This document shows positions 1 to 64,000 of a DNA stretch of 64,000 nt, in pieces (positions within the stretch are counted from its first letter, which is position 1; each line of letters starts with the position of its first letter). The stretch covers positions 1 to 64,000 of the forward strand of contig CALEDJ010000018.1 in NCBI GenBank assembly GCA_937951485.1. Direction: 5' to 3'. A program made the position numbers and the translations under genes. Under the pieces are notes generated by a model. That model ran no database searches. It was not told the origin of the DNA and was given only the letters and a program-made list of their open reading frames with translations. The DNA is from an uncultured bacterium. GTDB taxonomy: Bacteria; Hydrogenedentota; Hydrogenedentia; Hydrogenedentales; CAILVY01.

Positions 1-2757
1 CGCCGCCGCCGGCTCACGGCAGGCCGTGTAAAAGTCCGCCGACCCGTCCGGCGTGAAATAGAGCGTCCGATAATCCACGTCATTGTCGGCGGCGTCGAAC
101 AGTTCCGTGAAGTAGTCCGGCTGCGCCAGGGTCGTGAAACCGTAACACGCGCCTGAATTGTTGTCGGTTGCTGCGTTGCCCAACGCATCCGCCGTTTCTA
201 TGGAAAAGAAATACGGTGTGTCTTTGAACAATCCCGTCAACGCGATACTGTGGCTGGTATGCAACCCGCTCCCGGATGCGCTCTGCGACAGGGCGCCGCA
301 CGCCAGACCGTAGTGCACCACGGCCGCAGCAGGCTCATCGGTGGAAAAGGAGACTGTTGCCTGGCTGGAACCGATCTCCAGCACCGCCACATCCGAGACG
401 ACCGGCGGCGCGCAGTCCACCGCCGCTGTCGCAATCACCGGCACATTGATGCCCCCCTCGCCGTCATCGGCGTCAATATACGTGGCCGTCACCGTGTCCC
501 CATGCGCCACGAGCAGCACTCCCGGCGCGTTGACCGTGCTCAGGGCGATGCCGCCGCTGAAGATGGCCGTATCCGGACCGGTTTCCGTCAGCAACACGGA
601 TTCGCCGGCGGGTTCGGAGCCGGAGGCTGCCGTCACCATCACGGTCTGCAATGTTCCGGGATTGGTGTTCAGGTCCGTATCCGAAAGCGTGATGAACACC
701 GTGTCCGAACAAGCGTACTGCGCCGCATTCAGCCAAAGTAGGCCCGCTGAACCGGCGGTGACAGGAAGCGTAACCTGGTAGGGACGGTAATTCTGCCGCG
801 TTACCGTCAGCAATGCGTTGCCGGAAAAAAGCGGCGGGTCCAATGGAATCGCCGCGCTGCCCCCGGAGATGACGCCCACGCCGTGAATGACGCCGCCCTG
901 GGTGAGCGCGGCCACAGCGCCATCCGGCGCGCCGAAGACGTTGAAGGCAGGCGCGCCCGCCGGCACGGCGGGCAGATGCGTCACCGCCGGCAGGTCTTGA
1001 ACAAATGCTGTGAACAGATCCACCGTCGGGTCGCCCATAAGGTTGTACATCTCGAAATACCGCCGCACCGTGCTGGTGCCGCCGTAATAGGCATACACAC
1101 CTTGCTGCGCGTATTCGAGCATCGCACCGATCCACATCAGGCCGTGGCTCCAGAATCCCTGAAACAGCGCCTTCTCAAGCACATCGTCCTCGTTCCAATA
1201 CGAGTTGACGGACGATCCCCAATAGGCCAGGCCGCCGGCGGAATGGCGCAGCCACGTTTCCCCGAAACACTCGGTCAGCGGGTAATATCCGGTCACGCAG
1301 GCGAAACCGAAGACCATGGGAAAGACATCGTTGTACAGGTTGTTTACATCGGTTTGGGTGAAACTCGGTCCGTCGGCCCAGGAGGTCTCGCTTCCGTGGC
1401 CCGAGTAGACCAACATGGACCTGCCCTGGTTCGCGGCGTCGCGCACCTGCTGCGTGGTGCCGCTGTAGGTGACCTGGTAAATCTTTTGCGAGGTGAATCC
1501 GGCGGGATTGAAATAATTGGAAATGACGTAATTGTGCGTGCCTTCGGTGATGGTGTAGTTGTCGGTGCCGGCCATGAACGAGGCGTGCTTTTCCCAGGTG
1601 TGCGCGGTGGACCAGATGCGCTTTTCGTAGTTGATCGTTTTCTGCAGGGCGTTGGCCAGTTGCGTCGTGTTGCGCACCGAGATGCGGCCGTACCAGATAT
1701 CCGGCGTGTTCCATTCCGTACCCTCCACCAGGGCATAATTCAGGTCGGTGGGCGGCGTGCCGGCGCCCCCGCCGGTCCAGTAGGGAATGGTGTCCGTATC
1801 GCCTACGAGGATCAAGAACGATGGGGGGATGTCCCAGGTATCATATGCGTTTTTGATGTATGCCTGGATGGCTGCCGCCGTGGACCCCGTCGTCGCGGTT
1901 GAAACCAGCGTGGTGTGCAGGCCGCGCTGGGTTTTCCAGGTTACAAAATTGGCGAGGTTGGCGTCGGAAAAAAATGCGGGCGCGGCTATCACGAGCAGAC
2001 CCGCGGGGTGGCCGATAAATCCGCCCTTTTCCCGCTTGGTCGGGTTAATCAGCCATAACTCCAGCGCCTCATCCAGCACCGGCGAAACATACCGATCGTC
2101 GCGCCATTGGGGCGCGGCCCCGCCGCAATCCCAAAGCACCTCGAAAGACAGGGCAGTCCGGACATTCAGGGCGTTCGATGCGGGGGCGTATTCAAACGGA
2201 TACACTGTAACCATATACAGGCTGCGGCCCCGCTGGATGCCGAAATACGTCAATTCCACCGGCATGGCTCCTGTTTTCCCGGACTTGGCGTAGAAAGCCT
2301 GGTCCCAAACCAGCGGTGCGGGCAATGCGCCGGGAATTTTCTCCACCGGCGGCTGCACAGGGTAAATTGGCAGGTCCGTGCCTTCAATGTCTTTGGGGGC
2401 AGGGGCCTTGGCGGTGGCGATCACTTTTGCCTGAACGTTCATGGCGTTGGCGGGAACCTCGACGAGACGCCGCCATGCCGGTAGTTCTGGTCGGCCCAGT
2501 TCTCCCGACACCCCAAGTCCCGGAACCGCCAATCGCCGGAATGCATACCCGTCTATCTTAACGATCTCGGTCTTCATCGTCTCCAGCACGCAGTCCACCT
2601 GGACGCCGGTATCGGAAACGGCGGCGGCCCAGGAAAAGCCGTCGCCCCCGTCAGCGCCACCCGGTTGCGCCCAGGCCAATGGCGTCGCCAGCAACAACGC
2701 GACGGCAATCATGGCGTTGGAAAAGAAAACGTATCGGTCCTTGGCATTGCATCTCAT
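1..2757 (-). CDS. Secreted C25 (gingipain-like) cysteine peptidase, 3' end outside window
   Basis: The minus-strand frame is open from an ATG at 2757 to the window edge (919 residues seen, no stop). It starts with a signal peptide ending in LAWAQ near residue 31. A propeptide-like region reaches about residue 250, followed by the caspase-fold C25 core. The catalytic pair is visible: His454 in VYSGHGS and Cys487 in FGFACVTGYY. The 33-residue spacing equals that of gingipain R. A fibronectin type III-like domain covers about residues 780-872, and the protein continues past the edge. GAGGG lies about 8 nt before the start. Family knowledge implies an exported endopeptidase matured by propeptide removal. 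Substrate and any C-terminal sorting signal cannot be seen. Confidence 0.88.
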   Translation of the reverse strand, partial: MRCNAKDRYVFFSNAMIAVALLLATPLAWAQPGGADGGDGFSWAAAVSDTGVQVDCVLETMKTEIVKIDGYAFRRLAVPGLGVSGELGRPELPAWRRLVEVPANAMNVQAKVIATAKAPAPKDIEGTDLPIYPVQPPVEKIPGALPAPLVWDQAFYAKSGKTGAMPVELTYFGIQRGRSLYMVTVYPFEYAPASNALNVRTALSFEVLWDCGGAAPQWRDDRYVSPVLDEALELWLINPTKREKGGFIGHPAGLLVIAAPAFFSDANLANFVTWKTQRGLHTTLVSTATTGSTAAAIQAYIKNAYDTWDIPPSFLILVGDTDTIPYWTGGGAGTPPTDLNYALVEGTEWNTPDIWYGRISVRNTTQLANALQKTINYEKRIWSTAHTWEKHASFMAGTDNYTITEGTHNYVISNYFNPAGFTSQKIYQVTYSGTTQQVRDAANQGRSMLVYSGHGSETSWADGPSFTQTDVNNLYNDVFPMVFGFACVTGYYPLTECFGETWLRHSAGGLAYWGSSVNSYWNEDDVLEKALFQGFWSHGLMWIGAMLEYAQQGVYAYYGGTSTVRRYFEMYNLMGDPTVDLFTAFVQDLPAVTHLPAVPAGAPAFNVFGAPDGAVAALTQGGVIHGVGVISGGSAAIPLDPPLFSGNALLTVTRQNYRPYQVTLPVTAGSAGLLWLNAAQYACSDTVFITLSDTDLNTNPGTLQTVMVTAASGSEPAGESVLLTETGPDTAIFSGGIALSTVNAPGVLLVAHGDTVTATYIDADDGEGGINVPVIATAAVDCAPPVVSDVAVLEIGSSQATVSFSTDEPAAAVVHYGLACGALSQSASGSGLHTSHSIALTGLFKDTPYFFSIETADALGNAATDNNSGACYGFTTLAQPDYFTELFDAADNDVDYRTLYFTPDGSADFYTACREPAAA

Positions 2758-3342
2758 GGCTTGGTCCCTCAAGGCGTGGTGTGCATCTCCCCGCATACAA
2801 CGTCACTCCCCCGGAAAATCGTCTTTGTTCACCCTGTTCTCCCGGCGTTCTTGCATCCTACGCCAAGTTTCGTGAGTTTTCAAGCAAAAAATGCGGCGGG
2901 ATGCGCCTGGCGGGACTATCGGTGCGCAAATTCATCGCCGCGCAGTTGGGCGCGGTCCTGCGTGGATTCAATAAAAGCGGATGCCGGAACAATCAGGATG
3001 ATCGTCATTTATTCGAGGAGCCGGATTCCTGTGAGAACGGGTTGTTATCATGATCGCCTGCTTTACCGGCGGGCCATCCGGCAGGAGGAACCTTCTGTGG
3101 AATATGCGCCGGTTCTCCTCTCGGCACAGTGATACACCTTCCTTACGTATTCGGTTTATGCCGCTTCTTGCAGCGTTTCAAGCACATTTTTCTTGCGCGG
3201 TGGGGGGGTGGGTGCTATACTTCGCGATTGATATGGCCGGGGTCGGCGGGGCGGAACGGCATGGGCCGGGATTCGCGGACGGCCGGACCGGCGGCAGCGG
3301 GTTGCTTATCACACGGCGAAATGTCGGAGGATGATTCAGACC
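2758..3342. other. Intergenic region between divergent C25 peptidase and ompH
   Basis: About 585 bases between the divergently transcribed peptidase and ompH. No reading frame here looks like a real protein. The only supported element is the extended -10 promoter at 3193-3221 facing ompH. Confidence 0.6.
3193..3221 (+). promoter_or_regulatory. Sigma70-type promoter for ompH-lpxD-lpxC
   Basis: TTGCGC, 17-nt spacer, TATACT, with an extended -10 (TGCTATACT, 3213-3221). The start site would be near 3228, about 115 nt before the ompH start. The same TGCTATACT string precedes the first porin and the PIG-L gene. Confidence 0.5.
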
Positions 3343-3921
3343 ATGCGGAAATATGGAATCAGGTTATTGTTGGCGGTTTTTATGGCGGGGTATGCGGGGG
3401 CGGTGATGGCCCAGGCGGGCGGCCGCGCGGCGCAGGGGACGGCGGAGCAGAGCGCCGCGCCGCAGTACAAGATTGGAGTGGTGGACATGCAGTTCGTGTT
3501 GGCGGAGTATGACAAGCGCAAGCAGCGCTACCAGGAATTGCAGGCCGAGGTGGACCGGCTTCAGAAAGAGATAGACCGGATGTCGGAGGAAATCGAAAGG
3601 GCGAAGCAGGATTTCGAGGCGCGCCGGGCCACGATGACCCCGGAGGAACGGCTGGAACTCAAAAACAAGATTGACGCCGATTATGTGGTGTACCAGAGCG
3701 AATTGGCGCGCCGCCAGCGCCTGATTGACAACCAGGAAGAGCAGGTGCTGATCGAGGTGCTCAAGGACGTGGAGGGCGTCCTGACCCAATTGGCGGCGGA
3801 GGAACATTACCACCTGATCCTGAACGGCAGGGCGGGGCCGCGCGGCGCGGTCTTGTATCACAGCCCCACCATTGACATCACATCGAAGGTGCTTGCGCTG
3901 TTGAACAAGCGTGCGCAGTGA
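3343..3921 (+). CDS. ompH: OmpH/Skp family periplasmic chaperone
   Basis: A 192-residue protein with a signal peptide (cleavage after VMAQA) and a long charged coiled coil (about residues 45-150) between two short beta segments. This is the OmpH/Skp pattern. Skp holds unfolded outer-membrane proteins in the periplasm. ATG 3343 is preferred over ATG 3331, because GGAGG at 3326-3330 abuts the earlier ATG but lies 12 nt from the later one. It sits upstream of lpxD and lpxC/fabZ, the usual envelope-biogenesis neighbourhood (ompH-lpxD-fabZ). Confidence 0.88.
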   Translation: MRKYGIRLLLAVFMAGYAGAVMAQAGGRAAQGTAEQSAAPQYKIGVVDMQFVLAEYDKRKQRYQELQAEVDRLQKEIDRMSEEIERAKQDFEARRATMTPEERLELKNKIDADYVVYQSELARRQRLIDNQEEQVLIEVLKDVEGVLTQLAAEEHYHLILNGRAGPRGAVLYHSPTIDITSKVLALLNKRAQ

Positions 3922-3993
3922 CCCATCGCGCGCCGCATGTCGCGGCGACATATGGGTGAAATCGGGAGATGCCACGGTGTATTTGCCTGTATT

Positions 3994-4197
3994 ACATTCC
4001 CCGGCGCTTCGCGTCACCCCCGTCCAGGGGGGACATTCCCCGGCGCTTCGCGCCACCCCCGTCCAGGGGGGACATCCCCCGGCGCTTCGCGCCGCCGCGT
4101 ACTGGGCGGAAAACGCTCCAGGGGATGGTTTTTTTCTACCTCCCCCGGCGCTTTGCGCCACGCCCGTCCAAGGGGGACATCCCCCGGCGCTTCGCGG
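3994..4197. repeat. 39-bp GC-rich direct repeats, with partial copies
   Basis: Two near-identical 39-bp units (3994-4032, 4033-4071) are followed by partial units at 4072-4093, about 4140-4176 and 4177-4197. Each contains CCCCGGCGCTTCGCG and a small palindrome, CCCCCGTCCAGGGGG. They fill the ompH-lpxD gap. Frames through them give only low-complexity peptides. Confidence 0.8.
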
Positions 4198-4227
4198 TGG
4201 GCGGGACAGCGAAAGGCCACAGACAGC

Positions 4228-5283
4228 ATGGAAATGACAGTCGGCGAGATTGCGGCATTGGTGGGCGGGGAGGTGGTGGGGGACCCGGGGGTCCGGATTC
4301 GCGGGGTGAACGGCATCAAGGAGGCGAAACCGGGGGACCTGACCTTTGTGCGGGCTGCGCGATATATGCCGTATCTGAAGACCACCCTGGCCTCGGCGGT
4401 GCTGCTGGCGGAGCAGGCGGAGGGCTGCGCCATCCCCATGATCATCGTTGGTCACCCGGATTTGGCCTTCGCCCAAGTGTTGCAGCGTTGGGAGAAGGTG
4501 CAACTCATCCATCCCACGGGCATCCACCCGACGGCGGTCATCGCGCCGGAGGCGCAGCTGGGCGCGGAGGTGGCCGTGGACGCCCACGTCCGCATCGCCG
4601 AGGATGCGGTCATCGGCGACCGCGTGGTGCTCTATGCCGGATGCTACGTGGGCCGGCGCGCCCGCATCGGCGCTGACACCGTGGTCTATCCCAATGTCGT
4701 GCTGCGCGAGGACACGGAAATCGGCGCGCGCTGCATCATCCATGGCGGGGCCGTCATCGGCGGCGACGGCTTCGGTTTCGCCCCGCTGGGGGGGCAGTGG
4801 ATGAAGATTCCGCAGGTGGGCCGGGTGGTGATCGAGGACGATGTCGAGATTGGGAGCAATACCACGATAGACCGGGCGACCTTTGGGGAGACGCGGGTGC
4901 GCCGAGGTACGAAAATTGACAATTTGGTCCAGATTGGACATAATACCGTCATTGGCGAGCACTGCGCCCTGGCCGGAATGGCCGGGGTCTCCGGCAGTGT
5001 TATTATAGGAGATGGCGTGCGCATCGGCGCCGCCGCAGGCATCGCCGGGCACCTTGACATCGGCGCGGGTGCGACAGTCGGCGCGCGTTCCGGGGTGCAC
5101 AAATCGGTCGGGGCGGGTAAGGTGGTTACCGGCTATCCCGCGATAGACCACGAACTGTTCCTCCGCGTGAGCGCGGCGCATAAACAGTTGCCGGAACTGA
5201 TCCGGCGCATGCGATCCCTGGAGCGTCAGGTCCAGGCATTGGAAAAAAAACTCCATGAACGACAAACAGAAGACGATTGCTAA
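4228..5283 (+). CDS. lpxD: UDP-3-O-acylglucosamine N-acyltransferase LpxD
   Basis: A 351-residue protein that adds the N-linked acyl chain in lipid A synthesis, using acyl-ACP. The N-terminal uridine-binding domain (about 1-100) contains [10 protein letters not shown] left-handed beta-helix of hexapeptide repeats follows (about 100-320). The catalytic His is His238 in QIGHN, and the end is a short coiled coil. ATG 4228 (MEMTVGEI) matches normal LpxD N-termini; upstream in-frame starts would translate the GC repeats. The 3' end overlaps lpxC/fabZ by 29 nt, suggesting coupled translation. Confidence 0.93.
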
Positions 5284-6583
5284 AGAGGCGTCTTTTTCGG
5301 GCGTGGGGCTGCATACGGGCAGCCTGACCACCGTGACCTTCAAACCGGCCCCGCCGGACACGGGCATTGTGTTCTACCGGGTGGATTTGCCGGAAAAGCC
5401 GGCTATTCCGGCGGACATTGACCACGTGGTTGACGTATCCCGCGGGACCACCGTCGGCGTCGGCGACGCCCGGGTGCATACCGTGGAGCACTGCATGGCC
5501 GCGTTGAACGGCCTGGGCATTGACAACCTTATCATCGAACTGGACGCCGACGAGATGCCCAATGGCGACGGGAGCGCGCTGCCGGTCATGAGCACACTGC
5601 TGCGGGCGGGGCTGACCGAACAGGACGCCGAAAGGCAGTACATCGTCGTGGACCGGCCCGTCTATTACCGGCAGGATGACGTCACTCTGAACGTGTTGCC
5701 GTCGGACGAATTGCGCGTCACGATGACCATCGCCTACGATCATGTGGCGATCGGCACCCAGTACGCCTCCTTCACCATCACGGAAGAGACCTTTCGCAAC
5801 CAGATCGCGCCGGCGCGCACCTTTTGTTTTCTGCGCGAAGTGAAGATGCTCCAGGATGCCGGGCTGATCCAGGGCGGCAGCCTGGAAAGCGCCGTGGTCA
5901 TCGGCGATGAGGCTATCCTCAACGACGAATTGCGCTTCCCGGATGAGATGGTCCGCCACAAAATCCTTGACCTTATCGGCGACACCTACTTGCTGGGCCG
6001 CCGTCTCAAGGGCCACATCATCGGCGTCAAGTGCGGCCACGAGAAGAACGTCATGTTCTCCAAGCAGATCAAGAAATTCTACGGCAACGGCGCGGAAGCG
6101 GCCATCATCCGCGACTACAAGGTTTCCTCGCTGCGCCAGAAGCCTGTGCTCGATGTCAACCAGATCATGAAGATGCTCCCGCACCGCTACCCCTTTTTGC
6201 TGGTGGACCGGATTCTGGCCTTCGAACGGCTCAAACGCGCCACGGGTATCAAGAACGTCACCGTCAACGAGCCGTATTTCCAGGGGCACTGGCCGGACAT
6301 CCCCGTCATGCCCGGCGTGCTCATCATCGAGGCCATGGCCCAGGTAAGCGCCGTGCTCGTCTTCGGCGACAACGGAGAACCGAACGGCCAGGTGGCCTTT
6401 TTCATGGGGGTGGAAAAGGCGCGTTTCCGCCGCACCGTCGTGCCCGGCGACCAACTGGTCATCGAAACCGAAATGGTGCACTGGCGTCACAACGCCTACA
6501 AGGCCAAGGCGGTGGCCCTCGTGGACGGCACGGTCGCCGCTGAAGCCGTCATGACCTTCTCGCTCCTCGAAAACCCGGTCTGA
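5255..6583 (+). CDS. lpxC/fabZ: Fused LpxC deacetylase / FabZ dehydratase
   Basis: A 442-residue bifunctional protein. Residues 1-290 are LpxC, the zinc deacetylase that commits to lipid A synthesis: Glu78-His79 (TVEHC), His235 and Asp239 (HKILD) as catalytic/zinc residues, and His262 in GHEKN. Residues 295-442 are FabZ (3-hydroxyacyl-ACP dehydratase): His310 in LPHRYPF and Glu359 in LIIEAMAQ. The fusion is known in Bacteroidota, Chlorobi and several PVC-type phyla, so it is a useful lineage hint. It places two enzymes that compete for hydroxyacyl-ACP on one chain. Confidence 0.95.
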
Positions 6584-6607
6584 TCGGCATCATCACATCG
6601 TCTCTGG

Positions 6608-6641
6608 CGGTGATTCCGAGTATACGGTGATTCCGAGTATA
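6608..6641 (+). repeat. 17-bp perfect tandem duplication before EamA gene
   Basis: The 17-mer CGGTGATTCCGAGTATA occurs twice back to back (6608-6624, 6625-6641), ending 3 nt before the next start codon. It duplicates an in-frame GTG, so start choice for the next gene is uncertain. Confidence 0.85.
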
Positions 6642-6644
6642 ACG

Positions 6645-7592
6645 ATGCGCAACACACGAACCCTGTCCTTTGCCGCCCTGTTCACGGCCACCTGCGGGTG
6701 GTCGTTATCGCCGGTATTCATCCGCTTCCTGAGCGGGGCCTATGACCCGTTCACGCAGGCGTTCATCCGCTATACGGGCGCGGCGCTGCCGCTCGCGGCG
6801 TATTCGCTCTATGCGCACCGCGCGGACCTCCTGCGCGCGCTGCGCAGGCCCCGCCCCACCATCGGCCTTGCGCTGGTGAACGCCACCATGCAGACCGCGT
6901 GGACCGTCGCGATTTACCACACCACCGCGACCACCGCCCAGTTGATGAGCAAATTGCAGATTCCCTTCATCATCATCTTCAGTTACCTGCTGTTCAAGGA
7001 AGAACGCGCGGTGATTCGGAGTCGGTTGTTCCTCATCGGGGCCTTCCTGGGTCTGATCGGCGTGGCGGGCGTGCTGATGGACGACCCGTCCGCCCCGCTG
7101 ATTCCCCAAGTCAACTTCGCAGCGGCGCTGCTGTTCTATGTGGCCGTGTCGTGGTCGGTCTATGCCGTGTGGGGCAAACACGCCGTGGCCGACATTCACC
7201 CCGTCCCGATCTTCACCGTGGTGGCGGTCTATACGACCCTCTATTTCGCGGCGCTGTCGGCCATCGCCGGCAACCCCGGCACCCTGATCACCGCCGGACA
7301 CGGAACCGACGCCCTCGCGCTCCTCTCCGGCACCGTGCCCATCGCGGCGGCCCACTGCACCTTCCTCTACGCGCAAAAACACCTCGGCGCGGCCTTCTGC
7401 GCCAGCATCATCATGCTCAACCCCCTGCTCACCCACCTCATGGCCCTCTTCCTCTGGCCCGACGAACACATGATCTGGGTCCAATGGATGGGCGCCGCCC
7501 TCCTCATCGGCGGCAGTTTCATGGTCATTCACGCCGAACGCCGCACCGCCGCCGCAGCCCTCGCCGCCGGCGTTGACGGCCCCGCGCGTTGA
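6645..7592 (+). CDS. EamA/DMT family permease
   Basis: A 315-residue integral membrane protein with about ten hydrophobic segments in two similar halves, as in the EamA (drug/metabolite transporter) superfamily. The first half has PVFIRFLSGAYDPFTQAFIR, typical of the family N-terminus. ATG 6645 is used; an in-frame GTG at 6627 lies inside the tandem duplication. No good ribosome binding site is visible. Substrate cannot be predicted; relatives export amino acids or metabolites. The gap to the next gene is long, so it appears to stand alone. Confidence 0.85.
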   Translation: MRNTRTLSFAALFTATCGWSLSPVFIRFLSGAYDPFTQAFIRYTGAALPLAAYSLYAHRADLLRALRRPRPTIGLALVNATMQTAWTVAIYHTTATTAQLMSKLQIPFIIIFSYLLFKEERAVIRSRLFLIGAFLGLIGVAGVLMDDPSAPLIPQVNFAAALLFYVAVSWSVYAVWGKHAVADIHPVPIFTVVAVYTTLYFAALSAIAGNPGTLITAGHGTDALALLSGTVPIAAAHCTFLYAQKHLGAAFCASIIMLNPLLTHLMALFLWPDEHMIWVQWMGAALLIGGSFMVIHAERRTAAAALAAGVDGPAR

Positions 7593-8153
7593 TCAGCGCC
7601 AAGGCCGCCTTGTTATCGCCAGTCGCCTGCGTGTCCGCCTTAGCCTCCGCCGCAGGCGAAACCACGCAACGCATGGCGACCGCACGGATCCAAACGTAGG
7701 CGCGGCATCTTGCCGCGTTGGTTTCCCCGTTGTGCTTGCCATCCCGACCGCGACCCCGTGGTCCTCGCCGGCATCACGGGAAACGAACAAGACGAGCAAC
7801 CCATTGCCTGGAGGCTATCCTGAGAATCTTATACATCCTGTCCGAAAAGAAAAAATGGCCGAGAGAACAGATTGAACCACGGAGGTTACGGAGCACACGG
7901 AAGGGAAAACAATTCCGTGCATTCCGGGTGTTCCGTGGTTCCAAGGTTCCCATCGGGAGATTTCATCTTTGCGATCAGAGGAACGGCGCGCAACACCCAC
8001 CAAGGGGCTCCATTGTGTGCGGACCCAGAACAGGGAGGAAATCTGCGGTCGTATGCGTGGCACACCCGCGGGAGCCTGGTCGCAACGATTGTGCGGCGCG
8101 GGAGCGCCACGGTGGTGCGTGAAAGCATAAGGAGGAAGACGGGGCGCAACGAA
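7593..8153. other. Intergenic region, no gene seen
   Basis: About 560 bases between convergent genes. There are short direct and inverted motifs of the type ACCACGGAGG...CACGGA near 7875-7945, but no credible coding frame, tRNA or clear terminator. Confidence 0.5.
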
Positions 8154-10457
8154 TCATGGACCGGCGAGTCGGTCGGGGCCGGGGGCGAGGTCGTCGTAGG
8201 GGCCGGCGGCATAGGAGAGGAGGTCGCGGAAGTTGGGGACGGCGGGGTTGGTGCGCTGGATGCGCCAGACGCCGTCTTTGTCGGTGAAGGTGATCCAGGC
8301 TTCAGCGCTTTCGGTGCGGGGGATGGTGATGATCTGGTCGGCGATGCGGCCGGCGGGGTCGCTCCAGGCGATGCCGGTGAGGGCGCAGTAGAGGAGGAGG
8401 TTGACTTCGCGGGTGGCGGCGTAGGGGTCGAAGTTCCAGCGGCGAATCTGGCGATGCATGCGGGGGGTGCGGCAGCGTTCGAAGAACCACTGGTAGGCGC
8501 GGCGGACGTATTGGAAGCCCCAGCCTTGGGCGTCTTCGTAGTCGGTGGCGTAGAGGTCCATGACGCCGTCGAGGTCGGCGGCCTGGAAGGCGCGTTCCCA
8601 CAGTTCGATGCGCTCGACGATGGCGCGCGCGGCGGCCTGCTGGGTATCGTCGAGGCCGTCGTAGTCGGGCCACCATGGCCTGGCTTCTTCCGGGGGCGCG
8701 GGGGATTCAGGGATGGGCGCGCTCTGCACGGCGGGCAGGAGCGGGCTGAGGATGGCTTCCTCGGCGATGCGGCTCTCCACCACGCTCAAGAGGAGATGTT
8801 CGCCGTAGTGAAGCATGCCCTCGAAGGGTTCGGTTTCATTGGTGAGCGCGGTGACGGCGTAGGCGAGCGTCTGGTCGGGGGGCGGGGCGGGGTCCACATA
8901 GCGCCGCTCGAGCAGGCCCACGGCAATCGGAATGTATTGCGGATTGGGGGGAATGCGTCGCAGTACGGTGTAGGATACATCGCCCTCGCGGAAGGGCCAT
9001 GTCAACTCGACGTTTTCGCCTTCGCGGCGGGCGGTGAAACGGCGCACGGGGGCGGGCGCGGCGTTCAGGGCGAAGCGTTGGGCGGCCAGCGTGTTCTCGC
9101 GGGTGTGCATGACGAAGATGCCGCGCCCGACAACGCTGATGAAGGCGTCGCCCCCGCCGTCGGGGCTGCGGTAGGGATCGAGGAGCCGCGCCCAGCCTTG
9201 GACCGAGTCCGCCGCGCCGGGCTGCACCAGCAGGGCGAATCCGCCCAGGGTATCCTGCGGCGCATAGGGCGAAAGGATGGGAATCCGGTATAAATCGCCG
9301 CGATTGAGCACCAGTTCGGTGATGTGCCCGGGCCGTTCCACGCCATAGGCCGCCTGCATCAGCAGTCCTTCGTCCAGCGTGGCGTCGAGGTCGCGGAGAT
9401 TCCGGTGAAAATCCCTGGGATTGGCGGCAGCCCCAAGTTGATAGGCGACCTGTGCCTTCTTCTCCACAAAATCCTTGCGCGCGATCAGTCCGCCCGCGAT
9501 CAGTTCCGTCATGGTGGGCAGGATTGCGGCGTCCCAATGCCGGCGCTGCGTACCAAACCAGAGGTCGTCGTCCGGCGAGAAGGCATAGACCGCCGCGCCG
9601 GCCATCGCGCCGTTCAGGATCATGGCGCGGTAGAGTGCGCTGGGGATTTTGGCGGGATTGGCGGGCGCGCCGAAAAGGTTGGGGGCGATGAACCGGGCGT
9701 CAGCGTACCAGCGCGAATCCGCCGCAATCCCCCATTGCGCGGCGCAGCCCTCCAGCCACAGGCCCATCACGGCGGCGGTCTGCGCCGCCGTGCCGGGACC
9801 GCGATGGAGGCAGGAAGGGATGACGTAGAACTGGCACTCGCGCATCTTGGCGAGCACCGGCGCGTAGTCCGGGTTCGCCATGAGCCGCAGCCAGGCCACG
9901 TCGCCCAGGGGCAGGTGCAGGAAGCGGCCGTAACGTGCGGCAGTCTCCAAAGCGCCGACGAGCCACCGCGCCAGCAGCGACACGCCCTCCTCGTCCACTG
10001 CCAGCGGGTCATAGACGTTCAGCGGCAGGTCGGTCGCCTCGACGCCCTTGACCGTGGTGAAGGCGCGCAGCAGCGCCTCCACCTGCGACACGGCGCAGCG
10101 ACGGCGCGGATCGTCGCCCGCAATCCGCAGCACCACCGGCACGTTTGCCTCCTGTAAGGGGGGCAGCATTGCCTGGTAATAGGCGTGACGGTCGCCGCGC
10201 GGCGCATCGGCCTGCATCACGGCGTAGGGGCGCACGGCATCGGGCATGGCGCGCCATGCTGCCATAATACGATCGGCGTGCTGTTCAGGCAGCGCGGCGG
10301 GTTCCGCCGCGCAATGAAAGATGAGGAGGGGGTGTTCCGCGCTGATTTCGATGGCGATCGGCGGATATTGCGCCGAAACGGCGACACCCGGCAGGAACGC
10401 CGCCAGAAAAAAGATCATCCCCCACAGGGCATTTTCCCGGAATGGCCAGTTATTCAT
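8154..10457 (-). CDS. GH98-like secreted protein with C-terminal NTF2-like domain
   Basis: A 767-residue protein with a signal peptide (cleavage near AVSAQ, residue 30). Residues about 35-400 resemble the GH98 catalytic domain (blood-group-type endo-beta-galactosidases): AMPDAVRPYAVMQ near the start, and GLWLEGCAAQWG then WYADARF in the order seen in GH98. The middle resembles the beta-rich accessory region. Residues about 625-767 look like a SnoaL/NTF2-like domain (WERAFQAADLDGVMDLYATD). Start ATG 10457 puts the hydrophobic core in place; 13 more residues upstream are possible. The GH98 call rests on remembered family motifs. Confidence 0.6.
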   Translation of the reverse strand: MNNWPFRENALWGMIFFLAAFLPGVAVSAQYPPIAIEISAEHPLLIFHCAAEPAALPEQHADRIMAAWRAMPDAVRPYAVMQADAPRGDRHAYYQAMLPPLQEANVPVVLRIAGDDPRRRCAVSQVEALLRAFTTVKGVEATDLPLNVYDPLAVDEEGVSLLARWLVGALETAARYGRFLHLPLGDVAWLRLMANPDYAPVLAKMRECQFYVIPSCLHRGPGTAAQTAAVMGLWLEGCAAQWGIAADSRWYADARFIAPNLFGAPANPAKIPSALYRAMILNGAMAGAAVYAFSPDDDLWFGTQRRHWDAAILPTMTELIAGGLIARKDFVEKKAQVAYQLGAAANPRDFHRNLRDLDATLDEGLLMQAAYGVERPGHITELVLNRGDLYRIPILSPYAPQDTLGGFALLVQPGAADSVQGWARLLDPYRSPDGGGDAFISVVGRGIFVMHTRENTLAAQRFALNAAPAPVRRFTARREGENVELTWPFREGDVSYTVLRRIPPNPQYIPIAVGLLERRYVDPAPPPDQTLAYAVTALTNETEPFEGMLHYGEHLLLSVVESRIAEEAILSPLLPAVQSAPIPESPAPPEEARPWWPDYDGLDDTQQAAARAIVERIELWERAFQAADLDGVMDLYATDYEDAQGWGFQYVRRAYQWFFERCRTPRMHRQIRRWNFDPYAATREVNLLLYCALTGIAWSDPAGRIADQIITIPRTESAEAWITFTDKDGVWRIQRTNPAVPNFRDLLSYAAGPYDDLAPGPDRLAGP

Positions 10458-10878
10458 CTCGGCAGGATTGTATGTCACTGGAATCGCCAGGCACAAATGG
10501 AATGCGGAATGTGGAACGCGGAGTGCGGAATCGGTGATGGGAAACTGAAGTTGTGTTCATGAGGTGGGGAGATCGGTGGCAAAACGTGGCCGCGACCGGC
10601 GATGTGAGCAGCGGCGGGAACGTTGTGTTCATGAGGTGGGGAGATCGGTGGCAAGACCCGCCGGGATCGGGGAAAACGCGGGAACAGCACTGGCTGGGCG
10701 TTGGCGTTTCCAAAAAGTTTACTGGAGCAGTCGGACGGGTCGGACCAGTTGGACTTTTGGAACTTGCCGGACCAATCGGATTTGAAGAACTCAAAGGACT
10801 TTCCAGACGCATCGTGCTGGTTGGAGGCGGAAGCAGCCCAGGCATTCCGCATTCCGCACTCCGCATTCCGCATTTCAC
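10458..10878. other. Intergenic region with repeats
   Basis: About 420 bases. Besides the 32-bp direct repeat listed separately, it is flanked by imperfect inverted copies of a GCGGAATGCGGA microrepeat (about 10499-10533 and 10848-10877). It also has a run of TCGGAC/TTGGAC triplet-like units (about 10723-10780) similar to 54550-54575. No gene seen. Confidence 0.6.
10551..10654 (+). repeat. 32-bp direct repeat, period 72
   Basis: A 32-bp sequence beginning TTGTGTTCATGAGGTGGGGA is identical at 10551-10582 and 10623-10654. The intervening 40 bases are not repeated. It lies just upstream of the GH98-like gene start. Confidence 0.85.
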
Positions 10879-13065
10879 TTATTCTTCATCCGTAAAATGG
10901 CGGATCGCGCCGGTCTCGTCGGTCTTGATGACATACATGTCGCGACCGCCCGCGCCGAACGATTCGGTGTATCCGGCGAAAAGAAGTGCGCCTGTGGCGT
11001 TTCGCGCCACGGCGTTGGCAACGTCGGCGCGCGCGCCGCCGTGTGCGATGCCCCAATGCGGGGCGCCTTCGGCGTCCTCGCCGGTCCACACGGGCATGCC
11101 GAGCGCATCCAGGCGCAGCAGGTACATGTCCAACAGCCCTGCGCCATAGGATGCGGTGCTCCCCGCCACGACGAATCCGCCGTCTTCGATCGCCACAGCG
11201 GCGTTTGCGCGGTCATCCAGAGGGCCGCCGTAGCGCTGTTCCCACAATAGGTCGCCGTTGGCTGCCACACGCACCAGATAGACGTCTGCGGGAGCGCCAT
11301 CGGCGGACCAGCCGGCGAGCAGGAAGCCGCCGTCGTCGCCCTGCGCCAGGGCGCGCGCCGCGTCGTCGCCCCAACCGCCGTAGGTGCGGGTCCATTGCAC
11401 GATGCCGCTGCGGTTTGTCTTTGCCAACAGCATGTCCCAGCCGCGCTCGCTCACTGCGGCGTCCACCGCCCCGGCGAGCGCCAGCCCGTCGGCGGTTTCC
11501 ACCATGGCATTCACGCGCATGGATGCATCGCCGCCGATGGACCGGGACCAGAGCAATCCGCCGTCCGCATCGAACTTATACAGGATAATCGTTGAGAGAT
11601 TCAGGGGGTCCACCGCGGTTACGGCAACCGCCAGTCCGCCGTCCGCCGTGGCGACCACGGCATTCGCGACGTTCTCGGCTTCGCGCCCGAAGGTGCGGCT
11701 CCACAGGCGCTGGCCGTCGGCATCGGTCCGCACGAGATGCGCATCCACGCCGGTTTCGGTGCCGATGGCGCCGGCGACTGCAAAGCCGCCGTCGCTGGTT
11801 TGCGCGAGCGCGTTGGCGTAGTCGTCGCCTGCGCCGCCGAAAGTGCGCAGCCACGCGAGTTCGCCGTCGGGCCTGATCCTTGCCAGCGCCATGTCGCGCC
11901 CGCCCGCGCCCTGGGACTGCGTGAAACCGGCGAGCGCCATGCCGCCGGCTGGCAGCGCCACAATGGCGTTGGCCGCATCGGCGGCTGCGCCGCCTACGGT
12001 CACCTTGTCGCGCAGCGCGTGAATCAGATCCGCTTTGGTGACAGCGTCCGAACCGAATTCGCCGCTCACAGTAAGCGTCACGCTGAAAAGTCCGGGGCGC
12101 GTATAGGTGTGCGTAGGACTGTGATCCTGGCTTGTGCCGCCGTCGCCGAAATCCCAATGCCAGGTCAGGTCCGGCGCGTTGCCGGGGTCCGATTGGTCCG
12201 TGAACGTGACCCGCAACGGCACAAGGCCGTCGGTGGGTGCAGCGGAAAAACGGGCTACCGGCGGGATTTTGGCAAGGATTTCGACCAGGCCTGTTTTGAC
12301 CAGCGTGTTGTCGCCGTGCTTGCTTTTCACGCGCAACGAGACGGAATAAATGCCGGGGGTCGTGTAGGTGTGACACGGATTGCGCCGCGTGCTGATGATA
12401 CCGTCGCCGAAGTTCCATTCCCAGTATGTGATCGGCGCGGTGCCGGGCGCGGACAGGTCCAGAAACTTCACCGTGAATTTCGGATAATCGCGCAGGATTT
12501 CATCGTCTTCCGTATCCGCTTCGGTCGCCGTCAGCATTTTTTCTGTCGGCGTTTCCGGCGCGGCGCTTTCGTTATCGCCGTTGCTTTCTCCCTCGCCTTC
12601 CTCTTCGCCTTCGCCTTCGCCTTCTCCTTCGCCGACGGGGTCATCGGGTTCATCAACGCAGTCCGCTTCCGTGGCCGCTCCGGCGGTGAAATCGGCCACA
12701 GGCGCCACTTTCTCCATCACGGTGATATAGGCTTTTTTTTCCGCCCTTCCTGAACCGTGGGCGCTGATTACCTCCAGGCTGACCGTGTAAATGCCGGGTT
12801 GACTGTAAACATGAATGGGGTGTTGTGTTTGGAGGATTGTCCCATCGCCTGCGCGCCAAATCCACGCGGCGACCGGAGCGCTGCCCGGCGCAGAAGCATC
12901 CGCGAATCGCACGGTCAACGGCGCGTAGCCGTTCAGGGGATAAGCGCTGAAATCGGCCTCGGGGGCGATACGCGGGGGCGGCGGCGTTGGGGGACATCCG
13001 GTCAGCATCACAAGCGCCATCGAGGTGAAAAGCGCCGCACCGGCGCCCGCGAATGACTTTATCAT
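10879..13065 (-). CDS. PKD-domain lipoprotein with beta-propeller-like repeats
   Basis: A 728-residue predicted lipoprotein. The signal peptide ends in a lipobox (VMLTGC), so it should be lipid-anchored. Three PKD domains follow (about 35-115, 195-265 and 270-345), with the signature WDFGDG in the third and WNFGDG in the second. Between PKD 1 and 2 is an acidic Glu-Gly linker of repeated GE units. Residues about 350-725 carry roughly seven repeats of the form GG..DDxANA...DGGFxVAG, probably a beta-propeller. AAAGGAGA lies 5-6 nt before ATG 13065. Likely an extracellular adhesion or glycan-binding protein; no enzyme motif seen. Confidence 0.85.
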   Translation of the reverse strand: MIKSFAGAGAALFTSMALVMLTGCPPTPPPPRIAPEADFSAYPLNGYAPLTVRFADASAPGSAPVAAWIWRAGDGTILQTQHPIHVYSQPGIYTVSLEVISAHGSGRAEKKAYITVMEKVAPVADFTAGAATEADCVDEPDDPVGEGEGEGEGEEEGEGESNGDNESAAPETPTEKMLTATEADTEDDEILRDYPKFTVKFLDLSAPGTAPITYWEWNFGDGIISTRRNPCHTYTTPGIYSVSLRVKSKHGDNTLVKTGLVEILAKIPPVARFSAAPTDGLVPLRVTFTDQSDPGNAPDLTWHWDFGDGGTSQDHSPTHTYTRPGLFSVTLTVSGEFGSDAVTKADLIHALRDKVTVGGAAADAANAIVALPAGGMALAGFTQSQGAGGRDMALARIRPDGELAWLRTFGGAGDDYANALAQTSDGGFAVAGAIGTETGVDAHLVRTDADGQRLWSRTFGREAENVANAVVATADGGLAVAVTAVDPLNLSTIILYKFDADGGLLWSRSIGGDASMRVNAMVETADGLALAGAVDAAVSERGWDMLLAKTNRSGIVQWTRTYGGWGDDAARALAQGDDGGFLLAGWSADGAPADVYLVRVAANGDLLWEQRYGGPLDDRANAAVAIEDGGFVVAGSTASYGAGLLDMYLLRLDALGMPVWTGEDAEGAPHWGIAHGGARADVANAVARNATGALLFAGYTESFGAGGRDMYVIKTDETGAIRHFTDEE

Positions 13066-13310
13066 GCGTTTCTCCTTTAACATTTCCAAGGTGTGCCGGC
13101 CTGGCGGCACCGAAGCACCGCCGCGAGACGGCGGACCCGCACACAATATTCCTCCATCATCTTTTTATTATCCCAAAAAGCGCCCATGGGTTGCCTCTTT
13201 GTTGAAATTGTGCAGGGTGTAGCGCCTTGAGGACCTCCCTCTGATGTGATTTTCAGCGCCGACGTGGTGTATAAGGCTTCCCTCAAACGAAGCCGTTGCA
13301 AGGATAGACC

Positions 13311-13865
13311 ATGGGAAAACACACTGTCCGTTTTTGTTGTCATCACTGCCTGCATTGCTGCACCGATGTGATTTGCCTGCCGACGCCCTATGATGTCATC
13401 CGCATTGTGCGGGAAACCGGCGAGAATCCGTACCGCTTTCTGGAGTTCCTGCAACCCGATGAGATCACGGGGGTGGAGAAGAGTGACCCCACATGGCTCC
13501 GCGTCGGCAAGGAACGCTATATGATGGCCCTGCGCCGCGACACGAAATGCGTCTTTCTCGACATGCGCACCCGCCGGTGCCGCATCTACGAGGCCAGGCC
13601 CATCCTCTGCCGCCTTTATCCGTTCAAGTTGCGGGAAACACGTGACGGCGCGTTCAAAGCATTCACCCTCCACAGCGACGTGGACTGCCCACGCCACCGC
13701 GACGGCGTGGCGCACACCCAACCCCTGTACGATCTCTATCTCGAAGACAGCCGTCATCAGCAGGATTACTGCGATCTCGTCGCGGTCTTCAACCGACGCG
13801 CGTATCCGGGGAAAAAACCGGAGGATTTCATCGGAATGTTTGTAGAGAACAGTAAAGATATTTAA
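13311..13865 (+). CDS. YkgJ family cysteine-cluster protein
   Basis: A 184-residue protein with the YkgJ (zinc/iron-chelating) pattern: CCHHCLHCC at residues 9-17, then TKCVFLD, RRCRIYEARPILCRLYPF, and a late conserved Cys. Family members bind a metal or Fe-S cluster; the biochemical role is unknown. It is transcribed away from the PKD lipoprotein, with about 245 bases between them that hold no gene. A weak extended -10 (TGGGATAAT on the minus strand, near 13166) could serve the lipoprotein. Confidence 0.85.
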   Translation: MGKHTVRFCCHHCLHCCTDVICLPTPYDVIRIVRETGENPYRFLEFLQPDEITGVEKSDPTWLRVGKERYMMALRRDTKCVFLDMRTRRCRIYEARPILCRLYPFKLRETRDGAFKAFTLHSDVDCPRHRDGVAHTQPLYDLYLEDSRHQQDYCDLVAVFNRRAYPGKKPEDFIGMFVENSKDI

Positions 13866-14107
13866 GTATAATCATAAAATAACATTTTTGTATATGGACG
13901 CTTTTCGCGCCAACGGCGAATAAACGGCTGTGTTCCGGTGTTTATCTTCCTGGAAAGGCGGGCGATACCATGAGAGGCATTCAAAGGCGACAGATGACAG
14001 AGAATGGTGCTGCACAGGGCGGCGCGACGTATGGCAGGGCAAATTGTGCAGAGCCCCACATGTTGTGGGGCGGCAAAAAAATTTGCCAAATAATGCGGTC
14101 AAAAGGG

Positions 14108-14136
14108 TTGACTGGGCATCAGTCATTTGCTATACT
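14108..14136 (+). promoter_or_regulatory. Sigma70 promoter of first porin
   Basis: TTGACT, exactly 17 nt, TATACT, with an extended -10 (TGCTATACT at 14128-14136). The predicted start near 14143 gives a leader of about 300 nt before the porin start. Confidence 0.75.
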
Positions 14137-14142
14137 TCCCCA

Positions 14143-14445
14143 AGATGGTTGAGGAACGCCCACAAGTGATGGGGAGAGTTCCGCGAGGAAAAATTCGCAT
14201 TTGGAAGAACTGGGGAGTAAAATCCCATGTAAGTGGGCCTGCGAATCCGGAAGCGAGAGGAGGGATGCAAGGCACTGCCAAGGCGACCTTCCGGGCACAG
14301 ACCAGGGAATATTTTGAGCGGAGTTGAGAAACGGAACGGAAGTCACGTGCGAAGCGATGGGATGCTTCGCAGGGAGAGGTCGCCCCGAAAGGGGAGGCGG
14401 CGAATAAGTGACTGAAGTTTGAAACCAAAAAGGAGAATGCGCACG
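14143..14445 (+). promoter_or_regulatory. Folded 5' leader RNA of first porin
   Basis: The leader contains several perfect stems. ATTCGCA (14193-14199) pairs with TGCGAAT (14240-14246). CCGGAAG (14247-14253) pairs with CTTCCGG (14288-14294), enclosing GGCACTGCC. AGTCAC (14341-14346) pairs with GTGACT (14408-14413), enclosing the hairpins GCGAAGC/GCTTCGC and CCCC-GAAA-GGGG as a three-way junction. The Shine-Dalgarno AGGAG is at 14431-14435. It matches no riboswitch consensus I can recall. A regulatory role in porin expression is inferred. The upstream part of the gap (13866-14107) holds no gene. Confidence 0.6.
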
Positions 14446-15705
14446 ATGCGTATAGTCAAGGTGATGATGATCACGGCCCTGATTGCGGCCATGGGAACGG
14501 TGGCGTACGCTGAACTGCAATCGGTGCAGGTGGGCGGCCAAATCCGTATCCGCGGGAACTACTATGTCGGCGACGACACGAAGCGAAATGACATTTCGTT
14601 CGTGGAGCAGCGGACGCGGTTGAACGTGAAGGCTGATTTTACGGATGACGTCACGGCGTTCATCGAACTCGACAGTTACGACATCTGGGGCGAGGATTTC
14701 AGGTCGAACTACGTGACCGGCGTGGATGCGCGCGCGGCCAGCGTGGACGACGTGGAAATCTACCAGGCCTATGTCGAGGCGAAAAACATGTGGGGCACCG
14801 GTCTGGAACTGAAGGTCGGTCGCCAGGAAATCGCGTTGGGCAGCCAGTGGCTGGTGGGTGTCAATGACAAGTCACAACTGTTCCGCGGCCTGTCTTTCGA
14901 CGCCATTAAGATCGGCTACGTGATGGAAGATTACTTCCGCGCCCATGTGTTCTGGGCGAAACTGGCCGAGAGTTTCGGCGACATACTTCACAGTGACATT
15001 GACCTGTACGGTGTCTATGCCACGCTGACCATGATCGAAAACGTCGAGATTGACGCCTATTATCTGTATCTCCGCAACGACCTCAATTATCCCGGCAAAG
15101 CGGACAATGTCCACACCATTGGCGTGCGCGCCGGCGGTGAAGTGATCGGGATTGACTTCGAGGCGGAAGCGGCGTTTCAGTTCGGCGACGACAAGTCCCG
15201 CTTGAGCACCAACTTCGGCTCGAACGTGGAAGTGGGCTACACAGTGGACCTGGACCCGATGTCGCTGCGTCCGTTTGCGGGCTTTGCCTGCTTCATTGAC
15301 TGCGGCAAGGATTTCTTCGGACGTCCCGACGCGGGCTTCAACCGCCTGTTCTCGAACTGGGAATACAGCGAGTTCATTGACCACACCACGTTGAGCAATG
15401 CCTACATCCCGCGGCTTGGTGTTGATTTTTCGCCTCATGAGAGCATTGACCTGAGGCTGGTCGGCACCTACATCCGTGCAGAGCAGCCGCTGCGCCGTGA
15501 CAAGACGGCGGCTTGGGAAATGGGCATTCACGGCGAATACCGCTACACCGAAGACTTGGCCTTCCGCGCCGGCTTCGCCAAAATGTGGGTGCAGGACGGC
15601 ATTCAGCGCGGCTATCCGCTTGTGCTGAACGGTCAGGCCGCCTTCAATCCGCGCGGCAGCGAGCACCTGTATTATTCCTATCTCGAAACCGAGATCAAGT
15701 TCTAA
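14446..15705 (+). CDS. Outer-membrane porin, alginate-export (AlgE-like) family, paralog 1
   Basis: A 419-residue protein with a signal peptide ending VAYA, then alternating beta strands ending in an aromatic-rich C-terminus with a terminal Phe, as in outer-membrane barrels. The segment KVGRQEIALGSQWLVGVND followed by RGLSFDAIKIGY matches the alginate-export porin pattern (GRQ...GxxRLVG...RTFDAxRL). ATG 14446 sits 10 nt from AGGAG; the ATG at 14437 is too close. It is clearly paralogous to the protein at 16337, sharing the mature N-terminus AELQSVQVGG. Substrate unknown; diffusion of anionic oligosaccharides is plausible. Confidence 0.8.
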   Translation: MRIVKVMMITALIAAMGTVAYAELQSVQVGGQIRIRGNYYVGDDTKRNDISFVEQRTRLNVKADFTDDVTAFIELDSYDIWGEDFRSNYVTGVDARAASVDDVEIYQAYVEAKNMWGTGLELKVGRQEIALGSQWLVGVNDKSQLFRGLSFDAIKIGYVMEDYFRAHVFWAKLAESFGDILHSDIDLYGVYATLTMIENVEIDAYYLYLRNDLNYPGKADNVHTIGVRAGGEVIGIDFEAEAAFQFGDDKSRLSTNFGSNVEVGYTVDLDPMSLRPFAGFACFIDCGKDFFGRPDAGFNRLFSNWEYSEFIDHTTLSNAYIPRLGVDFSPHESIDLRLVGTYIRAEQPLRRDKTAAWEMGIHGEYRYTEDLAFRAGFAKMWVQDGIQRGYPLVLNGQAAFNPRGSEHLYYSYLETEIKF

Positions 15706-15736
15706 GCGCGCCCTGCGGCGCATTATTTGGTCATCG

Positions 15737-15781
15737 CGCGCGCCCCTGGGGATGAAGCATCCAAGGGGCGTGCTTTCTTTT
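15737..15781 (+). terminator. Intrinsic terminator after first porin
   Basis: A GC-rich imperfect hairpin (GCGCCCCTGGGGATG / CATCCAAGGGGCGTGC, loop AAG) is followed by TTTCTTTT, starting about 30 nt after the porin stop. Confidence 0.7.
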
Positions 15782-15863
15782 GATCATGTCAATTGGGTGC
15801 GACAAATACTTGATGGCGCCCACTGTCGCCGGGATTTCGGCCGCGGGAAGCCCGCATGGCTCT

Positions 15864-15927
15864 GACAGGCTAAGGCCTGTACTCCAGAACGATCCGTCAG
15901 GACAGGCTGAAGCCTGTACTCCTGAAC
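15864..15927 (-). repeat. Two copies of a dispersed 27-bp palindromic repeat
   Basis: Copies at 15864-15890 and 15901-15927 share GACAGGCTRARGCCTGTACT followed by CCWGAAC. The core is palindromic (ACAGGCT...AGCCTGT). Inverted-orientation copies lie at 25375-25401 and 54590-54615. The rest of the 15706-16336 gap holds the sigma54 site listed next and no gene. Confidence 0.85.
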
Positions 15928-16185
15928 GCAAGGGGACTGTCGCGGCGTCCTGAAAGAAGCGACATCGCGGTGATCTTTCTGACCAGGAAACTACGGCATG
16001 GTAGGCCTTTAATCCTGCCGATGAAAGCCAGATTGCGATCAATGATGGCCACCCGAATGGTTTCCGCCATTCATTTACAGGTTGTTGCATAAGACATAAC
16101 CTCCTGCCTCACAATTGCTTGCATGGATTTCCAACAAATTTCCTTCATGACGAATCCGGCTTGAATGCCCAGGTCTGGTTATTTT

Positions 16186-16201
16186 TGGCACAAAGGTTGC
16201 T
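16186..16201 (+). promoter_or_regulatory. Sigma54 (RpoN) -24/-12 promoter of second porin
   Basis: TGGCACA-AAGG-TTGCT fits the RpoN consensus TGGCACG-N4-TTGCW with one mismatch and the invariant GG/GC spacing. It faces the second porin, whose start is about 125 nt downstream of the predicted start site. No RpoN activator gene is in the window. Confidence 0.7.
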
Positions 16202-16336
16202 CATTCCTGTTGGTTTGAAAAAGAAGGCAGAGATGGTGTGGAATGATTCTTTGTGGATCTTGTCTGTCCCGCAAAACGTTTTCACTGGGAGGATGTTTTG
16301 CAGTATGTGGAGAGCAACGTCAGGAGGGCCGGAAAG

Positions 16337-17662
16337 ATGCGTTTAATGTGGGTGTGCGCAGGAGCGATGCTGCTGGCGGGCTTGGGTGTTGTCGCCCATG
16401 CGGAATTGCAGTCCGTGCAGGTGGGTGGTTCAATCCGGATTCGCGGCAACTGGTATGACGGGAACAGGGGCGAAGCCCTTGACGCCGCGTTTGTGGAGCA
16501 AAGGACCCGATTGCATGTGAAGGCGGATTTCACGGAGAGCGTGACGGCGTTCCTCGAACTCGACAGTTATGACAACTGGGGCGAGGATTTCAGATCGGAT
16601 TATTTCACGGGCCTCGATGCGCGGGCAGCCAGTGTTGACGACGTGGAAATCTACCAGGCATTTGTGGAAGCGACAAACATGTGGGGCACGGGCCTGCAAC
16701 TGAAGGTGGGGCGTCAGGAACTTGCCTTCGGCAGCCAGTGGCTGCTGGGCGTGAACGACGCATCAAGCATCTTCACCGGCCTGTCGTTCGATGCAGTGAA
16801 ACTCGGTTACGTGATGGAAGACTATTTCCGCGTGCATGCCTTCTGGGCCAAACTGGCGGAGACTTTTCAGGATTTCGGCGACGGGGACGTGGATCTCTAC
16901 GGCATCTATGCCACGCTGACCATGATTGAGAATGTCGAGTTGGATGCTTACTGGCTCTACTTGCGTGAGGATGGCACCAGCCTGGTTCCGGGACCGGTGA
17001 TCGGCGCGTACCTGTTGAACGGCCTCCAGTTCAAGCGCGCCGATATCCACACCATCGGCCTGCGCGGCGCGGGCGCATTCGGCGGTTTTGATTTCGACGC
17101 GGAAGCGGCGTTCCAGTTCGGCAGCGCCAAGTATGTGTTGAGCGGCGACGAGGATTACAGCACCAATTTCGGGGCAAACGTCACGCTGGGTTATACCTTT
17201 GAATGGGAACCTGTTGCGCTTCGTCCGTTCGTTGGCTTTGCCTGCTTCATCAATACGGGCAAGGATTTCCTGGGGCGTCCCGACCTGGCCTTCAATCGCC
17301 TGTTCTCGAACTGGGAGTACAGTGAATTTCTGGAAAACACGGAACTGAGCAACGCTTACATCTATCGGGCCGGGCTGGACCTGTCTCCGCATGAAAGCAT
17401 AGACCTGCAACTGGTCGGCGCGTGCTTCCAGCCGGACCGCACGCCGACAAAACGCCGGGGCGTTGGCGCATGGGAGTTGGGCCTTTATGGCGAATACCGA
17501 TACACCGAGGACCTGGCGTTCCGCGCCGGCTTCGCCAAACTATGGGTGCGCGACCCCATTAACATGGGCGCTCCCATCGCGCTCAACGGATTGGAAGCCT
17601 TTGATCCGGCCGGCAGCAAACATGTCTACTACGTTTTCCTTGAGACGGAACTTCAGTTCTGA
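16337..17662 (+). CDS. Outer-membrane porin, alginate-export (AlgE-like) family, paralog 2
   Basis: A 441-residue paralog of the porin at 14446, with signal peptide ending VAHA and mature start AELQSVQVGG. It shares GRQELAFGSQWLLGVND and LSFDAVKLGYVMEDYF, differs by a longer loop near residues 210-230, and ends in Phe. ATG 16337 has GGAGGG and GGAAAG upstream; the open frame to the left has no such support. Tandem paralogs with different promoter classes suggest they serve different growth conditions. Convergent with the GT39 gene; the 94-base gap has only a weak AT hairpin. Confidence 0.8.
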   Translation: MRLMWVCAGAMLLAGLGVVAHAELQSVQVGGSIRIRGNWYDGNRGEALDAAFVEQRTRLHVKADFTESVTAFLELDSYDNWGEDFRSDYFTGLDARAASVDDVEIYQAFVEATNMWGTGLQLKVGRQELAFGSQWLLGVNDASSIFTGLSFDAVKLGYVMEDYFRVHAFWAKLAETFQDFGDGDVDLYGIYATLTMIENVELDAYWLYLREDGTSLVPGPVIGAYLLNGLQFKRADIHTIGLRGAGAFGGFDFDAEAAFQFGSAKYVLSGDEDYSTNFGANVTLGYTFEWEPVALRPFVGFACFINTGKDFLGRPDLAFNRLFSNWEYSEFLENTELSNAYIYRAGLDLSPHESIDLQLVGACFQPDRTPTKRRGVGAWELGLYGEYRYTEDLAFRAGFAKLWVRDPINMGAPIALNGLEAFDPAGSKHVYYVFLETELQF

Positions 17663-17756
17663 GTGGAACCCGACACAAACATAAGTTTATGTAACACGTT
17701 AAATATTACTGATCGTATTGGATTCCGCGGTGCGGACCTTCGGGATTCGGGAGGCA

Positions 17757-19418
17757 TCATGTGGCCACACCTCCTCCGGCGACGTCCTCGCCGTCCGCTT
17801 CGTAAAGATAGATGACAATGCCGAAGAACGGCCATTCACCTTTTCGCGCATAACGGGCGTCCAGCCATCGGCGTTTGTCGAATACGTGCGGGGAAATGTC
17901 GAACGGCTCCCACCAGGATTCCACATACCAGACGCGCCGCGCGCCGCCGATGCCCTCTTCCGCCATCGTGGGCAGAAAATCATAATGTTTCCATAAAGCC
18001 AGATTTGGATAAGCATTGATAGCGCCCGTCACCTCACCGGCGTCCACGCACATGAAGAAATCGCGCACCGCGCGGTCGCGCTGGTAATGGCGGAACGGAA
18101 ACAGGGTGAAATGACTTGCATGCGCGACCACATCGCCCGGCTCCAGATGCGCGGAGAGAAAGGCGGCGGCGGCGCGGTTGTCCACCTTGTAGCGCACGCC
18201 CATGCGGTGCGACTCCAGCGGGTGCAGGTGTTGCCGGTAATAGTCCGGCAGCATGGCGGCCATCAGTGCGACCAGCGCAATGCCCGCCGCCCAGGCAATC
18301 CGCCGGGGCAGGCTCATGACGCCCAGCCCCACGGCGCCATAGGCGATGCCGGAAGAGAAAATGAACAGCCGGTGCTCATATATGGGGAAATGGCGTGTGC
18401 GCCATATGATGATATTCGCCAGAATGGGGATGATGACGAAGAGGACAGGAACGAAAAGATGTCGCGGATTTCGGGCGCTTCGCGCCACTTCCCAGAGGAA
18501 CAATGCCGCCGCCAGCGCAAACAGCGGACGATAGATCAGCGCGTGCGCGCCGTATCCGGCAAAGAACGTCTTGAACGAAAGCAGGCCGTGCAGGAAGGTG
18601 GGACGGCTTGTGTACACGGTCGTAATGTTCTCGTAGATCCGACTGACTTGAAACGCCATGTAGATGATGGGCAGACACAATGCGAAAGCGACGCTCTGGC
18701 AGAGAAACCACCGCGCAAGCACGGGGCGTTCGCGCCAATATGCGACGAACACGTACACATTGCACAGGGCGATGGTCCAAACGCCGGTGAAATGGCTGTA
18801 GAACGCCAGGGGCAGCAGGACGGTCACGCCGACCCAATGCCGCATTCTTCCCTCTTGTAGCGCGCGGAGTGTGCAGTACAGCCCGGCCATGGACAGGAAA
18901 AACAGGAGCGAATATGGTTTCAGTTCCTGCGCGTAATAGACCTGAAACGGGCTGATCGCGCAGAGCAGCGCCGCCAACAGGGCGACATCATCGCCGGCGA
19001 AGAGCAGGCGGCACACGGCGTACACAAGGCCAACGCCGACCACGGACCAGAAAAACGGCAGCAGGCGCAGCCAGAAATCAAAGGATTTCGCGCCGTGGCG
19101 CAGCCAGGGAAGCGCATCCGCGATCTTCTCCCAGCCCGCCAGCAATACGGCGGGCAGGGGGGCGTCGCTGGTGACATCCTTGCTGAAAAAGGCGAACGAG
19201 CAGTCCACCGTTTGCGCGTACAGCAGCGTGAAACCCTCGTCGTACCATATGCTCTGGTCGGCAAGTCCATACAGACGCAGCACCGCGGCCAGCGCGATTA
19301 TCCCCGGCAGCGCCATCCGGCGCGTCCGCGCCCGGTTTGACACGGAGGTGATCGGCGGCGCATCTTCGGCATTTGGGCGGCCCCACTTGTCGTTCTTCTC
19401 GGCGATATCAGATGACAT
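17757..19418 (-). CDS. GT39/ArnT-like integral membrane glycosyltransferase
   Basis: A 553-residue protein with about eleven hydrophobic segments and the lumenal acidic motif WYDEGFT (Asp60-Glu61) after the first helix, as in GT39/ArnT/PMT-type enzymes that use polyprenyl-phosphate sugars. FQVYYAQELKPYSL is another family hallmark. A C-terminal soluble domain (about 440-553) contains WYVESWW. ATG 19418 is chosen because GGGAAAG lies just upstream; a TTG 16 codons earlier is less likely. Acceptor and donor unknown. Confidence 0.85.
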   Translation of the reverse strand: MSSDIAEKNDKWGRPNAEDAPPITSVSNRARTRRMALPGIIALAAVLRLYGLADQSIWYDEGFTLLYAQTVDCSFAFFSKDVTSDAPLPAVLLAGWEKIADALPWLRHGAKSFDFWLRLLPFFWSVVGVGLVYAVCRLLFAGDDVALLAALLCAISPFQVYYAQELKPYSLLFFLSMAGLYCTLRALQEGRMRHWVGVTVLLPLAFYSHFTGVWTIALCNVYVFVAYWRERPVLARWFLCQSVAFALCLPIIYMAFQVSRIYENITTVYTSRPTFLHGLLSFKTFFAGYGAHALIYRPLFALAAALFLWEVARSARNPRHLFVPVLFVIIPILANIIIWRTRHFPIYEHRLFIFSSGIAYGAVGLGVMSLPRRIAWAAGIALVALMAAMLPDYYRQHLHPLESHRMGVRYKVDNRAAAAFLSAHLEPGDVVAHASHFTLFPFRHYQRDRAVRDFFMCVDAGEVTGAINAYPNLALWKHYDFLPTMAEEGIGGARRVWYVESWWEPFDISPHVFDKRRWLDARYARKGEWPFFGIVIYLYEADGEDVAGGGVAT

Positions 19419-19541
19419 ATTCACTTTCCCGTCGGCCACCTTAACAAAACAGGCGGTACCGCGCAAACCCGGCCGGGACCGTGTCTGCCGTTATCGGCGG
19501 ACCCTTTGCATCCCGCGTCGGCGGCAAGTATGCTCTTGGCC

Positions 19542-20001
19542 ATGTCGTCTGTCCGCCGAAAGAGACTTCTTGACGGGTTAAGCGTCATTGTCCTCTGGCT
19601 GCTCCTCGGATTCAGCCTGGGGTGGTATTACACCTTTACATACTACTGGCGATCCGGATGGCCAATGCCGACCGTGGAATGCTGCGGCACGCTGATCATG
19701 TATTATTTCTCCGTGGTCACCGCGGCCACGCCGGTCCAAGCCGTGCATTGGATGGCGGTGTTTCCGCCGGCCGGAGTCATATGGGCGGCTTTGCTGACGT
19801 TGACGGCGCCGCGATTCGGCGGCCAGAACGATCGTTGGTCTGGTCGCGTTCGGATGCCATGTCCACGTCTATCGTGGCGCGTTCGGCAGGCGGGGCAGGA
19901 ACGCCTGGTTGCATTTCTTAATCACGGCAGTGTTGTATGTCTTGATGATAGTGGGGTTGGCGACATTGGCAGCGATCCCCTTGCGGCATTATCCGGAATG
20001 A
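19542..20001 (+). pseudogene. Frameshifted small membrane protein
   Basis: From ATG 19542 the frame encodes RKRLLDGLSVIVLWLLLGFS and two more hydrophobic segments up to about 19826, then turns into Arg/Cys-rich nonsense. The +1 frame takes over with TIVGLVAFGCHVHVYRG and a final membrane segment (FLITAVLYVLMIVGLATLAA), stopping at TGA 19999-20001. One base gained or lost near 19800-19830 explains this. Without it there would be a four-segment membrane protein of about 153 residues. Family unknown. A sequencing error cannot be excluded. Confidence 0.65.
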
Positions 20002-20040
20002 CGGTAACGAAGCAATATCGAAAACAAGCAGGGAAACACC

Positions 20041-20751
20041 ATGCCTGTTCGGGCGATCACCTTTGATTTCTGGGGCACTTTGTTCCGCGACGCGCGGTCC
20101 GAGGAACGGCAGCGGATCCGCCTCGAGGCGGTGATGCGCGCCGCCGGCGCGAGTGAAGAGGCTGCAAGGGCGGCCCTCCAGGAAACTTTCCGGGAATTCT
20201 ATCGTTCGCATCTGGAGGATCAGCGCACGCTCCGGCCTGAAGACGGGGTACGCATGACTTTTGAACGGCTGTGCGCGCCGCTGCATCCTGAGGTCGCCGA
20301 CGAATTGACGCATCTCTTCGCCACCGCCATTCTGGACTATCCCCCGGAACCGATTGATTATGCGCTCGATGCGGTGCGCGCCGCAGCGCAACGCTATCCC
20401 GTCGGCCTTATCTCCGATACGGGCATCAGCCCGGGCGCGTCTTTGCGCGTACTCATGGACCGCCACCAGTTCACGGAACATTTTGTGGCGCTCACCTTTT
20501 CCGACGAGGTTGGCGTGGCCAAGCCCCAGCCCCCGATGTTCGCGGAGACCGCCAGGGCGCTGGGCGTGGCCCCGGAGGAATTGTTCCACATCGGCGACCT
20601 CGAACCCACCGACATCGTCGGTGCGCGTAATGTGGGCGCGAAAGCCGCCCTTTTCGCAGGGGTCAACGACCGTTTCCTCGGCAGCACACAGGCCGACCAC
20701 ACCTTCACGGATTGGCGGGAGTTTATTGCGTTGTTGCCGGAAATTGAGTGA
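20041..20751 (+). CDS. HAD superfamily hydrolase-like protein
   Basis: A 236-residue HAD protein. Motif I is FDFWGTL: the nucleophile Asp9 is present, but the usual second Asp is Trp. Motif II is LISDTG, motif III VAKPQPPMF, motif IV HIGDLEPTDIVGA. The cap region is helical (about 15-95). Classic phosphatases use the second Asp as acid/base; FDFWGTL variants are known in the family, so activity may be altered rather than lost. Substrate unknown. It follows the frameshifted membrane gene by 39 nt. Confidence 0.85.
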   Translation: MPVRAITFDFWGTLFRDARSEERQRIRLEAVMRAAGASEEAARAALQETFREFYRSHLEDQRTLRPEDGVRMTFERLCAPLHPEVADELTHLFATAILDYPPEPIDYALDAVRAAAQRYPVGLISDTGISPGASLRVLMDRHQFTEHFVALTFSDEVGVAKPQPPMFAETARALGVAPEELFHIGDLEPTDIVGARNVGAKAALFAGVNDRFLGSTQADHTFTDWREFIALLPEIE

Positions 20752-20967
20752 GGGGATGCGACAGAAAAAAGCATTCAAGGCACGGCAAGGACCAAAAGGA
20801 CAAAAAGGACCGAAGGGACAGCACGACATCGCGTCCATTCAATTTGGCCATGTGGCTGCAAGGTTACGCAAGGCGTATCGTGTGGACGACAAATTTTCCC
20901 ATGAATACATTGCCTGACCACAGGCCAAAGAGTTGTTCCCTGTCAATCGCGCCGTCTTGCGGGTGGT
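20752..20967. repeat. Short AAGGAC-type purine repeats between HAD and antitoxin genes
   Basis: About 20776-20822 is a run of AAGGAC/AAAGGAC/GAAGGGAC units like those near 31283-31325. No gene seen in this gap. Confidence 0.5.
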
Positions 20968-21189
20968 TTAGCGTGTTTGTCGTCTGGACTGCTTGACGGC
21001 TTGCAGGATGTCATGCGTTGTCGCTTTGGTTCTTATGCAGGGGACGTCGAAGGGCGACTTGGGGGCGGTCCTCCGGGTCACCCGGAACGCCTCGCCGCCG
21101 CGCCTCGTAATAATCACATCTTCCTTTCTCGCCGTATCGAGAACTTCCGAAAGCCGATGCCGCGCCTGCGAATACGTATATCGCTTCAT
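20968..21189 (-). CDS. Phd/YefM-like antitoxin
   Basis: A 73-residue protein with a short N-terminal Phd-like fold (YSQARHRLSEVLDTARKEDVI then ITRRGGEAFRV), typical of antitoxins that bind DNA and neutralise a PIN or RelE toxin. ATG 21189 overlaps the stop of the PIN fragment (ATGA), so the two are translationally coupled. The toxin lies first, the reverse of the usual order. The partner is truncated, so this antitoxin may be an orphan. Confidence 0.7.
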   Translation of the reverse strand: MKRYTYSQARHRLSEVLDTARKEDVIITRRGGEAFRVTRRTAPKSPFDVPCIRTKATTHDILQAVKQSRRQTR

Positions 21190-21443
21190 TTTTCCCACGC
21201 CAAGACGGGAATGCCAAGTTGCCGGGCTACGCGCTTCATCTGTTTGTCGAGCGTTAGAATCGGGACCCGCAACCCCAAAGCGCATTCCAGAAAACAGGCG
21301 TCATAGGCATGGATGCCGAAGCGCGCCGCCAACCGTAGCGCCGCCCGTCGTATATCTACAGGTCGCAGATCAACAAGAATCGCCTGGACGGCATCCCAAC
21401 CGGCCAGACCCTCGTTCTGGCCCAGCACGCCTTTTCTTTTCAT
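21186..21443 (-). pseudogene. 5'-truncated PIN-domain (VapC-like) toxin
   Basis: 85 codons encode only the C-terminal part of a PIN RNase: IHAYDACFLECALGLRVPIL (second acidic site) and LTLDKQM (later Asp). The N-terminal strand with the first catalytic Asp is absent, and the roughly 100 bases upstream (to the ilvD stop) encode nothing resembling it. It should therefore be inactive. Confidence 0.65.
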
Positions 21444-21543
21444 GTTGGATCACAGATTGTCCAGGCATCTTGTGACAGTAAGGGGGCCGGAAATATTCCC
21501 GTGCGTCGGGTTGGCCGTCGCGTCGCCAGCGATTCGTGTCTTT

Positions 21544-23214
21544 TCAGTCGAGAATGGCGCCGGTGTGGGCGCTGGTGACCATGCGCTGGTAGCGTTTGAG
21601 CCAGCCGGTGAGTTTGCGGTCGGGGGGCGGCGGCAGTTCGCGGCGGCGCGCTTCGAGTTCGGCATCGCTGAGGCGGACGTTGAGGGTGCGCGCGGGGATG
21701 TCAATCTCGATGATGTCGCCGGGGCGCAGCAGCGCGATGGGGCCACCCTGGGCGGCTTCGGGGCTGACGTGGCCGATGCATGCGCCGCGGGTCCCGCCGG
21801 AAAAACGCCCGTCGGTGATGAGGCTGACGCTGGATCCCAGGCCGCGCCCCATGACGGCGGAGGTGGGCGCAAGCATCTCGCGCATGCCGGGGCCGCCCTT
21901 GGGACCTTCGTAGCGCAGGACCACGACGTCGCCCGCCTTCACTTTGCCGGTGAGGATGCCCTTCATGGCCTCCTCTTCGCTCTCGAAAATGACCGCCGGG
22001 CCGGTGTGACGCAGGATGTCCTTTTCGACGCCCGCTTCCTTTACCACCGCGCCGAGCGGCGCGATGTTGCCGAAGAGAATAGCGAGGCCGCCAGTCGGAC
22101 TGTACGGGTTTTCGATGGTCTTGATGACTTCATGGTCTTTCGACCGCGCGCCCGCGATATTCTCCCCGATGCTCTTGAGGGTGACGGTCGGGCAATCGAG
22201 ATGCAGGATGCCGGGGCGCTGCGCGAGTTCGCCGAGGATGGCGCTGATGCCCCCCGCGCGGTGCACGTCCTCCATGTGCCAGTTGGAAGAAGGCGACACC
22301 TTGCAGATGTTCGGCACACGCGCGGACACTTCGTTGAGCCGTTCCAGGGGATAGTCCACTTCCGCTTCATGCGCGATGGCGATCGTGTGCAGGACGGTGT
22401 TGGTGGATCCGCCCATCGCCATGTCGAGTGCGAACGCGTTGTCAATGGACTTCGGTGTGACGATGTCGCGCGGTTTGAGGTCCGCTTCGATCAACTTGAG
22501 GAGTTGGCGCGCGGCGGCCTTGACCAGTTCGCGGCGTTCCGGCGTCTTGGCGAGCACGGTGCCGTTGCCGGGCAACGCCATGCCCAGCGCCTCGCACAGG
22601 CAGTTCATCGAGTTGGCCGTAAACATGCCTGAGCAGGAACCGCAGCCCGGACAGGCGTTACGCTCCAGGTCCTGTAGTTCTTCCTCGGTCATCTTGCCTT
22701 CTTTGTATGCGCCGACACCCTCGAAGACGGTGATCAGGTCGGTGGCCTTGCCGTTCACCACCTTGCCCGCGGCCATCGGCCCGCCGGACACGAAAATCGT
22801 GGGAATGTTGCAGCGCATCGCGCCCATGAGCATGCCCGGCACGATCTTATCGCAATTCGGGATGCAGATCATCCCGTCGAAGGGGTGCGCCTTCACCATC
22901 GTCTCCACGCTGTCCGCGATCAGTTCGCGCGAGGGCAGGCTGTACTTCATGCCCGCGTGGCCCATCGCGATGCCGTCGTCCACGCCGATGGTGTTGAACT
23001 CGAAGGGGATGCCGCCCGCCTCGATGATCGCCTCCTTGGCCAGTTCCCCCAGTTCATTCAGGTGCACATGGCCGGGGATGATCTCCACAAAACTGTTGCA
23101 CACGCCGATGAACGGCTTGTTGAAATCCTCCTGCGAACGGATGCGGCCCGTTGCCCACAACAGCGACCGGTGCGGCGCACGCTCGAACCCCTTCTTGAAC
23201 ACATCACTACGCAT
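21544..23214 (-). CDS. ilvD: Dihydroxy-acid dehydratase
   Basis: About 556 residues, full length for IlvD, which dehydrates dihydroxy acids in branched-chain amino acid synthesis. Fe-S ligand cysteines are seen in GVCNSF, IPNCDK and [10 protein letters not shown] (Cys39, Cys121, Cys194 counted from this start). The metal-binding segment [12 protein letters not shown] and the C-terminal [10 protein letters not shown] are present. GAGGAG lies 9 nt from ATG 23214; an ATG three codons earlier (23223) directly abuts it. No other ilv gene is in the window. Confidence 0.96.
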
Positions 23215-23286
23215 GGTTTCCATCTCCTCTTCGTCGGAAAAACGCTACCGGCGTGCCTGGGCGCGCCGCAACTCCGGGGAGCACAT

Positions 23287-23295
23287 ACTATAGCA
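23287..23295 (-). promoter_or_regulatory. Extended -10 upstream of ilvD
   Basis: Reading the minus strand, TGCTATAGT lies about 70 nt upstream of the ilvD start, nearly identical to the TGCTATACT elements elsewhere. No good -35 accompanies it (ATTCTT at 17 nt). Confidence 0.4.
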
Positions 23296-23480
23296 AATAG
23301 ATGCATACCAAGAATAACCACCCGCCACGGCGGATGAATTCCTGGCTGATTGTCATCGCCCGTAAGGCCGCACGACAAAACATCTGCGGACCGGCATTAT
23401 TTGGGCTGATTTCGCGGGGTTGACAGACGAACTGTTTTCGGTTCCATATTCAGTCATCGTCAATTCACCGGAATCAGACC

Positions 23481-23756
23481 ATGAAACTCAGCAGACAGAT
23501 CAAGCCCATCAGTTATCTGAAGGCGCATGCCCCCGAGATCGTGCGGCGCTTGGGGGAGCAGGGCGAACCGCTGATCATTACATAAAACGGCCATGCCAAG
23601 GCGGTCATTCAGGACATTGCATCATACGAGCGGGACCAGGAGACGATGGCGCTCCTGAGAATACCGGCGCTCGGCAACAGGCAAATCGAGGATGGCAAGG
23701 CAACGCCCGCGGGCGATGTGCTTGAACGCCTGCGCCAGCGCGGGGACACTCCCTGA
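23481..23756 (+). pseudogene. Phd/YefM antitoxin with in-frame stop
   Basis: A 92-codon frame starting MKLSRQIKPISYLKAHAPEI and continuing to GDVLERLRQRGDTP is interrupted by one TAA at codon 35 (23583-23585). The TAA sits where relatives read ITQNG, so a single CAA to TAA change explains it. The rest is intact and in frame. It stops at TGA 23754-23756, overlapping the toxin start by one base, the normal antitoxin-toxin order. Confidence 0.85.
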
Positions 23757-24073
23757 TGCCCCTTGCAGTGCTGCTGACGGATGACGCGGCGCGCGATCTG
23801 GAAAAAATCCATGACTACGTGGCGCAAAATGACGCACCGGAAAAAGCCGATCAACTGCTGGACCACATGGGAAAAGCCTTTGCCGGTCTTTCGGAACTAC
23901 CGGAGCGCGGATCCTTCCCGAAAAAATTGCTGGGGTGGGGTGTTCGGGAGTACCGACAGGTCTATTACAAACCCTGCCGCATCATCTACAGGGTCGGCGT
24001 CGGGGCGGTTTTCGTCCTGCTGATCGCCGAATGGCAAATCAGTGCTGTCCGAAACAGATTATCAAGGAGATGA
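23756..24073 (+). CDS. RelE/ParE-family toxin with C-terminus replaced by MITE
   Basis: 105 codons. Residues 1-94 follow the RelE/ParE fold: LTDDAARDLEKIHDYV, then VREYRQVYYKPCRIIYRV and FVLLIA. From about residue 95 the frame runs into the MITE-like element that starts at 24040, so the usual tail (DGRRDM...LLxRRL) is replaced by element sequence. Toxin activity is probably lost, which would explain tolerance of the nonsense codon in the antitoxin. After the element, CGGATGTATTCTGTT could encode the lost RMYSV tail. Confidence 0.7.
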   Translation: MPLAVLLTDDAARDLEKIHDYVAQNDAPEKADQLLDHMGKAFAGLSELPERGSFPKKLLGWGVREYRQVYYKPCRIIYRVGVGAVFVLLIAEWQISAVRNRLSRR

Positions 24074-24427
24074 AAGACCATGCCCAAACCCTTGGAAAAT
24101 CCTGTTGAATCAAGATAATGTGGCGGGCTTATCCTGTACGCGAATCTCTCCGTGGGATTCCTGAGGCATCGTTGACGCGGGTACCAAGGTGTTCTGTTTT
24201 GTTCCCCCTCACCCCACCCCTCTCCCGGAGGACAGCGCACAGTCGGCTGTGAAAACGGGTGGTTTTGTTCCCCCTCACCCCACCCCTCTCCCAGAGGGAG
24301 AGGGAGAAACAACATTCCTCTGGTTGCGCGGCAAACGCCCTCTCCCTCTGGGAGAGGGGTGGGGTGAGGGGGAAGGCCAATATGATCGAAGGCTGTTTCA
24401 ACGCTAAGAATATTTTGGACGGCACTG
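24040..24427 (+). mobile_element. MITE-like element, copy 1 (388 bp)
   Basis: The left end CAGTGCTGTCCGAAACA matches the inverted right end CAGTGCCGTCCAAAATA (14 of 17). Flanking 9-mers ATGGCAAAT (24031-24039) and ATGGCGGAT (24428-24436) are an imperfect target duplication (7 of 9). Positions 24040-24200 closely match 61116-61282, the left part of copy 2. The centre holds palindromic CCCTCACCCCACCCCTCTCCC arms. No transposase is encoded, so it would need one in trans. Confidence 0.75.
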
Positions 24428-24640
24428 ATGGCGGATGTATTCTGTTTGTCTTTTCCGCGGGCGATGCCTATGGTATAGGGAACGTTGGAAACCGGGCTGG
24501 CGGATTCAGTGTTGTGCCGCCGTCGTTCCACCATGGCAGGGGCCGGGCTGCCGGAAGCACGGAGGTGCTTTCCTATACCTACGTCGTTCCACAGTGGCAG
24601 GGGCGAGGCCCTGAAAACCCGTGGCGAGGAGGACCAGGAA

Positions 24641-25351
24641 ATGCGAAGAATGATCGTAATTATGGCGCAGGGCGCGTTGTGTTGCGCGGTCTTGGCTTAC
24701 GGCGCGACGTCGGGCGCGGATGAAGAGCCCGCCTCACCACGGCAAGGGTTTCAACTCGCCTATGCCGATGATTTTGAACGCGGACTTGACCACTGGGAAA
24801 TGACAGACCCCAAGGCATGGGCCATTGTCGAGGAGGAAGGAAAACCGGCGCTGGCGCTGAAGCAAAACAGCAAACACCGTCCGCCGGTGCGCTCGCCTTA
24901 CAGCATCGCGCGCCCCAAAGGGGTTGAAGTGCAGGACTTCGTGTTGGAGGTGCGCATGAAATCCACCACGCGCGAATACGGTCACCGGGACTTGTGCGTC
25001 TTTTTCGGCTATCAGGACCCTGCGCATTTCTACTATGTTCACCTTGCCTCCGCCGCCGACCCTCATGCGCATTCGGTGTTTCTTGTCAACGGGGCGGACC
25101 GCGTCTCCATCGCGAAAGAGCGCACCGGAGGCGTGCGCTGGACGGATGATTACCATACGGTCCGGATCGCGCGCGATACGGACACCGGCCGCATTGAGGT
25201 CTTTTTCGACGATATGGAAAAGCCTGTCATTACAGCGGAAGACAAGACCCTGATCAAAGGCGGGATTGGCCTGGGTTCATTTGACGACACCGGGATATTC
25301 GCCAATCTCCGTGTCTGGACCAAGACGCCGGAAGAAACTGCGAAAAAATAA
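24641..25351 (+). CDS. Exported ConA-like (DUF1080-type) protein
   Basis: A 236-residue protein with a short signal peptide (LCCAVLAYGATSGA), then one jelly-roll domain. YADDFERGLDHWEM opens the domain, CVFFGYQDPAHFYYVHLA lies in the middle, and GIGLGSFDDTGIFANLRVW closes it. This resembles the concanavalin-like/DUF1080 sheets found in secreted glycan-binding or glycan-cleaving proteins. AGGAGG lies upstream of ATG 24641. Between the MITE and this gene are two similar copies of CGTCGTTCCAC...GGCAGGGGC (about 24522 and 24581). Catalytic residues not identified. Confidence 0.65.
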   Translation: MRRMIVIMAQGALCCAVLAYGATSGADEEPASPRQGFQLAYADDFERGLDHWEMTDPKAWAIVEEEGKPALALKQNSKHRPPVRSPYSIARPKGVEVQDFVLEVRMKSTTREYGHRDLCVFFGYQDPAHFYYVHLASAADPHAHSVFLVNGADRVSIAKERTGGVRWTDDYHTVRIARDTDTGRIEVFFDDMEKPVITAEDKTLIKGGIGLGSFDDTGIFANLRVWTKTPEETAKK

Positions 25352-25374
25352 CCGGCGGGCAAACTACCGCACAG

Positions 25375-25401
25375 GTTCTGGAGTACAGGTTTTAGCCTGT
25401 C
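25375..25401 (+). repeat. Dispersed 27-bp palindromic repeat
   Basis: GTTCTGGAGTACAGG followed by TTTTAGCCTGTC, the reverse-complement form of the repeats at 15864-15927. It ends 14 nt before the next start codon. Confidence 0.85.
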
Positions 25402-25415
25402 TTGTTCTGGAGCAC

Positions 25416-26660
25416 ATGGAAAGGTTGCGCATGTTGCGGGAATCCGTACAGAATCCGCCGCAAAACGCGCTGTTCGTGGATTTTGTCGCGCTGTTGCGGG
25501 ACTATGGCGTGCCGGCGGGGGTACGCGAGGTGCTGGAGTTGAATGAGGGTCTCGCGAAGGGACTGGCGCATTCGCTGGACGAACTCTTCGTGTTCATGCG
25601 GCTGGTCTTCGTGCGCCGCGCGGAACACATGGACGCCTTCGAGCGGGCGTTTGCGCTGTACTTCTTCGGGGTGGACATTCCAGCCGTGGCGGAAGGCGAC
25701 CCGGCGCTTTTCGATACACGCCAGTTCCGGGAATGGCTCGAACAGCAAATCGCGGAGGGGCATATCGCGCGACGCGCCTTGTGGCAGTATGATCCGGAGG
25801 AGTTGATGCGACGCTTCTGGGACACGTTGCGCGAGCAGATGGAGGCGCACCACGGGGGCAGCAGATGGATCGGCACGGGGGGGAATTCGCCCTTCGGGCA
25901 CTCCGGCAACGCGTCGCGCGGCGTGCGCGTGCTGGGCGACTCGCGGAACCGGTCCGCGCTCAAGGTCATCGGCGAACGCCGCTACATCGCCTATGCCGAA
26001 GGCAATCAACTCCGCGCCGAGAATCTGCGCCAGGCTCTGGATTCCATGAAGCACATGAAGAACGAAGGGCCGCGCGACGTGCTGAATCTCGACGAGACGA
26101 TCCGGCGCACCGCCCGAAACGGCGGCGAAATAGACCTTGTGTTTGAACGGGACCTCCGGGACAAGATCAGCGTTGTGCTGCTCATTGACAACGGCGGCTC
26201 TTCCATGCGTCCGTACATCGAGATCACGCGCCTGCTCTTCACCAAACTTCACGAACGTTTTGAGGACCTCCGCACCTTCTATTTCCACAACACGATCTAC
26301 GAGACCATCTGGAGCGACTACCGCCGAACCCATCCCTATCCCACCGAGCAACTCCTGCTGCGCCGCCCCGACACCCGCCTCGTCATCCTGGGCGACGCCT
26401 CGATGGCGCCGGAGGAACTGGAGTATCCCGGCGGGGCGATCCACCGCTACGACGGGCGCGAACTGCCGCCAAGCACTTACTGGCTGAAACGACTCGCCGA
26501 GCGCTTCCCCCATGCCTGCTGGCTCAATCCCATCCCCTGCGACCAGTGGGAAACCGCCTACGGCGACTACACCATCCGCCGCATCCGCGAGTTTTTCCAT
26601 ATGGAAGACCTCACCCTCGGCGGCATCAAGGGGATGGTCGAGCACCTCAGTGAGAAATGA
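25416..26660 (+). CDS. VWA-domain protein (CoxE-like)
   Basis: A 414-residue soluble protein. The N-terminal helical half (about 1-220) resembles regions preceding CoxE-type VWA domains. The VWA domain starts near 245 with DKISVVLLIDNGGSSMRPYI. The MIDAS reads DNGGS instead of DxSxS, so metal binding may be altered. LVILGDASMAPEEL carries the later acidic loop. CoxE-like proteins often work with MoxR AAA+ ATPases, but none is adjacent. ATG 25416 follows the dispersed repeat; ATG 25431 is an alternative. Function unknown. Confidence 0.7.
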   Translation: MERLRMLRESVQNPPQNALFVDFVALLRDYGVPAGVREVLELNEGLAKGLAHSLDELFVFMRLVFVRRAEHMDAFERAFALYFFGVDIPAVAEGDPALFDTRQFREWLEQQIAEGHIARRALWQYDPEELMRRFWDTLREQMEAHHGGSRWIGTGGNSPFGHSGNASRGVRVLGDSRNRSALKVIGERRYIAYAEGNQLRAENLRQALDSMKHMKNEGPRDVLNLDETIRRTARNGGEIDLVFERDLRDKISVVLLIDNGGSSMRPYIEITRLLFTKLHERFEDLRTFYFHNTIYETIWSDYRRTHPYPTEQLLLRRPDTRLVILGDASMAPEELEYPGGAIHRYDGRELPPSTYWLKRLAERFPHACWLNPIPCDQWETAYGDYTIRRIREFFHMEDLTLGGIKGMVEHLSEK

Positions 26661-26676
26661 TCCGCATTTTCTTCGG

Positions 26677-26685
26677 TGCTATACT
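26677..26685 (+). promoter_or_regulatory. Extended -10 upstream of PIG-L gene
   Basis: TGCTATACT lies 33 nt before the PIG-L start, identical to the elements before ompH and the first porin. No clear -35. Confidence 0.45.
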
Positions 26686-26718
26686 CCCGCAGAAAAAAGA
26701 ACGCAGGGGAAATACGAC

Positions 26719-27525
26719 ATGACAAAAGGCAAGGTTCTGGCGATTGCGGCTCATCCCGATGACATCGAATTCATGATGGCGGGCGCGCTGCTCCTGCTGC
26801 GGGAAGCAGGGTATGAACTGCATGTGATGAACATCGCAAACGGATCCTGCGGCACGGCGACGGAAGACCACGACGCCATCGTGGCGCGGCGATGGCTGGA
26901 AGCCCAGGACGCGGCGGCGGCTATCGGCGCGCAACTGCACCCGCCCATCGTCAATGATCTGGAAATTTTCTATACCCTCGACCAATTGCGCAAAGTCGCG
27001 GGGGTGGTGCGGTCGGTGCAGCCCGCGATAGTGCTGGTCCAGTCGCCCGAGGATTACATGGAAGACCACATGAACGCCTGCCGCCTGGCAGTAAGCGCCG
27101 CCTTCTTCCGGGGTATGCGCAACTTCGTCACCGATCCGCCGCTGCCGCCCGTCGCGGGCAATGTCACCGTCTATCATGCACTGCCCTACGGTCTGCGCGA
27201 CGGCCTTCGCCGCGTTGTCCGGCCCGGCCTTTACGTGGATATCACGTCAGTCATTGATCGCAAGCGCGCCGCGCTTGCCTGTCACCGCAGCCAGAAAGAA
27301 TGGCTCGATCACAGCCAGGGTCTCGACAGTTATCTTCATGCGATGGAAGGCATGGCTGCGGAGGTGGGCGCGTGGTCAAGGCGTTTTGTCTACGCCGAAG
27401 GCTGGCGGCGGCACGCGCATCTGGGCTTCTGTGGTCCCAACGACGATCCCCTCGCAGCCGCGCTCGGCGACCACGTCCTGATCAACGAGGCCTATGAACG
27501 GGACCTCGAAGCGCCGGCTTTCTGA
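26719..27525 (+). CDS. PIG-L family zinc deacetylase
   Basis: A 268-residue protein with the PIG-L/LmbE motif AIAAHPDDIEF (His12, Asp14, Asp15) and a later zinc-ligand His in EDHMNACRLA. Family members remove acetyl groups from N-acetylglucosaminyl or similar amide substrates. It begins 58 nt after the VWA gene, with GGGGA upstream of ATG 26719 and its own extended -10. Among sulfatases and glycosidases, a role in glycan catabolism is plausible; substrate not shown. Confidence 0.88.
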   Translation: MTKGKVLAIAAHPDDIEFMMAGALLLLREAGYELHVMNIANGSCGTATEDHDAIVARRWLEAQDAAAAIGAQLHPPIVNDLEIFYTLDQLRKVAGVVRSVQPAIVLVQSPEDYMEDHMNACRLAVSAAFFRGMRNFVTDPPLPPVAGNVTVYHALPYGLRDGLRRVVRPGLYVDITSVIDRKRAALACHRSQKEWLDHSQGLDSYLHAMEGMAAEVGAWSRRFVYAEGWRRHAHLGFCGPNDDPLAAALGDHVLINEAYERDLEAPAF

Positions 27526-28333
27526 GCGGTCAGGCGATGCAGCGAGGGCGGGATTCCCTTCCACGTTGTCACGCACTGCGCATGATGCCATGCGGACTGA
27601 TGAAAGCCGTAACCGCTCTTGTTTTCGATTGGGAATCAAGCGTATCGCCGGATAAAGAAAAAGTTGCGCGGCAGCGCAATCCAGACGACACGTATCCAGA
27701 TTGTCCTGGAAACTCCGGCCACTTCAAGGCATTTTTGAATCGAACAGAAATCTTACAAAATATAGTATCTGTTTTTCAAAATACAAGCATAATATACAAT
27801 ATATTGTATTCCGTATGGATGCCCATAGTTCAAAAGAGGAACTTCTCAGTATCTTATGCGAATCAACCAAATGCTTTGGTCAAAAAAATAATATGAAAAA
27901 TATTAATAACAAGACAGTGAGTCCGTTTTTCGAGAAGGATCCCACAATGAGGGGCTCGCAACGATTTCCTGTCTCTACAAGTGCTTTCGTGCCTTGAGTT
28001 CGTTTTCCCCATGATTTATATGGAGTTTTGCGTAAACACAATATATGGTATAATCTCAATTGCAACTATACTATATTTTGAATCATTGATTTGTGCTTGT
28101 GTATGTAAAAACTGCGAATTCGGTGGCCAAAAACTTGGAAAACTGCCCTCTTTACAATTCGCTAATAGGTGCATATAATCCAGCCTTGCTCCGGGTGAAT
28201 ATCAGGGGGACTGAAAATGACAGTTTAAGCAGTTTATGGATTTTGGCCGGTATATATACATGGCGGGAATCTATCAACACTATAGATGGATGGTATATCG
28301 GCGGCGCATGCTGGAATCATAGAGGACATTGCG
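27526..28333. other. AT-rich intergenic island
   Basis: About 800 bases, of which roughly 27720-28280 is far more AT-rich than the flanks. It contains a 16-bp perfect palindrome, ATACAATATATTGTAT (27794-27809), and 6 nt later an ATG opening a 60-codon frame (27815-27997, MDAHSSKEELLSILCESTKC...). That frame has no ribosome binding site or recognised family. TGGTATAAT near 28046-28054 resembles an extended -10. Probably foreign or decayed DNA. Confidence 0.55.
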
Positions 28334-29116
28334 GTGAAATTGGTGCGTCCGAAAGTGTTTTTGGTGGGTGAGACGCGGGTGGACGAGGGGGGGCTGCGCG
28401 CGTATTTTGATCACCTTGGCGTGCCACAGTGGCAGACCGACGCGCCCAGTGATGCGGAGCGGATAGTAGAGGTGATGGGGCGTCTGTGTTACCGATCCTT
28501 CGAGGCGGGTTTGAATCCAAACGTGACCAAGGTGCGCAAGGGGAACAAGGCCTATCTGGACAATATCATCCAGGTGGGACACGGCAGCGTGCTGGAGCAC
28601 GCGGTGCTGAATTTCATTTTTGCGGATGTGAGCCGGGTGGTGACGCATGAGTTGGTGCGGCACCGTGCAGGCACGGCGATATCGCAGGAGTCGCTGCGCT
28701 TTGTCCGTCTGGATACGCTGTCGGCCTATGCGCCGATGCACATTCAGGAAAACGAGGAGGGCATGACGATATTCACGCGTACGCTGGAACAATTGGAGGC
28801 GGTGCAGCGTGAATTGGCGCGGGTCTATGCCATTGACGATGAGCCCGGATTTTCCGTGAAAAAGCAATTGACGTCGGCGTTTCGACGGGTGGCGCCGATG
28901 GGCGTGGCGACGACAATCGGCTGGTCGTGCAATTTGCGGACCTTGCGCCATGTGATCGAACATCGGACCGATCCCCACGCCGAGGAAGAGATTCGGTATC
29001 TGTTCGGGGAGGTGTTCCGGTTGGTGCGGGAACGCTATCCCAATGTTTTCAGCGATTACGAAATGGAAATGGTTGATGGCTTGCCGTGGGTGAAGACGGC
29101 GCATGGCAAGATTTGA
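28334..29116 (+). CDS. thyX: FAD-dependent thymidylate synthase
   Basis: A 260-residue ThyX, which methylates dUMP using CH2-THF and FADH2. The signature is R109-H110-R111-AGTAISQE-S120: eight residues separate RHR and Ser rather than the classic seven. VGHGSVLEHAVLNF carries other flavin/substrate contacts. GTG 28334 (MKLVRPKVFLVG) is preferred because it matches ThyX N-termini and has AGAGGA 8 nt upstream. It is followed by the class II ribonucleotide reductase, giving a small dNTP-supply pair independent of oxygen. Confidence 0.93.
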   Translation: MKLVRPKVFLVGETRVDEGGLRAYFDHLGVPQWQTDAPSDAERIVEVMGRLCYRSFEAGLNPNVTKVRKGNKAYLDNIIQVGHGSVLEHAVLNFIFADVSRVVTHELVRHRAGTAISQESLRFVRLDTLSAYAPMHIQENEEGMTIFTRTLEQLEAVQRELARVYAIDDEPGFSVKKQLTSAFRRVAPMGVATTIGWSCNLRTLRHVIEHRTDPHAEEEIRYLFGEVFRLVRERYPNVFSDYEMEMVDGLPWVKTAHGKI

Positions 29117-29198
29117 ATCAAATGATGTGTTGTTGTGGTTCTGGGGTATATAGCCCGTAATGGGAACGGGCGGCCAAGACGTGTAGGGAGGCGTTGCC

Positions 29199-31262
29199 AT
29201 GTTTACAGTGCGCGAACGGTTTCATTTGTCGGAAAGTTTTTTGGCGGAATACCGGGGCAAACAACCGGACTGGGGCCCGTTAGGCTACATCACGTTCAAG
29301 CGCACCTATGCGCGGGTGGTGTCGGAAGACGAACCCCGCACCGAGGAGTACTGGGAGACGGTTAAGCGCGTGGTCGAGGGATGCTACACCATCCAGCAAA
29401 ACCACTGCATGAGCCTGAAACTGCCCTGGAATCCCCACAAGGCGCAGCGTTCCGCCCAGGAGATGTTCCGGCTGATGTGGAATTTCAAGTTCCTGCCGCC
29501 GGGTCGCGGTCTGTGGATGATGGGCACGGACTACATCTACAAGCGTGGGTCGGCGGCGCTGAACAACTGCGCCTTTGTTTCCACAGAGGAGATAGACACG
29601 GATTTCGCGGAGCCGTTCTGTTTCTTGATGGACCTCTCGATGCTCGGCGTCGGCGTGGCCTTCGACACCAAGGGCGCGGGCAAGATCACCATTCAGGAAC
29701 CGCAGATCGGGGAATACACCCATGTGGTCGAGGATTCCAAGGAGGGCTGGTGCGATCTGGTCCGGGTGATTCTCAACGCCTTTGTGGGTCGGGGCAAGCG
29801 TCCCGCGCATATTGACTACGGAAAAATCCGGCCGATGGGCGCACCGATCAAGACCTTCGGCGGCATCGCGCCAGGACCCCAGCCGCTCATCGAGTGCGTC
29901 GAAAACATCATCAAAATCCTCACCCCGCGCGCGGGCAACCAGATTTCCTCGACGGATATCACCGATCTCATGAACGTCATCGGCAAGTGCGTGGTGTCGG
30001 GCGGGGTGCGGCGCACCGCGGAACTGGCGCTGGGGTGCCCGGACGACACCGAGTATCTGCAGTTGAAAGACCCGAAACTGTACGGCGAAAAACTGATGGC
30101 ATGGCGCTGGGCGTCCAACAACAGCGTCAACGCCTACGAAGGCATGGATTATCGGGCGGTGGGCGCCCAGACCGCCAAGAACGGCGAACCGGGCTATTTC
30201 TGGCTGGAGAATGCGCGGGCCTATGGCCGCCTGAAGGACGGGCCGACGTGGGAAGACGCGAAAGTGGCGGGCACCAATCCCTGCGCCGAGCAGAGCCTGG
30301 AATCCTACGAGATCTGCAATCTGGTCGAGACCTTCCCCTCGCGCCATGAATCCATCGAGGAATACAAGCGCACCCTGAAATTCGCCTATCTCTACGCGAA
30401 GACCGTAACCCTGATCCCCACGCACAATGAACGGACCAACGCGATCATGCTGCGCAACCGCCGCATCGGCCTGTCGCAGTCGGGCATCGTCGAGAGTTTC
30501 CGGAAACACGGCCGCCGCGAACATTTCCGTTGGTGCGACGAAGGGTATCAGTACGTCTGCAAACTGGACAAAATCTACTCGCAGTGGCTGTGCGTTCCCG
30601 AAAGCATCAAGAAAACCAGCGTGAAGCCCAGCGGCACGGTCTCGCTGTTGCCGGGCGTCACGCCCGGCATCCATTATGCCCACGCCGAGTACTACTTCCG
30701 CACCATCAGGATAGACAAGACCAGCCCGCTCATCGAGCCGATCCGCCGCGCGGGCTACCGCATTGAGGAATCGGTCTACGGCGACAACACGTGGATCGTT
30801 TATTTCCCCGTGCATGAGCAGTTCTTTGACCGCTCCAAAAGCGAAGTCTCCGTGTGGGAGCAGGTGGAGAACGTCGCCCAGATGCAATACTACTGGGCCG
30901 ACAACCAGGTCAGCGCCACCATCACCTTTCGACCGGAAGAAGCCAAGGACATTCCGTTCATCCTGGAACTCTACGAGACCAGGCTGAAATCCATCAGTTT
31001 CCTGCCGATCAAGGACCACAACTATCCCCAGGCGCCCTACCAGCAAATCACCAAAGAGGCGTTCGAACTCGCGGTGAGTAAACTGAAACCCCTGGACTTT
31101 TCCAAGATCATGACCGATGAAGCCCAGGATCTTTTCTGCGACGGCGACAAGTGTGAAGTCAACGTGCAGCCGAAACTGCCCGAACAACAGGAAGTGGAAT
31201 TCGAGGAAGTCCCGGCGGAAGTGTCTGAGGAAAAGACGCAGGAAATCGGCGCAACTCTCTGA
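29199..31262 (+). CDS. nrdJ: Adenosylcobalamin-dependent (class II) ribonucleotide reductase, monomeric type
   Basis: A 687-residue enzyme reducing ribonucleotides with a B12-generated thiyl radical. Residues align with the Lactobacillus monomeric triphosphate reductase: Cys124 (NNCAFV), Asn360, Cys362 (radical), Glu364 and Cys373 in NPCAEQSLESYEICN, with the same spacing as its N406/C408/E410/C419. The C-terminal shuttle pair is Cys647/Cys652 (CDGDKC). The tail after it is Glu-rich. PPGRGLWMMGTD is typical of the single-chain subtype. B12 dependence fits an anaerobe. It lies 82 nt after thyX. Confidence 0.94.
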   Translation: MFTVRERFHLSESFLAEYRGKQPDWGPLGYITFKRTYARVVSEDEPRTEEYWETVKRVVEGCYTIQQNHCMSLKLPWNPHKAQRSAQEMFRLMWNFKFLPPGRGLWMMGTDYIYKRGSAALNNCAFVSTEEIDTDFAEPFCFLMDLSMLGVGVAFDTKGAGKITIQEPQIGEYTHVVEDSKEGWCDLVRVILNAFVGRGKRPAHIDYGKIRPMGAPIKTFGGIAPGPQPLIECVENIIKILTPRAGNQISSTDITDLMNVIGKCVVSGGVRRTAELALGCPDDTEYLQLKDPKLYGEKLMAWRWASNNSVNAYEGMDYRAVGAQTAKNGEPGYFWLENARAYGRLKDGPTWEDAKVAGTNPCAEQSLESYEICNLVETFPSRHESIEEYKRTLKFAYLYAKTVTLIPTHNERTNAIMLRNRRIGLSQSGIVESFRKHGRREHFRWCDEGYQYVCKLDKIYSQWLCVPESIKKTSVKPSGTVSLLPGVTPGIHYAHAEYYFRTIRIDKTSPLIEPIRRAGYRIEESVYGDNTWIVYFPVHEQFFDRSKSEVSVWEQVENVAQMQYYWADNQVSATITFRPEEAKDIPFILELYETRLKSISFLPIKDHNYPQAPYQQITKEAFELAVSKLKPLDFSKIMTDEAQDLFCDGDKCEVNVQPKLPEQQEVEFEEVPAEVSEEKTQEIGATL

Positions 31263-31571
31263 TCGAGAGGCACGGGAAAAGCGCCAAGGACGGCAGGGAC
31301 ACCAAGGACAACAAGGACAGCGAGGATGGAACCGATGGCACATAGAAAAGCATGATGGTTTGGAAGAGAGGAAATCTTTTGGAAAAGGACATTATCGGGG
31401 AAAGAAAAAAGATCATTTGAGGGGGGGACGTCGGTGTTCTTGTTGTCTTTGTTGTTCTCGCTATCGGTGTCTTCCTTGCTGTCCTTGATGTCCTTTCCCG
31501 CGAAGCCGTGGCTCCTTGGCTTCGGCGAACGCGCTGTGAAAACCACGTAACCCAATCGGAGTGAACGCCCG
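31263..31571. repeat. Intergenic AAGGACAACAAGGAC-type repeats with inverted counterpart
   Basis: About 31283-31325 reads AAGGAC/CAAGGACA units. About 31435-31492 carries the inverse, with GTCCTTGATGTCC and TTGTTGTC units. The two arms could form a long imperfect hairpin. No gene seen. Confidence 0.6.
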
Positions 31572-33638
31572 ATGATTCTTGCGACAGTGGCCTGGTGCGC
31601 GATGGCGGGTGCGATGGACGCTCCACGCGTGGAACTGGTGGATTTCGGCGCGGAAACGCTACCGGGCTTCATCATCCTGAACAACACGCGCCTGGAGCGC
31701 GTGCAGTTTGAGGGGGGCCACGCAGCCCAGGTTTGGTTTGAAAAGGCAGACTGGCCGAACGTCTTCTTCAAAGCGCCGGACGGCGCGTGGGACTGGAGCG
31801 GCTATGCCGGGCTTGCAGTTTCGCTTTACAACCCCACCGCTGTTTCCGTGCCGGTGGCCATGCGCGTGGACAATGAAGGAGCGGATGGCATAAACCACTG
31901 CAACACCGCCAGCGGCGGCGTGCCGCCGCACGGCCGTTTCGTGATGCGCTTGCGTTTCAACATCGGCGCGCCGGAGCAATTCTGGGGAATGCGCGGTGTG
32001 CCGGGGTATGGACCCCTCGGCCAAGGGCCGGTGATTGACCCCTCGGAAATTGTGGCGTTCCAGGTTTTTCTACCGCGCCCGCAGCAGGAACACACGCTGA
32101 TTTTCGAAAAGGCGTGGCTCTTCGGCAAGTCCGGCGCGGCATCTGGCGACATTCCGATGCCGTTCGTTGACAGATTCGGACAATACAAGCACGCGGACTG
32201 GCCGGGCAAACTGCATGACGCAGCGGAGTTCGGGGTGCGTCGCGAAGCGGAGGAAAAGGCGCTCGCCGCAGCACCTGTGTTGCCGGGCCGCGACCGCTTC
32301 GGGGGTTGGGCGGACGGACCGAAGCGGGAAGCGACGGGCTGGTTCCGCACGGAAATGATTGACGACAAATGGTGGCTGATCACGCCGGCGGGCACGCTTT
32401 TCTTTTCGCTGGGCATGGACTGTGTGGGCACATGGGAATTGACCTTTGTGGAAAAGCGCGAAACCTGGTTTGAATGGCTGCCCGAACCGGACGCCCAACC
32501 ATTTGCAGGATTGTACGCCGAGGTTTCCGGAGCGCACAGCGGCGCGGAAATTATCGGCGGCAAGGGCCGCGCCTTCAGTTTCTACCGCGCGAATCTTATC
32601 CGAAAATACGGGGAATCCTGGCCGGAACAGTGGCGAAACACCGCCTATCGCCGCCTGCCGGCATGGGGATTCAACACCATCGGCAATTGGGCGCAGGCCG
32701 ATGTGCTGGAGCGCAGTCCCATGCCCTACGTCGTGTCTTCGCATATCGGCGGTGTGCCGCCGATTGTCGGCGCGACGGGATACTGGGCGAAGATGATGGA
32801 TGTCTATGATCCTGCGTTCCCGGAGGCTGTGGACCGTGCACTGGCCTGGCTGAAGGATCGGCATGCCAATAACCCGCTGTGCATCGGTTATTTCGTGGAC
32901 AATGAACTGGCGTGGGAAGGGGTGTCGCTTGGCGCGTTGAACAGTCCGGCGGAACAGCCCGCCCGGCGTGAATTGTTGCGCCGCCTGCGGGAGAAATACG
33001 ACAGCATCGCGGCATTGAACGCAGCCTGGGCGACCGATGCGGCGGACTGGGAATCCCTGCGCGCTCCAGCGTCGCTGAATGACGCCGCGACAGCGGACCT
33101 GGATGCGTTTCTCTACGCCTTTGCCCACCGCTATTTCCAGACCATCCTGGACAGCGGGCGGAAATACGCGCCCAACCTGCTGTATATGGGATGCCGCTTC
33201 TCCAGCGATCCCGCGCCCGCGGTGCGCGCATGCGCCGATGTCGCCGATGTCGTCAGTTTCAACCTCTATCATACGCGCATTCCGTCGGACAAATGGGTCG
33301 GTGACCAGGATTTGGGCAAGCCGATCGTCATCGGCGAGTTTCACTTTGGCGCGCTGGACCGGGGGATGTTCCACACGGGTCTGGTGGCGACGGCGGACCA
33401 GGATGACCGCGCCGCGCATTACGTTGACTACGTCCGCAGCGTGGCGGATCATCCCGCCTTCGTCGGCTGTCACTGGTTTCAATACATTGACGAGCCGATC
33501 ACCGGCCGCTGGTTCGATGGCGAAAACTACAATATCGGCTTTGTGGACGTGACCGACACGCCATACCCGGAACTGGCTGCCGCCGCGCGCCGTGTGCATG
33601 CGGAGGTCTATGAACGCCGCCATGGAGGAAAGCCATGA
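31572..33638 (+). CDS. GH50-like (beta-agarase type) glycoside hydrolase
   Basis: A 688-residue protein. An N-terminal beta-sandwich (about 20-195) is followed by a TIM barrel. Hallmarks are FVDRFGQYKHADWPGKL at the junction and DRFGGWADGP then TGWFRTEMIDDKWWLITP, as in GH50. The acid/base candidate is Glu445 (FVDNELAWE) and the nucleophile Glu589 (VIGEFHFG). GH50 enzymes cleave beta-1,4-galactosidic bonds in agar-type galactans, but clades outside marine agarolytics may act elsewhere. A short hydrophobic N-terminus suggests export. It overlaps the next gene by 4 nt (ATGA). Confidence 0.75.
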   Translation: MILATVAWCAMAGAMDAPRVELVDFGAETLPGFIILNNTRLERVQFEGGHAAQVWFEKADWPNVFFKAPDGAWDWSGYAGLAVSLYNPTAVSVPVAMRVDNEGADGINHCNTASGGVPPHGRFVMRLRFNIGAPEQFWGMRGVPGYGPLGQGPVIDPSEIVAFQVFLPRPQQEHTLIFEKAWLFGKSGAASGDIPMPFVDRFGQYKHADWPGKLHDAAEFGVRREAEEKALAAAPVLPGRDRFGGWADGPKREATGWFRTEMIDDKWWLITPAGTLFFSLGMDCVGTWELTFVEKRETWFEWLPEPDAQPFAGLYAEVSGAHSGAEIIGGKGRAFSFYRANLIRKYGESWPEQWRNTAYRRLPAWGFNTIGNWAQADVLERSPMPYVVSSHIGGVPPIVGATGYWAKMMDVYDPAFPEAVDRALAWLKDRHANNPLCIGYFVDNELAWEGVSLGALNSPAEQPARRELLRRLREKYDSIAALNAAWATDAADWESLRAPASLNDAATADLDAFLYAFAHRYFQTILDSGRKYAPNLLYMGCRFSSDPAPAVRACADVADVVSFNLYHTRIPSDKWVGDQDLGKPIVIGEFHFGALDRGMFHTGLVATADQDDRAAHYVDYVRSVADHPAFVGCHWFQYIDEPITGRWFDGENYNIGFVDVTDTPYPELAAAARRVHAEVYERRHGGKP

Positions 33639-34360
33639 CCCATAGCGCCTCCGGCCTGCCGCCGGAAACGGCGCTATACGCGCCGATCCGGGATTTCCTG
33701 GAGGCGCAGGGCTACGCGGTGCGCGGCGAGGTGATGGACTGCGATATTGCCGCCACGCGCGGCGATGACCTTATCCTGGTTGAACTGAAGCGCCGTTTCT
33801 CGCTGGAGTTGCTGATCCAGGCGGCGCGGCGGCAGCGGGTGGGCGATTCGGTCTATGTGGCCGTGCCCGGCCCCGTGCCTATGCCTTGGAAGCGCTGGCG
33901 CGATTGCCAGCATCTTCTGCGTCGCCTGGAACTGGGGTTGATTGTGGTGGATTTTTCCGCAGAACCGCCCGAAGTTGAGGTCCTTTTTCATCCGGTTCCT
34001 TTCGCCCGCAGGCGAACAGCCGCACGCCGCCGCGCGGTATTGCGGGAACTGAAAGGCCGTAGCGGGGATTTCAATACCGGCGGGAGCACGCGCGCCAAGG
34101 TGATGACGGCCTACCGGGAATCGGCCGTGCATATCGCGTTTCTGTTGGACCTGCTGGGACCGCAAACGGCCAGGGCGCTCCGCGCCCATGGCACCGGCCC
34201 CAAGACCCACGCCATCCTTTACTACAATGTGTACGGCTGGTTCGAGCGCATAGACCGGGGCGTGTATACGCTGGCGGCGGCGGGACGCGACGCGCTTGCC
34301 GAGTACGCCGCCGTGGTGGAGGGCTTCGCGGCGGAATGGACAGCGCCGAAGGCCGGGTGA
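33635..34360 (+). CDS. DUF2161 putative PD-(D/E)XK phosphodiesterase
   Basis: A 241-residue protein. Its N-terminal half has a restriction-nuclease-like core: GEVMDCDIAATRGDDLILVELKRRF (Asp then E-x-K), matching the DUF2161 prediction. The C-terminal half holds a helical region (TRAKVMTAYRESAVHIAFLL) and a winged-helix-like end (GWFERIDRGVYTL). Its start overlaps the GH50 stop, so they are translationally coupled, which is odd for a nuclease-like protein beside a glycosidase. True substrate unknown. Confidence 0.75.
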   Translation: MTHSASGLPPETALYAPIRDFLEAQGYAVRGEVMDCDIAATRGDDLILVELKRRFSLELLIQAARRQRVGDSVYVAVPGPVPMPWKRWRDCQHLLRRLELGLIVVDFSAEPPEVEVLFHPVPFARRRTAARRRAVLRELKGRSGDFNTGGSTRAKVMTAYRESAVHIAFLLDLLGPQTARALRAHGTGPKTHAILYYNVYGWFERIDRGVYTLAAAGRDALAEYAAVVEGFAAEWTAPKAG

Positions 34361-34425
34361 TAGGATGCACGGTGGGAATTTCGGCGGCAGGTATAGCGCC
34401 ACAGGGGCGGCTGAGGAGTCAAATC

Positions 34426-35436
34426 ATGCAGCGGCGGAGAATCATTCAAGTCGGATTGGGCGCCATGGGGCGGGGCTGGGCGCGCCTTGTGGCGGAATCG
34501 CGGCGCTGGGCTGCTGCGGCGTATGTTGATATCAACGAATCCAACCTGATGGCCGCCGCCGCCGCCCACGGTATGCCGAAAGACCGCTGCTTTACGGATT
34601 TCAACGAAGCCATCGGTGCGGTCGAGGCGGAGGCGGTGCTGGATGTCACCCCGCCGCAGGCGCGGATGGCGGTGTGTCTGGAGGCGTTTCGGAACGGCCT
34701 GCACGTGATCTGCGAAAAGCCGCTTGCGGACACCGTGGCCGAGGCGACCGCCCTTGTTGACGCAGCCGCCCGCGCGAACCGCACCTTCATGGTGGCGCAG
34801 AACTACCGCTATCAGCCCGTCATGCAGACCATGCGCCGCGCCATCGCCCGGGAACGCCTGGGGATTATCGGCTATGTCAACATTACCTTCTTCAAGGGGC
34901 CGCATTTTGGCGGTTTCCGCGAGCAAATGCCGTATCCGCTGGTTCTTGATATGTGTATTCACCACTTCGACCTGCTGCGCTTCCTGTTGGGGGATGACAT
35001 CGAGACTGTTCAGGCCGCAAGCATTAATGCCCCTTGGAACTGGAACCGGGGCGACGCCACCATTATGACGCAATTGGAGATGAGCGGCGGCGCGGTCGCC
35101 AATTACTGCGGGAGTTGGGTCAGCACGGGCTGGGAAACCGGCTGGAACGCCGACTGGCGCATCGAAGGTTCAAAGGGTGTGCTGCTGCTGGAGCAGGACA
35201 CGGTATATTTTTCAAACAAGCCCGGCAGCCGCAAGAAAATACCCCTTGCCAAGTGTCCGCGCACGCATCAGACCCATCTGCTGCATGCATTCGCGCAGGC
35301 GCTGGATTCGGGCGAAGAACCGGAAACCAGCGGACGGAACAATCTCAACAGTTTCGCGGCCACCCATGCCGTGGTGTGCGCGGCGGAGGAGCGGCGGCGC
35401 GTGCTGGTGCGGGAGTTGATTGACGCAGCGTGGTGA
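34426..35436 (+). CDS. Gfo/Idh/MocA family oxidoreductase
   Basis: A 336-residue NAD(P)-dependent sugar/inositol dehydrogenase-type protein. The Rossmann motif is VGLGAMG (residues 9-15) and the family lysine is in CEKPL. LVLDMCIHHFDLLRFLLG holds the conserved Asp/His of the active site. ATG 34426 has GAGGAG 8 nt upstream. It is 65 nt after the DUF2161 gene and overlaps the YfhO-like gene. Likely oxidises a sugar released by the neighbouring hydrolases; substrate unknown. Confidence 0.9.
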   Translation: MQRRRIIQVGLGAMGRGWARLVAESRRWAAAAYVDINESNLMAAAAAHGMPKDRCFTDFNEAIGAVEAEAVLDVTPPQARMAVCLEAFRNGLHVICEKPLADTVAEATALVDAAARANRTFMVAQNYRYQPVMQTMRRAIARERLGIIGYVNITFFKGPHFGGFREQMPYPLVLDMCIHHFDLLRFLLGDDIETVQAASINAPWNWNRGDATIMTQLEMSGGAVANYCGSWVSTGWETGWNADWRIEGSKGVLLLEQDTVYFSNKPGSRKKIPLAKCPRTHQTHLLHAFAQALDSGEEPETSGRNNLNSFAATHAVVCAAEERRRVLVRELIDAAW

Positions 35437-37715
35437 CGCCGCCGACAAACCGATACGCCTTCTTCCCCTTCTTTGTGCTGGGGGCGTTGTTCATTGTGCT
35501 TGCGCCGGTCTTCTGGCTGCACGTGGAAGCGCCCGCCGACAAGCCCGGGCTGCGCACCACCGAACACGCCGACCTGCACCAGCGCATCCTGCCGTCGTTC
35601 CAATATGGTTTCTCCGAATTGCGCCGGGGGCGGCTGCCCCTGTGGAACCCGCGCCAACTGTGCGGCGCGCCGTTTCTGGCCGACCCGGCTACGGGCGTCT
35701 TTCAGCCGCTGAACGCGGTTTTTCTATTGTTGCCTGTGGAACGCGCTATGGCGGCCCAGGCCTTTCTGGCGCTGTTTCTGATGGCGTTGTTCTTCGTGTT
35801 GTTTGCGCGGGCGCTGGACGCGGCGTATGTCCCCGCGATGATCGGCGGCATTGTGTATGCCTTCAATGGGGCGACGGCGGCGGCCATGTCGCATCCGGAA
35901 CTGGCCGCAACGCTGGCGTGGACGCCCCTGCTCTTCTGGGCGCTGCGCGAATACCCGAGGGAATGGCGGTTGGGCGTGGCGGGCGCGGGCGGTCTCGCGG
36001 CCGCCATGCTTGCGGTGGCCGGGTCCCCCGCACTGTTTGCGGCGGTGCTCGCGCTGGCGTTGCCTTACGGGGCATTGCGCGGGACGCAGGGTATCCGCGA
36101 GGGGGAAAAGGGCGCGCTATGGCGCGGATTGGGCGGATACGCGCTGATGCCGGTGATTGCGGCGGGCGTTGCGGCGGCGCAATGGATTCCCACGGCGTTC
36201 TGGCTGGCCGATCTGGAGAATCCCTGGGCGACCCTGTGGCGTCTGGAGTTTGCCGGACAGGTTCCCGCGCGCCTGCGCGATGTGCTTGCGCATATGCTTG
36301 CCGCCCAGCCCGATGTGTTGCCGCGCATGGCCTATTGCGGTGTCGCGGCGCTGGCGGTGTTGCCGGCGGCTTTCTTTCAGCGCAGCGCGCGACTGGAAGT
36401 CGTCTTCTTTGCAATCGCGGCTGCGGGGTTGTTCTATGCAGCGACCGCCGGCGCGGCGGCACTGGGCGACTTTCCGCGGGAAGCGTTCATTTTTCCCGCG
36501 ATCTTCGGCGTGACGACGATCGCGACAGTCGGATTCGACCGGGTGCTGGCCACGGGCCGCGACCCGAGGTCCCCGCTGATTTGGGGTCCGGCGCTGGCGA
36601 TGCTGGTGGCGGCAGGCGCCATCTTTTTCCTCGCCTCCGCGCCCGCGCGCGGGCGCATCCTGCCGCTGGTACTGGTATTGTTGCCGTTCCTGGTCTTCCG
36701 GTTCAGGTGGGTGGGCGGATGCTGCGGCGCAGCGGTTGCCTTGTTGATCTTTGTTGACCTGTACGGAACAGGAGTGAATCAACGCCTCCATCCCTATGCG
36801 TCTCCATCGGGATTTGTGGCAGCCCATCGGAATTTCCTGATCGCGGCGGAAGAGGCGGCGCTGGACGGTCGCGCCGTGCTCATCGCGCAAACCGCACGGA
36901 AGACGACGCCGTTGAATCTGGGTATGTTGGGCGCGTTGCGCATGGCGGACGGCGCATTGCTGCCGCTCAGCCGGGACCAGGCGGGGTGGTGGGAGGCGCT
37001 TACCGGAAATGAGCGCAGCCTGTTGTCAGAAGACCCTGCCGCGTTGACGCGAAAAACTGCGTACCCTGGCTTGCTCAACTGGATGGCGGTGCGGGTCGTA
37101 CTGGCTTCCGTGGACAGCGGCATTACGCTGGATGCCTGGCGGCAGGCGGGGTTGCGGCTGCGGTCCGTCCGGCTGGACAATGGGATACAATGCTTCGTGA
37201 ATGACGCCGCCCTGCCGCGCGCGTACTGGGTGCCGGCGTGGCGGCCGGTGAACGGCGTGGACGAGGCGGTTGAGACACTACTGAAGACAACAGACGGCGA
37301 CCCGCGGCAATGGTGTGTGGTCGAAGCGTTCGGAGAAGGTTACACCCGTCTCGCCGCGCTGCTGCCGCCCGCGCCGTCCGACGCCGCGCCGATGCCGGTG
37401 GCCTGGGCTGGGGTGTGGTGCCGCATTGTGGAGGAAGACGCAGGGCTGGTGCGTCTCCGGGTGGAATCGCCGCAGCCCGGCGTACTGGTCTTGGCGGACA
37501 CCTTTGCCCCCGGCTGGCGCGCCGAAGTCAACGGCGCGAAGGCGCCAATCCTCCAGGTGAACGGGATATTCCGGGGGCTGGGGCTGCCAGGGGGCGCGCA
37601 TGAGATTGTCTTCCGCTATCGGCCCATTCCCTTTTGGGCGGGATTGGCGACGAGTCTGGCGACGTTGGGGCTGTTGGCGATGGCGGGTCTGGTTCGGATC
37701 GCGCGGCGACCGTAG
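35430..37715 (+). CDS. YfhO-like large membrane protein
   Basis: A 761-residue protein with about 12 hydrophobic segments and a C-terminal extracytoplasmic beta domain (about 640-735) containing VLADTFAPGWRAEVNG. That segment is typical of YfhO-family proteins, which resemble membrane glycosyltransferases that decorate envelope polymers. The N-terminal loop after helix 1 has SELRRGRLPLWNPRQLCGAPF, a family signature. The start is GTG at 35430 (or 35433), overlapping the previous stop by 7 nt. The target polymer cannot be inferred. Confidence 0.78.
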   Translation: MVTPPTNRYAFFPFFVLGALFIVLAPVFWLHVEAPADKPGLRTTEHADLHQRILPSFQYGFSELRRGRLPLWNPRQLCGAPFLADPATGVFQPLNAVFLLLPVERAMAAQAFLALFLMALFFVLFARALDAAYVPAMIGGIVYAFNGATAAAMSHPELAATLAWTPLLFWALREYPREWRLGVAGAGGLAAAMLAVAGSPALFAAVLALALPYGALRGTQGIREGEKGALWRGLGGYALMPVIAAGVAAAQWIPTAFWLADLENPWATLWRLEFAGQVPARLRDVLAHMLAAQPDVLPRMAYCGVAALAVLPAAFFQRSARLEVVFFAIAAAGLFYAATAGAAALGDFPREAFIFPAIFGVTTIATVGFDRVLATGRDPRSPLIWGPALAMLVAAGAIFFLASAPARGRILPLVLVLLPFLVFRFRWVGGCCGAAVALLIFVDLYGTGVNQRLHPYASPSGFVAAHRNFLIAAEEAALDGRAVLIAQTARKTTPLNLGMLGALRMADGALLPLSRDQAGWWEALTGNERSLLSEDPAALTRKTAYPGLLNWMAVRVVLASVDSGITLDAWRQAGLRLRSVRLDNGIQCFVNDAALPRAYWVPAWRPVNGVDEAVETLLKTTDGDPRQWCVVEAFGEGYTRLAALLPPAPSDAAPMPVAWAGVWCRIVEEDAGLVRLRVESPQPGVLVLADTFAPGWRAEVNGAKAPILQVNGIFRGLGLPGGAHEIVFRYRPIPFWAGLATSLATLGLLAMAGLVRIARRP

Positions 37716-37720
37716 CGCGA

Positions 37721-38518
37721 TCAGGAATGCAACGCCAGATACGACAGAAAGGCCTCGTGGAAATGGACCTCTTCCATGTCCAGGTACAACGCCCGCCGGA
37801 GCAGGTAGATTCGCCCGATCATACGCTCATCAGCATAGATGCATTCATTGCGAATCACGTAACCGGCCGGTCGGGGCTGCATGCATTGAATCACCATAAC
37901 CGACGCGTTGAAACTGAAACGGCGGTCAATGCGTGCGATTTCCTGGCTGTCACGGAAAACGTGCACGTGCGCGGGCAGGCCGCTCTCCAGGGAAAAACTG
38001 GTGAAGAGCCGGTGGATGGCCAGCCGACAGACCGCCTTGCCCTCGGTGTCGGTAATACCCCGCTCATGCTTGTCTGAAGCGGACACGATCCGGTAGCGCC
38101 ATATTGTCTGTCCCCCCTCGCAGGCAAAAATCCTGTCCGGCGTATCGAGGGGGCGTTGCAGCAGGATATGCTTCTCAAAGGGATCGGGCACATCCGCTTC
38201 CGCGGCGGCGGCATCGGGCATTCCCTGTGCGTCGGCAAGCACCTTGCGCTCGCGCACTTCATTCACAACGGCGCGACCGATAAAGACCACCGCGCCCAGT
38301 GCCACCATGGCGAACAAGCCCCACAGGCCCGCTTTGGTCCATGTGGGATTGTCCAGGCTCAGGCCGATAATCAGCGCGACAACCGCCTCCAGAATCAGCA
38401 CGGCATAGATGACAATCAGCCCGTTTGTGAGCGGCGAAATCACTTTGGGCAGGGTGTAATAACAAATCGCGCGCTCGTAGTCTGTGGGGGAATTCCCTGA
38501 TGTCGCCGCGTGCGTCAT
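37721..38518 (-). CDS. Uncharacterised protein with two N-terminal membrane helices
   Basis: A 265-residue protein of no family I recognise. Two hydrophobic segments (about 32-55 and 63-84) are followed by a charged linker and a soluble domain (about 115-265) rich in beta strands, containing HVHVFRDSQEIARIDRRFSF and YVIRNECIYADERMIGRIYL. The fold may resemble tubby/LURP-like sheets, but this is weak. Convergent with the YfhO-like gene, leaving only 5 nt between stops. Confidence 0.6.
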   Translation of the reverse strand: MTHAATSGNSPTDYERAICYYTLPKVISPLTNGLIVIYAVLILEAVVALIIGLSLDNPTWTKAGLWGLFAMVALGAVVFIGRAVVNEVRERKVLADAQGMPDAAAAEADVPDPFEKHILLQRPLDTPDRIFACEGGQTIWRYRIVSASDKHERGITDTEGKAVCRLAIHRLFTSFSLESGLPAHVHVFRDSQEIARIDRRFSFNASVMVIQCMQPRPAGYVIRNECIYADERMIGRIYLLRRALYLDMEEVHFHEAFLSYLALHS

Positions 38519-38819
38519 TGTTTATCGGCTCCCGTGATGCCGTGTCCAAGAACCGCCCTTGCCCGCAACGGCGGCTGTGCCGCCCATTGTAACGCAGGCC
38601 GGAGAAAAAGCGAAATGATTTGATCCGCTTGCATGTCAGGCGGCTGGAAGGATTTGACCGAAGGGCCGGTCATTCATCGCGAAGTGACCGAACAATTCGT
38701 GGTTGAAGACGAAAGCGGCGTCAGGAGGACCTTTCATTCCCGCTTTTTCTTCCCCGCCGGGAACATGGCGGGCATTATTGCCGCCTTCTTCCTCGATGTG
38801 CTACGATCCCATACGGAAT
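38519..38819. other. Intergenic region upstream of tRNA-Pro
   Basis: About 300 bases. A short plus-strand frame from 38633 reads through the tRNA and is not credible. The tRNA promoter is the only supported element. Confidence 0.5.
38778..38807 (+). promoter_or_regulatory. Promoter of tRNA-Pro
   Basis: TTGCCG, 18 nt, TACGAT, with an extended -10 (TGCTACGAT). The start site would lie about 6 nt before the tRNA. Confidence 0.5.
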
Positions 38820-38897
38820 CGGGGCGTAGCGCAGCCCGGTTAGCGCGCTTGGTTTGGGACCAAGAGGTCGCGGGTTCGAATCCCGCCGCCCCGACCA
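38820..38897 (+). tRNA. tRNA-Pro (anticodon TGG)
   Basis: A full cloverleaf. Acceptor CGGGGCG pairs with CGCCCCG. The anticodon arm is CTTGG-TTTGGGA-CCAAG with anticodon TGG. The T arm is GCGGG-TTCGAAT-CCCGC. C1-G72 is the proline identity pair, and CCA is encoded. Confidence 0.97.
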
Positions 38898-38909
38898 GTT
38901 TTTTATGCC

Positions 38910-38956
38910 AAAATCCCTTGAAAAACCGTCTTTTTCTTGGGATTTTTTGTTTTTTG
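38910..38956 (+). terminator. Terminator after tRNA-Pro
   Basis: AAAATCCC (38910-38917) pairs with GGGATTTT (38939-38946), with an inner AAAAA/TTTTT stem, followed by TTGTTTTTT. Confidence 0.75.
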
Positions 38957-39195
38957 GCCGGTATCAACAAATGACAAAAATGACAACCCCGGGCTTTTGT
39001 TCGTTGTCCTGGGGATTCTGTATGAGAATCTTTCGGCCCCTGGGCCGACACATTGACAAGACATGGAACATATGCTGTTTCGGTTTCCACTGCCGGGCGA
39101 CGGACACAACAGGATCCATGTTGCGGTTTGTGGGATTCCATGCGATACTTAAGGTTGGGAGCGACGCGTGATGATTTCGCGCGGAGGGATATGGC

Positions 39196-40644
39196 ATGGC
39201 GTGTCGCCGTGAAGACGAGGGGTCGGGAGCCGATTTGCGGAGAATCCAGTCACAGCGTGGGCATGGGGAGCCGCCGCTTTTTCACAAGCAACTCGTGGGG
39301 AAACGCCTGTATATCAATGCGCAAGTGCGTTTTCTTGTGACGGCGGGGATCGTGCTGGGTGCGCTGGGAGGCAAGTATGTGCTGGGGGTGGAGAATCTTG
39401 ATATTCCCAGTCTGATTCTGCTCGCGGCATTGTTGGCTGGATTCAACATCGGGGTGTTTGTTTTTGCACGCCGTCACCGGAATTTGGAGCGGCGGCTTCC
39501 CGCGTACCGGTTGGTGATGGGGCTGACCCATGTGACCATTGGTGTGGATTTCGTCTTTCTCACGGTCGCCCTGTGGCTTGTAGGGGGAGCCAAATCGCCG
39601 TTCCAGGCTTTCTATCTGCTGCATGTTGTGCTGGCGGCCATCCTGTTGTCGTCCAGGGCGGCCTATGCCCACGCGGCCTTCGGCTACACGCTCTTCGCAT
39701 TGCTGGTGCTGGGTGAGTGGACGGGGTTCCTGCCGATGCGTTTTCCAGTAGGGGTCGTAAACAGCGCCATGCCGCTGGATGGCCGCTTCGTAATCACAGT
39801 TCTGGTGGTGCAGGCGATGCTGATGGCGCTCGCGGTGTATCTGGTGACGGGGCTTACGGACCTGCTTCGCCGGGGCGAACTACAGTTACGGGAGACCAAT
39901 ACGGAGTTGGAGCGCTTGTCGCAAATCCAGCGGGATTTCCTGCATATTGCGCTGCACGATTTGAAATCGCCCATCAACGCGGCCACGATGCTGCTGCAAA
40001 GCATGAAGATCGCGGCGGAGCCGCCGTTGTCGCTGCAGCAAATTGGCTGGCTGGATCGGATTCATGTGCGCCTGAGCGATGCCTCGTCGTTCCTGCATGA
40101 TTTCAGCATATTGGCTGCGCTGGACGCGGCGGATATGGAGCGCCAGGCGGAGGTTCTGGATATTGGGTCGCTGGTGGATGCCGCTATCGAGGAGAACCAG
40201 GATATGATCCGCGCGCACGGGCACAGGCTCGAGGTGGAGATCGTGGACAACCTGCCGCCGACGCGGGGCATCAAGCGATTGGTTCATGAGGCGGTCAACA
40301 ACCTGATCACAAACGCAGACAAATATACGCCGGCCAAGGGTCGTATTGCCGTGCGGGTGCGGCAAAACGGAAATATGATCCGGATCGAAGTGGAAGACAA
40401 TGGAATCGGCATTGCGCCGGAGGATCAGGCGCGTCTTTTTCAGGCGTTTGTGCGCATCAAACGCAAAGAAGGCGCAGCCTCAGAGGTCAGCGGGAGCGGA
40501 CTGGGTCTGTCTATCGTGCGCCGCGTCGCAGAATTGCATGGCGGGAGCGTCGGGGTCAAGAGCGAACTGAACAAGGGCAGCACATTCTCGCTTGAATTGC
40601 CGATATGCTCCGAACACAGCACACCGGATGGCACATCCCTTTGA
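39196..40644 (+). CDS. Orphan membrane sensor histidine kinase
   Basis: A 482-residue protein. About six hydrophobic segments (45-225) form a membrane sensor without a large periplasmic loop. A coiled-coil linker and HisKA domain follow (phosphoacceptor His254 in LHIALHDLKSPI), then the ATPase: HEAVNNLITNADKYT (N box), DNGIGIAP (G1), LFQAFVR (F), GSGLGLSIV (G2). GGAGGG lies 9 nt before ATG 39196. No response regulator is adjacent. It converges on the Hdr-Mvh operon with only 17 nt between stops, so a functional link is unproven. Confidence 0.9.
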   Translation: MACRREDEGSGADLRRIQSQRGHGEPPLFHKQLVGKRLYINAQVRFLVTAGIVLGALGGKYVLGVENLDIPSLILLAALLAGFNIGVFVFARRHRNLERRLPAYRLVMGLTHVTIGVDFVFLTVALWLVGGAKSPFQAFYLLHVVLAAILLSSRAAYAHAAFGYTLFALLVLGEWTGFLPMRFPVGVVNSAMPLDGRFVITVLVVQAMLMALAVYLVTGLTDLLRRGELQLRETNTELERLSQIQRDFLHIALHDLKSPINAATMLLQSMKIAAEPPLSLQQIGWLDRIHVRLSDASSFLHDFSILAALDAADMERQAEVLDIGSLVDAAIEENQDMIRAHGHRLEVEIVDNLPPTRGIKRLVHEAVNNLITNADKYTPAKGRIAVRVRQNGNMIRIEVEDNGIGIAPEDQARLFQAFVRIKRKEGAASEVSGSGLGLSIVRRVAELHGGSVGVKSELNKGSTFSLELPICSEHSTPDGTSL

Positions 40645-40661
40645 CACGGTGACGGTTCGGA

Positions 40662-42119
40662 TTACTTGCGCAAGGTCTGAAGCAGGCGGCGTTCCCTATC
40701 AAATATTTTCACTTCGAGCGGCGTCTTACCGAGCGCGTGCGTGGCGCAGGCATGGCAGGGATCGTAGGCGCGGAAGGCCATTTCGACCATGTTTAACAGG
40801 CCATCGTTGACATTGCCGTTCCGGATCATGCCTTTTGCCGCCTTGTCCACGGACATGGCGATGGGCGCGGCGTTGTGATTGGTGGCGACGATCAGGTTGA
40901 CGCGGGTGAGGATGCCGTCCTGATCCGTCCAGTAGTGGTGGATGAGGGTGCCGCGCGGCGCTTCAACGATGCCGACGCCTTCCCCGGGAATCTCCACAGG
41001 CACGGTGCGAATTTGCGGGCTTGTGATTTCCGGGTCTTCCAGGAGTTCCTTCATGCGTTCGGCGGCGTAGAGCGCCTCGATGAGGCGCGCCCAATGGGTG
41101 GCCAGCGTGCAGTGGGCTGGTTTGCCGCCGAGCACTTCATACATGCGTTCGTAGGCTTCCTGGGCGAGCGGGGTGGCCATGCCGGCGGCGGCGTTCAGGC
41201 GGGCGAGCGGCGCGACGCGGTAGATGCCGCTGGCGGAACCATCGGTGAACCCTTTCCAGCCCACGTTTTTCAGAAAAGGAAAGGTGATGTAGGTCCACGG
41301 TTCAACGTGTTCCGCGATATGCCGGGGATAATCTCTGGGGGCGAATCTGGCGAATTCGACGCCGTCAGGGTCCACGACGCGGACCATGCCGTCGTAGAAA
41401 TTGACCCTGTTCTTCTCATCCACCAGGCCCATATAGTAGGTCTTGTGGGCGTATGCGTCGTTGAGAATGAGGTCTACGTAATCCCGGTTTGCCAGCACGA
41501 CATCATTGAAGAGTTGCAGGGTGAACTGGGCAAAGTCCACGGCGAAGCCCGCGGTCTCCAGAAATTTGCGCCGTTCTTCGTCGGTGATGCCTTTGGATAC
41601 GCCGCCGGGCAGGCCGAACACCGGATGGATTGCCTTGCCCATCATCGTTTCGAGAATTTGCCGGCACTCGCGCCGCACCCGGATGACCTGCCCCGCAATG
41701 TTCAGCCCGACTTTCCCAATGACGCCGAGGATGTTGCGCTCTGCAGCGGGGGCCGTAGGCCCGACCACGAAATCCGGCCCCGCAAGGAAGAAGAAGTGGA
41801 TATAGTGGTCCTCGACCATGAAAGTGCTGTATGCCAGTTCACGGAGTTTTTTTGCGGCCGAGGGCGGTTCGACGCGCCACAGGTCGTCCAGACATTTGGT
41901 TGCGGCCATGTGATGCGCGGTGGGGCAAACGCCGCAGATGCGCGGCGTAATGCGGGGCATTTCCTCGGCGGGGCGGCCCAGGCAGAAGGTTTCGAAGCCC
42001 CGCAACTCCGGCACCTGGAAAAAGGTGCGCTCGACGTTGCCGGCATCATCGAGGAATATCTCAATCTTGCCGTGGCCTTCCAGGCGCGTGATCGGATTGA
42101 TGGTGATTCTTTTGCTCAT
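40662..42119 (-). CDS. mvhA: [NiFe]-hydrogenase large subunit, MvhA-type (group 3)
   Basis: A 485-residue catalytic subunit. Nickel ligands are in RICGVCPTAHH (Cys62, Cys65) and DPCHACATH (Cys455, Cys458, His461). Twenty-four residues follow His461; in processed hydrogenases such a tail is cleaved after nickel insertion. The sequence fits cytosolic methyl-viologen-reducing (group 3c-like) enzymes. Last gene of the operon; it overlaps mvhG by 4 nt. No hyp maturation gene or dedicated endopeptidase is in the window. Confidence 0.93.
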   Translation of the reverse strand: MSKRITINPITRLEGHGKIEIFLDDAGNVERTFFQVPELRGFETFCLGRPAEEMPRITPRICGVCPTAHHMAATKCLDDLWRVEPPSAAKKLRELAYSTFMVEDHYIHFFFLAGPDFVVGPTAPAAERNILGVIGKVGLNIAGQVIRVRRECRQILETMMGKAIHPVFGLPGGVSKGITDEERRKFLETAGFAVDFAQFTLQLFNDVVLANRDYVDLILNDAYAHKTYYMGLVDEKNRVNFYDGMVRVVDPDGVEFARFAPRDYPRHIAEHVEPWTYITFPFLKNVGWKGFTDGSASGIYRVAPLARLNAAAGMATPLAQEAYERMYEVLGGKPAHCTLATHWARLIEALYAAERMKELLEDPEITSPQIRTVPVEIPGEGVGIVEAPRGTLIHHYWTDQDGILTRVNLIVATNHNAAPIAMSVDKAAKGMIRNGNVNDGLLNMVEMAFRAYDPCHACATHALGKTPLEVKIFDRERRLLQTLRK

Positions 42120-43096
42120 AACGCCTCTTCTTTCTCAATGCAGCGCCGTTTCAAGAGGGATGCCGGAAGGCTGAAACGATACAGCGTGCCAATCGGGTCC
42201 GCCAGGGTGCCGGCGAGCGCCATTGCCGTTCCATCGGAATCCGCTTCGCCCAGCGTCCCCAACGCACCGAGCATCTTCGTTCCCATGTCCAACGCCCCGG
42301 GGGTCGGGCCAAAACATCCGCGACAGGGCATATTGCCGTGGATGCACCGCTCGCCGCAGCCGGACCGCGTGGCAGGTCCCATGCACACATAGCCTTGGGC
42401 GAGATAGCACCTGTCGGGTTCGGGCGTGCTCGTGGCCACGCGTTTGAACTCTTTGATGGCCAGGGTTTCTGGTTTAGTTTCGTTGAGGGGGCAGGACTCA
42501 CAGAGGGATTTTTCAGGGGCGAGCACGGATCCTTTCGGCGGCAGCGCGCCCTTCAGAATGGCATCCACGGCCTGTGCAACAAGCGCGGTCGGCGGGGGAC
42601 ATCCGGGAAGATAGTAGTCCACGTCAATGACAGCATCGAGCGGCTTGACGTCTTTCCAGAAAAGCGGAAGTTCCAATTCATAACCGTTGACCGTGCAGGC
42701 GGTGCGCGGTTCGACGCGGTTGGGGTTATCCACCGTGAGGCTTCGGTGGTACTTGTTGGCGAGGATTTCCTCGCGGGTGGTATCGTTGGCCAGCCCCGGA
42801 ATGCCGCCGAGATGCGCACAGGAACCAAACGCGATCACCAGGGGGCACTTTTCGCGAAGCAACCGGACCCATTCGTGTTGCTCGGACAACCGGACCGCAC
42901 CGTTGATGAACGCCACCGCGACTTCACCGGGTTGCCAGGTTTCGACATCCTTGAGTTTGAAGTCCAGCGCCACGGGCCACAGCGCGATGTCCACGGCTTC
43001 GACCACCTTGAGAATATCTTCTGCGAGATCCACCACCGTTTCTTCGCACCCCCCGCAAGAGGCGCACCAATAAAATGCTACTTTCGGCTTGGCCAT
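42116..43096 (-). CDS. mvhG: [NiFe]-hydrogenase small subunit, MvhG-type
   Basis: A 326-residue Fe-S subunit that takes electrons from MvhA. The proximal cluster motif is WCASCGGCEE (Cys11, Cys14, Cys17), with further cysteines in GSCAHLGG and YYLPGCPPP. Distal cysteines include SLCESCPLN, YVCMGPATRSGCGERC and CRGCFGP. There is no twin-arginine signal, so the enzyme is cytoplasmic, as expected for group 3. Starts 15 nt after mvhD. Confidence 0.93.
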   Translation of the reverse strand: MAKPKVAFYWCASCGGCEETVVDLAEDILKVVEAVDIALWPVALDFKLKDVETWQPGEVAVAFINGAVRLSEQHEWVRLLREKCPLVIAFGSCAHLGGIPGLANDTTREEILANKYHRSLTVDNPNRVEPRTACTVNGYELELPLFWKDVKPLDAVIDVDYYLPGCPPPTALVAQAVDAILKGALPPKGSVLAPEKSLCESCPLNETKPETLAIKEFKRVATSTPEPDRCYLAQGYVCMGPATRSGCGERCIHGNMPCRGCFGPTPGALDMGTKMLGALGTLGEADSDGTAMALAGTLADPIGTLYRFSLPASLLKRRCIEKEEAL

Positions 43097-43111
43097 GGCA
43101 TGTCCTGACCT

Positions 43112-43555
43112 CTATGCGCTTTCACTGAGCGCCGCCACCCGTTCCTCCCAGCGGAGCGGGCCGAGCGCGCGCACCTGTTCCGTAAATTCCTTCACCAAGG
43201 CGGCGAACTGTTCGCCTTCCGACGCAGACACCCATTCCAGACGGAGCCGCGCCGGTTCAATACCGAACTGAGAGAGCAGATTTTTGAGCATCGGGACCCG
43301 GCGCATGGCTTTGTAGTTGCCCTCAAGATAGTGGCAGTCGCCGGGGTGACACCCCGCGATGAGGACGCCGTCGGCCCCGTCCGCAAAGGCCTTTACCACG
43401 AAGGTGGGATCCACGCGACCGGAGCACATCACGCGGACGGCGACCACATTGGAAGGATACTGGACGCGACTCGTTCCCGCGAGGTCCGCTCCCGTATAAG
43501 AACACCAGCGACACAGAAATCCCACGATTTTCGGTTCAAAAGACGCCTCTTCCAC
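43112..43555 (-). CDS. mvhD: MvhD/FlpD-type [2Fe-2S] electron-transfer subunit
   Basis: A 147-residue protein with the five MvhD cysteines: FLCRWCSYTGADLAG (Cys15, Cys18), VMCSGRVDP (Cys44), IAGCHPGDCHY (Cys69, Cys74). MvhD links a hydrogenase (or formate dehydrogenase) to HdrA. The start is GTG at 43555, preceded by GAGGGAG and only 5 nt after the previous stop. Its place between the HdrA C-half gene and mvhG fits the bridging role. Confidence 0.92.
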   Translation of the reverse strand: MEEASFEPKIVGFLCRWCSYTGADLAGTSRVQYPSNVVAVRVMCSGRVDPTFVVKAFADGADGVLIAGCHPGDCHYLEGNYKAMRRVPMLKNLLSQFGIEPARLRLEWVSASEGEQFAALVKEFTEQVRALGPLRWEERVAALSESA

Positions 43556-43560
43556 GGCAT

Positions 43561-45375
43561 TTACTCCCTCAAAACCGGTTCAGTCTCCGGGTGCAAAATA
43601 CCCTCTATCTCGGCGTAAATCTGAACATCCTCGAAGTTCCGTTGTCGGGCCGCCCCGGAAGGACACGCGGCGACGCAGGTGCCGCAGCCCTTGCACAATT
43701 CTTCGATGACCCGGGAGATTTTCTTTTCTTCATCGAATTCGATGGCGACATAGGGGCAACTGGCGATGCAGATTTTGCAGCCCGCACAGAGTTTCTCATC
43801 TATCTCGCTGGTGATTGGTTCGAGCACCACTTTGCCGCCGTCGATCAGCGCCAATGCGCCCGCAGCGGCGGCGGCTCCCTGCGCCACGGCATCGGGGATG
43901 TCTTTGGGACCCTGACAGGCTCCGGCGAGGAATATCCCGTCGGAAGCGGTGTCCACCGGCGCGAGTTTCGGATGTTTTTCGAGATAGAACTGTCCCTGGG
44001 TGCAACTGAGCGAAAGCAGGCGGGCGAGTTCCTCCGCGCCTTGCGCCGGTTTGATTCCCGTCGAGAGGATCACCATGTCTACGGGAATGCGGCGCGTCAG
44101 ACCGAGCAGCGTATCTTCCCCGATGACGATGAGTTTGCCCTTTTCCTCGGGCGATTCCGCCGCATCGGTCACCTCGGCGGCCTTGCCCCGGATGAAATAG
44201 ACGCCTTCGGCGAGCAGCCGCTTGTAGAATTCCTCATAACCTTTTCCGAATGCGCGCATGTCAATGTAGAAGTTGTAGACATCAGCGTGCGTTTTCTCCC
44301 GGATGAGGTGTGCGAATTTGAGGGAATACATGCAGCATACACGTGAACAATATTTCTGATAGTTTTCGTCGCGGCTGCCGATGCAATGCAGAATGGCCAC
44401 GGATTGGGGCGGCGTGCCGTCTTTCTTCAGAACTTTACCGCCGGTCGGCCCGCTGGCGTGGCTGATCCGCTCAAATTCCAGCGCGCTCAGCACGTTATCG
44501 AAGCGTCCATAGCCGTATCGGACCAGTTGGCGGGCGTCGAAAAGTTGAAAGCCTGTGGCCACGACAATGGCGCCCACGTCCAATTCAACCATCTCGTCCT
44601 CCTGCGCATGCCGAATGGCCTTGGCCTCGCAATTGTCTTCGCAGACCTTGCAGCCGTTGGTCTTGAAATGCATGCAGGTGTGCTTGTCAATGACAGGCAC
44701 GCGCGGCACCGCCTGGGCGAATGGAATGTAAATTGGTTTGCGGTGTGTAAGACCTTCTTCAAATTCAAAGGGGATGCGTTGCGGCACATGTTCCCAAATC
44801 CGGTGATGCTCGATGGCGCCGGTGGGACAGATCGAACTGCACGCACCGCAGGTCATGCAGACATCCGAAGGTTCGCCGAAGGGCGTGGTGACGCGCCGCC
44901 CGCCGCCGCGTCCCTCGAAACTGAGTGCGCCAATCTTCAGCACGTCATCGCAGAGGCGCACGCACATGCCGCAGAGGATACAGCCCTCCTCACCCACGAT
45001 GCTGCTCGGCTCGCCGACCGGTTTGCGGAAGCGGCTCTTTGTGACGTTGAATTGGGCGGCCAATTCCCGGATGACTTTCGAGTCCGGACATCGGGCCAGG
45101 AACAATTCCGCCAGCATTCTGCGGATGCGCATGACTTTTTCAGACTTGGTGTTGACTTCCATGCCCTCCGCCACCGGCAACGTGCACGATGAGACCAGCC
45201 TGGTCCTGCCTCGCTGCGTGACCTCAACGAGACAGATGCGGCATGACCCATAAGGCGGCAGCGATTCATGGTGGCATAGCGTTGGGATCTCGATGGCGGC
45301 GCCGCGCGCCGCGTTGAGGACCGTTGTGCCTGATTCCGTCCTCACGGTCTTGCCGTCAATCGTCAGTGTGATCAT
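43561..45375 (-). CDS. NuoG-type Fe-S N-terminus fused to HdrA C-terminal half
   Basis: A 604-residue hybrid. Residues 1-75 are a plant-type [2Fe-2S] domain (Cys34, Cys45, Cys48, Cys64). Residues 125-190 hold two [4Fe-4S] motifs (Cys132/135/138/142 and Cys173/176/179/183). The His-Cys3 cluster usual between them in NuoG/HydA is not present (LARCPDSKVIRELAAQF instead). From about 197, EFEEGLTHRKPIYIPFAQAV starts exactly where HdrA would continue after its first ferredoxin motif. Then come Cys234/242/245/249, the rest of the FAD domain (VVATGFQLFD, GIFLAGACQGP) and the C-terminal two-cluster ferredoxin. The N-terminal FAD Rossmann half is in the gene at 48568. Confidence 0.9.
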   Translation of the reverse strand: MITLTIDGKTVRTESGTTVLNAARGAAIEIPTLCHHESLPPYGSCRICLVEVTQRGRTRLVSSCTLPVAEGMEVNTKSEKVMRIRRMLAELFLARCPDSKVIRELAAQFNVTKSRFRKPVGEPSSIVGEEGCILCGMCVRLCDDVLKIGALSFEGRGGGRRVTTPFGEPSDVCMTCGACSSICPTGAIEHHRIWEHVPQRIPFEFEEGLTHRKPIYIPFAQAVPRVPVIDKHTCMHFKTNGCKVCEDNCEAKAIRHAQEDEMVELDVGAIVVATGFQLFDARQLVRYGYGRFDNVLSALEFERISHASGPTGGKVLKKDGTPPQSVAILHCIGSRDENYQKYCSRVCCMYSLKFAHLIREKTHADVYNFYIDMRAFGKGYEEFYKRLLAEGVYFIRGKAAEVTDAAESPEEKGKLIVIGEDTLLGLTRRIPVDMVILSTGIKPAQGAEELARLLSLSCTQGQFYLEKHPKLAPVDTASDGIFLAGACQGPKDIPDAVAQGAAAAAGALALIDGGKVVLEPITSEIDEKLCAGCKICIASCPYVAIEFDEEKKISRVIEELCKGCGTCVAACPSGAARQRNFEDVQIYAEIEGILHPETEPVLRE

Positions 45376-45393
45376 GAATACCTCTCCTCAACG

Positions 45394-47271
45394 CTAATTA
45401 CGCAATACGGCGTTATATCTGCACATGTCATAGCAGACGCCGCACTTGGTGCACTTGGCCGGATCAATCGTGTGCGGCTGTTTCTGTTCGCCATGGATCG
45501 CCTCCGCGGCGCAGTTGCGTGCGCACAGCATGCACCCAGTACACTTCTCGGGGTCAATCGAATACGTCACAAGCGCCCTGCACACCCCTGCGGCGCACTT
45601 CCGATCGCGCACATGCGCTTCGTACTCTTCGGGGAAATAACGCAAGGTGGTCAACACGGGATTGGGCGCGGTGATGCCCAACTGACACAGCGACGCCTCG
45701 CTCACGACTTCCGCCACCTCCTCCAAAAGGGGGATGTCCTCCGGTTTTCCCTTGCCTTCGCAGATATCGGTCAAAATCATTCCCATTTGCACAATGCCTT
45801 CCCGACACGGGGTGCACTTGCCGCAGGATTCGTTTTCCAGGAATCGGGTGAAAAAGCGCGCAAAATCCACCATGCAGTTGTCTTCATCCATGACAATCAT
45901 GCCGCCGGATCCCATCATGGTGCCCGCTTCCACCAACTGATCGTAGTCAATCGGCAGGTCAAGATGGCGTTCGGCCAAAACGCCGCCGGAGGGGCCGCCC
46001 GTCTGCACGCCCTTGAGTTTCTTGCCGCCCTTCACGCCGCCGCCAATGTCGAATACGACCTGCCGCAGTGTTGCGCCCATCGGGACTTCGACCAGACCGG
46101 TATTGTTGACCTTGCCGACGAGCGAGAATATCTTCGTCCCCTTGCTGCCGCCCCATGGGCTTTTCGTCACATCCCCCGTGCCGATACGGGTGAACCAGTC
46201 CGCGCCTTTGTTGATGATCAAGGGGATGTTCGCCCATGTTTCGACATTGTTGAGATTGGACGGTCGGTCCCACAGCCCGCTTTCCACGGTGTGGATATGT
46301 TTTGCGCGCGGCTCGCCGACGCGTCCTTCAATTGAAGCCATCAATGCGGTGGATTCGCCGCAGACGAAGGCCCCGCCGCCGCGGACGATGCTGATGTCAA
46401 AGCGCAGCCCCGTGCCGAGAATGTTTTCGCCAAGCAATCCCATCGCTCGCGCGTCGTTGACCGCCTGCGCCATAAGGTCAACAGCGAGCGGGTATTCAGT
46501 GCGCACATACACATAGCCCTCCAACGCGCCGATGGCATATGCGCCGATAATCATGCCTTCGACAACGCTGTGCGGGTTGCCCTCCAGGAGACTGCGGTTC
46601 GCATAAGCGCCCGGATCACCCTCGTCGGCGTTGCATATCACGTATTTGTGATTCCCCGGGGCTTTGCGGCACGAGGCCCATTTCACCCCTGCGGGAAAGC
46701 CCGCCCCGCCGCGCCCGCGCAGGCCGGACCGCGTGACTTCCTCGATGATTTGCTCAGGGGTCATGCGCGTCAGCGCTTTTACGAGAGCGCTGTACCCGCC
46801 GATGCGGAGGTAGTCGTCAATGCTGCGGGGATCGAGTTCAAGATTCGCACCGAAAATCAGCCGGGTCTGCCGCTTATAAAAGGGGATGTCATCCTGTTTC
46901 TCGAAGATGCGCCCGCTCGCGTCCTTGTAGAACAGCCGTTCAATGCGTTCGCCGTTCAGGACCGTCTTCTCTACGATTTCTTCGGCGTCGTCGGGCGTCA
47001 CCGACACATACAAGAGCCTTTCCGGCAACAGCACCACCAGGGGGCCCTGCTCGCAGAAGCCATGGCAACCGGTAATCCGAAGCCCTACCTTATGGTCCAG
47101 TTCGTGTTTTGCCAGAACTTCGCGAAACGCGGCTATCACTTCGCCCGCCGCGTTGGCCAGACACCCCGTACCCCCGCAAATGAGGATACAGGGGCGCTGG
47201 GGATCGTACATGCCGATGAGGCGTTCCCGGTAGGCGGCGACTTGTTCAGGAGTTTTCAATGTGGCTGGCAT
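45394..47271 (-). CDS. NuoF/HydB-type NADH:FMN oxidoreductase subunit
   Basis: A 625-residue flavoprotein like HydB/HndC of bifurcating hydrogenases. An N-terminal thioredoxin-like [2Fe-2S] domain has Cys32, Cys37, Cys69 and Cys73. The NuoF core has GRGGAGFPAG (FMN/NADH glycine loop, 186-195) and CNADEGDPGA. The [4Fe-4S] site is ESCGKCTPCREG, and the C-terminus is a two-cluster ferredoxin (CTGCMLCARNC, CTKCGVCYDMC). It is predicted to exchange hydride electrons with NAD(H). It lies between the two genes carrying the HdrA halves, 7 and 18 nt from them. Confidence 0.93.
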   Translation of the reverse strand: MPATLKTPEQVAAYRERLIGMYDPQRPCILICGGTGCLANAAGEVIAAFREVLAKHELDHKVGLRITGCHGFCEQGPLVVLLPERLLYVSVTPDDAEEIVEKTVLNGERIERLFYKDASGRIFEKQDDIPFYKRQTRLIFGANLELDPRSIDDYLRIGGYSALVKALTRMTPEQIIEEVTRSGLRGRGGAGFPAGVKWASCRKAPGNHKYVICNADEGDPGAYANRSLLEGNPHSVVEGMIIGAYAIGALEGYVYVRTEYPLAVDLMAQAVNDARAMGLLGENILGTGLRFDISIVRGGGAFVCGESTALMASIEGRVGEPRAKHIHTVESGLWDRPSNLNNVETWANIPLIINKGADWFTRIGTGDVTKSPWGGSKGTKIFSLVGKVNNTGLVEVPMGATLRQVVFDIGGGVKGGKKLKGVQTGGPSGGVLAERHLDLPIDYDQLVEAGTMMGSGGMIVMDEDNCMVDFARFFTRFLENESCGKCTPCREGIVQMGMILTDICEGKGKPEDIPLLEEVAEVVSEASLCQLGITAPNPVLTTLRYFPEEYEAHVRDRKCAAGVCRALVTYSIDPEKCTGCMLCARNCAAEAIHGEQKQPHTIDPAKCTKCGVCYDMCRYNAVLRN

Positions 47272-47278
47272 GGTGGTG

Positions 47279-48568
47279 TTATTCCTGTGTGTATCGCTTC
47301 AAGACTTTCTCAAGTTTGCTGCGATTCAGGTTTCCATGATATTTCCCGTCTATGACGATTACCGGAGAAAGGGCGCAGGCTCCGAGACAATTCACAGTCT
47401 CCAGCGTGAATTTGAGGTCTTTGGTCGTCTCTCCCGCTTTAATTTCCAGGCGCTCCCCCAGGGCGTCCAGCAGGCGCTGCGCGCCGCGAATATGGCAGGA
47501 CGTGCCGACACAGACCTTGACGGCATGCTCGCCGCGCGGCGTCAGGCTGAATGCGGTGTAGAAGGTGGCAACGTGATATACACGCGAAAGCGGCAGCCCA
47601 AGCCGCCGGCTGATGTACTTGAGCGCTTCGGGGGGCAGGTACCGGAATTCGAGATTGATGTCTTGCAGGACGGAGATCAACGGCGCGCGTTCGTGGCGGT
47701 GGAGGTCCAAGGCTTTGTCAACGGCCACCTTCAATTCCGGGCGGATTTCCACCGGGACACGGCGGCGTGCATCGCCGTTTGTGGGCCGGTATTGCACGGG
47801 ACATCGCGTCATGCATTGGCCGCACCCCGTGCATTTCTTCTCGTCCACGTAGCGCGCCTTGCGTCGCACCTTGACCTTAAAGTTGCCGACATAGCCCGCG
47901 ACATGCTCAATTTCGGAGTAGGTCATCAGTTCGATGTTCTTGTGCTGTCCGACGGCGACCATTTTCGGGGTGAGGATGCAGGCGGCGCAATCGAGCGTAG
48001 GGAAGGTCTTGTCGAATTTCGCCATGTGGCCTCCGATGGAGGGTTCGCGCTCCACCAGATACACCTTCTTACCCGCGTCGGCCATTTTCAGGGCCGCTTC
48101 AATGCCGGCGATCCCCGCGCCCACCACCATGGCCTTCGGCTGTACGGCGACCTCCCGTTCTTCCATCGGCCTGTGGTGCTTTACGCGCCGAACAGCGGCA
48201 GCCACCAGGCGCTTGGCTTTCTCCGTGGCTTTTTCGTGGTCCATGTGTACCCAGGAGCATTGCTCCCGGATGTTGGACATCTGGAAGAGAAAGCGATTCA
48301 ATCCGGCGTCCTCGCAGACATTGCGGAAGGTGATCTCGTGCATCAAGGGGGAACAGGAAGAAACCACGACGCGGGTGAGTTGATGGTCCGCGATGTCTTT
48401 TTTGATCAATTCCTGGCCGGGACTGGAGCACATGTATTTGTACTCCTTGGTCACCACGACGCCGGGCAGGGTGCGGGCAAAGTCGGCGACCGCCGCCACG
48501 TCCACGGTTTGGGCGATGTTTGTGCCGCAATGGCAGATATAGACCCCGATACGTTCGTCGTTGTTCAT
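47279..48568 (-). CDS. HdrA N-terminal half fused to NuoE-like [2Fe-2S] domain
   Basis: A 429-residue hybrid. Residues 1-262 are HdrA: GVYICHCGTNI at the start, the FAD Rossmann motif VVGAGIAGIEAAL (148-160), DCAACILTPKM (193-203), and a ferredoxin motif Cys246/249/252/256. At about residue 262 the sequence switches to a NuoE/HydC-like thioredoxin-fold domain with Cys353, Cys358, Cys394 and Cys398. The missing HdrA part is in the gene at 43561-45375. ATG 48568 overlaps the hdrB stop (ATGA). It should dock the HdrA flavin to the NuoF-type diaphorase. Confidence 0.9.
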   Translation of the reverse strand: MNNDERIGVYICHCGTNIAQTVDVAAVADFARTLPGVVVTKEYKYMCSSPGQELIKKDIADHQLTRVVVSSCSPLMHEITFRNVCEDAGLNRFLFQMSNIREQCSWVHMDHEKATEKAKRLVAAAVRRVKHHRPMEEREVAVQPKAMVVGAGIAGIEAALKMADAGKKVYLVEREPSIGGHMAKFDKTFPTLDCAACILTPKMVAVGQHKNIELMTYSEIEHVAGYVGNFKVKVRRKARYVDEKKCTGCGQCMTRCPVQYRPTNGDARRRVPVEIRPELKVAVDKALDLHRHERAPLISVLQDINLEFRYLPPEALKYISRRLGLPLSRVYHVATFYTAFSLTPRGEHAVKVCVGTSCHIRGAQRLLDALGERLEIKAGETTKDLKFTLETVNCLGACALSPVIVIDGKYHGNLNRSKLEKVLKRYTQE

Positions 48569-49458
48569 GGGCATGCCACCTTTTCCGTCAGCAGCGCTTC
48601 CACGGGCGTGAGCGAATCCCGGAGCGCCAATGCGTCTTCTTCCAGTCCAAACGCATATCCCATCAACTGCGTGAAATACAGCACCGGGATGGCGCAGTCG
48701 CGCCCCATCACCGCGCTGACCTGGTGCTGATAGGCTTCCAGGTTCATCTGGCACAGCGGGCAACACGTCACTACACAGTCCGCCCCGGACTCCCTCGCCA
48801 GTTGCAGAATCTTCCCCGTGAGCGTCCGCCCCACCTCCGGTTGCGTTGTCATCATCAGTCCGCCGCAACACTTCGCCCGCAACGAGAACGGCACGGGGTC
48901 CGCACCCAGCCATTGCACCAATTGATCCAGGGACTGCGGATTTTCTTCGTCATCAATTTCTCCGAAAGGGCGACTGATCTGACATCCGTAGTAGCACGCC
49001 ACGCGCAATCCGGCAAGGGACCGGGTCGCGCGTCCGCGAATGGCGTCTTCGCCCGCATCATTCACGACAACATCCAGGAAATGGCGGACCCGGACGCTCC
49101 CCCGATAGGCCATGCCGCCCTTGGCAAGGGCCTGGCCAATCTCGGACCGCAGCCGCTCATTCTCCGCCATATACTTGTTCGCCTTGCGCAGCACCACGTA
49201 GCAACCGCTGCATGGCGTAACCAAGTCGCGTTCCGAGCGCTCGGCAAGCGCCAGATTGCGCGCAGACAATACAAACGCCTGCTTTTCCCGAATGGCGACA
49301 TAGGCCGTCGCCCCGCAGCAGTTCCAATCCTCCAACTCGTTCAGTTCCAATCCCAGGGCATGCGCGACGCCCCGCGTCGAGATGTCGTAGGCTTTGTTGG
49401 TCGCCATTTGCGAGCAACCCGGATAGTACGTGTAGGTGTGTGCCGTCGCCGTGTTCAT
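48565..49458 (-). CDS. hdrB: Heterodisulfide reductase subunit B
   Basis: A 297-residue protein with two CCG domains: Cys15, Cys47-Cys48, Cys83, Cys86; and Cys155, Cys197-Cys198, Cys232-Cys233, Cys236. In HdrB these bind two non-cubane [4Fe-4S] clusters that cleave a disulfide. No methanogen-type genes are here, so the natural disulfide (DsrC-like, low-molecular thiol, or other) is unknown. It overlaps hdrC and the HdrA-N gene by 4 nt on each side. Confidence 0.94.
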   Translation of the reverse strand: MNTATAHTYTYYPGCSQMATNKAYDISTRGVAHALGLELNELEDWNCCGATAYVAIREKQAFVLSARNLALAERSERDLVTPCSGCYVVLRKANKYMAENERLRSEIGQALAKGGMAYRGSVRVRHFLDVVVNDAGEDAIRGRATRSLAGLRVACYYGCQISRPFGEIDDEENPQSLDQLVQWLGADPVPFSLRAKCCGGLMMTTQPEVGRTLTGKILQLARESGADCVVTCCPLCQMNLEAYQHQVSAVMGRDCAIPVLYFTQLMGYAFGLEEDALALRDSLTPVEALLTEKVACP

Positions 49459-50024
49459 GGGGATGCGTTCTCCTCAATGGCCGCCATCATCTTGCGAAGT
49501 TCCTCCCGGCCCTTAATCCTGTGCGGCCGTAATCGCATCCGGCCCCGCGACAAGAGCCGAAGCCCCAGGATGACCTGGCTCAGAAATCGCAGTGGATTGG
49601 TGCGCAGGTAGTAATTCCGAATCAATTCCGGCTCGTGATTGCGCCCATAGCGGTCCACGGACGCCACAAACGCCTGCGCCATCACTGCATTCGTGGTCCC
49701 CTTCGGATACAACCCGTATTTCACCCCCAGACGCTTGAGTTCATACATTACGTCGGTAAACGGGATACCCGCCGGGCAGCGCACTGTGCAGGAGTAACAG
49801 GACGAACACAGCCACACCGTGTTGGACTTCAGCACCCGCTCCAGCATCCGCGCGCGCAACGCCGCGATTACCTCCCGAGGACTGTATTCCATTGCCGTCG
49901 CCGTCGGACACGACGCTGAACAGGTCCCGCATTGCAGACACTCATTGATCTTCGATCCATTCGGAATTGCGCAAATCTTCCGCAGGAACACGTCGCAAAG
50001 ATCTTTAGACGCCGCCGCTTCCAT
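49455..50024 (-). CDS. hdrC: Heterodisulfide reductase subunit C
   Basis: A 189-residue iron-sulfur protein with two [4Fe-4S] motifs (Cys29/32/35/39 and Cys73/76/79/83) that relays electrons from HdrA to HdrB. No membrane helix (unlike HdrE/DsrM partners), so the complex is cytosolic. ATG 50024 has GGAGG 6 nt upstream. First gene of the eight-gene operon. A small inverted repeat, CTTGTGACAAG, lies about 60 nt upstream (50082-50092) and could be an operator. Confidence 0.93.
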   Translation of the reverse strand: MEAAASKDLCDVFLRKICAIPNGSKINECLQCGTCSASCPTATAMEYSPREVIAALRARMLERVLKSNTVWLCSSCYSCTVRCPAGIPFTDVMYELKRLGVKYGLYPKGTTNAVMAQAFVASVDRYGRNHEPELIRNYYLRTNPLRFLSQVILGLRLLSRGRMRLRPHRIKGREELRKMMAAIEENASP

Positions 50025-50892
50025 GTCAGGCCTCCATTGCCGCACGCGCATTCTGCGCCATTGCAACCCAGGCGATTGACAGGTCTTGTCACAAGCCCTT
50101 CATCACCAAGACGGCATTTTGTCGGCGCACCTGTGGAATGCTGGCGACTGCGACACCCCGAGACGGCAGGACGCCGCTTCGCTATCAGGAGGAAAGATGG
50201 TGGGAAGAACTCGGAACGGTCTTGTGTCCGTTCCTTTGCTTTCATGAGCGCGGTAACCGGCCCGCACCCCCCCGGTCACGAAAACCGTATTGTCCCCGTG
50301 TACGGCACTTCGCGGCACGACACTTCTCCTTTGCACCCGCAGGTACTGCTGATACTGCCGAAGAAACTGCTCGCGCCATAGTTCCGGTGTAAACCACCCG
50401 CCGTAACTTCTGGCCAATAATGAAATAATCTTATCATAGTCCAAAGCAAAACGCAAGGGTCCGCTTCCGGGTATTCGCCTTCGCACCAGGTGCGCTCCGT
50501 ATCCGATGGTCACTTGAACTTCTGAACCTGAAACGGGCGCAAAGCGCATCGCCGTCCGGACCGTGATGCATTGAATGCCCGGTCCACATGCCATGCAAGC
50601 CCCTTGGGCATTGTTTTTGGGCTTCGATGCACCGTTCCGGTGAAATGACCGCTTCAAGGGCGCTTCCGAGGAGGATTCAAGTCATGCGGCAAGCCCGGCG
50701 GCACGCCGCATTTGCGGCCTAATCTGACAGCAAGACCACCGGTTTGCGCGCGGTCAAGGCGATACAAATGCATATCCCGGCAGTCTGACACGCTTTCCAA
50801 GGAATGTGAATTCCACGTCAGGAAGCCCTATTCTGATAGGAAGGCCGTATCGTAATCCGTGCGCACAAACGGAAAGAGAGGAACCAGGCGTA
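50025..50892. other. Intergenic region between divergent hdr operon and sulfatase gene
   Basis: About 870 bases. A minus-strand frame (50103-50657) contains a protein-like stretch (ALDYDKIISLLARSYGGWF...) but its ends look random and no family is recognised. It may be a decayed gene or chance. No convincing promoter was found for either neighbour. Confidence 0.4.
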
Positions 50893-52434
50893 ATGACACC
50901 TGCCTTTGGATGCCATCCGAATCTAACCCGCAGAACCTTTCTCCAAGCGCTGACGGCGTCGGGACTGCCGGCCATGTTAGCGCCATTCCGCCGCGCGACC
51001 GCGCAGCGAGCGCCGCTTCCAAATATTGTCATCATGTATGCGGACGACATGGGCTACGGCGACCTGGCCGCGCAAAATCCGGATTCGAAGATTCCTACGC
51101 CCCATCTGGACAGGCTTGCGCAGGAAGGCATTCGGTTCACGGATGCGCACAGTTCTTCGGGAATCTGCACGCCGAGCCGCTTTGCTTTATTAACCGGCAT
51201 ATATCATTGGCGGAAGTTTCACGGTATTGTGAACAGTTTTGAAGGACCGGTGTTCGGGGATGAAATGACGCTTCCGACCATGCTGCGGCAACGGGGCTAT
51301 GGCACCGCATGCATTGGCAAGTGGCATCTGGGCTGGGATTGGGATGCGATCCGGATTGGTGACCGGTCTCCGGCGCAAGAAATACCGCGTCCCGATGATT
51401 TTGACTGGCTGCGGCCTGTGCCGGGCGGACCACTCTCCCGTGGCTTTGACTATTATTTCGGCGATGATGTGCCGAATTTTCCGCCGTATGCGTGGATCGA
51501 AAATGACCGCTTGGTGACGGTTCCCACTGAAATGTACACGCCCGACCCCGTGCCGGAGGAAGGGCATCATGAAGGGCGGCCTGGCCCGATGACGCCCGGC
51601 TGGAAACTTGACGCGGTGATGCCACACCTCACGGAACGCGCGGTTTCCTGGATCGCCGCACAAAAAGGTTCTGCGCGACCTTTCTTTCTTTACTTCCCTT
51701 GGACTTCGCCCCATACTCCCATTGTTCCCGCGCCTGAGTTCAAAGGGCGCACCGGGGCCGGCCCGTATGGCGATTTCGTACACCAGGGCGACTGGTCGGC
51801 GGGACAGGTCCTGCAAGCGCTTGATGCGCATGGTTTCCGTGAAAACACCCTCGTCATTTTCAGCAGCGATAACGGTCCGGAACATTACGCCTATGAACGC
51901 GTCCGCACGCACGGTCACCGGAGCATGGGGCCGTTGCGGGGACTCAAACGGGATATCTACGAAGGCGGACATCGTGTGCCGTTGCTGATGCGTTGGCCAG
52001 GAGTCATTTCGCCGGGCAGCGTGAGCGACGCGCTCATAAGCCAGGTGGATCTGATGGCCACCATTGCCGCGTTGACGGGCTGTGCGCTTCCAAGCGGCGC
52101 TGCCTTGGACAGTTACGACATGTCGCCATTATTGCGCGGCGAGCCACCCGATTCGCCCATCCGAACGGTTCATGTGCATAACACTTTTGAGAATCATTAC
52201 GCTTTGCGGCAAGGGGACTGGGTGTATTTGGATGTGAAAAGCGGCGCCCATTCGAAGGTGCCCGAATGGTATGACGAAGAACACGGCTATGTTGCCAATC
52301 CGCACGAAAAGGCGCTCTACAATCTCCGCGATGACATCAGTCAGCGCGTGAATCTTATAGGTCAATATCCGGAACGCGCAGCGGCAATGAAAGAAGCGCT
52401 TGAACAAGTGATGAAACAAGGACACAGGGTATAA
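50893..52434 (+). CDS. Tat-exported arylsulfatase-type sulfatase
   Basis: A 513-residue sulfatase. The N-terminal twin-arginine signal is [10 protein letters not shown]. Metal-binding Asp51-Asp52 lies in YADDMGYGD. The formylglycine motif Cys92-TPSR (C-x-P-S-R) is followed by [17 protein letters not shown] and FSSDNGPE supply other active-site residues. It needs a formylglycine-generating enzyme, not in this window. It would remove sulfate esters from carbohydrates or other esters. ATG 50893 puts the twin-arginine at residues 13-14; AGAGGAA lies upstream. Confidence 0.93.
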
Positions 52435-53097
52435 TATCTTTCGCAGGGATCATGCGCGCCAACATCTGCGATGTCCGCTTGTCGAGGTTCTTTTCATGCT
52501 CTTGCGTCTTCATCAGGCATTCCGTGCGGATCGGAAGGCGCGCAACGTCCGTTCGTAAAGCCGTGTGTTGTTGCCGCTTGTGGCGCAACTCGCGCACCCC
52601 CTCGTGCTCAACAATGTGTGCGACAGCGCCGCGGGAGCGTCGAAGCCATACTCCAAACAGATCAAGCAGACCCTCCAACTCGCCAATTTCCTCGGCCACA
52701 ACGAAAACGCGATCCAATGACAAATCCGGACGGCGCTTCCGGTCCATATCCTGCTGCGTTATCTTGCCTGGTGCAGGCAATGGCCCCATTGTGTCACCCG
52801 CCAGCGTGTCTTGCTCTGGGACGGACGCGATATTCTATCTGTACCCAAAAACGGTTGGACAGCAGGCGGCATGCCGCAACTGCTGTGGATGCCGACGCAG
52901 ACATATTCGCCGGGATTAACATGGGTCCGTCCATCTCACTTCGCAATGCTGTGGGACAGCATGTGGCCGCTTTCGGCATAGCCCCCATGAAAATTCGAAA
53001 TAACGCTGCACACTTGCTATTCTAAAGACGCTGTTCATGCACTGAAAACATAGAACCTGCAAAGAAAGATCAATCCCTGCTGGATGACTGCGATTTA
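52435..53097. other. Intergenic region with possible decayed coding sequence
   Basis: About 660 bases. A plus-strand stretch ending at about 52720 reads VAQLAHPLVLNNVCDSA... then KQIKQTLQLANFLGHNENA before a stop, which looks protein-like but has no start or family. Other frames are low complexity. No RNA gene seen. Confidence 0.4.
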
Positions 53098-54468
53098 ATG
53101 TCCTTGCACGACCATCCGATCTTATCGCCGACGGAGGGGCCTTGCGTCCGGAAAATCCGCACCACGGCAGGCGACTTGGAACAGGAAGCCAAGTCGCGTC
53201 GCTATAATTTTCTCGAAGCCGTGGGCATGATGACGTTCATCCTGGTGCTGCTCTGGCCGGTGGCGTATCTGTTCGGCGTGTATGGCGGCATCCAGGCGGT
53301 GAACACCGGGGTAAATCTGTTGATGGTCGCGGGGGCGTGCTGCCTGCTGTTTGTGTCGCCGTTCGTACACCGGGACACGGCGGAATCCTGGGGACTGGGG
53401 AATCCGCGTGCGTTGTGGCGCATGCTGCGCGACGCATCGCCGACGCGGCGCGCGGCGCTGGCAGCGATTCTCGCCGCGCTGTTTGTGGCGTTGAATTACG
53501 CGAACTACAGCCAGTGGCATGAGGTGGAGGGGTTTTTCAAATTCGATAGGGTGGCGGCCTTTTTCGGCATGCCCGACGCCAATATCCGCGCTTACAACAC
53601 CCATTTTCCCGGGCGCATCGTCGTGCTGGCCTTCGGATCGGTATTGTCCGGGCTGATCGTGACATGTTGCATTCGCTATGACAATTTCACGTCCGCGTTC
53701 AAAACCGCGATGTGCTTTTCGCTGCCGTTGCTCGCGCTGATTTTTATCGGTGCATTCCTGCAACGAGGGCCGGCGGCGTTCGCGCATTTCAGTTTCCGGA
53801 TGTGGGCCATCGGCGTGCTCGGTTACATCTGCTGGGGATTTGTGCAGCAGTTGCTTTTCAGTTCCTATTTCGGCACACGCTTCCGCAAGGCGTTTGCGCC
53901 TTCCACTGACCCGGCCAACCGCGTGCCTGCCGGATACCGGCTGCCGTTTGTGTCGCGTTTTGCGGCGGGGGCCGCGTTGGGCGCTGTCGCCCTGAGTTAT
54001 ATGGGCATCCGTTATGCCCATGGTCCCGGCCATGCGACGCCGGCCGTGCTGCTCGGCGTTGGCATCGCGGCGGCGTTCACCGGCGCATTCTATGGCTGGG
54101 CCTATTGCCTGGACAAGAAGCGGTTGCTCGTCGCCACGGCCTGCGCCAGTTGCTTCGGGCTGATTCACATCGCCTCCTATGGGCTGGTCGCGGTAACCTG
54201 GTTGCTCGGCATTTTTCTGGTGTACGTTTTCATGGAAGACAAGAACCGGAACCTTATCGCGCTGGGCTTCATCCACGGCCTTTTGGGCAGCACCTTCGGC
54301 CAGTTGTTTTCCAAGGGCGCCGCGGGCGCGCTGGAAGTGGACTACCGCGTCGGCCCCTGGAACATCCGCGAACCGTCGCTTGCCTCGCTCGTGTTTCCCA
54401 TGGTCTGCATCGCGGCCTATGTGGCGTTTATGGTCTGGGGGATGCGCACTATCCGCGAGGAGGGGTGA
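53098..54468 (+). CDS. CPBP-like membrane protein with QQ in place of catalytic EE
   Basis: A 456-residue protein with about 10-11 hydrophobic segments. The C-terminal half has the order of CPBP (Rce1/Abi) motifs: WGFVQQLLFSSYFGTRFRK where EExxFR is expected, then SCFGLIHIA (FxxxH) and GFIHGLLGSTFG. Both catalytic glutamates read as glutamines, so protease activity is doubtful; QQ-type CPBP relatives may form their own subfamily. ATG 53098 is the first in frame, and the first helix begins near residue 40. Role unknown. Confidence 0.65.
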   Translation: MSLHDHPILSPTEGPCVRKIRTTAGDLEQEAKSRRYNFLEAVGMMTFILVLLWPVAYLFGVYGGIQAVNTGVNLLMVAGACCLLFVSPFVHRDTAESWGLGNPRALWRMLRDASPTRRAALAAILAALFVALNYANYSQWHEVEGFFKFDRVAAFFGMPDANIRAYNTHFPGRIVVLAFGSVLSGLIVTCCIRYDNFTSAFKTAMCFSLPLLALIFIGAFLQRGPAAFAHFSFRMWAIGVLGYICWGFVQQLLFSSYFGTRFRKAFAPSTDPANRVPAGYRLPFVSRFAAGAALGAVALSYMGIRYAHGPGHATPAVLLGVGIAAAFTGAFYGWAYCLDKKRLLVATACASCFGLIHIASYGLVAVTWLLGIFLVYVFMEDKNRNLIALGFIHGLLGSTFGQLFSKGAAGALEVDYRVGPWNIREPSLASLVFPMVCIAAYVAFMVWGMRTIREEG

Positions 54469-54549
54469 GCGACGAAGCCGAAGCCCCTTCCGGGGAGCGC
54501 AGGCGTCCCGCCTGCAAGGTTCTGGCAATCCTGTGGTGGGTCGGACATG

Positions 54550-54615
54550 CCGGACCAGTCGGACGAGTCGGACGGTTTTGCGGGAGGAAGTTCTGGAGTG
54601 CAGGCTTCAGCCTGT
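54550..54615 (+). repeat. TCGGAC-type short repeats and dispersed palindromic repeat
   Basis: 54550-54575 is CGGACCAGTCGGACGAGTCG-type repetition. 54590-54615 is GTTCTGGAGTGCAGG followed by CTTCAGCCTGT, a further copy of the repeat seen at 15864 and 25375. The gap 54469-54726 holds no gene. Confidence 0.75.
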
Positions 54616-54726
54616 GGAGGATACAGGCGGGGACGCCTGCGCTCCCGGAATGCCTGTTTGACTTCACGAATCCGCGACGCCAAGAATACGCCACACGCCA
54701 AATACGCGCCGGAAGGAGGCACAGGC

Positions 54727-57537
54727 ATGCCCGCGAAGCCGTTTGTAATCCATGTCATCTCGAACACGCACTGGGATCGGGAGTGGCTCTACAATTTCCA
54801 GGAAACCCGGATGCTCCTGGTGGCGTTTTTCGACGGTCTCCTGGAGATCCTCGACCGGCGCCCGGAATACCGCGCTTATGTGCTCGATTCCCAGACCGTG
54901 CCCGTCGAAGATTATCTGGAAGTCCGTCCGGAACAGCGCGACCGCATTGTCCGCCATGTGCGCGATGGCCGCCTTCTGATCGGCCCGTGGTACACTTGCC
55001 CGGAGGGCTTCGAGGTCAACGGCGAGTCGCTGGTGCGCAACCTCCTTTACGGCCATCGCGTGGCGCGGGCCTTCGGCGGGGTGATGAAGGTCGGGCACAC
55101 ACCCTTCTCCTACGGCCAGAATTCTCAGATGCCGCAGATTTACGCGGGCTTCGGCATTGACACCATCCTCTTTTACCACGGCGTGAGCCATGATGAGGTG
55201 AAAAACGAATGGATTCTTGAGGGGGCGGACGGCACGCGGCTGCTTGCCAGCCAGATGAGCAGCGGTGCGCGGTACAACTTTTATCATGGCGTGTATCGGC
55301 CGGTACGCTGGGGAAAGGAGGCCGCGGAGCGCGAGTACGGCTGGAACGAATGCGGCATGCAGTTCCACCCCGGCGGGCCGGACTTCGCCATGGACCATCA
55401 TCTGATTCTCGATCCGCAGCCGGGTCTCGACCTGGCGAAACTCACGGACCGTGTGCGCGCACTGCGCGAAAATGAAATCCGCGTTGCCACGACGCGCCAT
55501 CTCGCCTTCATGATGGGGCATGACAGCAGCATCGCCGACGAAGCGGAGATCGCCATGATCGAAGCGGCGCGCGCCGCGTTGCCCGACGACGAGGTCCGCC
55601 ATGCCTCGTACCCGGAGATGATGGCCGCCATCAAGGCGGAGGTGGATTGGGACAAACTATCCGTGCTGCGCGGGGAGCGCCGCACGCCGAAACCCATGCC
55701 GATCGCGCTGCACCTGTACAGCGATGTGCTGTCCAGCCGCGCGCGGATGAAACGGCGCAACGCGATCGCGGAGATGTGGCTGCAACGCCGCGCGGAGCCG
55801 TTCGCCGCCGCCGCCGCGATGCTGGGCTGCGAGTATCCCGCCGGGCTGCTCGACATCGCGTGGAAGACGCTGCTCAAATGCCACGCGCACGACAGCATCT
55901 CCGGCAGCGGCGTGGATGACATCGAGGAAGACATGATGGACCGCCTGCGCCAGGTCATCAACCTGTCCAAGGGCATCCTGAAGCAGGCGCTCGGCCGCAT
56001 CCAACTGCGCATTGACAATGGCGCGCACGGGCGCGACGCCGTCCTGATCACGGTCTTCAATCCCACGCCGCAGCGGCGCACGGCAGTGGTGACCACGGTG
56101 GTGGACCTGCCGGATGCAGGGCCGCGCGGCGAGTTCCGGCTGGTGGATGTCGAAACGGGCGAAGCGACCGTTGTGCAGGACGCGGGCCGTCGTCCGTATT
56201 GGGCCGTGGTGAAACACTTGGGCGATGCCGCCGCAATGGTCAAAAGCCGCCGTTTTTGCATCCACTTCGAGGCGCGCAATGTCCCGGGCCTGGGGTATGC
56301 CGTGTACAAGGTGGACCGGAGCGGCATGTTCGACCGCGGCAGCCTGGTGATGGCGGCGAACACGCTGGAAAACGCGCATCTGCGGGCAAAGGTCGAAAAC
56401 GACGGGACGATTACGCTGCTGCACAAGGCGACCGGCGTCACGTACCGCGATCTGGGTTATGTATTGGACAACGGCGAGGCGGGCCATGCCTGGATGCACC
56501 ACAACCCCGCGCATGACGCCGTGATTGACAGCCGGGGATTTCCCGCGAGCATCGAAATGGAAGAGGACGGCCCGCTGCTTGCGCGCCTGCGCGTGCACCA
56601 CGTGATGCGAGTGCCGGCGCGGCTGGAGGAAAACGGCGGCGATGCCTGGCAGCGGCTCGACGGCGTCGGCAACAATGCGCGTCGTTCCGAGGAGACGCGC
56701 CCGATGCCGGTCTCGGTGTACGTCACACTGCGGCGGGACGCGCCCGGCCTGGAACTGCGGGTCTGCTTCCACAACAGCGCCGAGGACCACCGGATCAGGA
56801 TGGTCTTTCCCACGCGGCGCGCAGGAACGCTGTGCCACGCGGAAAGCGCCTTCGACGTGGTGGCGCGGGAGACCGTGTTCGGCCCGGAGAGTCCCTGGCA
56901 CGGCGCGCGCGGCGTGACGTTTCCCATGCAGCGCTTTGTGGACGTAAGCGACGGCGCCGCCGGGCTGGCGATCATCAACGACGGCCTGCGCGAATATGAG
57001 GTGACGCAGGATCAGGACCGCGCAATCGCCGTCACGCTGATGCGCGCCTATCAGGTGAGCCTCACAACCGTCAGCCACCGCTGGGAGGAGCGCCCGGAGA
57101 TGAAACTCGCCCAGTGCCCCGGCGCCCACGAATTCCGCCTGCTGGTCTATCCGCATGCCGGCGACTATGCGACGGGCGGCGTCCTCGCGGCGGCGGAACG
57201 CTTCGCCGCACCGATGGAACCCGCCCAGGCGGGCGCGCATGGCGGCGACCTGCCGCCCCGGCACGGCTTCCTCCACATTGAACCCGACGCGATCGCCCTC
57301 AGCGCCTTCAAACGCGCAGAGAATGGCGACGGCTACATCGTGCGCCTGTGGAATCCGACCGAAGAAACCGTGGAGGGAACCCTGCGATTCGGGCGACCGC
57401 TCCAATCCGCCGAATGCGTCTCGCTTGAAGAAATTTCCCTCGAACCGGCGTCCACCCGTGGCAATGTCGTTGCGCTGCGGATCGGTCCCAAAAAGATTAT
57501 GACGGTGCGTGTGCGATTCGAGCAGCCACAGGGCTGA
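54727..57537 (+). CDS. GH38 alpha-mannosidase-like protein with altered nucleophile site
   Basis: A 936-residue protein with the GH38 layout: N-terminal barrel starting HVISNTHWDREWLY (zinc His/Asp), a helical bundle with the second zinc His in CHAHDSISGSG (about residue 389), and C-terminal beta domains (about 430-930). Where bacterial GH38 enzymes read PDSFGQ (Asp being nucleophile and zinc ligand), this protein has HTPFSYGQNSQMPQI: Phe replaces Asp. Activity is therefore uncertain. AAGGAGG lies 7 nt before ATG 54727. No signal peptide, so cytoplasmic. Confidence 0.88.
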   Translation: MPAKPFVIHVISNTHWDREWLYNFQETRMLLVAFFDGLLEILDRRPEYRAYVLDSQTVPVEDYLEVRPEQRDRIVRHVRDGRLLIGPWYTCPEGFEVNGESLVRNLLYGHRVARAFGGVMKVGHTPFSYGQNSQMPQIYAGFGIDTILFYHGVSHDEVKNEWILEGADGTRLLASQMSSGARYNFYHGVYRPVRWGKEAAEREYGWNECGMQFHPGGPDFAMDHHLILDPQPGLDLAKLTDRVRALRENEIRVATTRHLAFMMGHDSSIADEAEIAMIEAARAALPDDEVRHASYPEMMAAIKAEVDWDKLSVLRGERRTPKPMPIALHLYSDVLSSRARMKRRNAIAEMWLQRRAEPFAAAAAMLGCEYPAGLLDIAWKTLLKCHAHDSISGSGVDDIEEDMMDRLRQVINLSKGILKQALGRIQLRIDNGAHGRDAVLITVFNPTPQRRTAVVTTVVDLPDAGPRGEFRLVDVETGEATVVQDAGRRPYWAVVKHLGDAAAMVKSRRFCIHFEARNVPGLGYAVYKVDRSGMFDRGSLVMAANTLENAHLRAKVENDGTITLLHKATGVTYRDLGYVLDNGEAGHAWMHHNPAHDAVIDSRGFPASIEMEEDGPLLARLRVHHVMRVPARLEENGGDAWQRLDGVGNNARRSEETRPMPVSVYVTLRRDAPGLELRVCFHNSAEDHRIRMVFPTRRAGTLCHAESAFDVVARETVFGPESPWHGARGVTFPMQRFVDVSDGAAGLAIINDGLREYEVTQDQDRAIAVTLMRAYQVSLTTVSHRWEERPEMKLAQCPGAHEFRLLVYPHAGDYATGGVLAAAERFAAPMEPAQAGAHGGDLPPRHGFLHIEPDAIALSAFKRAENGDGYIVRLWNPTEETVEGTLRFGRPLQSAECVSLEEISLEPASTRGNVVALRIGPKKIMTVRVRFEQPQG

Positions 57538-57810
57538 CTATAGGGGGCGCGGAACGCGCCGTGATTGAGGGGGGGCGGGGCCGGTGGTCGAAATGGACGA
57601 TAGGGACGGCTGATGTGGACGCGGCATCCAGCCGCGACTGAGTCGGAGACCTTCGGTCGGGAGGGCGGCGGGGTCGAGAGATCGGCCACAACAACAGGTA
57701 TTATTGTAATATAAGTTATATTTTTATATGCACATATTGAATCAAAACCAAAAAAGCAACTTTCATGCCCAAAACAGCGCGATTTTTGGGGGTTCATGCA
57801 GATTTTTTTC
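57538..57810. other. Intergenic region, AT-rich upstream of RNA promoter
   Basis: No gene seen. 57690-57780 is strikingly AT-rich compared with the flanks (for example TTATATTTTTATATGCACAT), possibly an upstream element for the promoter that follows. Confidence 0.5.
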
Positions 57811-57839
57811 TTGGCAAATTGCGGCGTTCGTGTTATAAT
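57811..57839 (+). promoter_or_regulatory. Near-consensus sigma70 promoter of structured RNA
   Basis: TTGGCA (57811-57816), exactly 17 nt, TATAAT (57834-57839), with an extended -10 (TGTTATAAT). It is the best promoter match noticed in the window. Predicted start about 57846. Confidence 0.8.
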
Positions 57840-57845
57840 TGGGGC

Positions 57846-58250
57846 GTGAGTTGAGGCAAGACCGCGGCGGTGGCCACGAAGAAAAACCACCGGGGTGGGG
57901 CCCGGCATGGATGGATGGCGCCGTCGGGCCGGTCGCTCAACCCGAGAGGCGAGGCTGTCGTTCGCGCGCGAACGTTGGTGTGTGGCCGCGCGTGAAAATG
58001 ACGACGGCTCGCACGGTATAGAGCGGGCGACGCCAACCGTCAGGCGCATGTCCCATGATGGGACGACAGTGGCCATGTGGAGCGCCCAGACAATGCAGCG
58101 TCGTGTCACGGCTGGGCGACCCGCTCAGAGACGCGCGGAAGTTGCGTAGCGAGAGGTTTGACGAGGCCGTGGACAGATTCTTCCGGGGCCGCGTGGGCGG
58201 CACGGCGATGGCCCGCAAAATCTTCCCCACGCAACTTCCGCGATTTTTTT
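57846..58250 (+). ncRNA. Probable structured non-coding RNA (~405 nt)
   Basis: From the promoter to the terminator no frame looks coding, but stems are dense. GTTGAG (57850)/CTCAAC (57936) close a domain. CGGTGG (57868)/CCACCG (57887) and GGCCCGGC (57899)/GTCGGGCC (57923) follow. Then come the palindrome CGTTCGCGCGCGAACG (57959), GTTGGTGT (57974)/ACGCCAAC (58030), GTCCC/GGGAC (58050-58064), and CGCCCAG (58083)/CTGGGCG (58112). A 14-bp stem lies at the 3' end. It lacks the hallmark motifs of RNase P RNA, tmRNA, SRP RNA and 6S RNA. It is antisense to nothing: its end meets the GH10 stop. Confidence 0.65.
58134..58250 (+). terminator. Long-stem terminator of structured RNA
   Basis: CGCGGAAGTTGCGT (58134-58147) pairs perfectly over 14 bp with ACGCAACTTCCGCG (58229-58242), followed by ATTTTTTT. 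The stem encloses about 80 nt with its own GCCGTG/CACGGC helix, unusually large for a terminator. It may be both a structural domain and the stop signal. Confidence 0.7.
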
Positions 58251-58251
58251 G

Positions 58252-59579
58252 TCAGTGCGCCTGGGCGCATTCCACGAGGACGTGGTGCACAGCCCAATAG
58301 GCGGGCTTTTTCCAGAGCAATTCCACGGTGTCGGGGGTATCGGGGTTGTCGCCAAAGAGGAGGGGCATGTGCACATGGGGATTCCTGCAAACAGGCAGCA
58401 GGTCGGACCTGTCCGTCTTCGCGAAGAAGGGTCCGAGCCAGGAATCGCGGTCGCGCACGCCCCAAAAAGTGACGCCGGAAACCCCCCGCACGGCCAGGCA
58501 TGCGCCAAGCACATCGCGGATGATCTGCGCCTGAAGCGCGAGCGCTTCAGGGGTGGCGACGGGGCGGACGTCCGGCGTGTCGCAGTATTCGCGATACAGG
58601 TCCATGAGGCTGACATCCATCTCGGTGATTTCCACCATAACGCCGCGGTTTGTGAGGCGCTCCGCGAAGTGGCGCAGCCGCCGCGTGAAGCAGGCGGGAT
58701 CGCGCCGGTAATGGTCCACGGCGTGGAGGTGCATCTGAACGCCGACGCCGTCAATGAGAGGGCGGCCGCCTTCCTCCAGCGCGCGCAAATGATCGATCAG
58801 CAATTCTGCGCGCCGGAGTTTCCAGCAGATCATGGCATCGAAGACGCCTGGAATCTCCGGACAGGGCGGGTCGCAGGGGGCACGCGGCAAATCCGATTCG
58901 TGAAAATAGTCGTTGTAGAACAGCAGGGCGTCGGGGTCGGCGCGGCGCGCCGCGCGGAAGGCCGCCTCGATAAAGGCAATGCCGCTCTCCCGCTTCCAGG
59001 TGCTTTCCACCAGGCTTTCGGGGCCGAGCGTATGCAGGTTCTCACCCGGCAAGGGCGGCGCATCGGTCAATATCTCATTGATAACGTCCCACTGGTGGAT
59101 GCGACCCCGGTAGCGCTGCACAACGTGGGTGATATGGTCCTCCATGCGGTCCAGTAATTCCCGGCCTTGCAGTGCGTCCACCCAAGGCAGGGTCTCCCGC
59201 TGAACCAGCACATGCCCGCGAACCCGCTGGCCGTGCCGCTCCGCGAAGTCCGCCACGCAGTCCGCCCATTCCCAGCGGAAGCGGCCCGGTTCCGGCTGGA
59301 TGTGGACCCATTTGAAGGCGTTTTCCTCGGTGATGGAATTGAATTCCGTCGCCGTGACGCGCTGATATTCCGGGTCCCCTTTCTCCGGCCACAGCGCCCC
59401 TGGCGGTCGCTCCTGGTCCAACCGGTATAAAGCCCGGCTTGCGCCGCAAGCGCGCGCAACGGCATTGCATCGGATGGGTTCTGCGCCAGGGGGGTGGATT
59501 CTCCACACGCGGCCAGGATCAGGCATGCGGGCAGGATTAGACTGCAACGGAACGCATCAGTAAACAGGATTCTTATCAT
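58252..59579 (-). pseudogene. GH10 xylanase-like lipoprotein with frameshift
   Basis: ATG 59579 opens a lipoprotein signal (lipobox LILAAC, Cys25) and runs into LRALAAQAGLYTG, a GH10 N-terminus. The frame must then shift between about 59421 and 59400 to continue as ALWPEKGDPEYQRVTATEFN and the full GH10 barrel (acid/base Glu in WDVINEI, nucleophile Glu in VEITEMD) to the stop at 58252. Total length 1328 nt is one base short of a whole frame. A deletion or sequencing error would explain it. If intact, about 442 residues and a surface endo-beta-1,4-xylanase-type enzyme. Confidence 0.8.
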
Positions 59580-59589
59580 GCTTGCGGCG

Positions 59590-60846
59590 TCATGTTGTGG
59601 GGGCACACTGCTGACGCAGCACGTGCTCCATACAGAGGATATATTCGGCCGCCCTGGCGCGGCGGCTGTAAGCGGCGACCGCGGCGGCGCGGCCGCGTTC
59701 ACCGTATTCCCGCCGCAGTGCCGGGTCTTCCGCCAGCCGCACAATCGCATCGGCGAAGGCGCGCGCATTTTCCGGTTCCACGACAATGCCCGCGCCGGTT
59801 GCTTCGAGCACCGCCTGTGCCTGTCCCCGCGCCCCCAGGATGATTGGTCGGGAGCAGGCCATGATCTCAAACATCTTCGACGGTATATTGAAGCGGAACA
59901 CTTCCAGGTCGCGCAGCGGCACCAGGCAGATGTCGGCCGTGGCGTAGCATTCCGGCATGCGCTCCCTCGGCTGCATGGGGAGAAATATAACATTGTCCAG
60001 TCCCATTTGTTTCGCCCGCGCGATGAGCGCTTCACGTTCCGCGCCGCTGCCGGCAAAGACGAAAAGAATCCGGTCGTGGCCCCGCAGCCGTTCCGCCGCT
60101 TCGAGAATGGTCACCAATCCCTGCGACATGCCGTGCGTGCCGACATACATGACGATGACCCGATCATGCCACCCGTGCTCCACGCGCAGGGGCGTCATGG
60201 GGTCCCGGGGGGCAAAAAACGTCTCATCAATGCCGTTGGTGATGACATGAATCTTCTCTGGGGGGATACCGCGCGCCGCGATGTGATCGCGCGTGGCGGG
60301 CGCCACCGTCACCACGGCCCGCGCCCTCCGGTACATGAACCGCTCCAGCCATGAAAGCAGGGCTATCGCCGCCGGGTTGCGGATGGCGCCCAAATCAATG
60401 ATTTGTTTCGGCCAGAGGTCGCGCACCTCCAGCACAAACGGCCGCCGCTTGAGCAACGATACCACGTAGCCCGCAATGCCGCACAGCATCTGCGGCGAGG
60501 TGGCGACGACCACATCGCATTGGCCCGAAAAAAAAGCCCCGGTGATGATCGCGGAAATCATGAAGGTGATGAAGCACAGGCTGCGCCGGAACACCCCCTG
60601 GTTCGGCGCGGCATAGAGCCAGCAACGCAGCACCTCGATGCCGTCCAGGCACTCGCGATACAGCAGCCTTCCCCGGTATTCCGGCGGCACCTCGCCTGTT
60701 GGGTGGTTCGGCAGCCCGCACACCACCGTCACCGCGTGCCCGGCCTGCACCCAATGGCGCGCATGCTCATGGGTCCGCGCCGCCGGCGCGTTCGACTCCG
60801 GTGGGAAGTATTGACACAGAAATAGAATCCGCACGTGATTATGCAC
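59590..60846 (-). CDS. GT4 family glycosyltransferase
   Basis: A 418-residue GT-B glycosyltransferase of the WbuB-like type. The N-terminal domain has FLCQYFPPESNAPAARTHEH, the linker FVLEVRDLWPKQIIDLG, and the C-terminal nucleotide-sugar site RFNIPSKMFEIMACSRPIIL. Such enzymes often act in O-antigen or exopolysaccharide synthesis. It ends 10 nt upstream of the GH10 lipoprotein start, so the two may share a transcript. Donor and acceptor unknown. Confidence 0.9.
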   Translation of the reverse strand: MHNHVRILFLCQYFPPESNAPAARTHEHARHWVQAGHAVTVVCGLPNHPTGEVPPEYRGRLLYRECLDGIEVLRCWLYAAPNQGVFRRSLCFITFMISAIITGAFFSGQCDVVVATSPQMLCGIAGYVVSLLKRRPFVLEVRDLWPKQIIDLGAIRNPAAIALLSWLERFMYRRARAVVTVAPATRDHIAARGIPPEKIHVITNGIDETFFAPRDPMTPLRVEHGWHDRVIVMYVGTHGMSQGLVTILEAAERLRGHDRILFVFAGSGAEREALIARAKQMGLDNVIFLPMQPRERMPECYATADICLVPLRDLEVFRFNIPSKMFEIMACSRPIILGARGQAQAVLEATGAGIVVEPENARAFADAIVRLAEDPALRREYGERGRAAAVAAYSRRARAAEYILCMEHVLRQQCAPTT

Positions 60847-61115
60847 TCTTCCTGCAATGACCGTCCGCCGTGTCGGCGGCGATTTCCAGGATACTATCCC
60901 CCCAATCGCCTCGAATCAACCTGAAGATCGTTCACAAAGACGAGACAGGGATTCGCGATGGTTTCCGCAGGGGCCTTACAATGTACCACATCGGGAGAGA
61001 GAAGGTCATGAAAGAAAGCACACGACGGGAATTCATGCGGCGCGCCGCGGCGTCGGCGGGCGGTGATCCGGCGGCATACCCGTTGGACGGCGGTGATTTG
61101 ATGTCCGTACTCACA

Positions 61116-61605
61116 CAGTCTTGTCCAAAACAGGTTATAGAGGATGGTGAGAGACCATGCCCAGAACCCTTGGAAAATCCTGTTGAATAAAAATGATGTG
61201 GGGGGACTTATCCTATACGCAAACCTCTCCGTGGGAATTTCTGAGGCATCATTGGCCCGTGTACCAAGGTGTCTTGTTTTTGTTTCCCCTCACCCCACCC
61301 CTCTCCCGGAGGGAGAGGGGGTACATGGCGAAACCGGAGGCATGCTGTCGCTCCCTCTCCCGGAGGGAGAGGGGGTACATGGGGAAACCGGAGGCATGCT
61401 GTCGCTCCCTCTCCCGGAGGGAGAGGGGGTACATGGCGAAACCGGAGGCATGCTGTCGCTCCCTCTCCCGGAGGAAGAGGGGGTACATGGCGAAACCGGA
61501 GGCATGCTGTCGCTCCCTCTCCCGGTGGGAGAGGGGTGGGGTGAGGGGAAAGATTAATATGACAAAAGACTTTTCTCAGAAGTCAGAATATTTTGGACAC
61601 CACTG
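61116..61605 (+). mobile_element. MITE-like element, copy 2 (490 bp)
   Basis: The left end CAGTCTTGTCCAAAACA and inverted right end CAGTGGTGTCCAAAATA match at 14 of 17. It is flanked by GTACTCACA (61107-61115) and GTGCTCACA (61606-61614), a 9-bp target duplication with one change; both copies encode Val-Leu-Thr. The left 165 bp closely matches copy 1 at 24040. Inside, 25-bp perfect inverted arms (TTTCCCCTCACCCC..., 61286-61310 and 61528-61552) bracket a 54-bp tandem array. No transposase. Confidence 0.85.
61301..61536 (+). repeat. 54-bp tandem array inside MITE copy 2
   Basis: Four units (61301-61354, 61355-61408, 61409-61462, 61463-61516) plus a partial one to 61536. Each unit is CTCTCCCGGAGGGAGAGGGG followed by GTACATGGCGAAACCGGAGG-type sequence. 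Near-identical units imply recent amplification. Because 54 is a multiple of 3, several frames stay open across it. Confidence 0.9.
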
Positions 61606-61905
61606 GTGCTCACAGAAGACGCCATATCGCCACATGACGCGATTTTCTGGGAAATGAACGACCCGACGGCGGTGCGCCGCGGCCAATGGAAACTGGTCAT
61701 CAACGGGCAACTGGTGGAAGGCGTGCCGCCGGAGGATGCGGTGCATCTCGCCGACCTGGGTAGCGCCGAGGGTGAGTGGCGCAATCTTCGCGATGCGCAC
61801 CCCGATATCGTCCGCGAATTGCAGGCAATGGCCGAGGCGTGGCGCGCGGCCATCGAAACGCGCTTGAAAGAAGAATGGCAACCGCGTATCCGGGAACTGG
61901 CGTAG

Positions 61906-62361
61906 AGAGAACGCGGAATGCGGAATGGGGGAAAGCATAAAGGGTGATAGCGGCGGGGGATGTGAAAGACAAAACAGTGCGCCACGACAATCCATGTCAC
62001 TCCGCTGAAGCATTACTGAATTATCGCCTTTTTGGCGTACGCAAGCCGTGCTTGTGCTTCCTCTTTCGCAGCACCGCAATCTTCAGGTTAACAGATAACC
62101 TTAACGCGCGCGCTGCCTGGAACCCAATCTGCGTCATTGCGAGTGAAACGAAGCATTTCAAAACAACGGCGGCCTCATGATGTCCGAGATTGTTTCGTTG
62201 CGCTCGAAAGGACAATGCCGTACCCGGAATGACTCTGTGTAATCAGTTGAGATGCAGGTATTTCCGGGTGTGCGAACTGCAGAGTGTTTTTTCGATGCTC
62301 CGGGTTGTGGGCGAAGGCCATGTTGGGGTATTGTTGGGAATCACCATGTGGGCGTGAACGC
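61906..62361. other. Intergenic region upstream of hemW
   Basis: About 455 bases. It begins with a GCGGAATGCGGAATG microrepeat (about 61911-61925) like that near 10500, then unremarkable sequence, then the dispersed palindromic repeat listed next. No gene seen. Confidence 0.5.
62133..62233. repeat. Dispersed palindromic GTCATTGCGAG-type repeat
   Basis: Starts GTCATTGCGAGTGAAACGAA and ends CCCGGAATGAC, with inverted ends GTCATT/AATGAC and an internal inverted pair GAAACGAAGC/TTGTTTCGTTGC. This repeat type is common between genes in many bacteria and metagenomes. Confidence 0.7.
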
Positions 62362-63717
62362 ATGATCGCTATCTATGTGCACATTCCTTTCTGCCGCACG
62401 CGATGCCCCTACTGTGATTTCGTGAGCGAGGCCGTCTCGGGCGATCCGCCGCGGAACTATGTTGACGCGATTATCCGAGAGATAAATGAATTCTCCGTTA
62501 TCGCCCGCGGCCGAATAACAAACACGCAATCCGACCAAGCGCCCAGCGCTTCTCATTCCCGCCCCTCTTCCCGCCATTCCCGCGCAAATGGGAATCCATA
62601 TCCCTGTTCCTCCCGTCGCTTCCGCTCCCATGCCCGTTGCGGCCGGCCCCCCGACCGCCCTGGGGCGCCGACCGAAGGTCTCCAATTTTCCCGGCAGCGA
62701 AGGGGTGCAGAACCCGGCACGCTGAAGCGTGAACAACATACTTGGTGCGGGAATGAGGGGATTGTCGCAGGCGCGGGTGGGGTTCGCAGTGTCTTCTTTG
62801 GCGGCGGCACGCCGTCGCTGTTGGCGCCATCGGCGCTGCAACGCATTCTCGATGCCATCCGCAATCACATTGGCCTGAGGCCGGGCGCCGAAATTACGCT
62901 GGAGGCCAACCCCGACGATGTGACGCCGGGCCTGGCGGATGCCTGGCGGGACATGGGCATCAACCGCGTAAGCCTGGGCGTGCAGCATTTTGATGATCGC
63001 GTGCTGCGCTATCTGGGCCGTCGTCACGATGGGGACACGGCGCGGCGCGCCTGCGCCATCATCGCCGAACGATTCGTCAACTGGAATTTGGACCTTATCT
63101 TTGGCGTGCCGCCGCTCGAGGCCTGGGACGAAACCCTCGCCGCGTGCGCGGCCATCGCGCCGCCGCATATCGCCGCCTACGGGCTGACCTACGAGCCGGG
63201 CACGCCCTTTGAGCGCCGTGCGGGCGATGCCGTCGGTGAAGAAACGTGGCTTGATCTCTATCAGCGGGCGGAGGCCGCGTTCGCCGGCTACGATCATTAC
63301 GAAATTTCCAACTATGCCCGGCCGGGTTTCCAATGCGCGCACAATCTGGTCTATTGGCGCAACGAGGAGTACGTCGGATTCGGCACGGGCGCATACTCAT
63401 TTCTCGATGGGGTCCGCGCCCGCAATCATCCCGAAACGGCGCAATATCTGGCGCGACCAGGGGAAAAAGCGGAATCGCTGCGTCTGAGTGAACGCGAAAT
63501 CCGCATCGAGACGCTGATTCAACACTTCCGCCTGCGGGCGGGGGTGTCCAAGACGTACTACCGGAGTCGCTTTGGCTGCGATGTGCGGGGGGATTTCGGC
63601 CCTCAATGCGATGCCCTGATTCGTCGTGGATTGTTGGAGGAAGATGCCGAATCCATTCGCCCCACCGCGATGGGGTTCCCGCTCAACAATGAAATCGGCC
63701 TTGCCCTTGTGGAGTGA
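62362..63717 (+). CDS. hemW: HemW/HemN-like radical SAM protein with in-frame repeat insertion
   Basis: A 451-residue radical SAM protein. The cluster motif is CRTRCPYCDF near residue 11. FFGGGTPSLL, ANPDD, SLGVQHFDD, GRRH and the C-terminal HemN-type domain follow the HemW order. HemW is thought to insert or carry heme rather than oxidise coproporphyrinogen. About 90 residues (roughly 50-140, from ARGRITNTQ to AGAGG) interrupt the family alignment between EINEFS and VRSVFFGGG. They are low complexity (Ser/Arg/Pro-rich) and derive from a DNA repeat. ATG 62362 gives MIAIYVHIPFC, the normal N-terminus. Confidence 0.88.
   Translation: MIAIYVHIPFCRTRCPYCDFVSEAVSGDPPRNYVDAIIREINEFSVIARGRITNTQSDQAPSASHSRPSSRHSRANGNPYPCSSRRFRSHARCGRPPDRPGAPTEGLQFSRQRRGAEPGTLKREQHTWCGNEGIVAGAGGVRSVFFGGGTPSLLAPSALQRILDAIRNHIGLRPGAEITLEANPDDVTPGLADAWRDMGINRVSLGVQHFDDRVLRYLGRRHDGDTARRACAIIAERFVNWNLDLIFGVPPLEAWDETLAACAAIAPPHIAAYGLTYEPGTPFERRAGDAVGEETWLDLYQRAEAAFAGYDHYEISNYARPGFQCAHNLVYWRNEEYVGFGTGAYSFLDGVRARNHPETAQYLARPGEKAESLRLSEREIRIETLIQHFRLRAGVSKTYYRSRFGCDVRGDFGPQCDALIRRGLLEEDAESIRPTAMGFPLNNEIGLALVE
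62553..62756 (+). repeat. Palindromic repeat inserted within hemW
   Basis: TCATTCCCGC (62553-62562) and GCGGGAATGA (62747-62756) are 10-bp perfect inverted ends. Inside is CATTCCCGCGCAAATGGGAA, the widespread intergenic repeat that translates as HSRANGNP. The insertion keeps the hemW frame open, as Rickettsia palindromic elements do in their host genes. Confidence 0.7.
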
Positions 63718-63725
63718 AACATAAT

Positions 63726-63759
63726 CGGACCGATCAGCCGGATCAGACCGATCGGTCCG
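63726..63759. terminator. Inverted repeat between convergent genes
   Basis: CGGACCGATC (63726-63735) and GATCGGTCCG (63750-63759) form a 10-bp perfect stem between the hemW stop and the convergent isomerase stop. There is no T-run, so it is a possible bidirectional terminator or another GGACCGAT-type repeat. Confidence 0.4.
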
Positions 63760-63786
63760 CTGCCATTGCGCCGCAGGATGAATTGC

Positions 63787-64000
63787 TCAGCAGAACTGTT
63801 CCAGGTACCATGCGCCGCGCATGAAGCCTTCCTCGCGGGTCTGCGTGCTGTCTTCGTGTTCGATACTCAGCACGCCGTCGTAGCCGTTGGCGCGCAGATG
63901 GCTCACGTATTCACCCCAGTTGATGTTGCCGAATCCGGGGATGACATAGCGCCACCAGCCATTCGCGTAAATGCCCATGCGGGCGCGCCTGGCCTTGTCC
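63787..64000 (-). CDS. Sugar phosphate isomerase/epimerase family protein, C-terminal part
   Basis: The last 70 residues of a protein whose start lies outside the window; the frame is open to the edge. GWWRYVIPGFGNINWGEYVS then LRANGYDGVLSIEHEDS is the C-terminal signature of AP-endonuclease-2-like (xylose isomerase-type) sugar epimerases, with the metal-ligand Glu in SIEHED. Members interconvert keto sugars or inositol derivatives, fitting the Gfo/Idh oxidoreductase and hydrolases nearby. Confidence 0.8.
   Translation of the reverse strand, partial: DKARRARMGIYANGWWRYVIPGFGNINWGEYVSHLRANGYDGVLSIEHEDSTQTREEGFMRGAWYLEQFC

Follow-up and report, generated by a model that had tools for sequence, protein, structure and literature searches.

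The methanogen HdrABC-MvhAGD complex is an H2:heterodisulfide/ferredoxin bifurcating enzyme with a group 3c NiFe hydrogenase. In the Bam complex (BamB-I, the class II benzoyl-CoA reductase), HdrA is an unbroken chain, the Bfu subunits are separate proteins and catalysis is carried out by a tungsten-containing partner. Two bifurcation sites have been proposed for Bam by Schut et al. (PMC9304861). Type I HdrA reduces ferredoxin by way of its inserted ferredoxin domain; E356 and K409 of HdrA are bifurcation residues, K409 being located at N5 of the bifurcating FAD (PMC12054007). For type III HdrA, published modelling puts a GltD insert at the HdrA ferredoxin domain (PMC12054007), which is the site taken by NuoEFG in the operon described here. 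In Desulfotignum phosphitoxidans, nuoEFG, mvhD and hdrA genes have been reported in putative transcription units (PMC4046663).

The eight-gene operon and its divided HdrA

The window, i.e. the whole stretch of DNA analysed (64,000 nucleotides), comes from an anaerobic bacterium. From 50024 to 40662 its minus strand carries eight ORFs, separated in order by -4, -4, 7, 18, 5, 15 and -4 nt. The ORFs and the parts of them referred to below are as follows.

49455 to 50024, minus strand: hdrC, HdrC-like (NCBIfam CoB_CoM_SS_C 9e-23, under the curated cut-off)
48565 to 49458, minus strand: hdrB, HdrB-like (Pfam CCG twice; NCBIfam HdrB 1.2e-58, under the cut-off)
47279 to 48568, minus strand: HdrA-N::NuoE (protein 3, 429 aa), N-terminal half of HdrA with BfuC/NuoE/HydC
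47801 to 47833, minus strand: inserted ferredoxin domain, first half (C246, C249, C252 and C256 of protein 3)
45394 to 47271, minus strand: nuoF (BfuB/HydB), FMN/NADH subunit, matching PDB 7t2r_B
43561 to 45375, minus strand: NuoG'::HdrA-C (protein 5, 604 aa), short BfuA with the C-terminal part of HdrA
44791 to 45375, minus strand: NuoG' (BfuA) part of protein 5, with Fer2_4 at residues 1-78
44629 to 44676, minus strand: inserted ferredoxin domain, second half (C234, C242, C245 and C249 of protein 5)
44470 to 44472, minus strand: E302 of protein 5, equivalent to E356 of methanogen HdrA by alignment to 5odc_A
44317 to 44319, minus strand: K353 of protein 5, equivalent to K409 by the same alignment
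43112 to 43555, minus strand: mvhD, GTG start (Pfam FlpD 3.6e-56, VhuD 7.7e-40)
42116 to 43096, minus strand: mvhG, NiFe hydrogenase small subunit (Oxidored_q6 9e-23, VhuG 4.5e-58)
40662 to 42119, minus strand: mvhA, NiFe hydrogenase large subunit, 3c/Vhu-like (VhuA 1.1e-125)

The ORF coordinates bear out the preliminary description, which had placed these eight genes on one strand with spacings of at most 18 nt (-4 to +18 nt), and every domain that it named is recovered with Pfam and NCBIfam. Both of the HdrA fusions that it reported are present, but it missed that they are halves of a single HdrA. Since their coverage of the HdrA2 model (777 positions) is complementary, with positions 1-257 covered by protein 3 (residues 6-260), 253-644 by protein 5 (residues 197-597) and 643-774 by MvhD, HdrA-N::NuoE and NuoG'::HdrA-C are matching pieces of one HdrA cut once. 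The HdrA structures 8rvu and 5odc match residues 4-260 of protein 3, and the HdrA part of protein 5 is matched by 5odc_A and 9mqx_A. AlphaFold single-chain models of the two fusion proteins are weak (pLDDT 56 and 64, pTM 0.38 and 0.47, from alignments of 11 and 8 rows, respectively).

Judged from the sequence, the cut lies inside the inserted ferredoxin domain and is occupied by nuoE-nuoF-nuoG'. Each chain holds four of the eight cysteines of this domain, and all eight are conserved in every relative tested: the CxxCxxCxxxC motif of protein 3 is found in 15 of the 15 relatives listed, and the cysteines of protein 5 are invariant in alignment A1 (14 sequences). Such conservation is expected only if the two halves join, and it therefore supports a reassembled HdrA. 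The FAD domain is also divided, its Rossmann motif (GAGIAG) being in protein 3 and E302 and K353, both invariant in the same 14 sequences, in protein 5. The CX7CX2CX3C spacing of the second ferredoxin motif was considered for telling the NuoEFG type apart and discarded; many plain bacterial HdrAs share it.

NuoF consists of an N-terminal [2Fe-2S] domain, an FMN/NADH domain and a C-terminal domain with two [4Fe-4S] clusters. Its best PDB match is 7t2r_B of NiFe-HydABCSL (1.1e-227, residues 26-622), and the cysteines of clusters B1-B5 are complete (C32/37/69/73; C483/486/489/529; C559/564; C577-587; C607-617). This is the cluster set of BfuB, the subunit at the core of bifurcation in HydABC-type enzymes, and NuoF is no complex I subunit. 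The NuoE part of protein 3 (2Fe-2S_thioredx, residues 284-426) matches HydC 8a6t_C (residues 283-427, 4e-44) and has the BfuC [2Fe-2S] ligands (C353/358/394/398). The NADH module recognised earlier in NuoE and NuoF thus stands with respect to its FMN/NADH site, but not as a plain complex I type; it is a core of the Bfu (HydABC) kind, for which a separate bifurcation centre is proposed. In NuoG', a [2Fe-2S] site (C34/C45/C48/C64) is followed by two motifs for [4Fe-4S] clusters (C132-C142 and C173-C183). These ligands of clusters A1, A2 and A4 are invariant among the 14 aligned sequences, and NuoG' has no His-Cys3 (A3) cluster motif. NuoG' corresponds to the short BfuA of Bfu "Type 2", with A1, A2 and A4 only.

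The remaining ligand motifs are likewise intact. HdrC carries two CxxCxxCxxxC motifs (CLQCGTCSASC and CSSCYSCTVRC), HdrB has two complete CX~35CCGX~35CXXC motifs, equivalent to two predicted non-cubane clusters, and both Ni-binding motifs of MvhA are present (RICGVC and DPCHAC). Counted from the motifs, with six clusters for HdrA, the whole complex would hold about 23 Fe-S clusters.

Relatives, cassette exchange and the host genome

A search for further HdrA-N::NuoE split loci recovered HdrA divided around NuoEFG at 14 more loci in 12 other genomes from about six phyla; the breadth beyond the host's small phylum comes from one scan of genome contigs and 100 relatives. Because the identical split recurs at these loci, on many contigs, misassembly or chance is ruled out as its source. 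The hydrogenase does not belong to every version, since relative L111 has no Mvh genes and L112 has Flx-like genes instead; L049, like L111, retains only parts of the gene set.

One Phycisphaerae MAG has two operons in which HdrC/B/A are 87-90% alike and NuoEFG only 47-52%, the identity breakpoints falling at the HdrA ferredoxin domain. At the position of the cassette, sister HdrAs have the NAD(P)H domain GltD or no insert at all. GltD-insert HdrAs were found at 11 loci, three of them within the operon's own HdrA lineage, and in the tree the GltD loci L008 and L009 are sisters of the NuoEFG locus L026 and of L005, respectively. Both HdrA halves share a single history, unlike that of NuoF, and descent of the whole arrangement by a single vertical line is rejected by AU tests, whose p-values are indicative, as some groups were named after the tree was seen. 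The NuoEFG cassette has been swapped in and out in the course of evolution. A large redox enzyme has here evolved by three-gene module swaps inside a single gene, and the pairs of operons within one genome are natural swap pairs ready for comparison.

The host genome contains hypD (NiFe maturation), three strong FeFe-hydrogenase matches adjoining BfuB genes and one Hox-type NiFe enzyme. It has no rnfC above the cut-off. DsrC is absent from the genome, which rules it out as the disulfide partner. Contig 15 groups MetF, Fhs, CODH and another HdrB/HdrA pair, as recognised by eye. One gene is convergent with the operon:

39196 to 40644, plus strand: membrane sensor histidine kinase (HATPase_c)

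This kinase is 45% identical to the one beside the split-HdrA/Flx-like operon of L112. It is a possible regulator of the operon, outside the enzyme.

Proposed electron flow and alternative readings

The combined Hdr-Nuo-Mvh complex put forward in the preliminary description is upheld as to its parts (HdrA FAD site, FMN/NADH site, NiFe hydrogenase and intact HdrBC, with all ligand motifs present), while its assembly is a prediction. The chances seem evenly balanced that the eight genes encode one soluble H2:NAD(H)/ferredoxin/disulfide enzyme in which two bifurcation sites act one after the other. Its assembly, its wiring, the sequence of electron transfers, a direction of H2 uptake (at low H2) and a disulfide substrate are inferred. 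The two fusion proteins would reassemble one HdrA, and NuoE, NuoF and NuoG' would make up an NAD(H)/ferredoxin unit of the Bfu type, attached to its inserted ferredoxin domain, where an ordinary HdrA delivers the low-potential electron to ferredoxin. With the halves cut at this exit, the electron wiring to be expected is a different one.

MvhAG would oxidise H2, and MvhD, the predicted [2Fe-2S] electron-transfer subunit joining the hydrogenase to HdrA, would relay the electrons to the HdrA FAD. From there one electron would pass to HdrC and HdrB and onto a putative disulfide; the other would reach NuoG' through the split ferredoxin domain, a path assumed by analogy with ordinary HdrA. The FMN-FeS centre of NuoF would then bifurcate a second time, between NAD+ and ferredoxin. 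With NuoEFG at the ferredoxin exit, the enzyme may in this way split H2 electrons twice, and two serial bifurcations would lower the H2 pressure required for ferredoxin reduction. Using the potentials quoted in PMC9304861, the computed equilibrium H2 pressure is 1.6e4 Pa for NiFe-Bfu; it falls to 67 Pa with HdrABC-Mvh and to ~0.9 Pa with the tandem enzyme. The calculation was made with the methanogen heterodisulfide potential, which may not be that of the host's disulfide. The fuller proposal is more tentative: that flow from the HdrA FAD through the two-chain ferredoxin domain to the Bfu FMN-FeS centre lets H2 at ~1 Pa reduce ferredoxin, this domain being a module-swapping socket that holds no insert, GltD or one of several NuoEFG lineages. 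Four bifurcation chemistries are known; if the proposal is true, two of them are joined serially in one enzyme, as has been suspected for Bam and shown for no characterised complex. It would also explain how anaerobes could make reduced ferredoxin from H2 near 1 Pa, and would make the partners wired to the HdrA ferredoxin exit a directly testable question.

One HdrA lineage fills the socket with either GltD or NuoEFG (L008/L026 and L009/L005), and NAD(P)(H) is the feature common to both inserts. This would also fit NuoEFG taking the place of ferredoxin and acting only as a port for NAD(H). Bifurcation would then occur once, at the FAD of HdrA, with NAD(H), H2/H+ and the disulfide as its partners, a scheme proposed for type III HdrA with mvhADG (PMC12054007). 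However, NuoF retains the complete set of five Bfu clusters, among them the C-terminal pair of ferredoxin type, and has the B2 cysteines that are missing from non-bifurcating NADH modules (criterion of PMC9304861), which makes an NAD(H) port rather unlikely.

The direction of the tandem enzyme might be reversed, NADH and reduced ferredoxin (plus a thiol) being confurcated via NuoEFG and HdrA with release of H2 from MvhA. Bfu enzymes are reversible, Bfu-to-HdrA flow has been proposed for the Bam complex (Schut et al. 2022, PMC9304861) and fermenting anaerobes need H2 outlets. This genome, however, already has the FeFe-hydrogenase matches and the Hox-type enzyme, and a thiol as obligatory co-donor would limit H2 production to pressures below ~1 Pa; a fermentative role is unlikely, more so than the NAD(H) port.

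It is quite improbable that HdrBC delivers its high-potential electrons to an acceptor other than a disulfide, for instance to a membrane carrier or, in the manner of HdrABC-MetVF, to methylene-THF reductase. The lack of DsrC and the clustering on contig 15 would agree with such an acceptor, as would the precedent of HdrABC-MvhD-MetVF in Moorella (PMC7325909, PMC5736913), but no metF adjoins the operon and both HdrB CCG motifs are complete. Finally, that independent Bfu and Hdr-Mvh enzymes merely share a transcript and fusion proteins is hardly credible: genes can be co-transcribed without their products forming a complex, and related loci (L049, L111) hold only part of the set, but each HdrA half would be non-functional alone, because the FAD and ferredoxin domains are divided between the NuoE- and NuoG'-bearing chains, and the split is maintained across about six phyla.

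Comparison with described systems

The earlier statement that no described complex with such a layout was known holds for the exact layout, of which no published description was found in the literature covered (the HdrA-module review of Appel et al. 2021, possibly relevant, lies outside it), but not for the combination, which has precedents: HdrA, MvhD and Bfu occur together in Bam, and an NAD(P)H domain is present at the corresponding position of type III HdrA.

The operon resembles HdrABC-MvhAGD in six subunits with catalytic motifs, E356/K409 being kept as E302/K353. It differs in that its HdrA consists of two chains, each Bfu-fused, with a whole Bfu unit between them, and no single-chain HdrA with a free ferredoxin-reducing domain is present in the operon. 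With the Bfu family (HydABC, NiFe-HydABCSL, Wor-Bfu; PMC9304861) it shares BfuB with B1-B5, BfuC and a Type 2 BfuA; in contrast to that family, BfuA is fused to HdrA-C, BfuC to HdrA-N, and the third substrate would come in via HdrA. The main text of PMC9304861 names no HdrABC-MvhAGD form in its list of Bfu types. NiFe-HydABCSL has a Type 3 BfuA with an A3 cluster and SL subunits without Hdr, whereas the operon's NuoG' is without A3, and HdrABC and MvhD are present.

As in Bam, HdrA and MvhD occur here with a Bfu module, in what would be a single enzyme. Its catalytic partner is instead the NiFe pair MvhA/MvhG, no BamB/BamC tungsten benzoyl-CoA reductase genes being found in 50024-40662, and it is set apart from Bam by description. 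In D. phosphitoxidans, hdrA is reported beside nuoEFG rather than around it, and no HdrABC-Mvh set is reported alongside (PMC4046663). Type III HdrA/HdrL (PMC12054007, PMC12142623) shares with the operon the site of insertion, the HdrA ferredoxin domain, and its insert brings NAD(P)H. That insert is a single GltD domain within an unbroken chain, whereas the three-gene cassette described here splits HdrA into two proteins and contributes FMN, the five clusters of BfuB and a core linked to ferredoxin.

The operon and the division of HdrA

Domain searches returned the eight gene identities given in the preliminary description, and the genes lie where it placed them, with gaps of -4 to 18 nt. A kinase gene adjoins the operon, and a tRNA gene lies beyond it.

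50024-40662, minus strand: genes for HdrC, HdrB, HdrA-N::NuoE (protein 3), NuoF, NuoG'::HdrA-C (protein 5), MvhD, MvhG and MvhA
39196-40644, plus strand: membrane histidine kinase, convergent, its end 18 bases from mvhA on the opposite strand
38820-38897, plus strand: tRNA-Pro (TGG), just past the kinase gene

The HdrA2 model is covered once, by protein 3 (1-257), protein 5 (253-644) and MvhD (643-774). On the solved HdrA chains 5odc and 8rvu, the alignment of protein 3 ends near residue 260 or 268, and that of protein 5 starts from there. The break lies within the inserted ferredoxin domain, right behind its first CxxCxxCxxxC motif, so that nuoE-nuoF-nuoG' constitutes an insertion in hdrA, with both ends fused to their neighbours. 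Each chain contributes four ferredoxin-domain cysteines, and all the relatives tested retain them. Protein 3 holds the FAD Rossmann motif; E302 and K353 of protein 5, invariant in 14 sequences, are the counterparts of E356 and K409, which are essential for bifurcation in HdrA (PMC12054007).

By its motifs, NuoEFG is a Bfu unit, of the HydABC-type bifurcating family. NuoF begins with a [2Fe-2S] domain, ends with a two-cluster domain and has both the B1 motif and the B2 cysteine pair; its best solved match is subunit B of NiFe-HydABCSL (1.1e-227). In NuoG' the ligands of clusters A4, A1 and A2 are present and the His-Cys3 motif is absent, a combination that PMC9304861 classes as Type 2.

Distribution of split-HdrA loci and exchange of the cassette

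The preliminary description called for genomes with HdrA-N::NuoE fusions next to NuoF and MvhA; a single scan over 84,980 species genomes, together with 100 relatives, yielded 14 further loci with NuoE and NuoF between the two HdrA halves.

Planctomycetota: L003-L007, L010, L026
Krumholzibacteriota: L016
Deltaproteobacterial MAG, classed under Myxococcota: L041
KSB1: L069
Genome G068: L111, L113
Phylum of the window: L112 (G054), L114 (G056)

Contig ends truncate L006 and L114. The NuoG'::HdrA-C fusion is seen in every one of the 14 whose contig extends to it; HdrA-N and NuoE are separate genes in L016, L041, L069 and L113. Mvh genes come next in several loci, and L111 stops after HdrA-C. In L004 the cassette additionally holds DRTGG, CBS-HATPase and PHP-HATPase genes, the sort of accessory genes known from HydABC operons. 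In L112 (147-10012) split HdrA and NuoEFG are followed by MvhD, two Fer4 proteins and an FAD/NAD-binding protein, resembling FlxDCBA rather than Mvh, and the enzyme would have two different NAD(H) sites. The nearest homologue of the window's histidine kinase among the loci adjoins this operon (45% identity); none at that identity was found beside the Planctomycetota operons. A further locus, L049 (8959-14602), has only NuoG' between the HdrA halves, without NuoE and NuoF, and then MvhD, MvhG and MvhA; it is possibly an intermediate or a remnant.

At the same place in HdrA, 11 other loci carry, in a single chain, an NAD(P)H domain that is GltD-like and about 510 aa long, the form described as type III HdrA (PMC12054007). 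In L113 (6869-9910) a 1013-aa protein joins NuoF to such a domain, so that this split-HdrA locus combines both kinds of insert.

One MAG, Arabian11_MAG_18, contains both L007 and L010 as separate operons. Their HdrC, HdrB, HdrA-N and HdrA-C are 88, 90, 88 and 87% identical, but their NuoE, NuoF and NuoG' only 50, 52 and 47%. Identity drops across the first cysteine motif (protein 3, residues 241-260) and returns beyond the second, after about residue 250-280 of protein 5. In HdrA trees L007, L004 and L010 form a tight clade; in the NuoF tree L007 groups with the window, L003 and L026, and L004 and L010 with L005, L006 and L113. Grouping the three NuoF sequences was rejected (p 8e-9), as was a single HdrA group of type-A carriers (p 2e-39; halves singly 5e-5 and 2e-8); these AU values are indicative, some groups having been named after the tree was seen. 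GltD and NuoEFG carriers pair in the HdrA tree (L008 with L026, support moderate; L009 with L005), and L085, a plain HdrA of the window's own order, falls inside the same clade. From these swaps and this mixing, the HdrA ferredoxin domain acts like a socket that is emptied and refilled.

Host genome and proposed electron flow

The window genome (4.55 Mb, about 94% complete) belongs to a phylum represented by only 68 species, all of one order, in the set searched. It is unusually rich in Bfu-type enzymes. Of its eight further NuoF homologues, one is Hox-type and the other seven carry Bfu-type extensions or fusions. Three of its loci (L131, L134 and L130, on contigs 51, 5 and 15) encode NuoF proteins 1027-1091 aa in length whose match to NuoF ends at about residue 568; they are probably NuoF::GltD fusions. 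Three strong FeFe-hydrogenases and others exceed the cut-off; taken with the small, single-order phylum, they would fit Hydrogenedentota (PMC11406978). HypD is present; DsrC was not found in this genome, nor rnfC over cut-off. CODH, formate-THF ligase and MetF were recognised by eye on contig 15. There, L130 (2016-6626) encodes a protein of 1536 aa that contains two HdrA-like units, adjoined by HdrB and a MetF-like gene, with CODH- and Fhs-like genes nearby.

The sequences establish the subunits, ligands, the HdrA split, its conservation and the cassette exchange. In the proposed flow, electrons from H2 would reach the HdrA FAD, whose high-potential branch would lead to HdrC and HdrB and whose low-potential branch to NuoG', with a second split between NAD+ and ferredoxin. 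PMC12054007 identifies the inserted ferredoxin domain as the site through which HdrA passes electrons to ferredoxin, and suggests that an insertion at this site may shut ferredoxin out and introduce NAD(H). A single bifurcation involving NAD(H) only is the strongest rival, and the reverse direction, H2 evolution, comes second.

With E' of -500 (ferredoxin), -280 (NAD) and -140 mV (heterodisulfide), the double split of 4 H2 into two reduced disulfides, NADH and reduced ferredoxin has a calculated equilibrium H2 pressure of about 0.9 Pa; the corresponding values for HdrABC-Mvh and NiFe-Bfu are 67 Pa and 1.6e4 Pa. The advantage over HdrABC-Mvh vanishes with a disulfide at -250 mV, so its identity matters; a different high-potential acceptor ranks third among the rivals. 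Two separate enzymes are the least favoured reading.

Comparison with known systems

The literature searched, from which one HdrA review (Appel et al. 2021) was missing, gave no account of an HdrA divided by NuoEFG, whether Mvh is present or not. Among the Bfu types named in the main text of PMC9304861, none includes HdrABC and MvhAGD. The parts and partial combinations of the Hdr-Nuo-Mvh set are already known. HdrA is also present in Bam-Bfu, where Bfu is proposed to feed it (PMC9304861).

Follow-up and report, generated by a model that had tools for sequence, protein, structure and literature searches.

A predicted modular non-coding RNA with three-way-junction modules in Candidatus Hydrogenedentota

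Results

The RNA locus and its predicted transcript

In the window, by which we mean the whole stretch of 64,000 nucleotides that was analysed, a promoter, a predicted transcript with several helical domains and a probable terminator lie on the forward strand between positions 57811 and 58250. The next gene encodes a GH10 glycoside hydrolase and is convergent to the RNA. The features are as follows.

57811..57839, + strand: promoter, with -35 TTGGCA, a 17-nt spacer ending in TGT and -10 TATAAT (extended -10)
57846..58250, + strand: predicted transcript of ~405 nt, placed from promoter and terminator, with the start put 7 nt after the -10 element
57850..57941, + strand: 5' domain D1, with closing stem GUUGAG/CUCAAC; rapidly evolving and weakly supported
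57950..58012, + strand: linker hairpin, GCGAGGCUGUCGU with ACGACGGCUCGC, as read directly from the sequence
58021..58126, + strand: module M1, a diverged upstream copy with closing stem GAGCGGG/CCCGCUC, a hairpin at 58050-58064 and P4 at 58071-58086
58134..58242, + strand: module M2, the conserved 3' module with an outer 14-bp stem, an inner stem and a three-way junction that carries two hairpins
58243..58250, + strand: U-tract, which with the M2 closing stem forms the probable terminator

The promoter (TTGGCA-17-TATAAT, its -10 element preceded by TG) matches the consensus at 11 of 12 positions, in agreement with the original prediction, which had described it as near-perfect. Promoter-like sites are expected by chance at 0.8 per 3.5 kb, and the site in the window alone is not significant; it gains significance because the extended -10 promoter is conserved across the homologous loci described below, being found in the 480 nt that precede the module in 29 of the 35 loci as against 121 of 5362 control stretches (2.3%). 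Moreover, the two loci found last (in genomes G062 and G064), which were recovered with a covariance model (R3) that does not contain the promoter, show one where it would be expected, at the same distance. The promoter in the window also outscores those that this genome has upstream of its RNase P RNA, tmRNA, 6S RNA, SRP RNA and a tRNA, which would fit a high abundance of the RNA. Upstream of the tmRNA gene (G000:C68, L108), the promoter (TTGCAA-17-TGG-CATAAT) is similar in style to those of many homologues of the RNA in the window.

At the other end, the final stem is formed by CGCGGAAGTTGCGT (58134-58147) with ACGCAACTTCCGCG (58229-58242) in 14 perfect pairs, directly followed on its 3' side by ATTTTTTT (58243-58250) with seven T's, just as had been described beforehand. 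With 81 nt enclosed, this stem closes an entire domain and is not a short terminator hairpin, which is the reason why it is missing from a simple terminator scan. A T-rich tract follows the module in most homologous loci, and the closing stem of M2 together with the U-tract is a probable terminator. At the level of sequence, the family has a conserved promoter and a conserved probable terminator of its own.

Coding potential and known RNA families

No conserved reading frame was found among the homologues, and the earlier view that the locus encodes no plausible protein holds. From one homologue to another, the longest open stretches change in both sequence and frame, and in relatives ATGTGGAGC of P4 reads as ATG-TGA; a protein-coding reading was rejected. 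The RNA had also been described as about 405 nt dense in perfect stems. A non-coding stretch of ~400 nt was borne out. Folded as a whole, the RNA surpasses shuffled sequences by a modest margin only (z = -2.33), and the strong evidence for structure comes from covariation. Promoter alone and fold energy alone are weak evidence, and the case rests on the comparison with homologues.

The original prediction had called for a covariance-model search of Rfam, a homology search in related genomes and a test of covariation among the homologues. In the first of these, none of the families of Rfam 15, including OLE, GOLLD and ROOL, matched the RNA of the window at the gathering threshold, and at E values up to 10 there were only BTH_s19 (on the wrong strand, 16.3 bits against a cut-off of 153) and mir-2818, nothing credible. 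The hallmark motifs of RNase P RNA, tmRNA, 6S RNA and SRP RNA had been described as absent; in agreement with this, none of the four models matches here, and the genome has each of the four RNAs at another place: RNase P RNA (RF00010) at G000:C16:143922-144295 with 292.8 bits, tmRNA (RF00023) at G000:C68:74171-74528 with 162.6 bits, 6S RNA (RF00013) at G000:C32:74874-75058 with 52.5 bits, and SRP RNA (RF00169) on G000:C53 with 58.7 bits.

Homologues within the phylum

The first search with the whole RNA, against 100 relatives, gave exact matches of 25 nt and 21 nt in another genome of the same family, and with the motif GCGGAAGTTGCGTAGCGAGAG a set of loci was then found in Candidatus Hydrogenedentota. 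A covariance model built from 14 loci (R1) matched 33 of 68 genomes of this phylum, and a second one built from 30 loci (R2) matched the same number, with no homologue in 318 other prokaryote genomes. A third model (R3), for which only six short forms were used, all from one family other than that of the window RNA, recovers the latter at E = 7e-4 plus most of the long forms, and adds G062 and G064. The homology search thus places the RNA in 35 of 68 Hydrogenedentota genomes and 10 of 11 families, with one locus per genome in all 35 carriers. Since these searches score the best candidates per genome only, the 33 of 68 genomes that gave no match may lack the RNA or may carry a diverged copy. 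As far as seen, the RNA family is restricted to Hydrogenedentota.

Several matches were set aside. The R3 match in G057 (E = 0.19) has neither promoter nor closing stem; a match of G062 to a gapped pattern looks like chance, the real locus of this genome being on another contig; and matches of the covariance models on the antisense strand mirror the nearly palindromic stem. In addition, blastn gave no phage or plasmid match and viral contigs contained no exact match to the module motif, and a mobile-element reading was rejected on these grounds.

Structure and covariation of the module

The conserved core of the family is the 3' three-way-junction module of ~107 nt, whose closing stem doubles as the probable terminator. 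The module consists of this long closing stem, an inner stem and two hairpins (P3 and P4) at the three-way junction. The closing stem has a conserved AG bulge (GCGU-AG-CGA facing UCG-ACGC), P3 is GUCC..GGAC with an A-rich loop, and P4 is GGGC..GCCC.

In a plain MAFFT alignment of 33 modules, made without fitting to the structure, two-sided changes occur at 21 of 31 pairs, and none of 500 shuffles reached the observed covariation values, a count that serves as a guide rather than a probability because the shuffles ignore relatedness. In the same alignment, paired cells amount to 88.2% against ~40% when the partners are slid, the former value leaning in favour of the structure because the structure string was written from the fold of the same RNA family. 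Two-sided changes, such as a pair that is U-A in 17 and C-G in 13 of the modules, are harder to explain by this bias than the paired percentage, and the model-fitted alignment agrees with the plain one. The covariation that the original prediction had asked for among homologues is therefore present. The conserved positions are mostly paired or junction positions. Furthermore, in contrast to the other helices, P3 has UCC/GGA pairs that show hardly any variation, which suggests that these pairs are recognised as sequence.

Anatomy of the long and short forms

M2 matches R1 with 69.1 bits, and the diverged M1 matches R2 with 21 bits (58023-58124). The predicted fold of one or two three-way-junction modules is demonstrated by covariation for M2 and supported for M1. 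Upstream module copies are also present in five other genomes (G009, G016, G026, G034 and G037). In the window genome the P3 of M2 is degenerate and M1 has the canonical P3 and P4 sequences; the degenerate P3/P4 part of M2 spans 58155-58228, as if the two copies had swapped roles.

The module is duplicated in the long forms. In family f5 a single module stands alone, starting ~12 nt after the -10 element, and in family f7 the module lies behind a short hairpin. The short form of ~115 nt, found in one family, is the minimal natural version. Both the linker hairpin and the 5' domain change fast among relatives, and a closing stem like that of D1 (GAGUUGAAGC/GACUUC..CUC) is present in G001 and G002.

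Gene neighbourhood

The genes downstream of the RNA differ in identity and strand among the homologues. In seven genomes (loci L090, L089, L092, L093, L095, L103 and L084) a long protein that by eye resembles FG-GAP-repeat proteins ends 250-550 nt before the module. A small protein with an N-terminus of the type YVGE..P.EFM is encoded directly downstream on the same strand at L094, L092, L095 and L101 (G002, G016, G030 and G007, respectively), that is, in four genomes of three families. The recurrence of these two neighbours indicates that the locus was inherited vertically in parts of the phylum. As neighbours differ in general and the downstream gene in the window runs the opposite way, the RNA probably acts in trans. 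Elsewhere in the window, a 54-bp unit is repeated in tandem at 61299-61536 (4.4 copies, 97% alike), between a glycosyltransferase gene and a HemN-like gene; the array is open in several frames.

Discussion

With no match in Rfam, covarying homologues, and a promoter and T-tract that recur among them, the locus is almost certainly the gene of an independently transcribed structured non-coding RNA, and the original prediction of a new RNA of this kind is well supported by the comparison of sequences. As to its function, we consider there to be an even chance that the modules bind one conserved protein. RNA polymerase would start at the strong extended -10 promoter and would be halted by the stem that closes the last module, together with its U-tract. 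The RNA would then fold into one or two three-way-junction modules behind a variable 5' region and would act in trans, each module being a docking site for a conserved putative protein, which might recognise the A-rich loop and the near-invariant UCC/GGA pairs of the P3 hairpin as well as the conserved AG bulge of the closing stem. The RNA could scaffold the docked protein or titrate it. With P3 as the docking site, the RNA of the window would have just one such site, in M1, because the P3 of M2 is degenerate. Moreover, tertiary contacts within the molecule would also explain an invariant P3, without any protein, and the weak conservation of the 5' domain counts against the docking explanation.

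A doubtful but reasonable alternative is that of a base-pairing small RNA, whose exposed module loops (the A-rich loop of P3 and the loop of P4) would pair with mRNAs and alter their translation or stability. Such an RNA would likewise have its own promoter, a U-tract at its end, a single copy per genome and variable neighbours; however, most conserved positions here are paired or in the junction, P4 and its loop are entirely different in families f5 and f7, and there is no long unstructured conserved seed. The conserved GGA of P3 brings to mind the CsrB/RsmZ sponges, which are independent transcripts with repeated hairpin modules as well and titrate CsrA via repeated GGA motifs. CAGGA does recur in the P3 hairpin (38 observed, 11 expected), but ANGGA, the core of the site, is at chance level in 31 RNAs of the family (47 observed, 47.8 expected) and the GGA of P3 is base-paired, so that a sponge of this kind is very improbable. 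We give just as little credence to a cis-acting leader or riboswitch, in which the terminator would control the downstream gene. The closing stem with its U-tract could serve as an expression platform, yet such a function is excluded in the window by the convergent GH10 gene, and it fits poorly with the changing identity and strand of the downstream genes among the homologues.

It is also unlikely that the RNA assembles with itself, the self-complementary C-A-Y-G-U-G of the P4 loop joining M1 to M2, or one molecule to another, by kissing contacts, in a larger complex like those of OLE and GOLLD. In many long forms (58071-58086 in the window, and homologues), the 6 nt of CAYGUG or of a wobble equivalent are self-complementary, and the plan resembles that of GOLLD, with a conserved 3' region and a variable 5' region; GOLLD, ROOL and OLE are large ornate RNAs that form homo-oligomers (PMC12286853). 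However, the motif is missing in most short forms and in family f7 and is broken in G003 (CAAGUG), the count of the pattern includes some matches outside the P4 loop, and a conserved 6-mer is self-complementary by chance ~5% of the time.

Compared with known systems, the RNA shares with 6S RNA a single-copy gene, a strong promoter and paired ends, but its module has no large central bubble, and the 6S RNA of the genome lies elsewhere. Bacterial Y RNAs offer a further parallel, with paired 5' and 3' ends and a variable insert. A Y RNA reading was rejected since the partner protein is missing, Ro60/TROVE being found in 0 of 68 Hydrogenedentota genomes (the positive control was found in Deinobacterium), and there is no Rfam match. 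To our knowledge, there are few phylum-deep structured RNAs that are single-copy and several hundred nucleotides long, and these have often proved central to the cell. It is tempting, though rather speculative, to assume that the RNA belongs to a phylum-specific core RNA-protein particle, in which an abundant single-copy RNA with a duplicated docking module and a putative partner protein would have an importance like that of 6S or SRP RNA, and would be present in nearly all members, diverged copies having been missed. The family can be seen as a landmark RNA for Hydrogenedentota, and as covariance models, a minimal form of ~115 nt and versions with one and two modules are available, searches for a partner and structural work can start now.

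GOLLD, ROOL and OLE resemble the RNA in being multi-domain and hundreds of nucleotides long, and GOLLD also in its conserved 3' and variable 5' parts; the present family differs from them in that it has no Rfam match, was not found in phages and is smaller; in one family its length is only ~115 nt. The openly licensed literature searched contained no lineage-specific RNA of Hydrogenedentota. The closest in kind are Acido-Lenti-1, Acido-1 and Bacillaceae-1, structured lineage-specific non-coding RNAs of one or two phyla that are not cis-regulatory and whose function was unknown when they were described (Weinberg et al. 2010, PMC2864571). The RNA of the window is likewise lineage-restricted, structured and not cis-regulatory, but it is unrelated to them in sequence and structure, with no Rfam match, and unlike them it is modular, with one or two three-way junctions, the last module doubling as the probable terminator. 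Thus, lineage-specific structured RNAs acting in trans are already known as a kind (PMC2864571), and what is new, as far as these analyses show, is this family with its modular plan and its range across the phylum.
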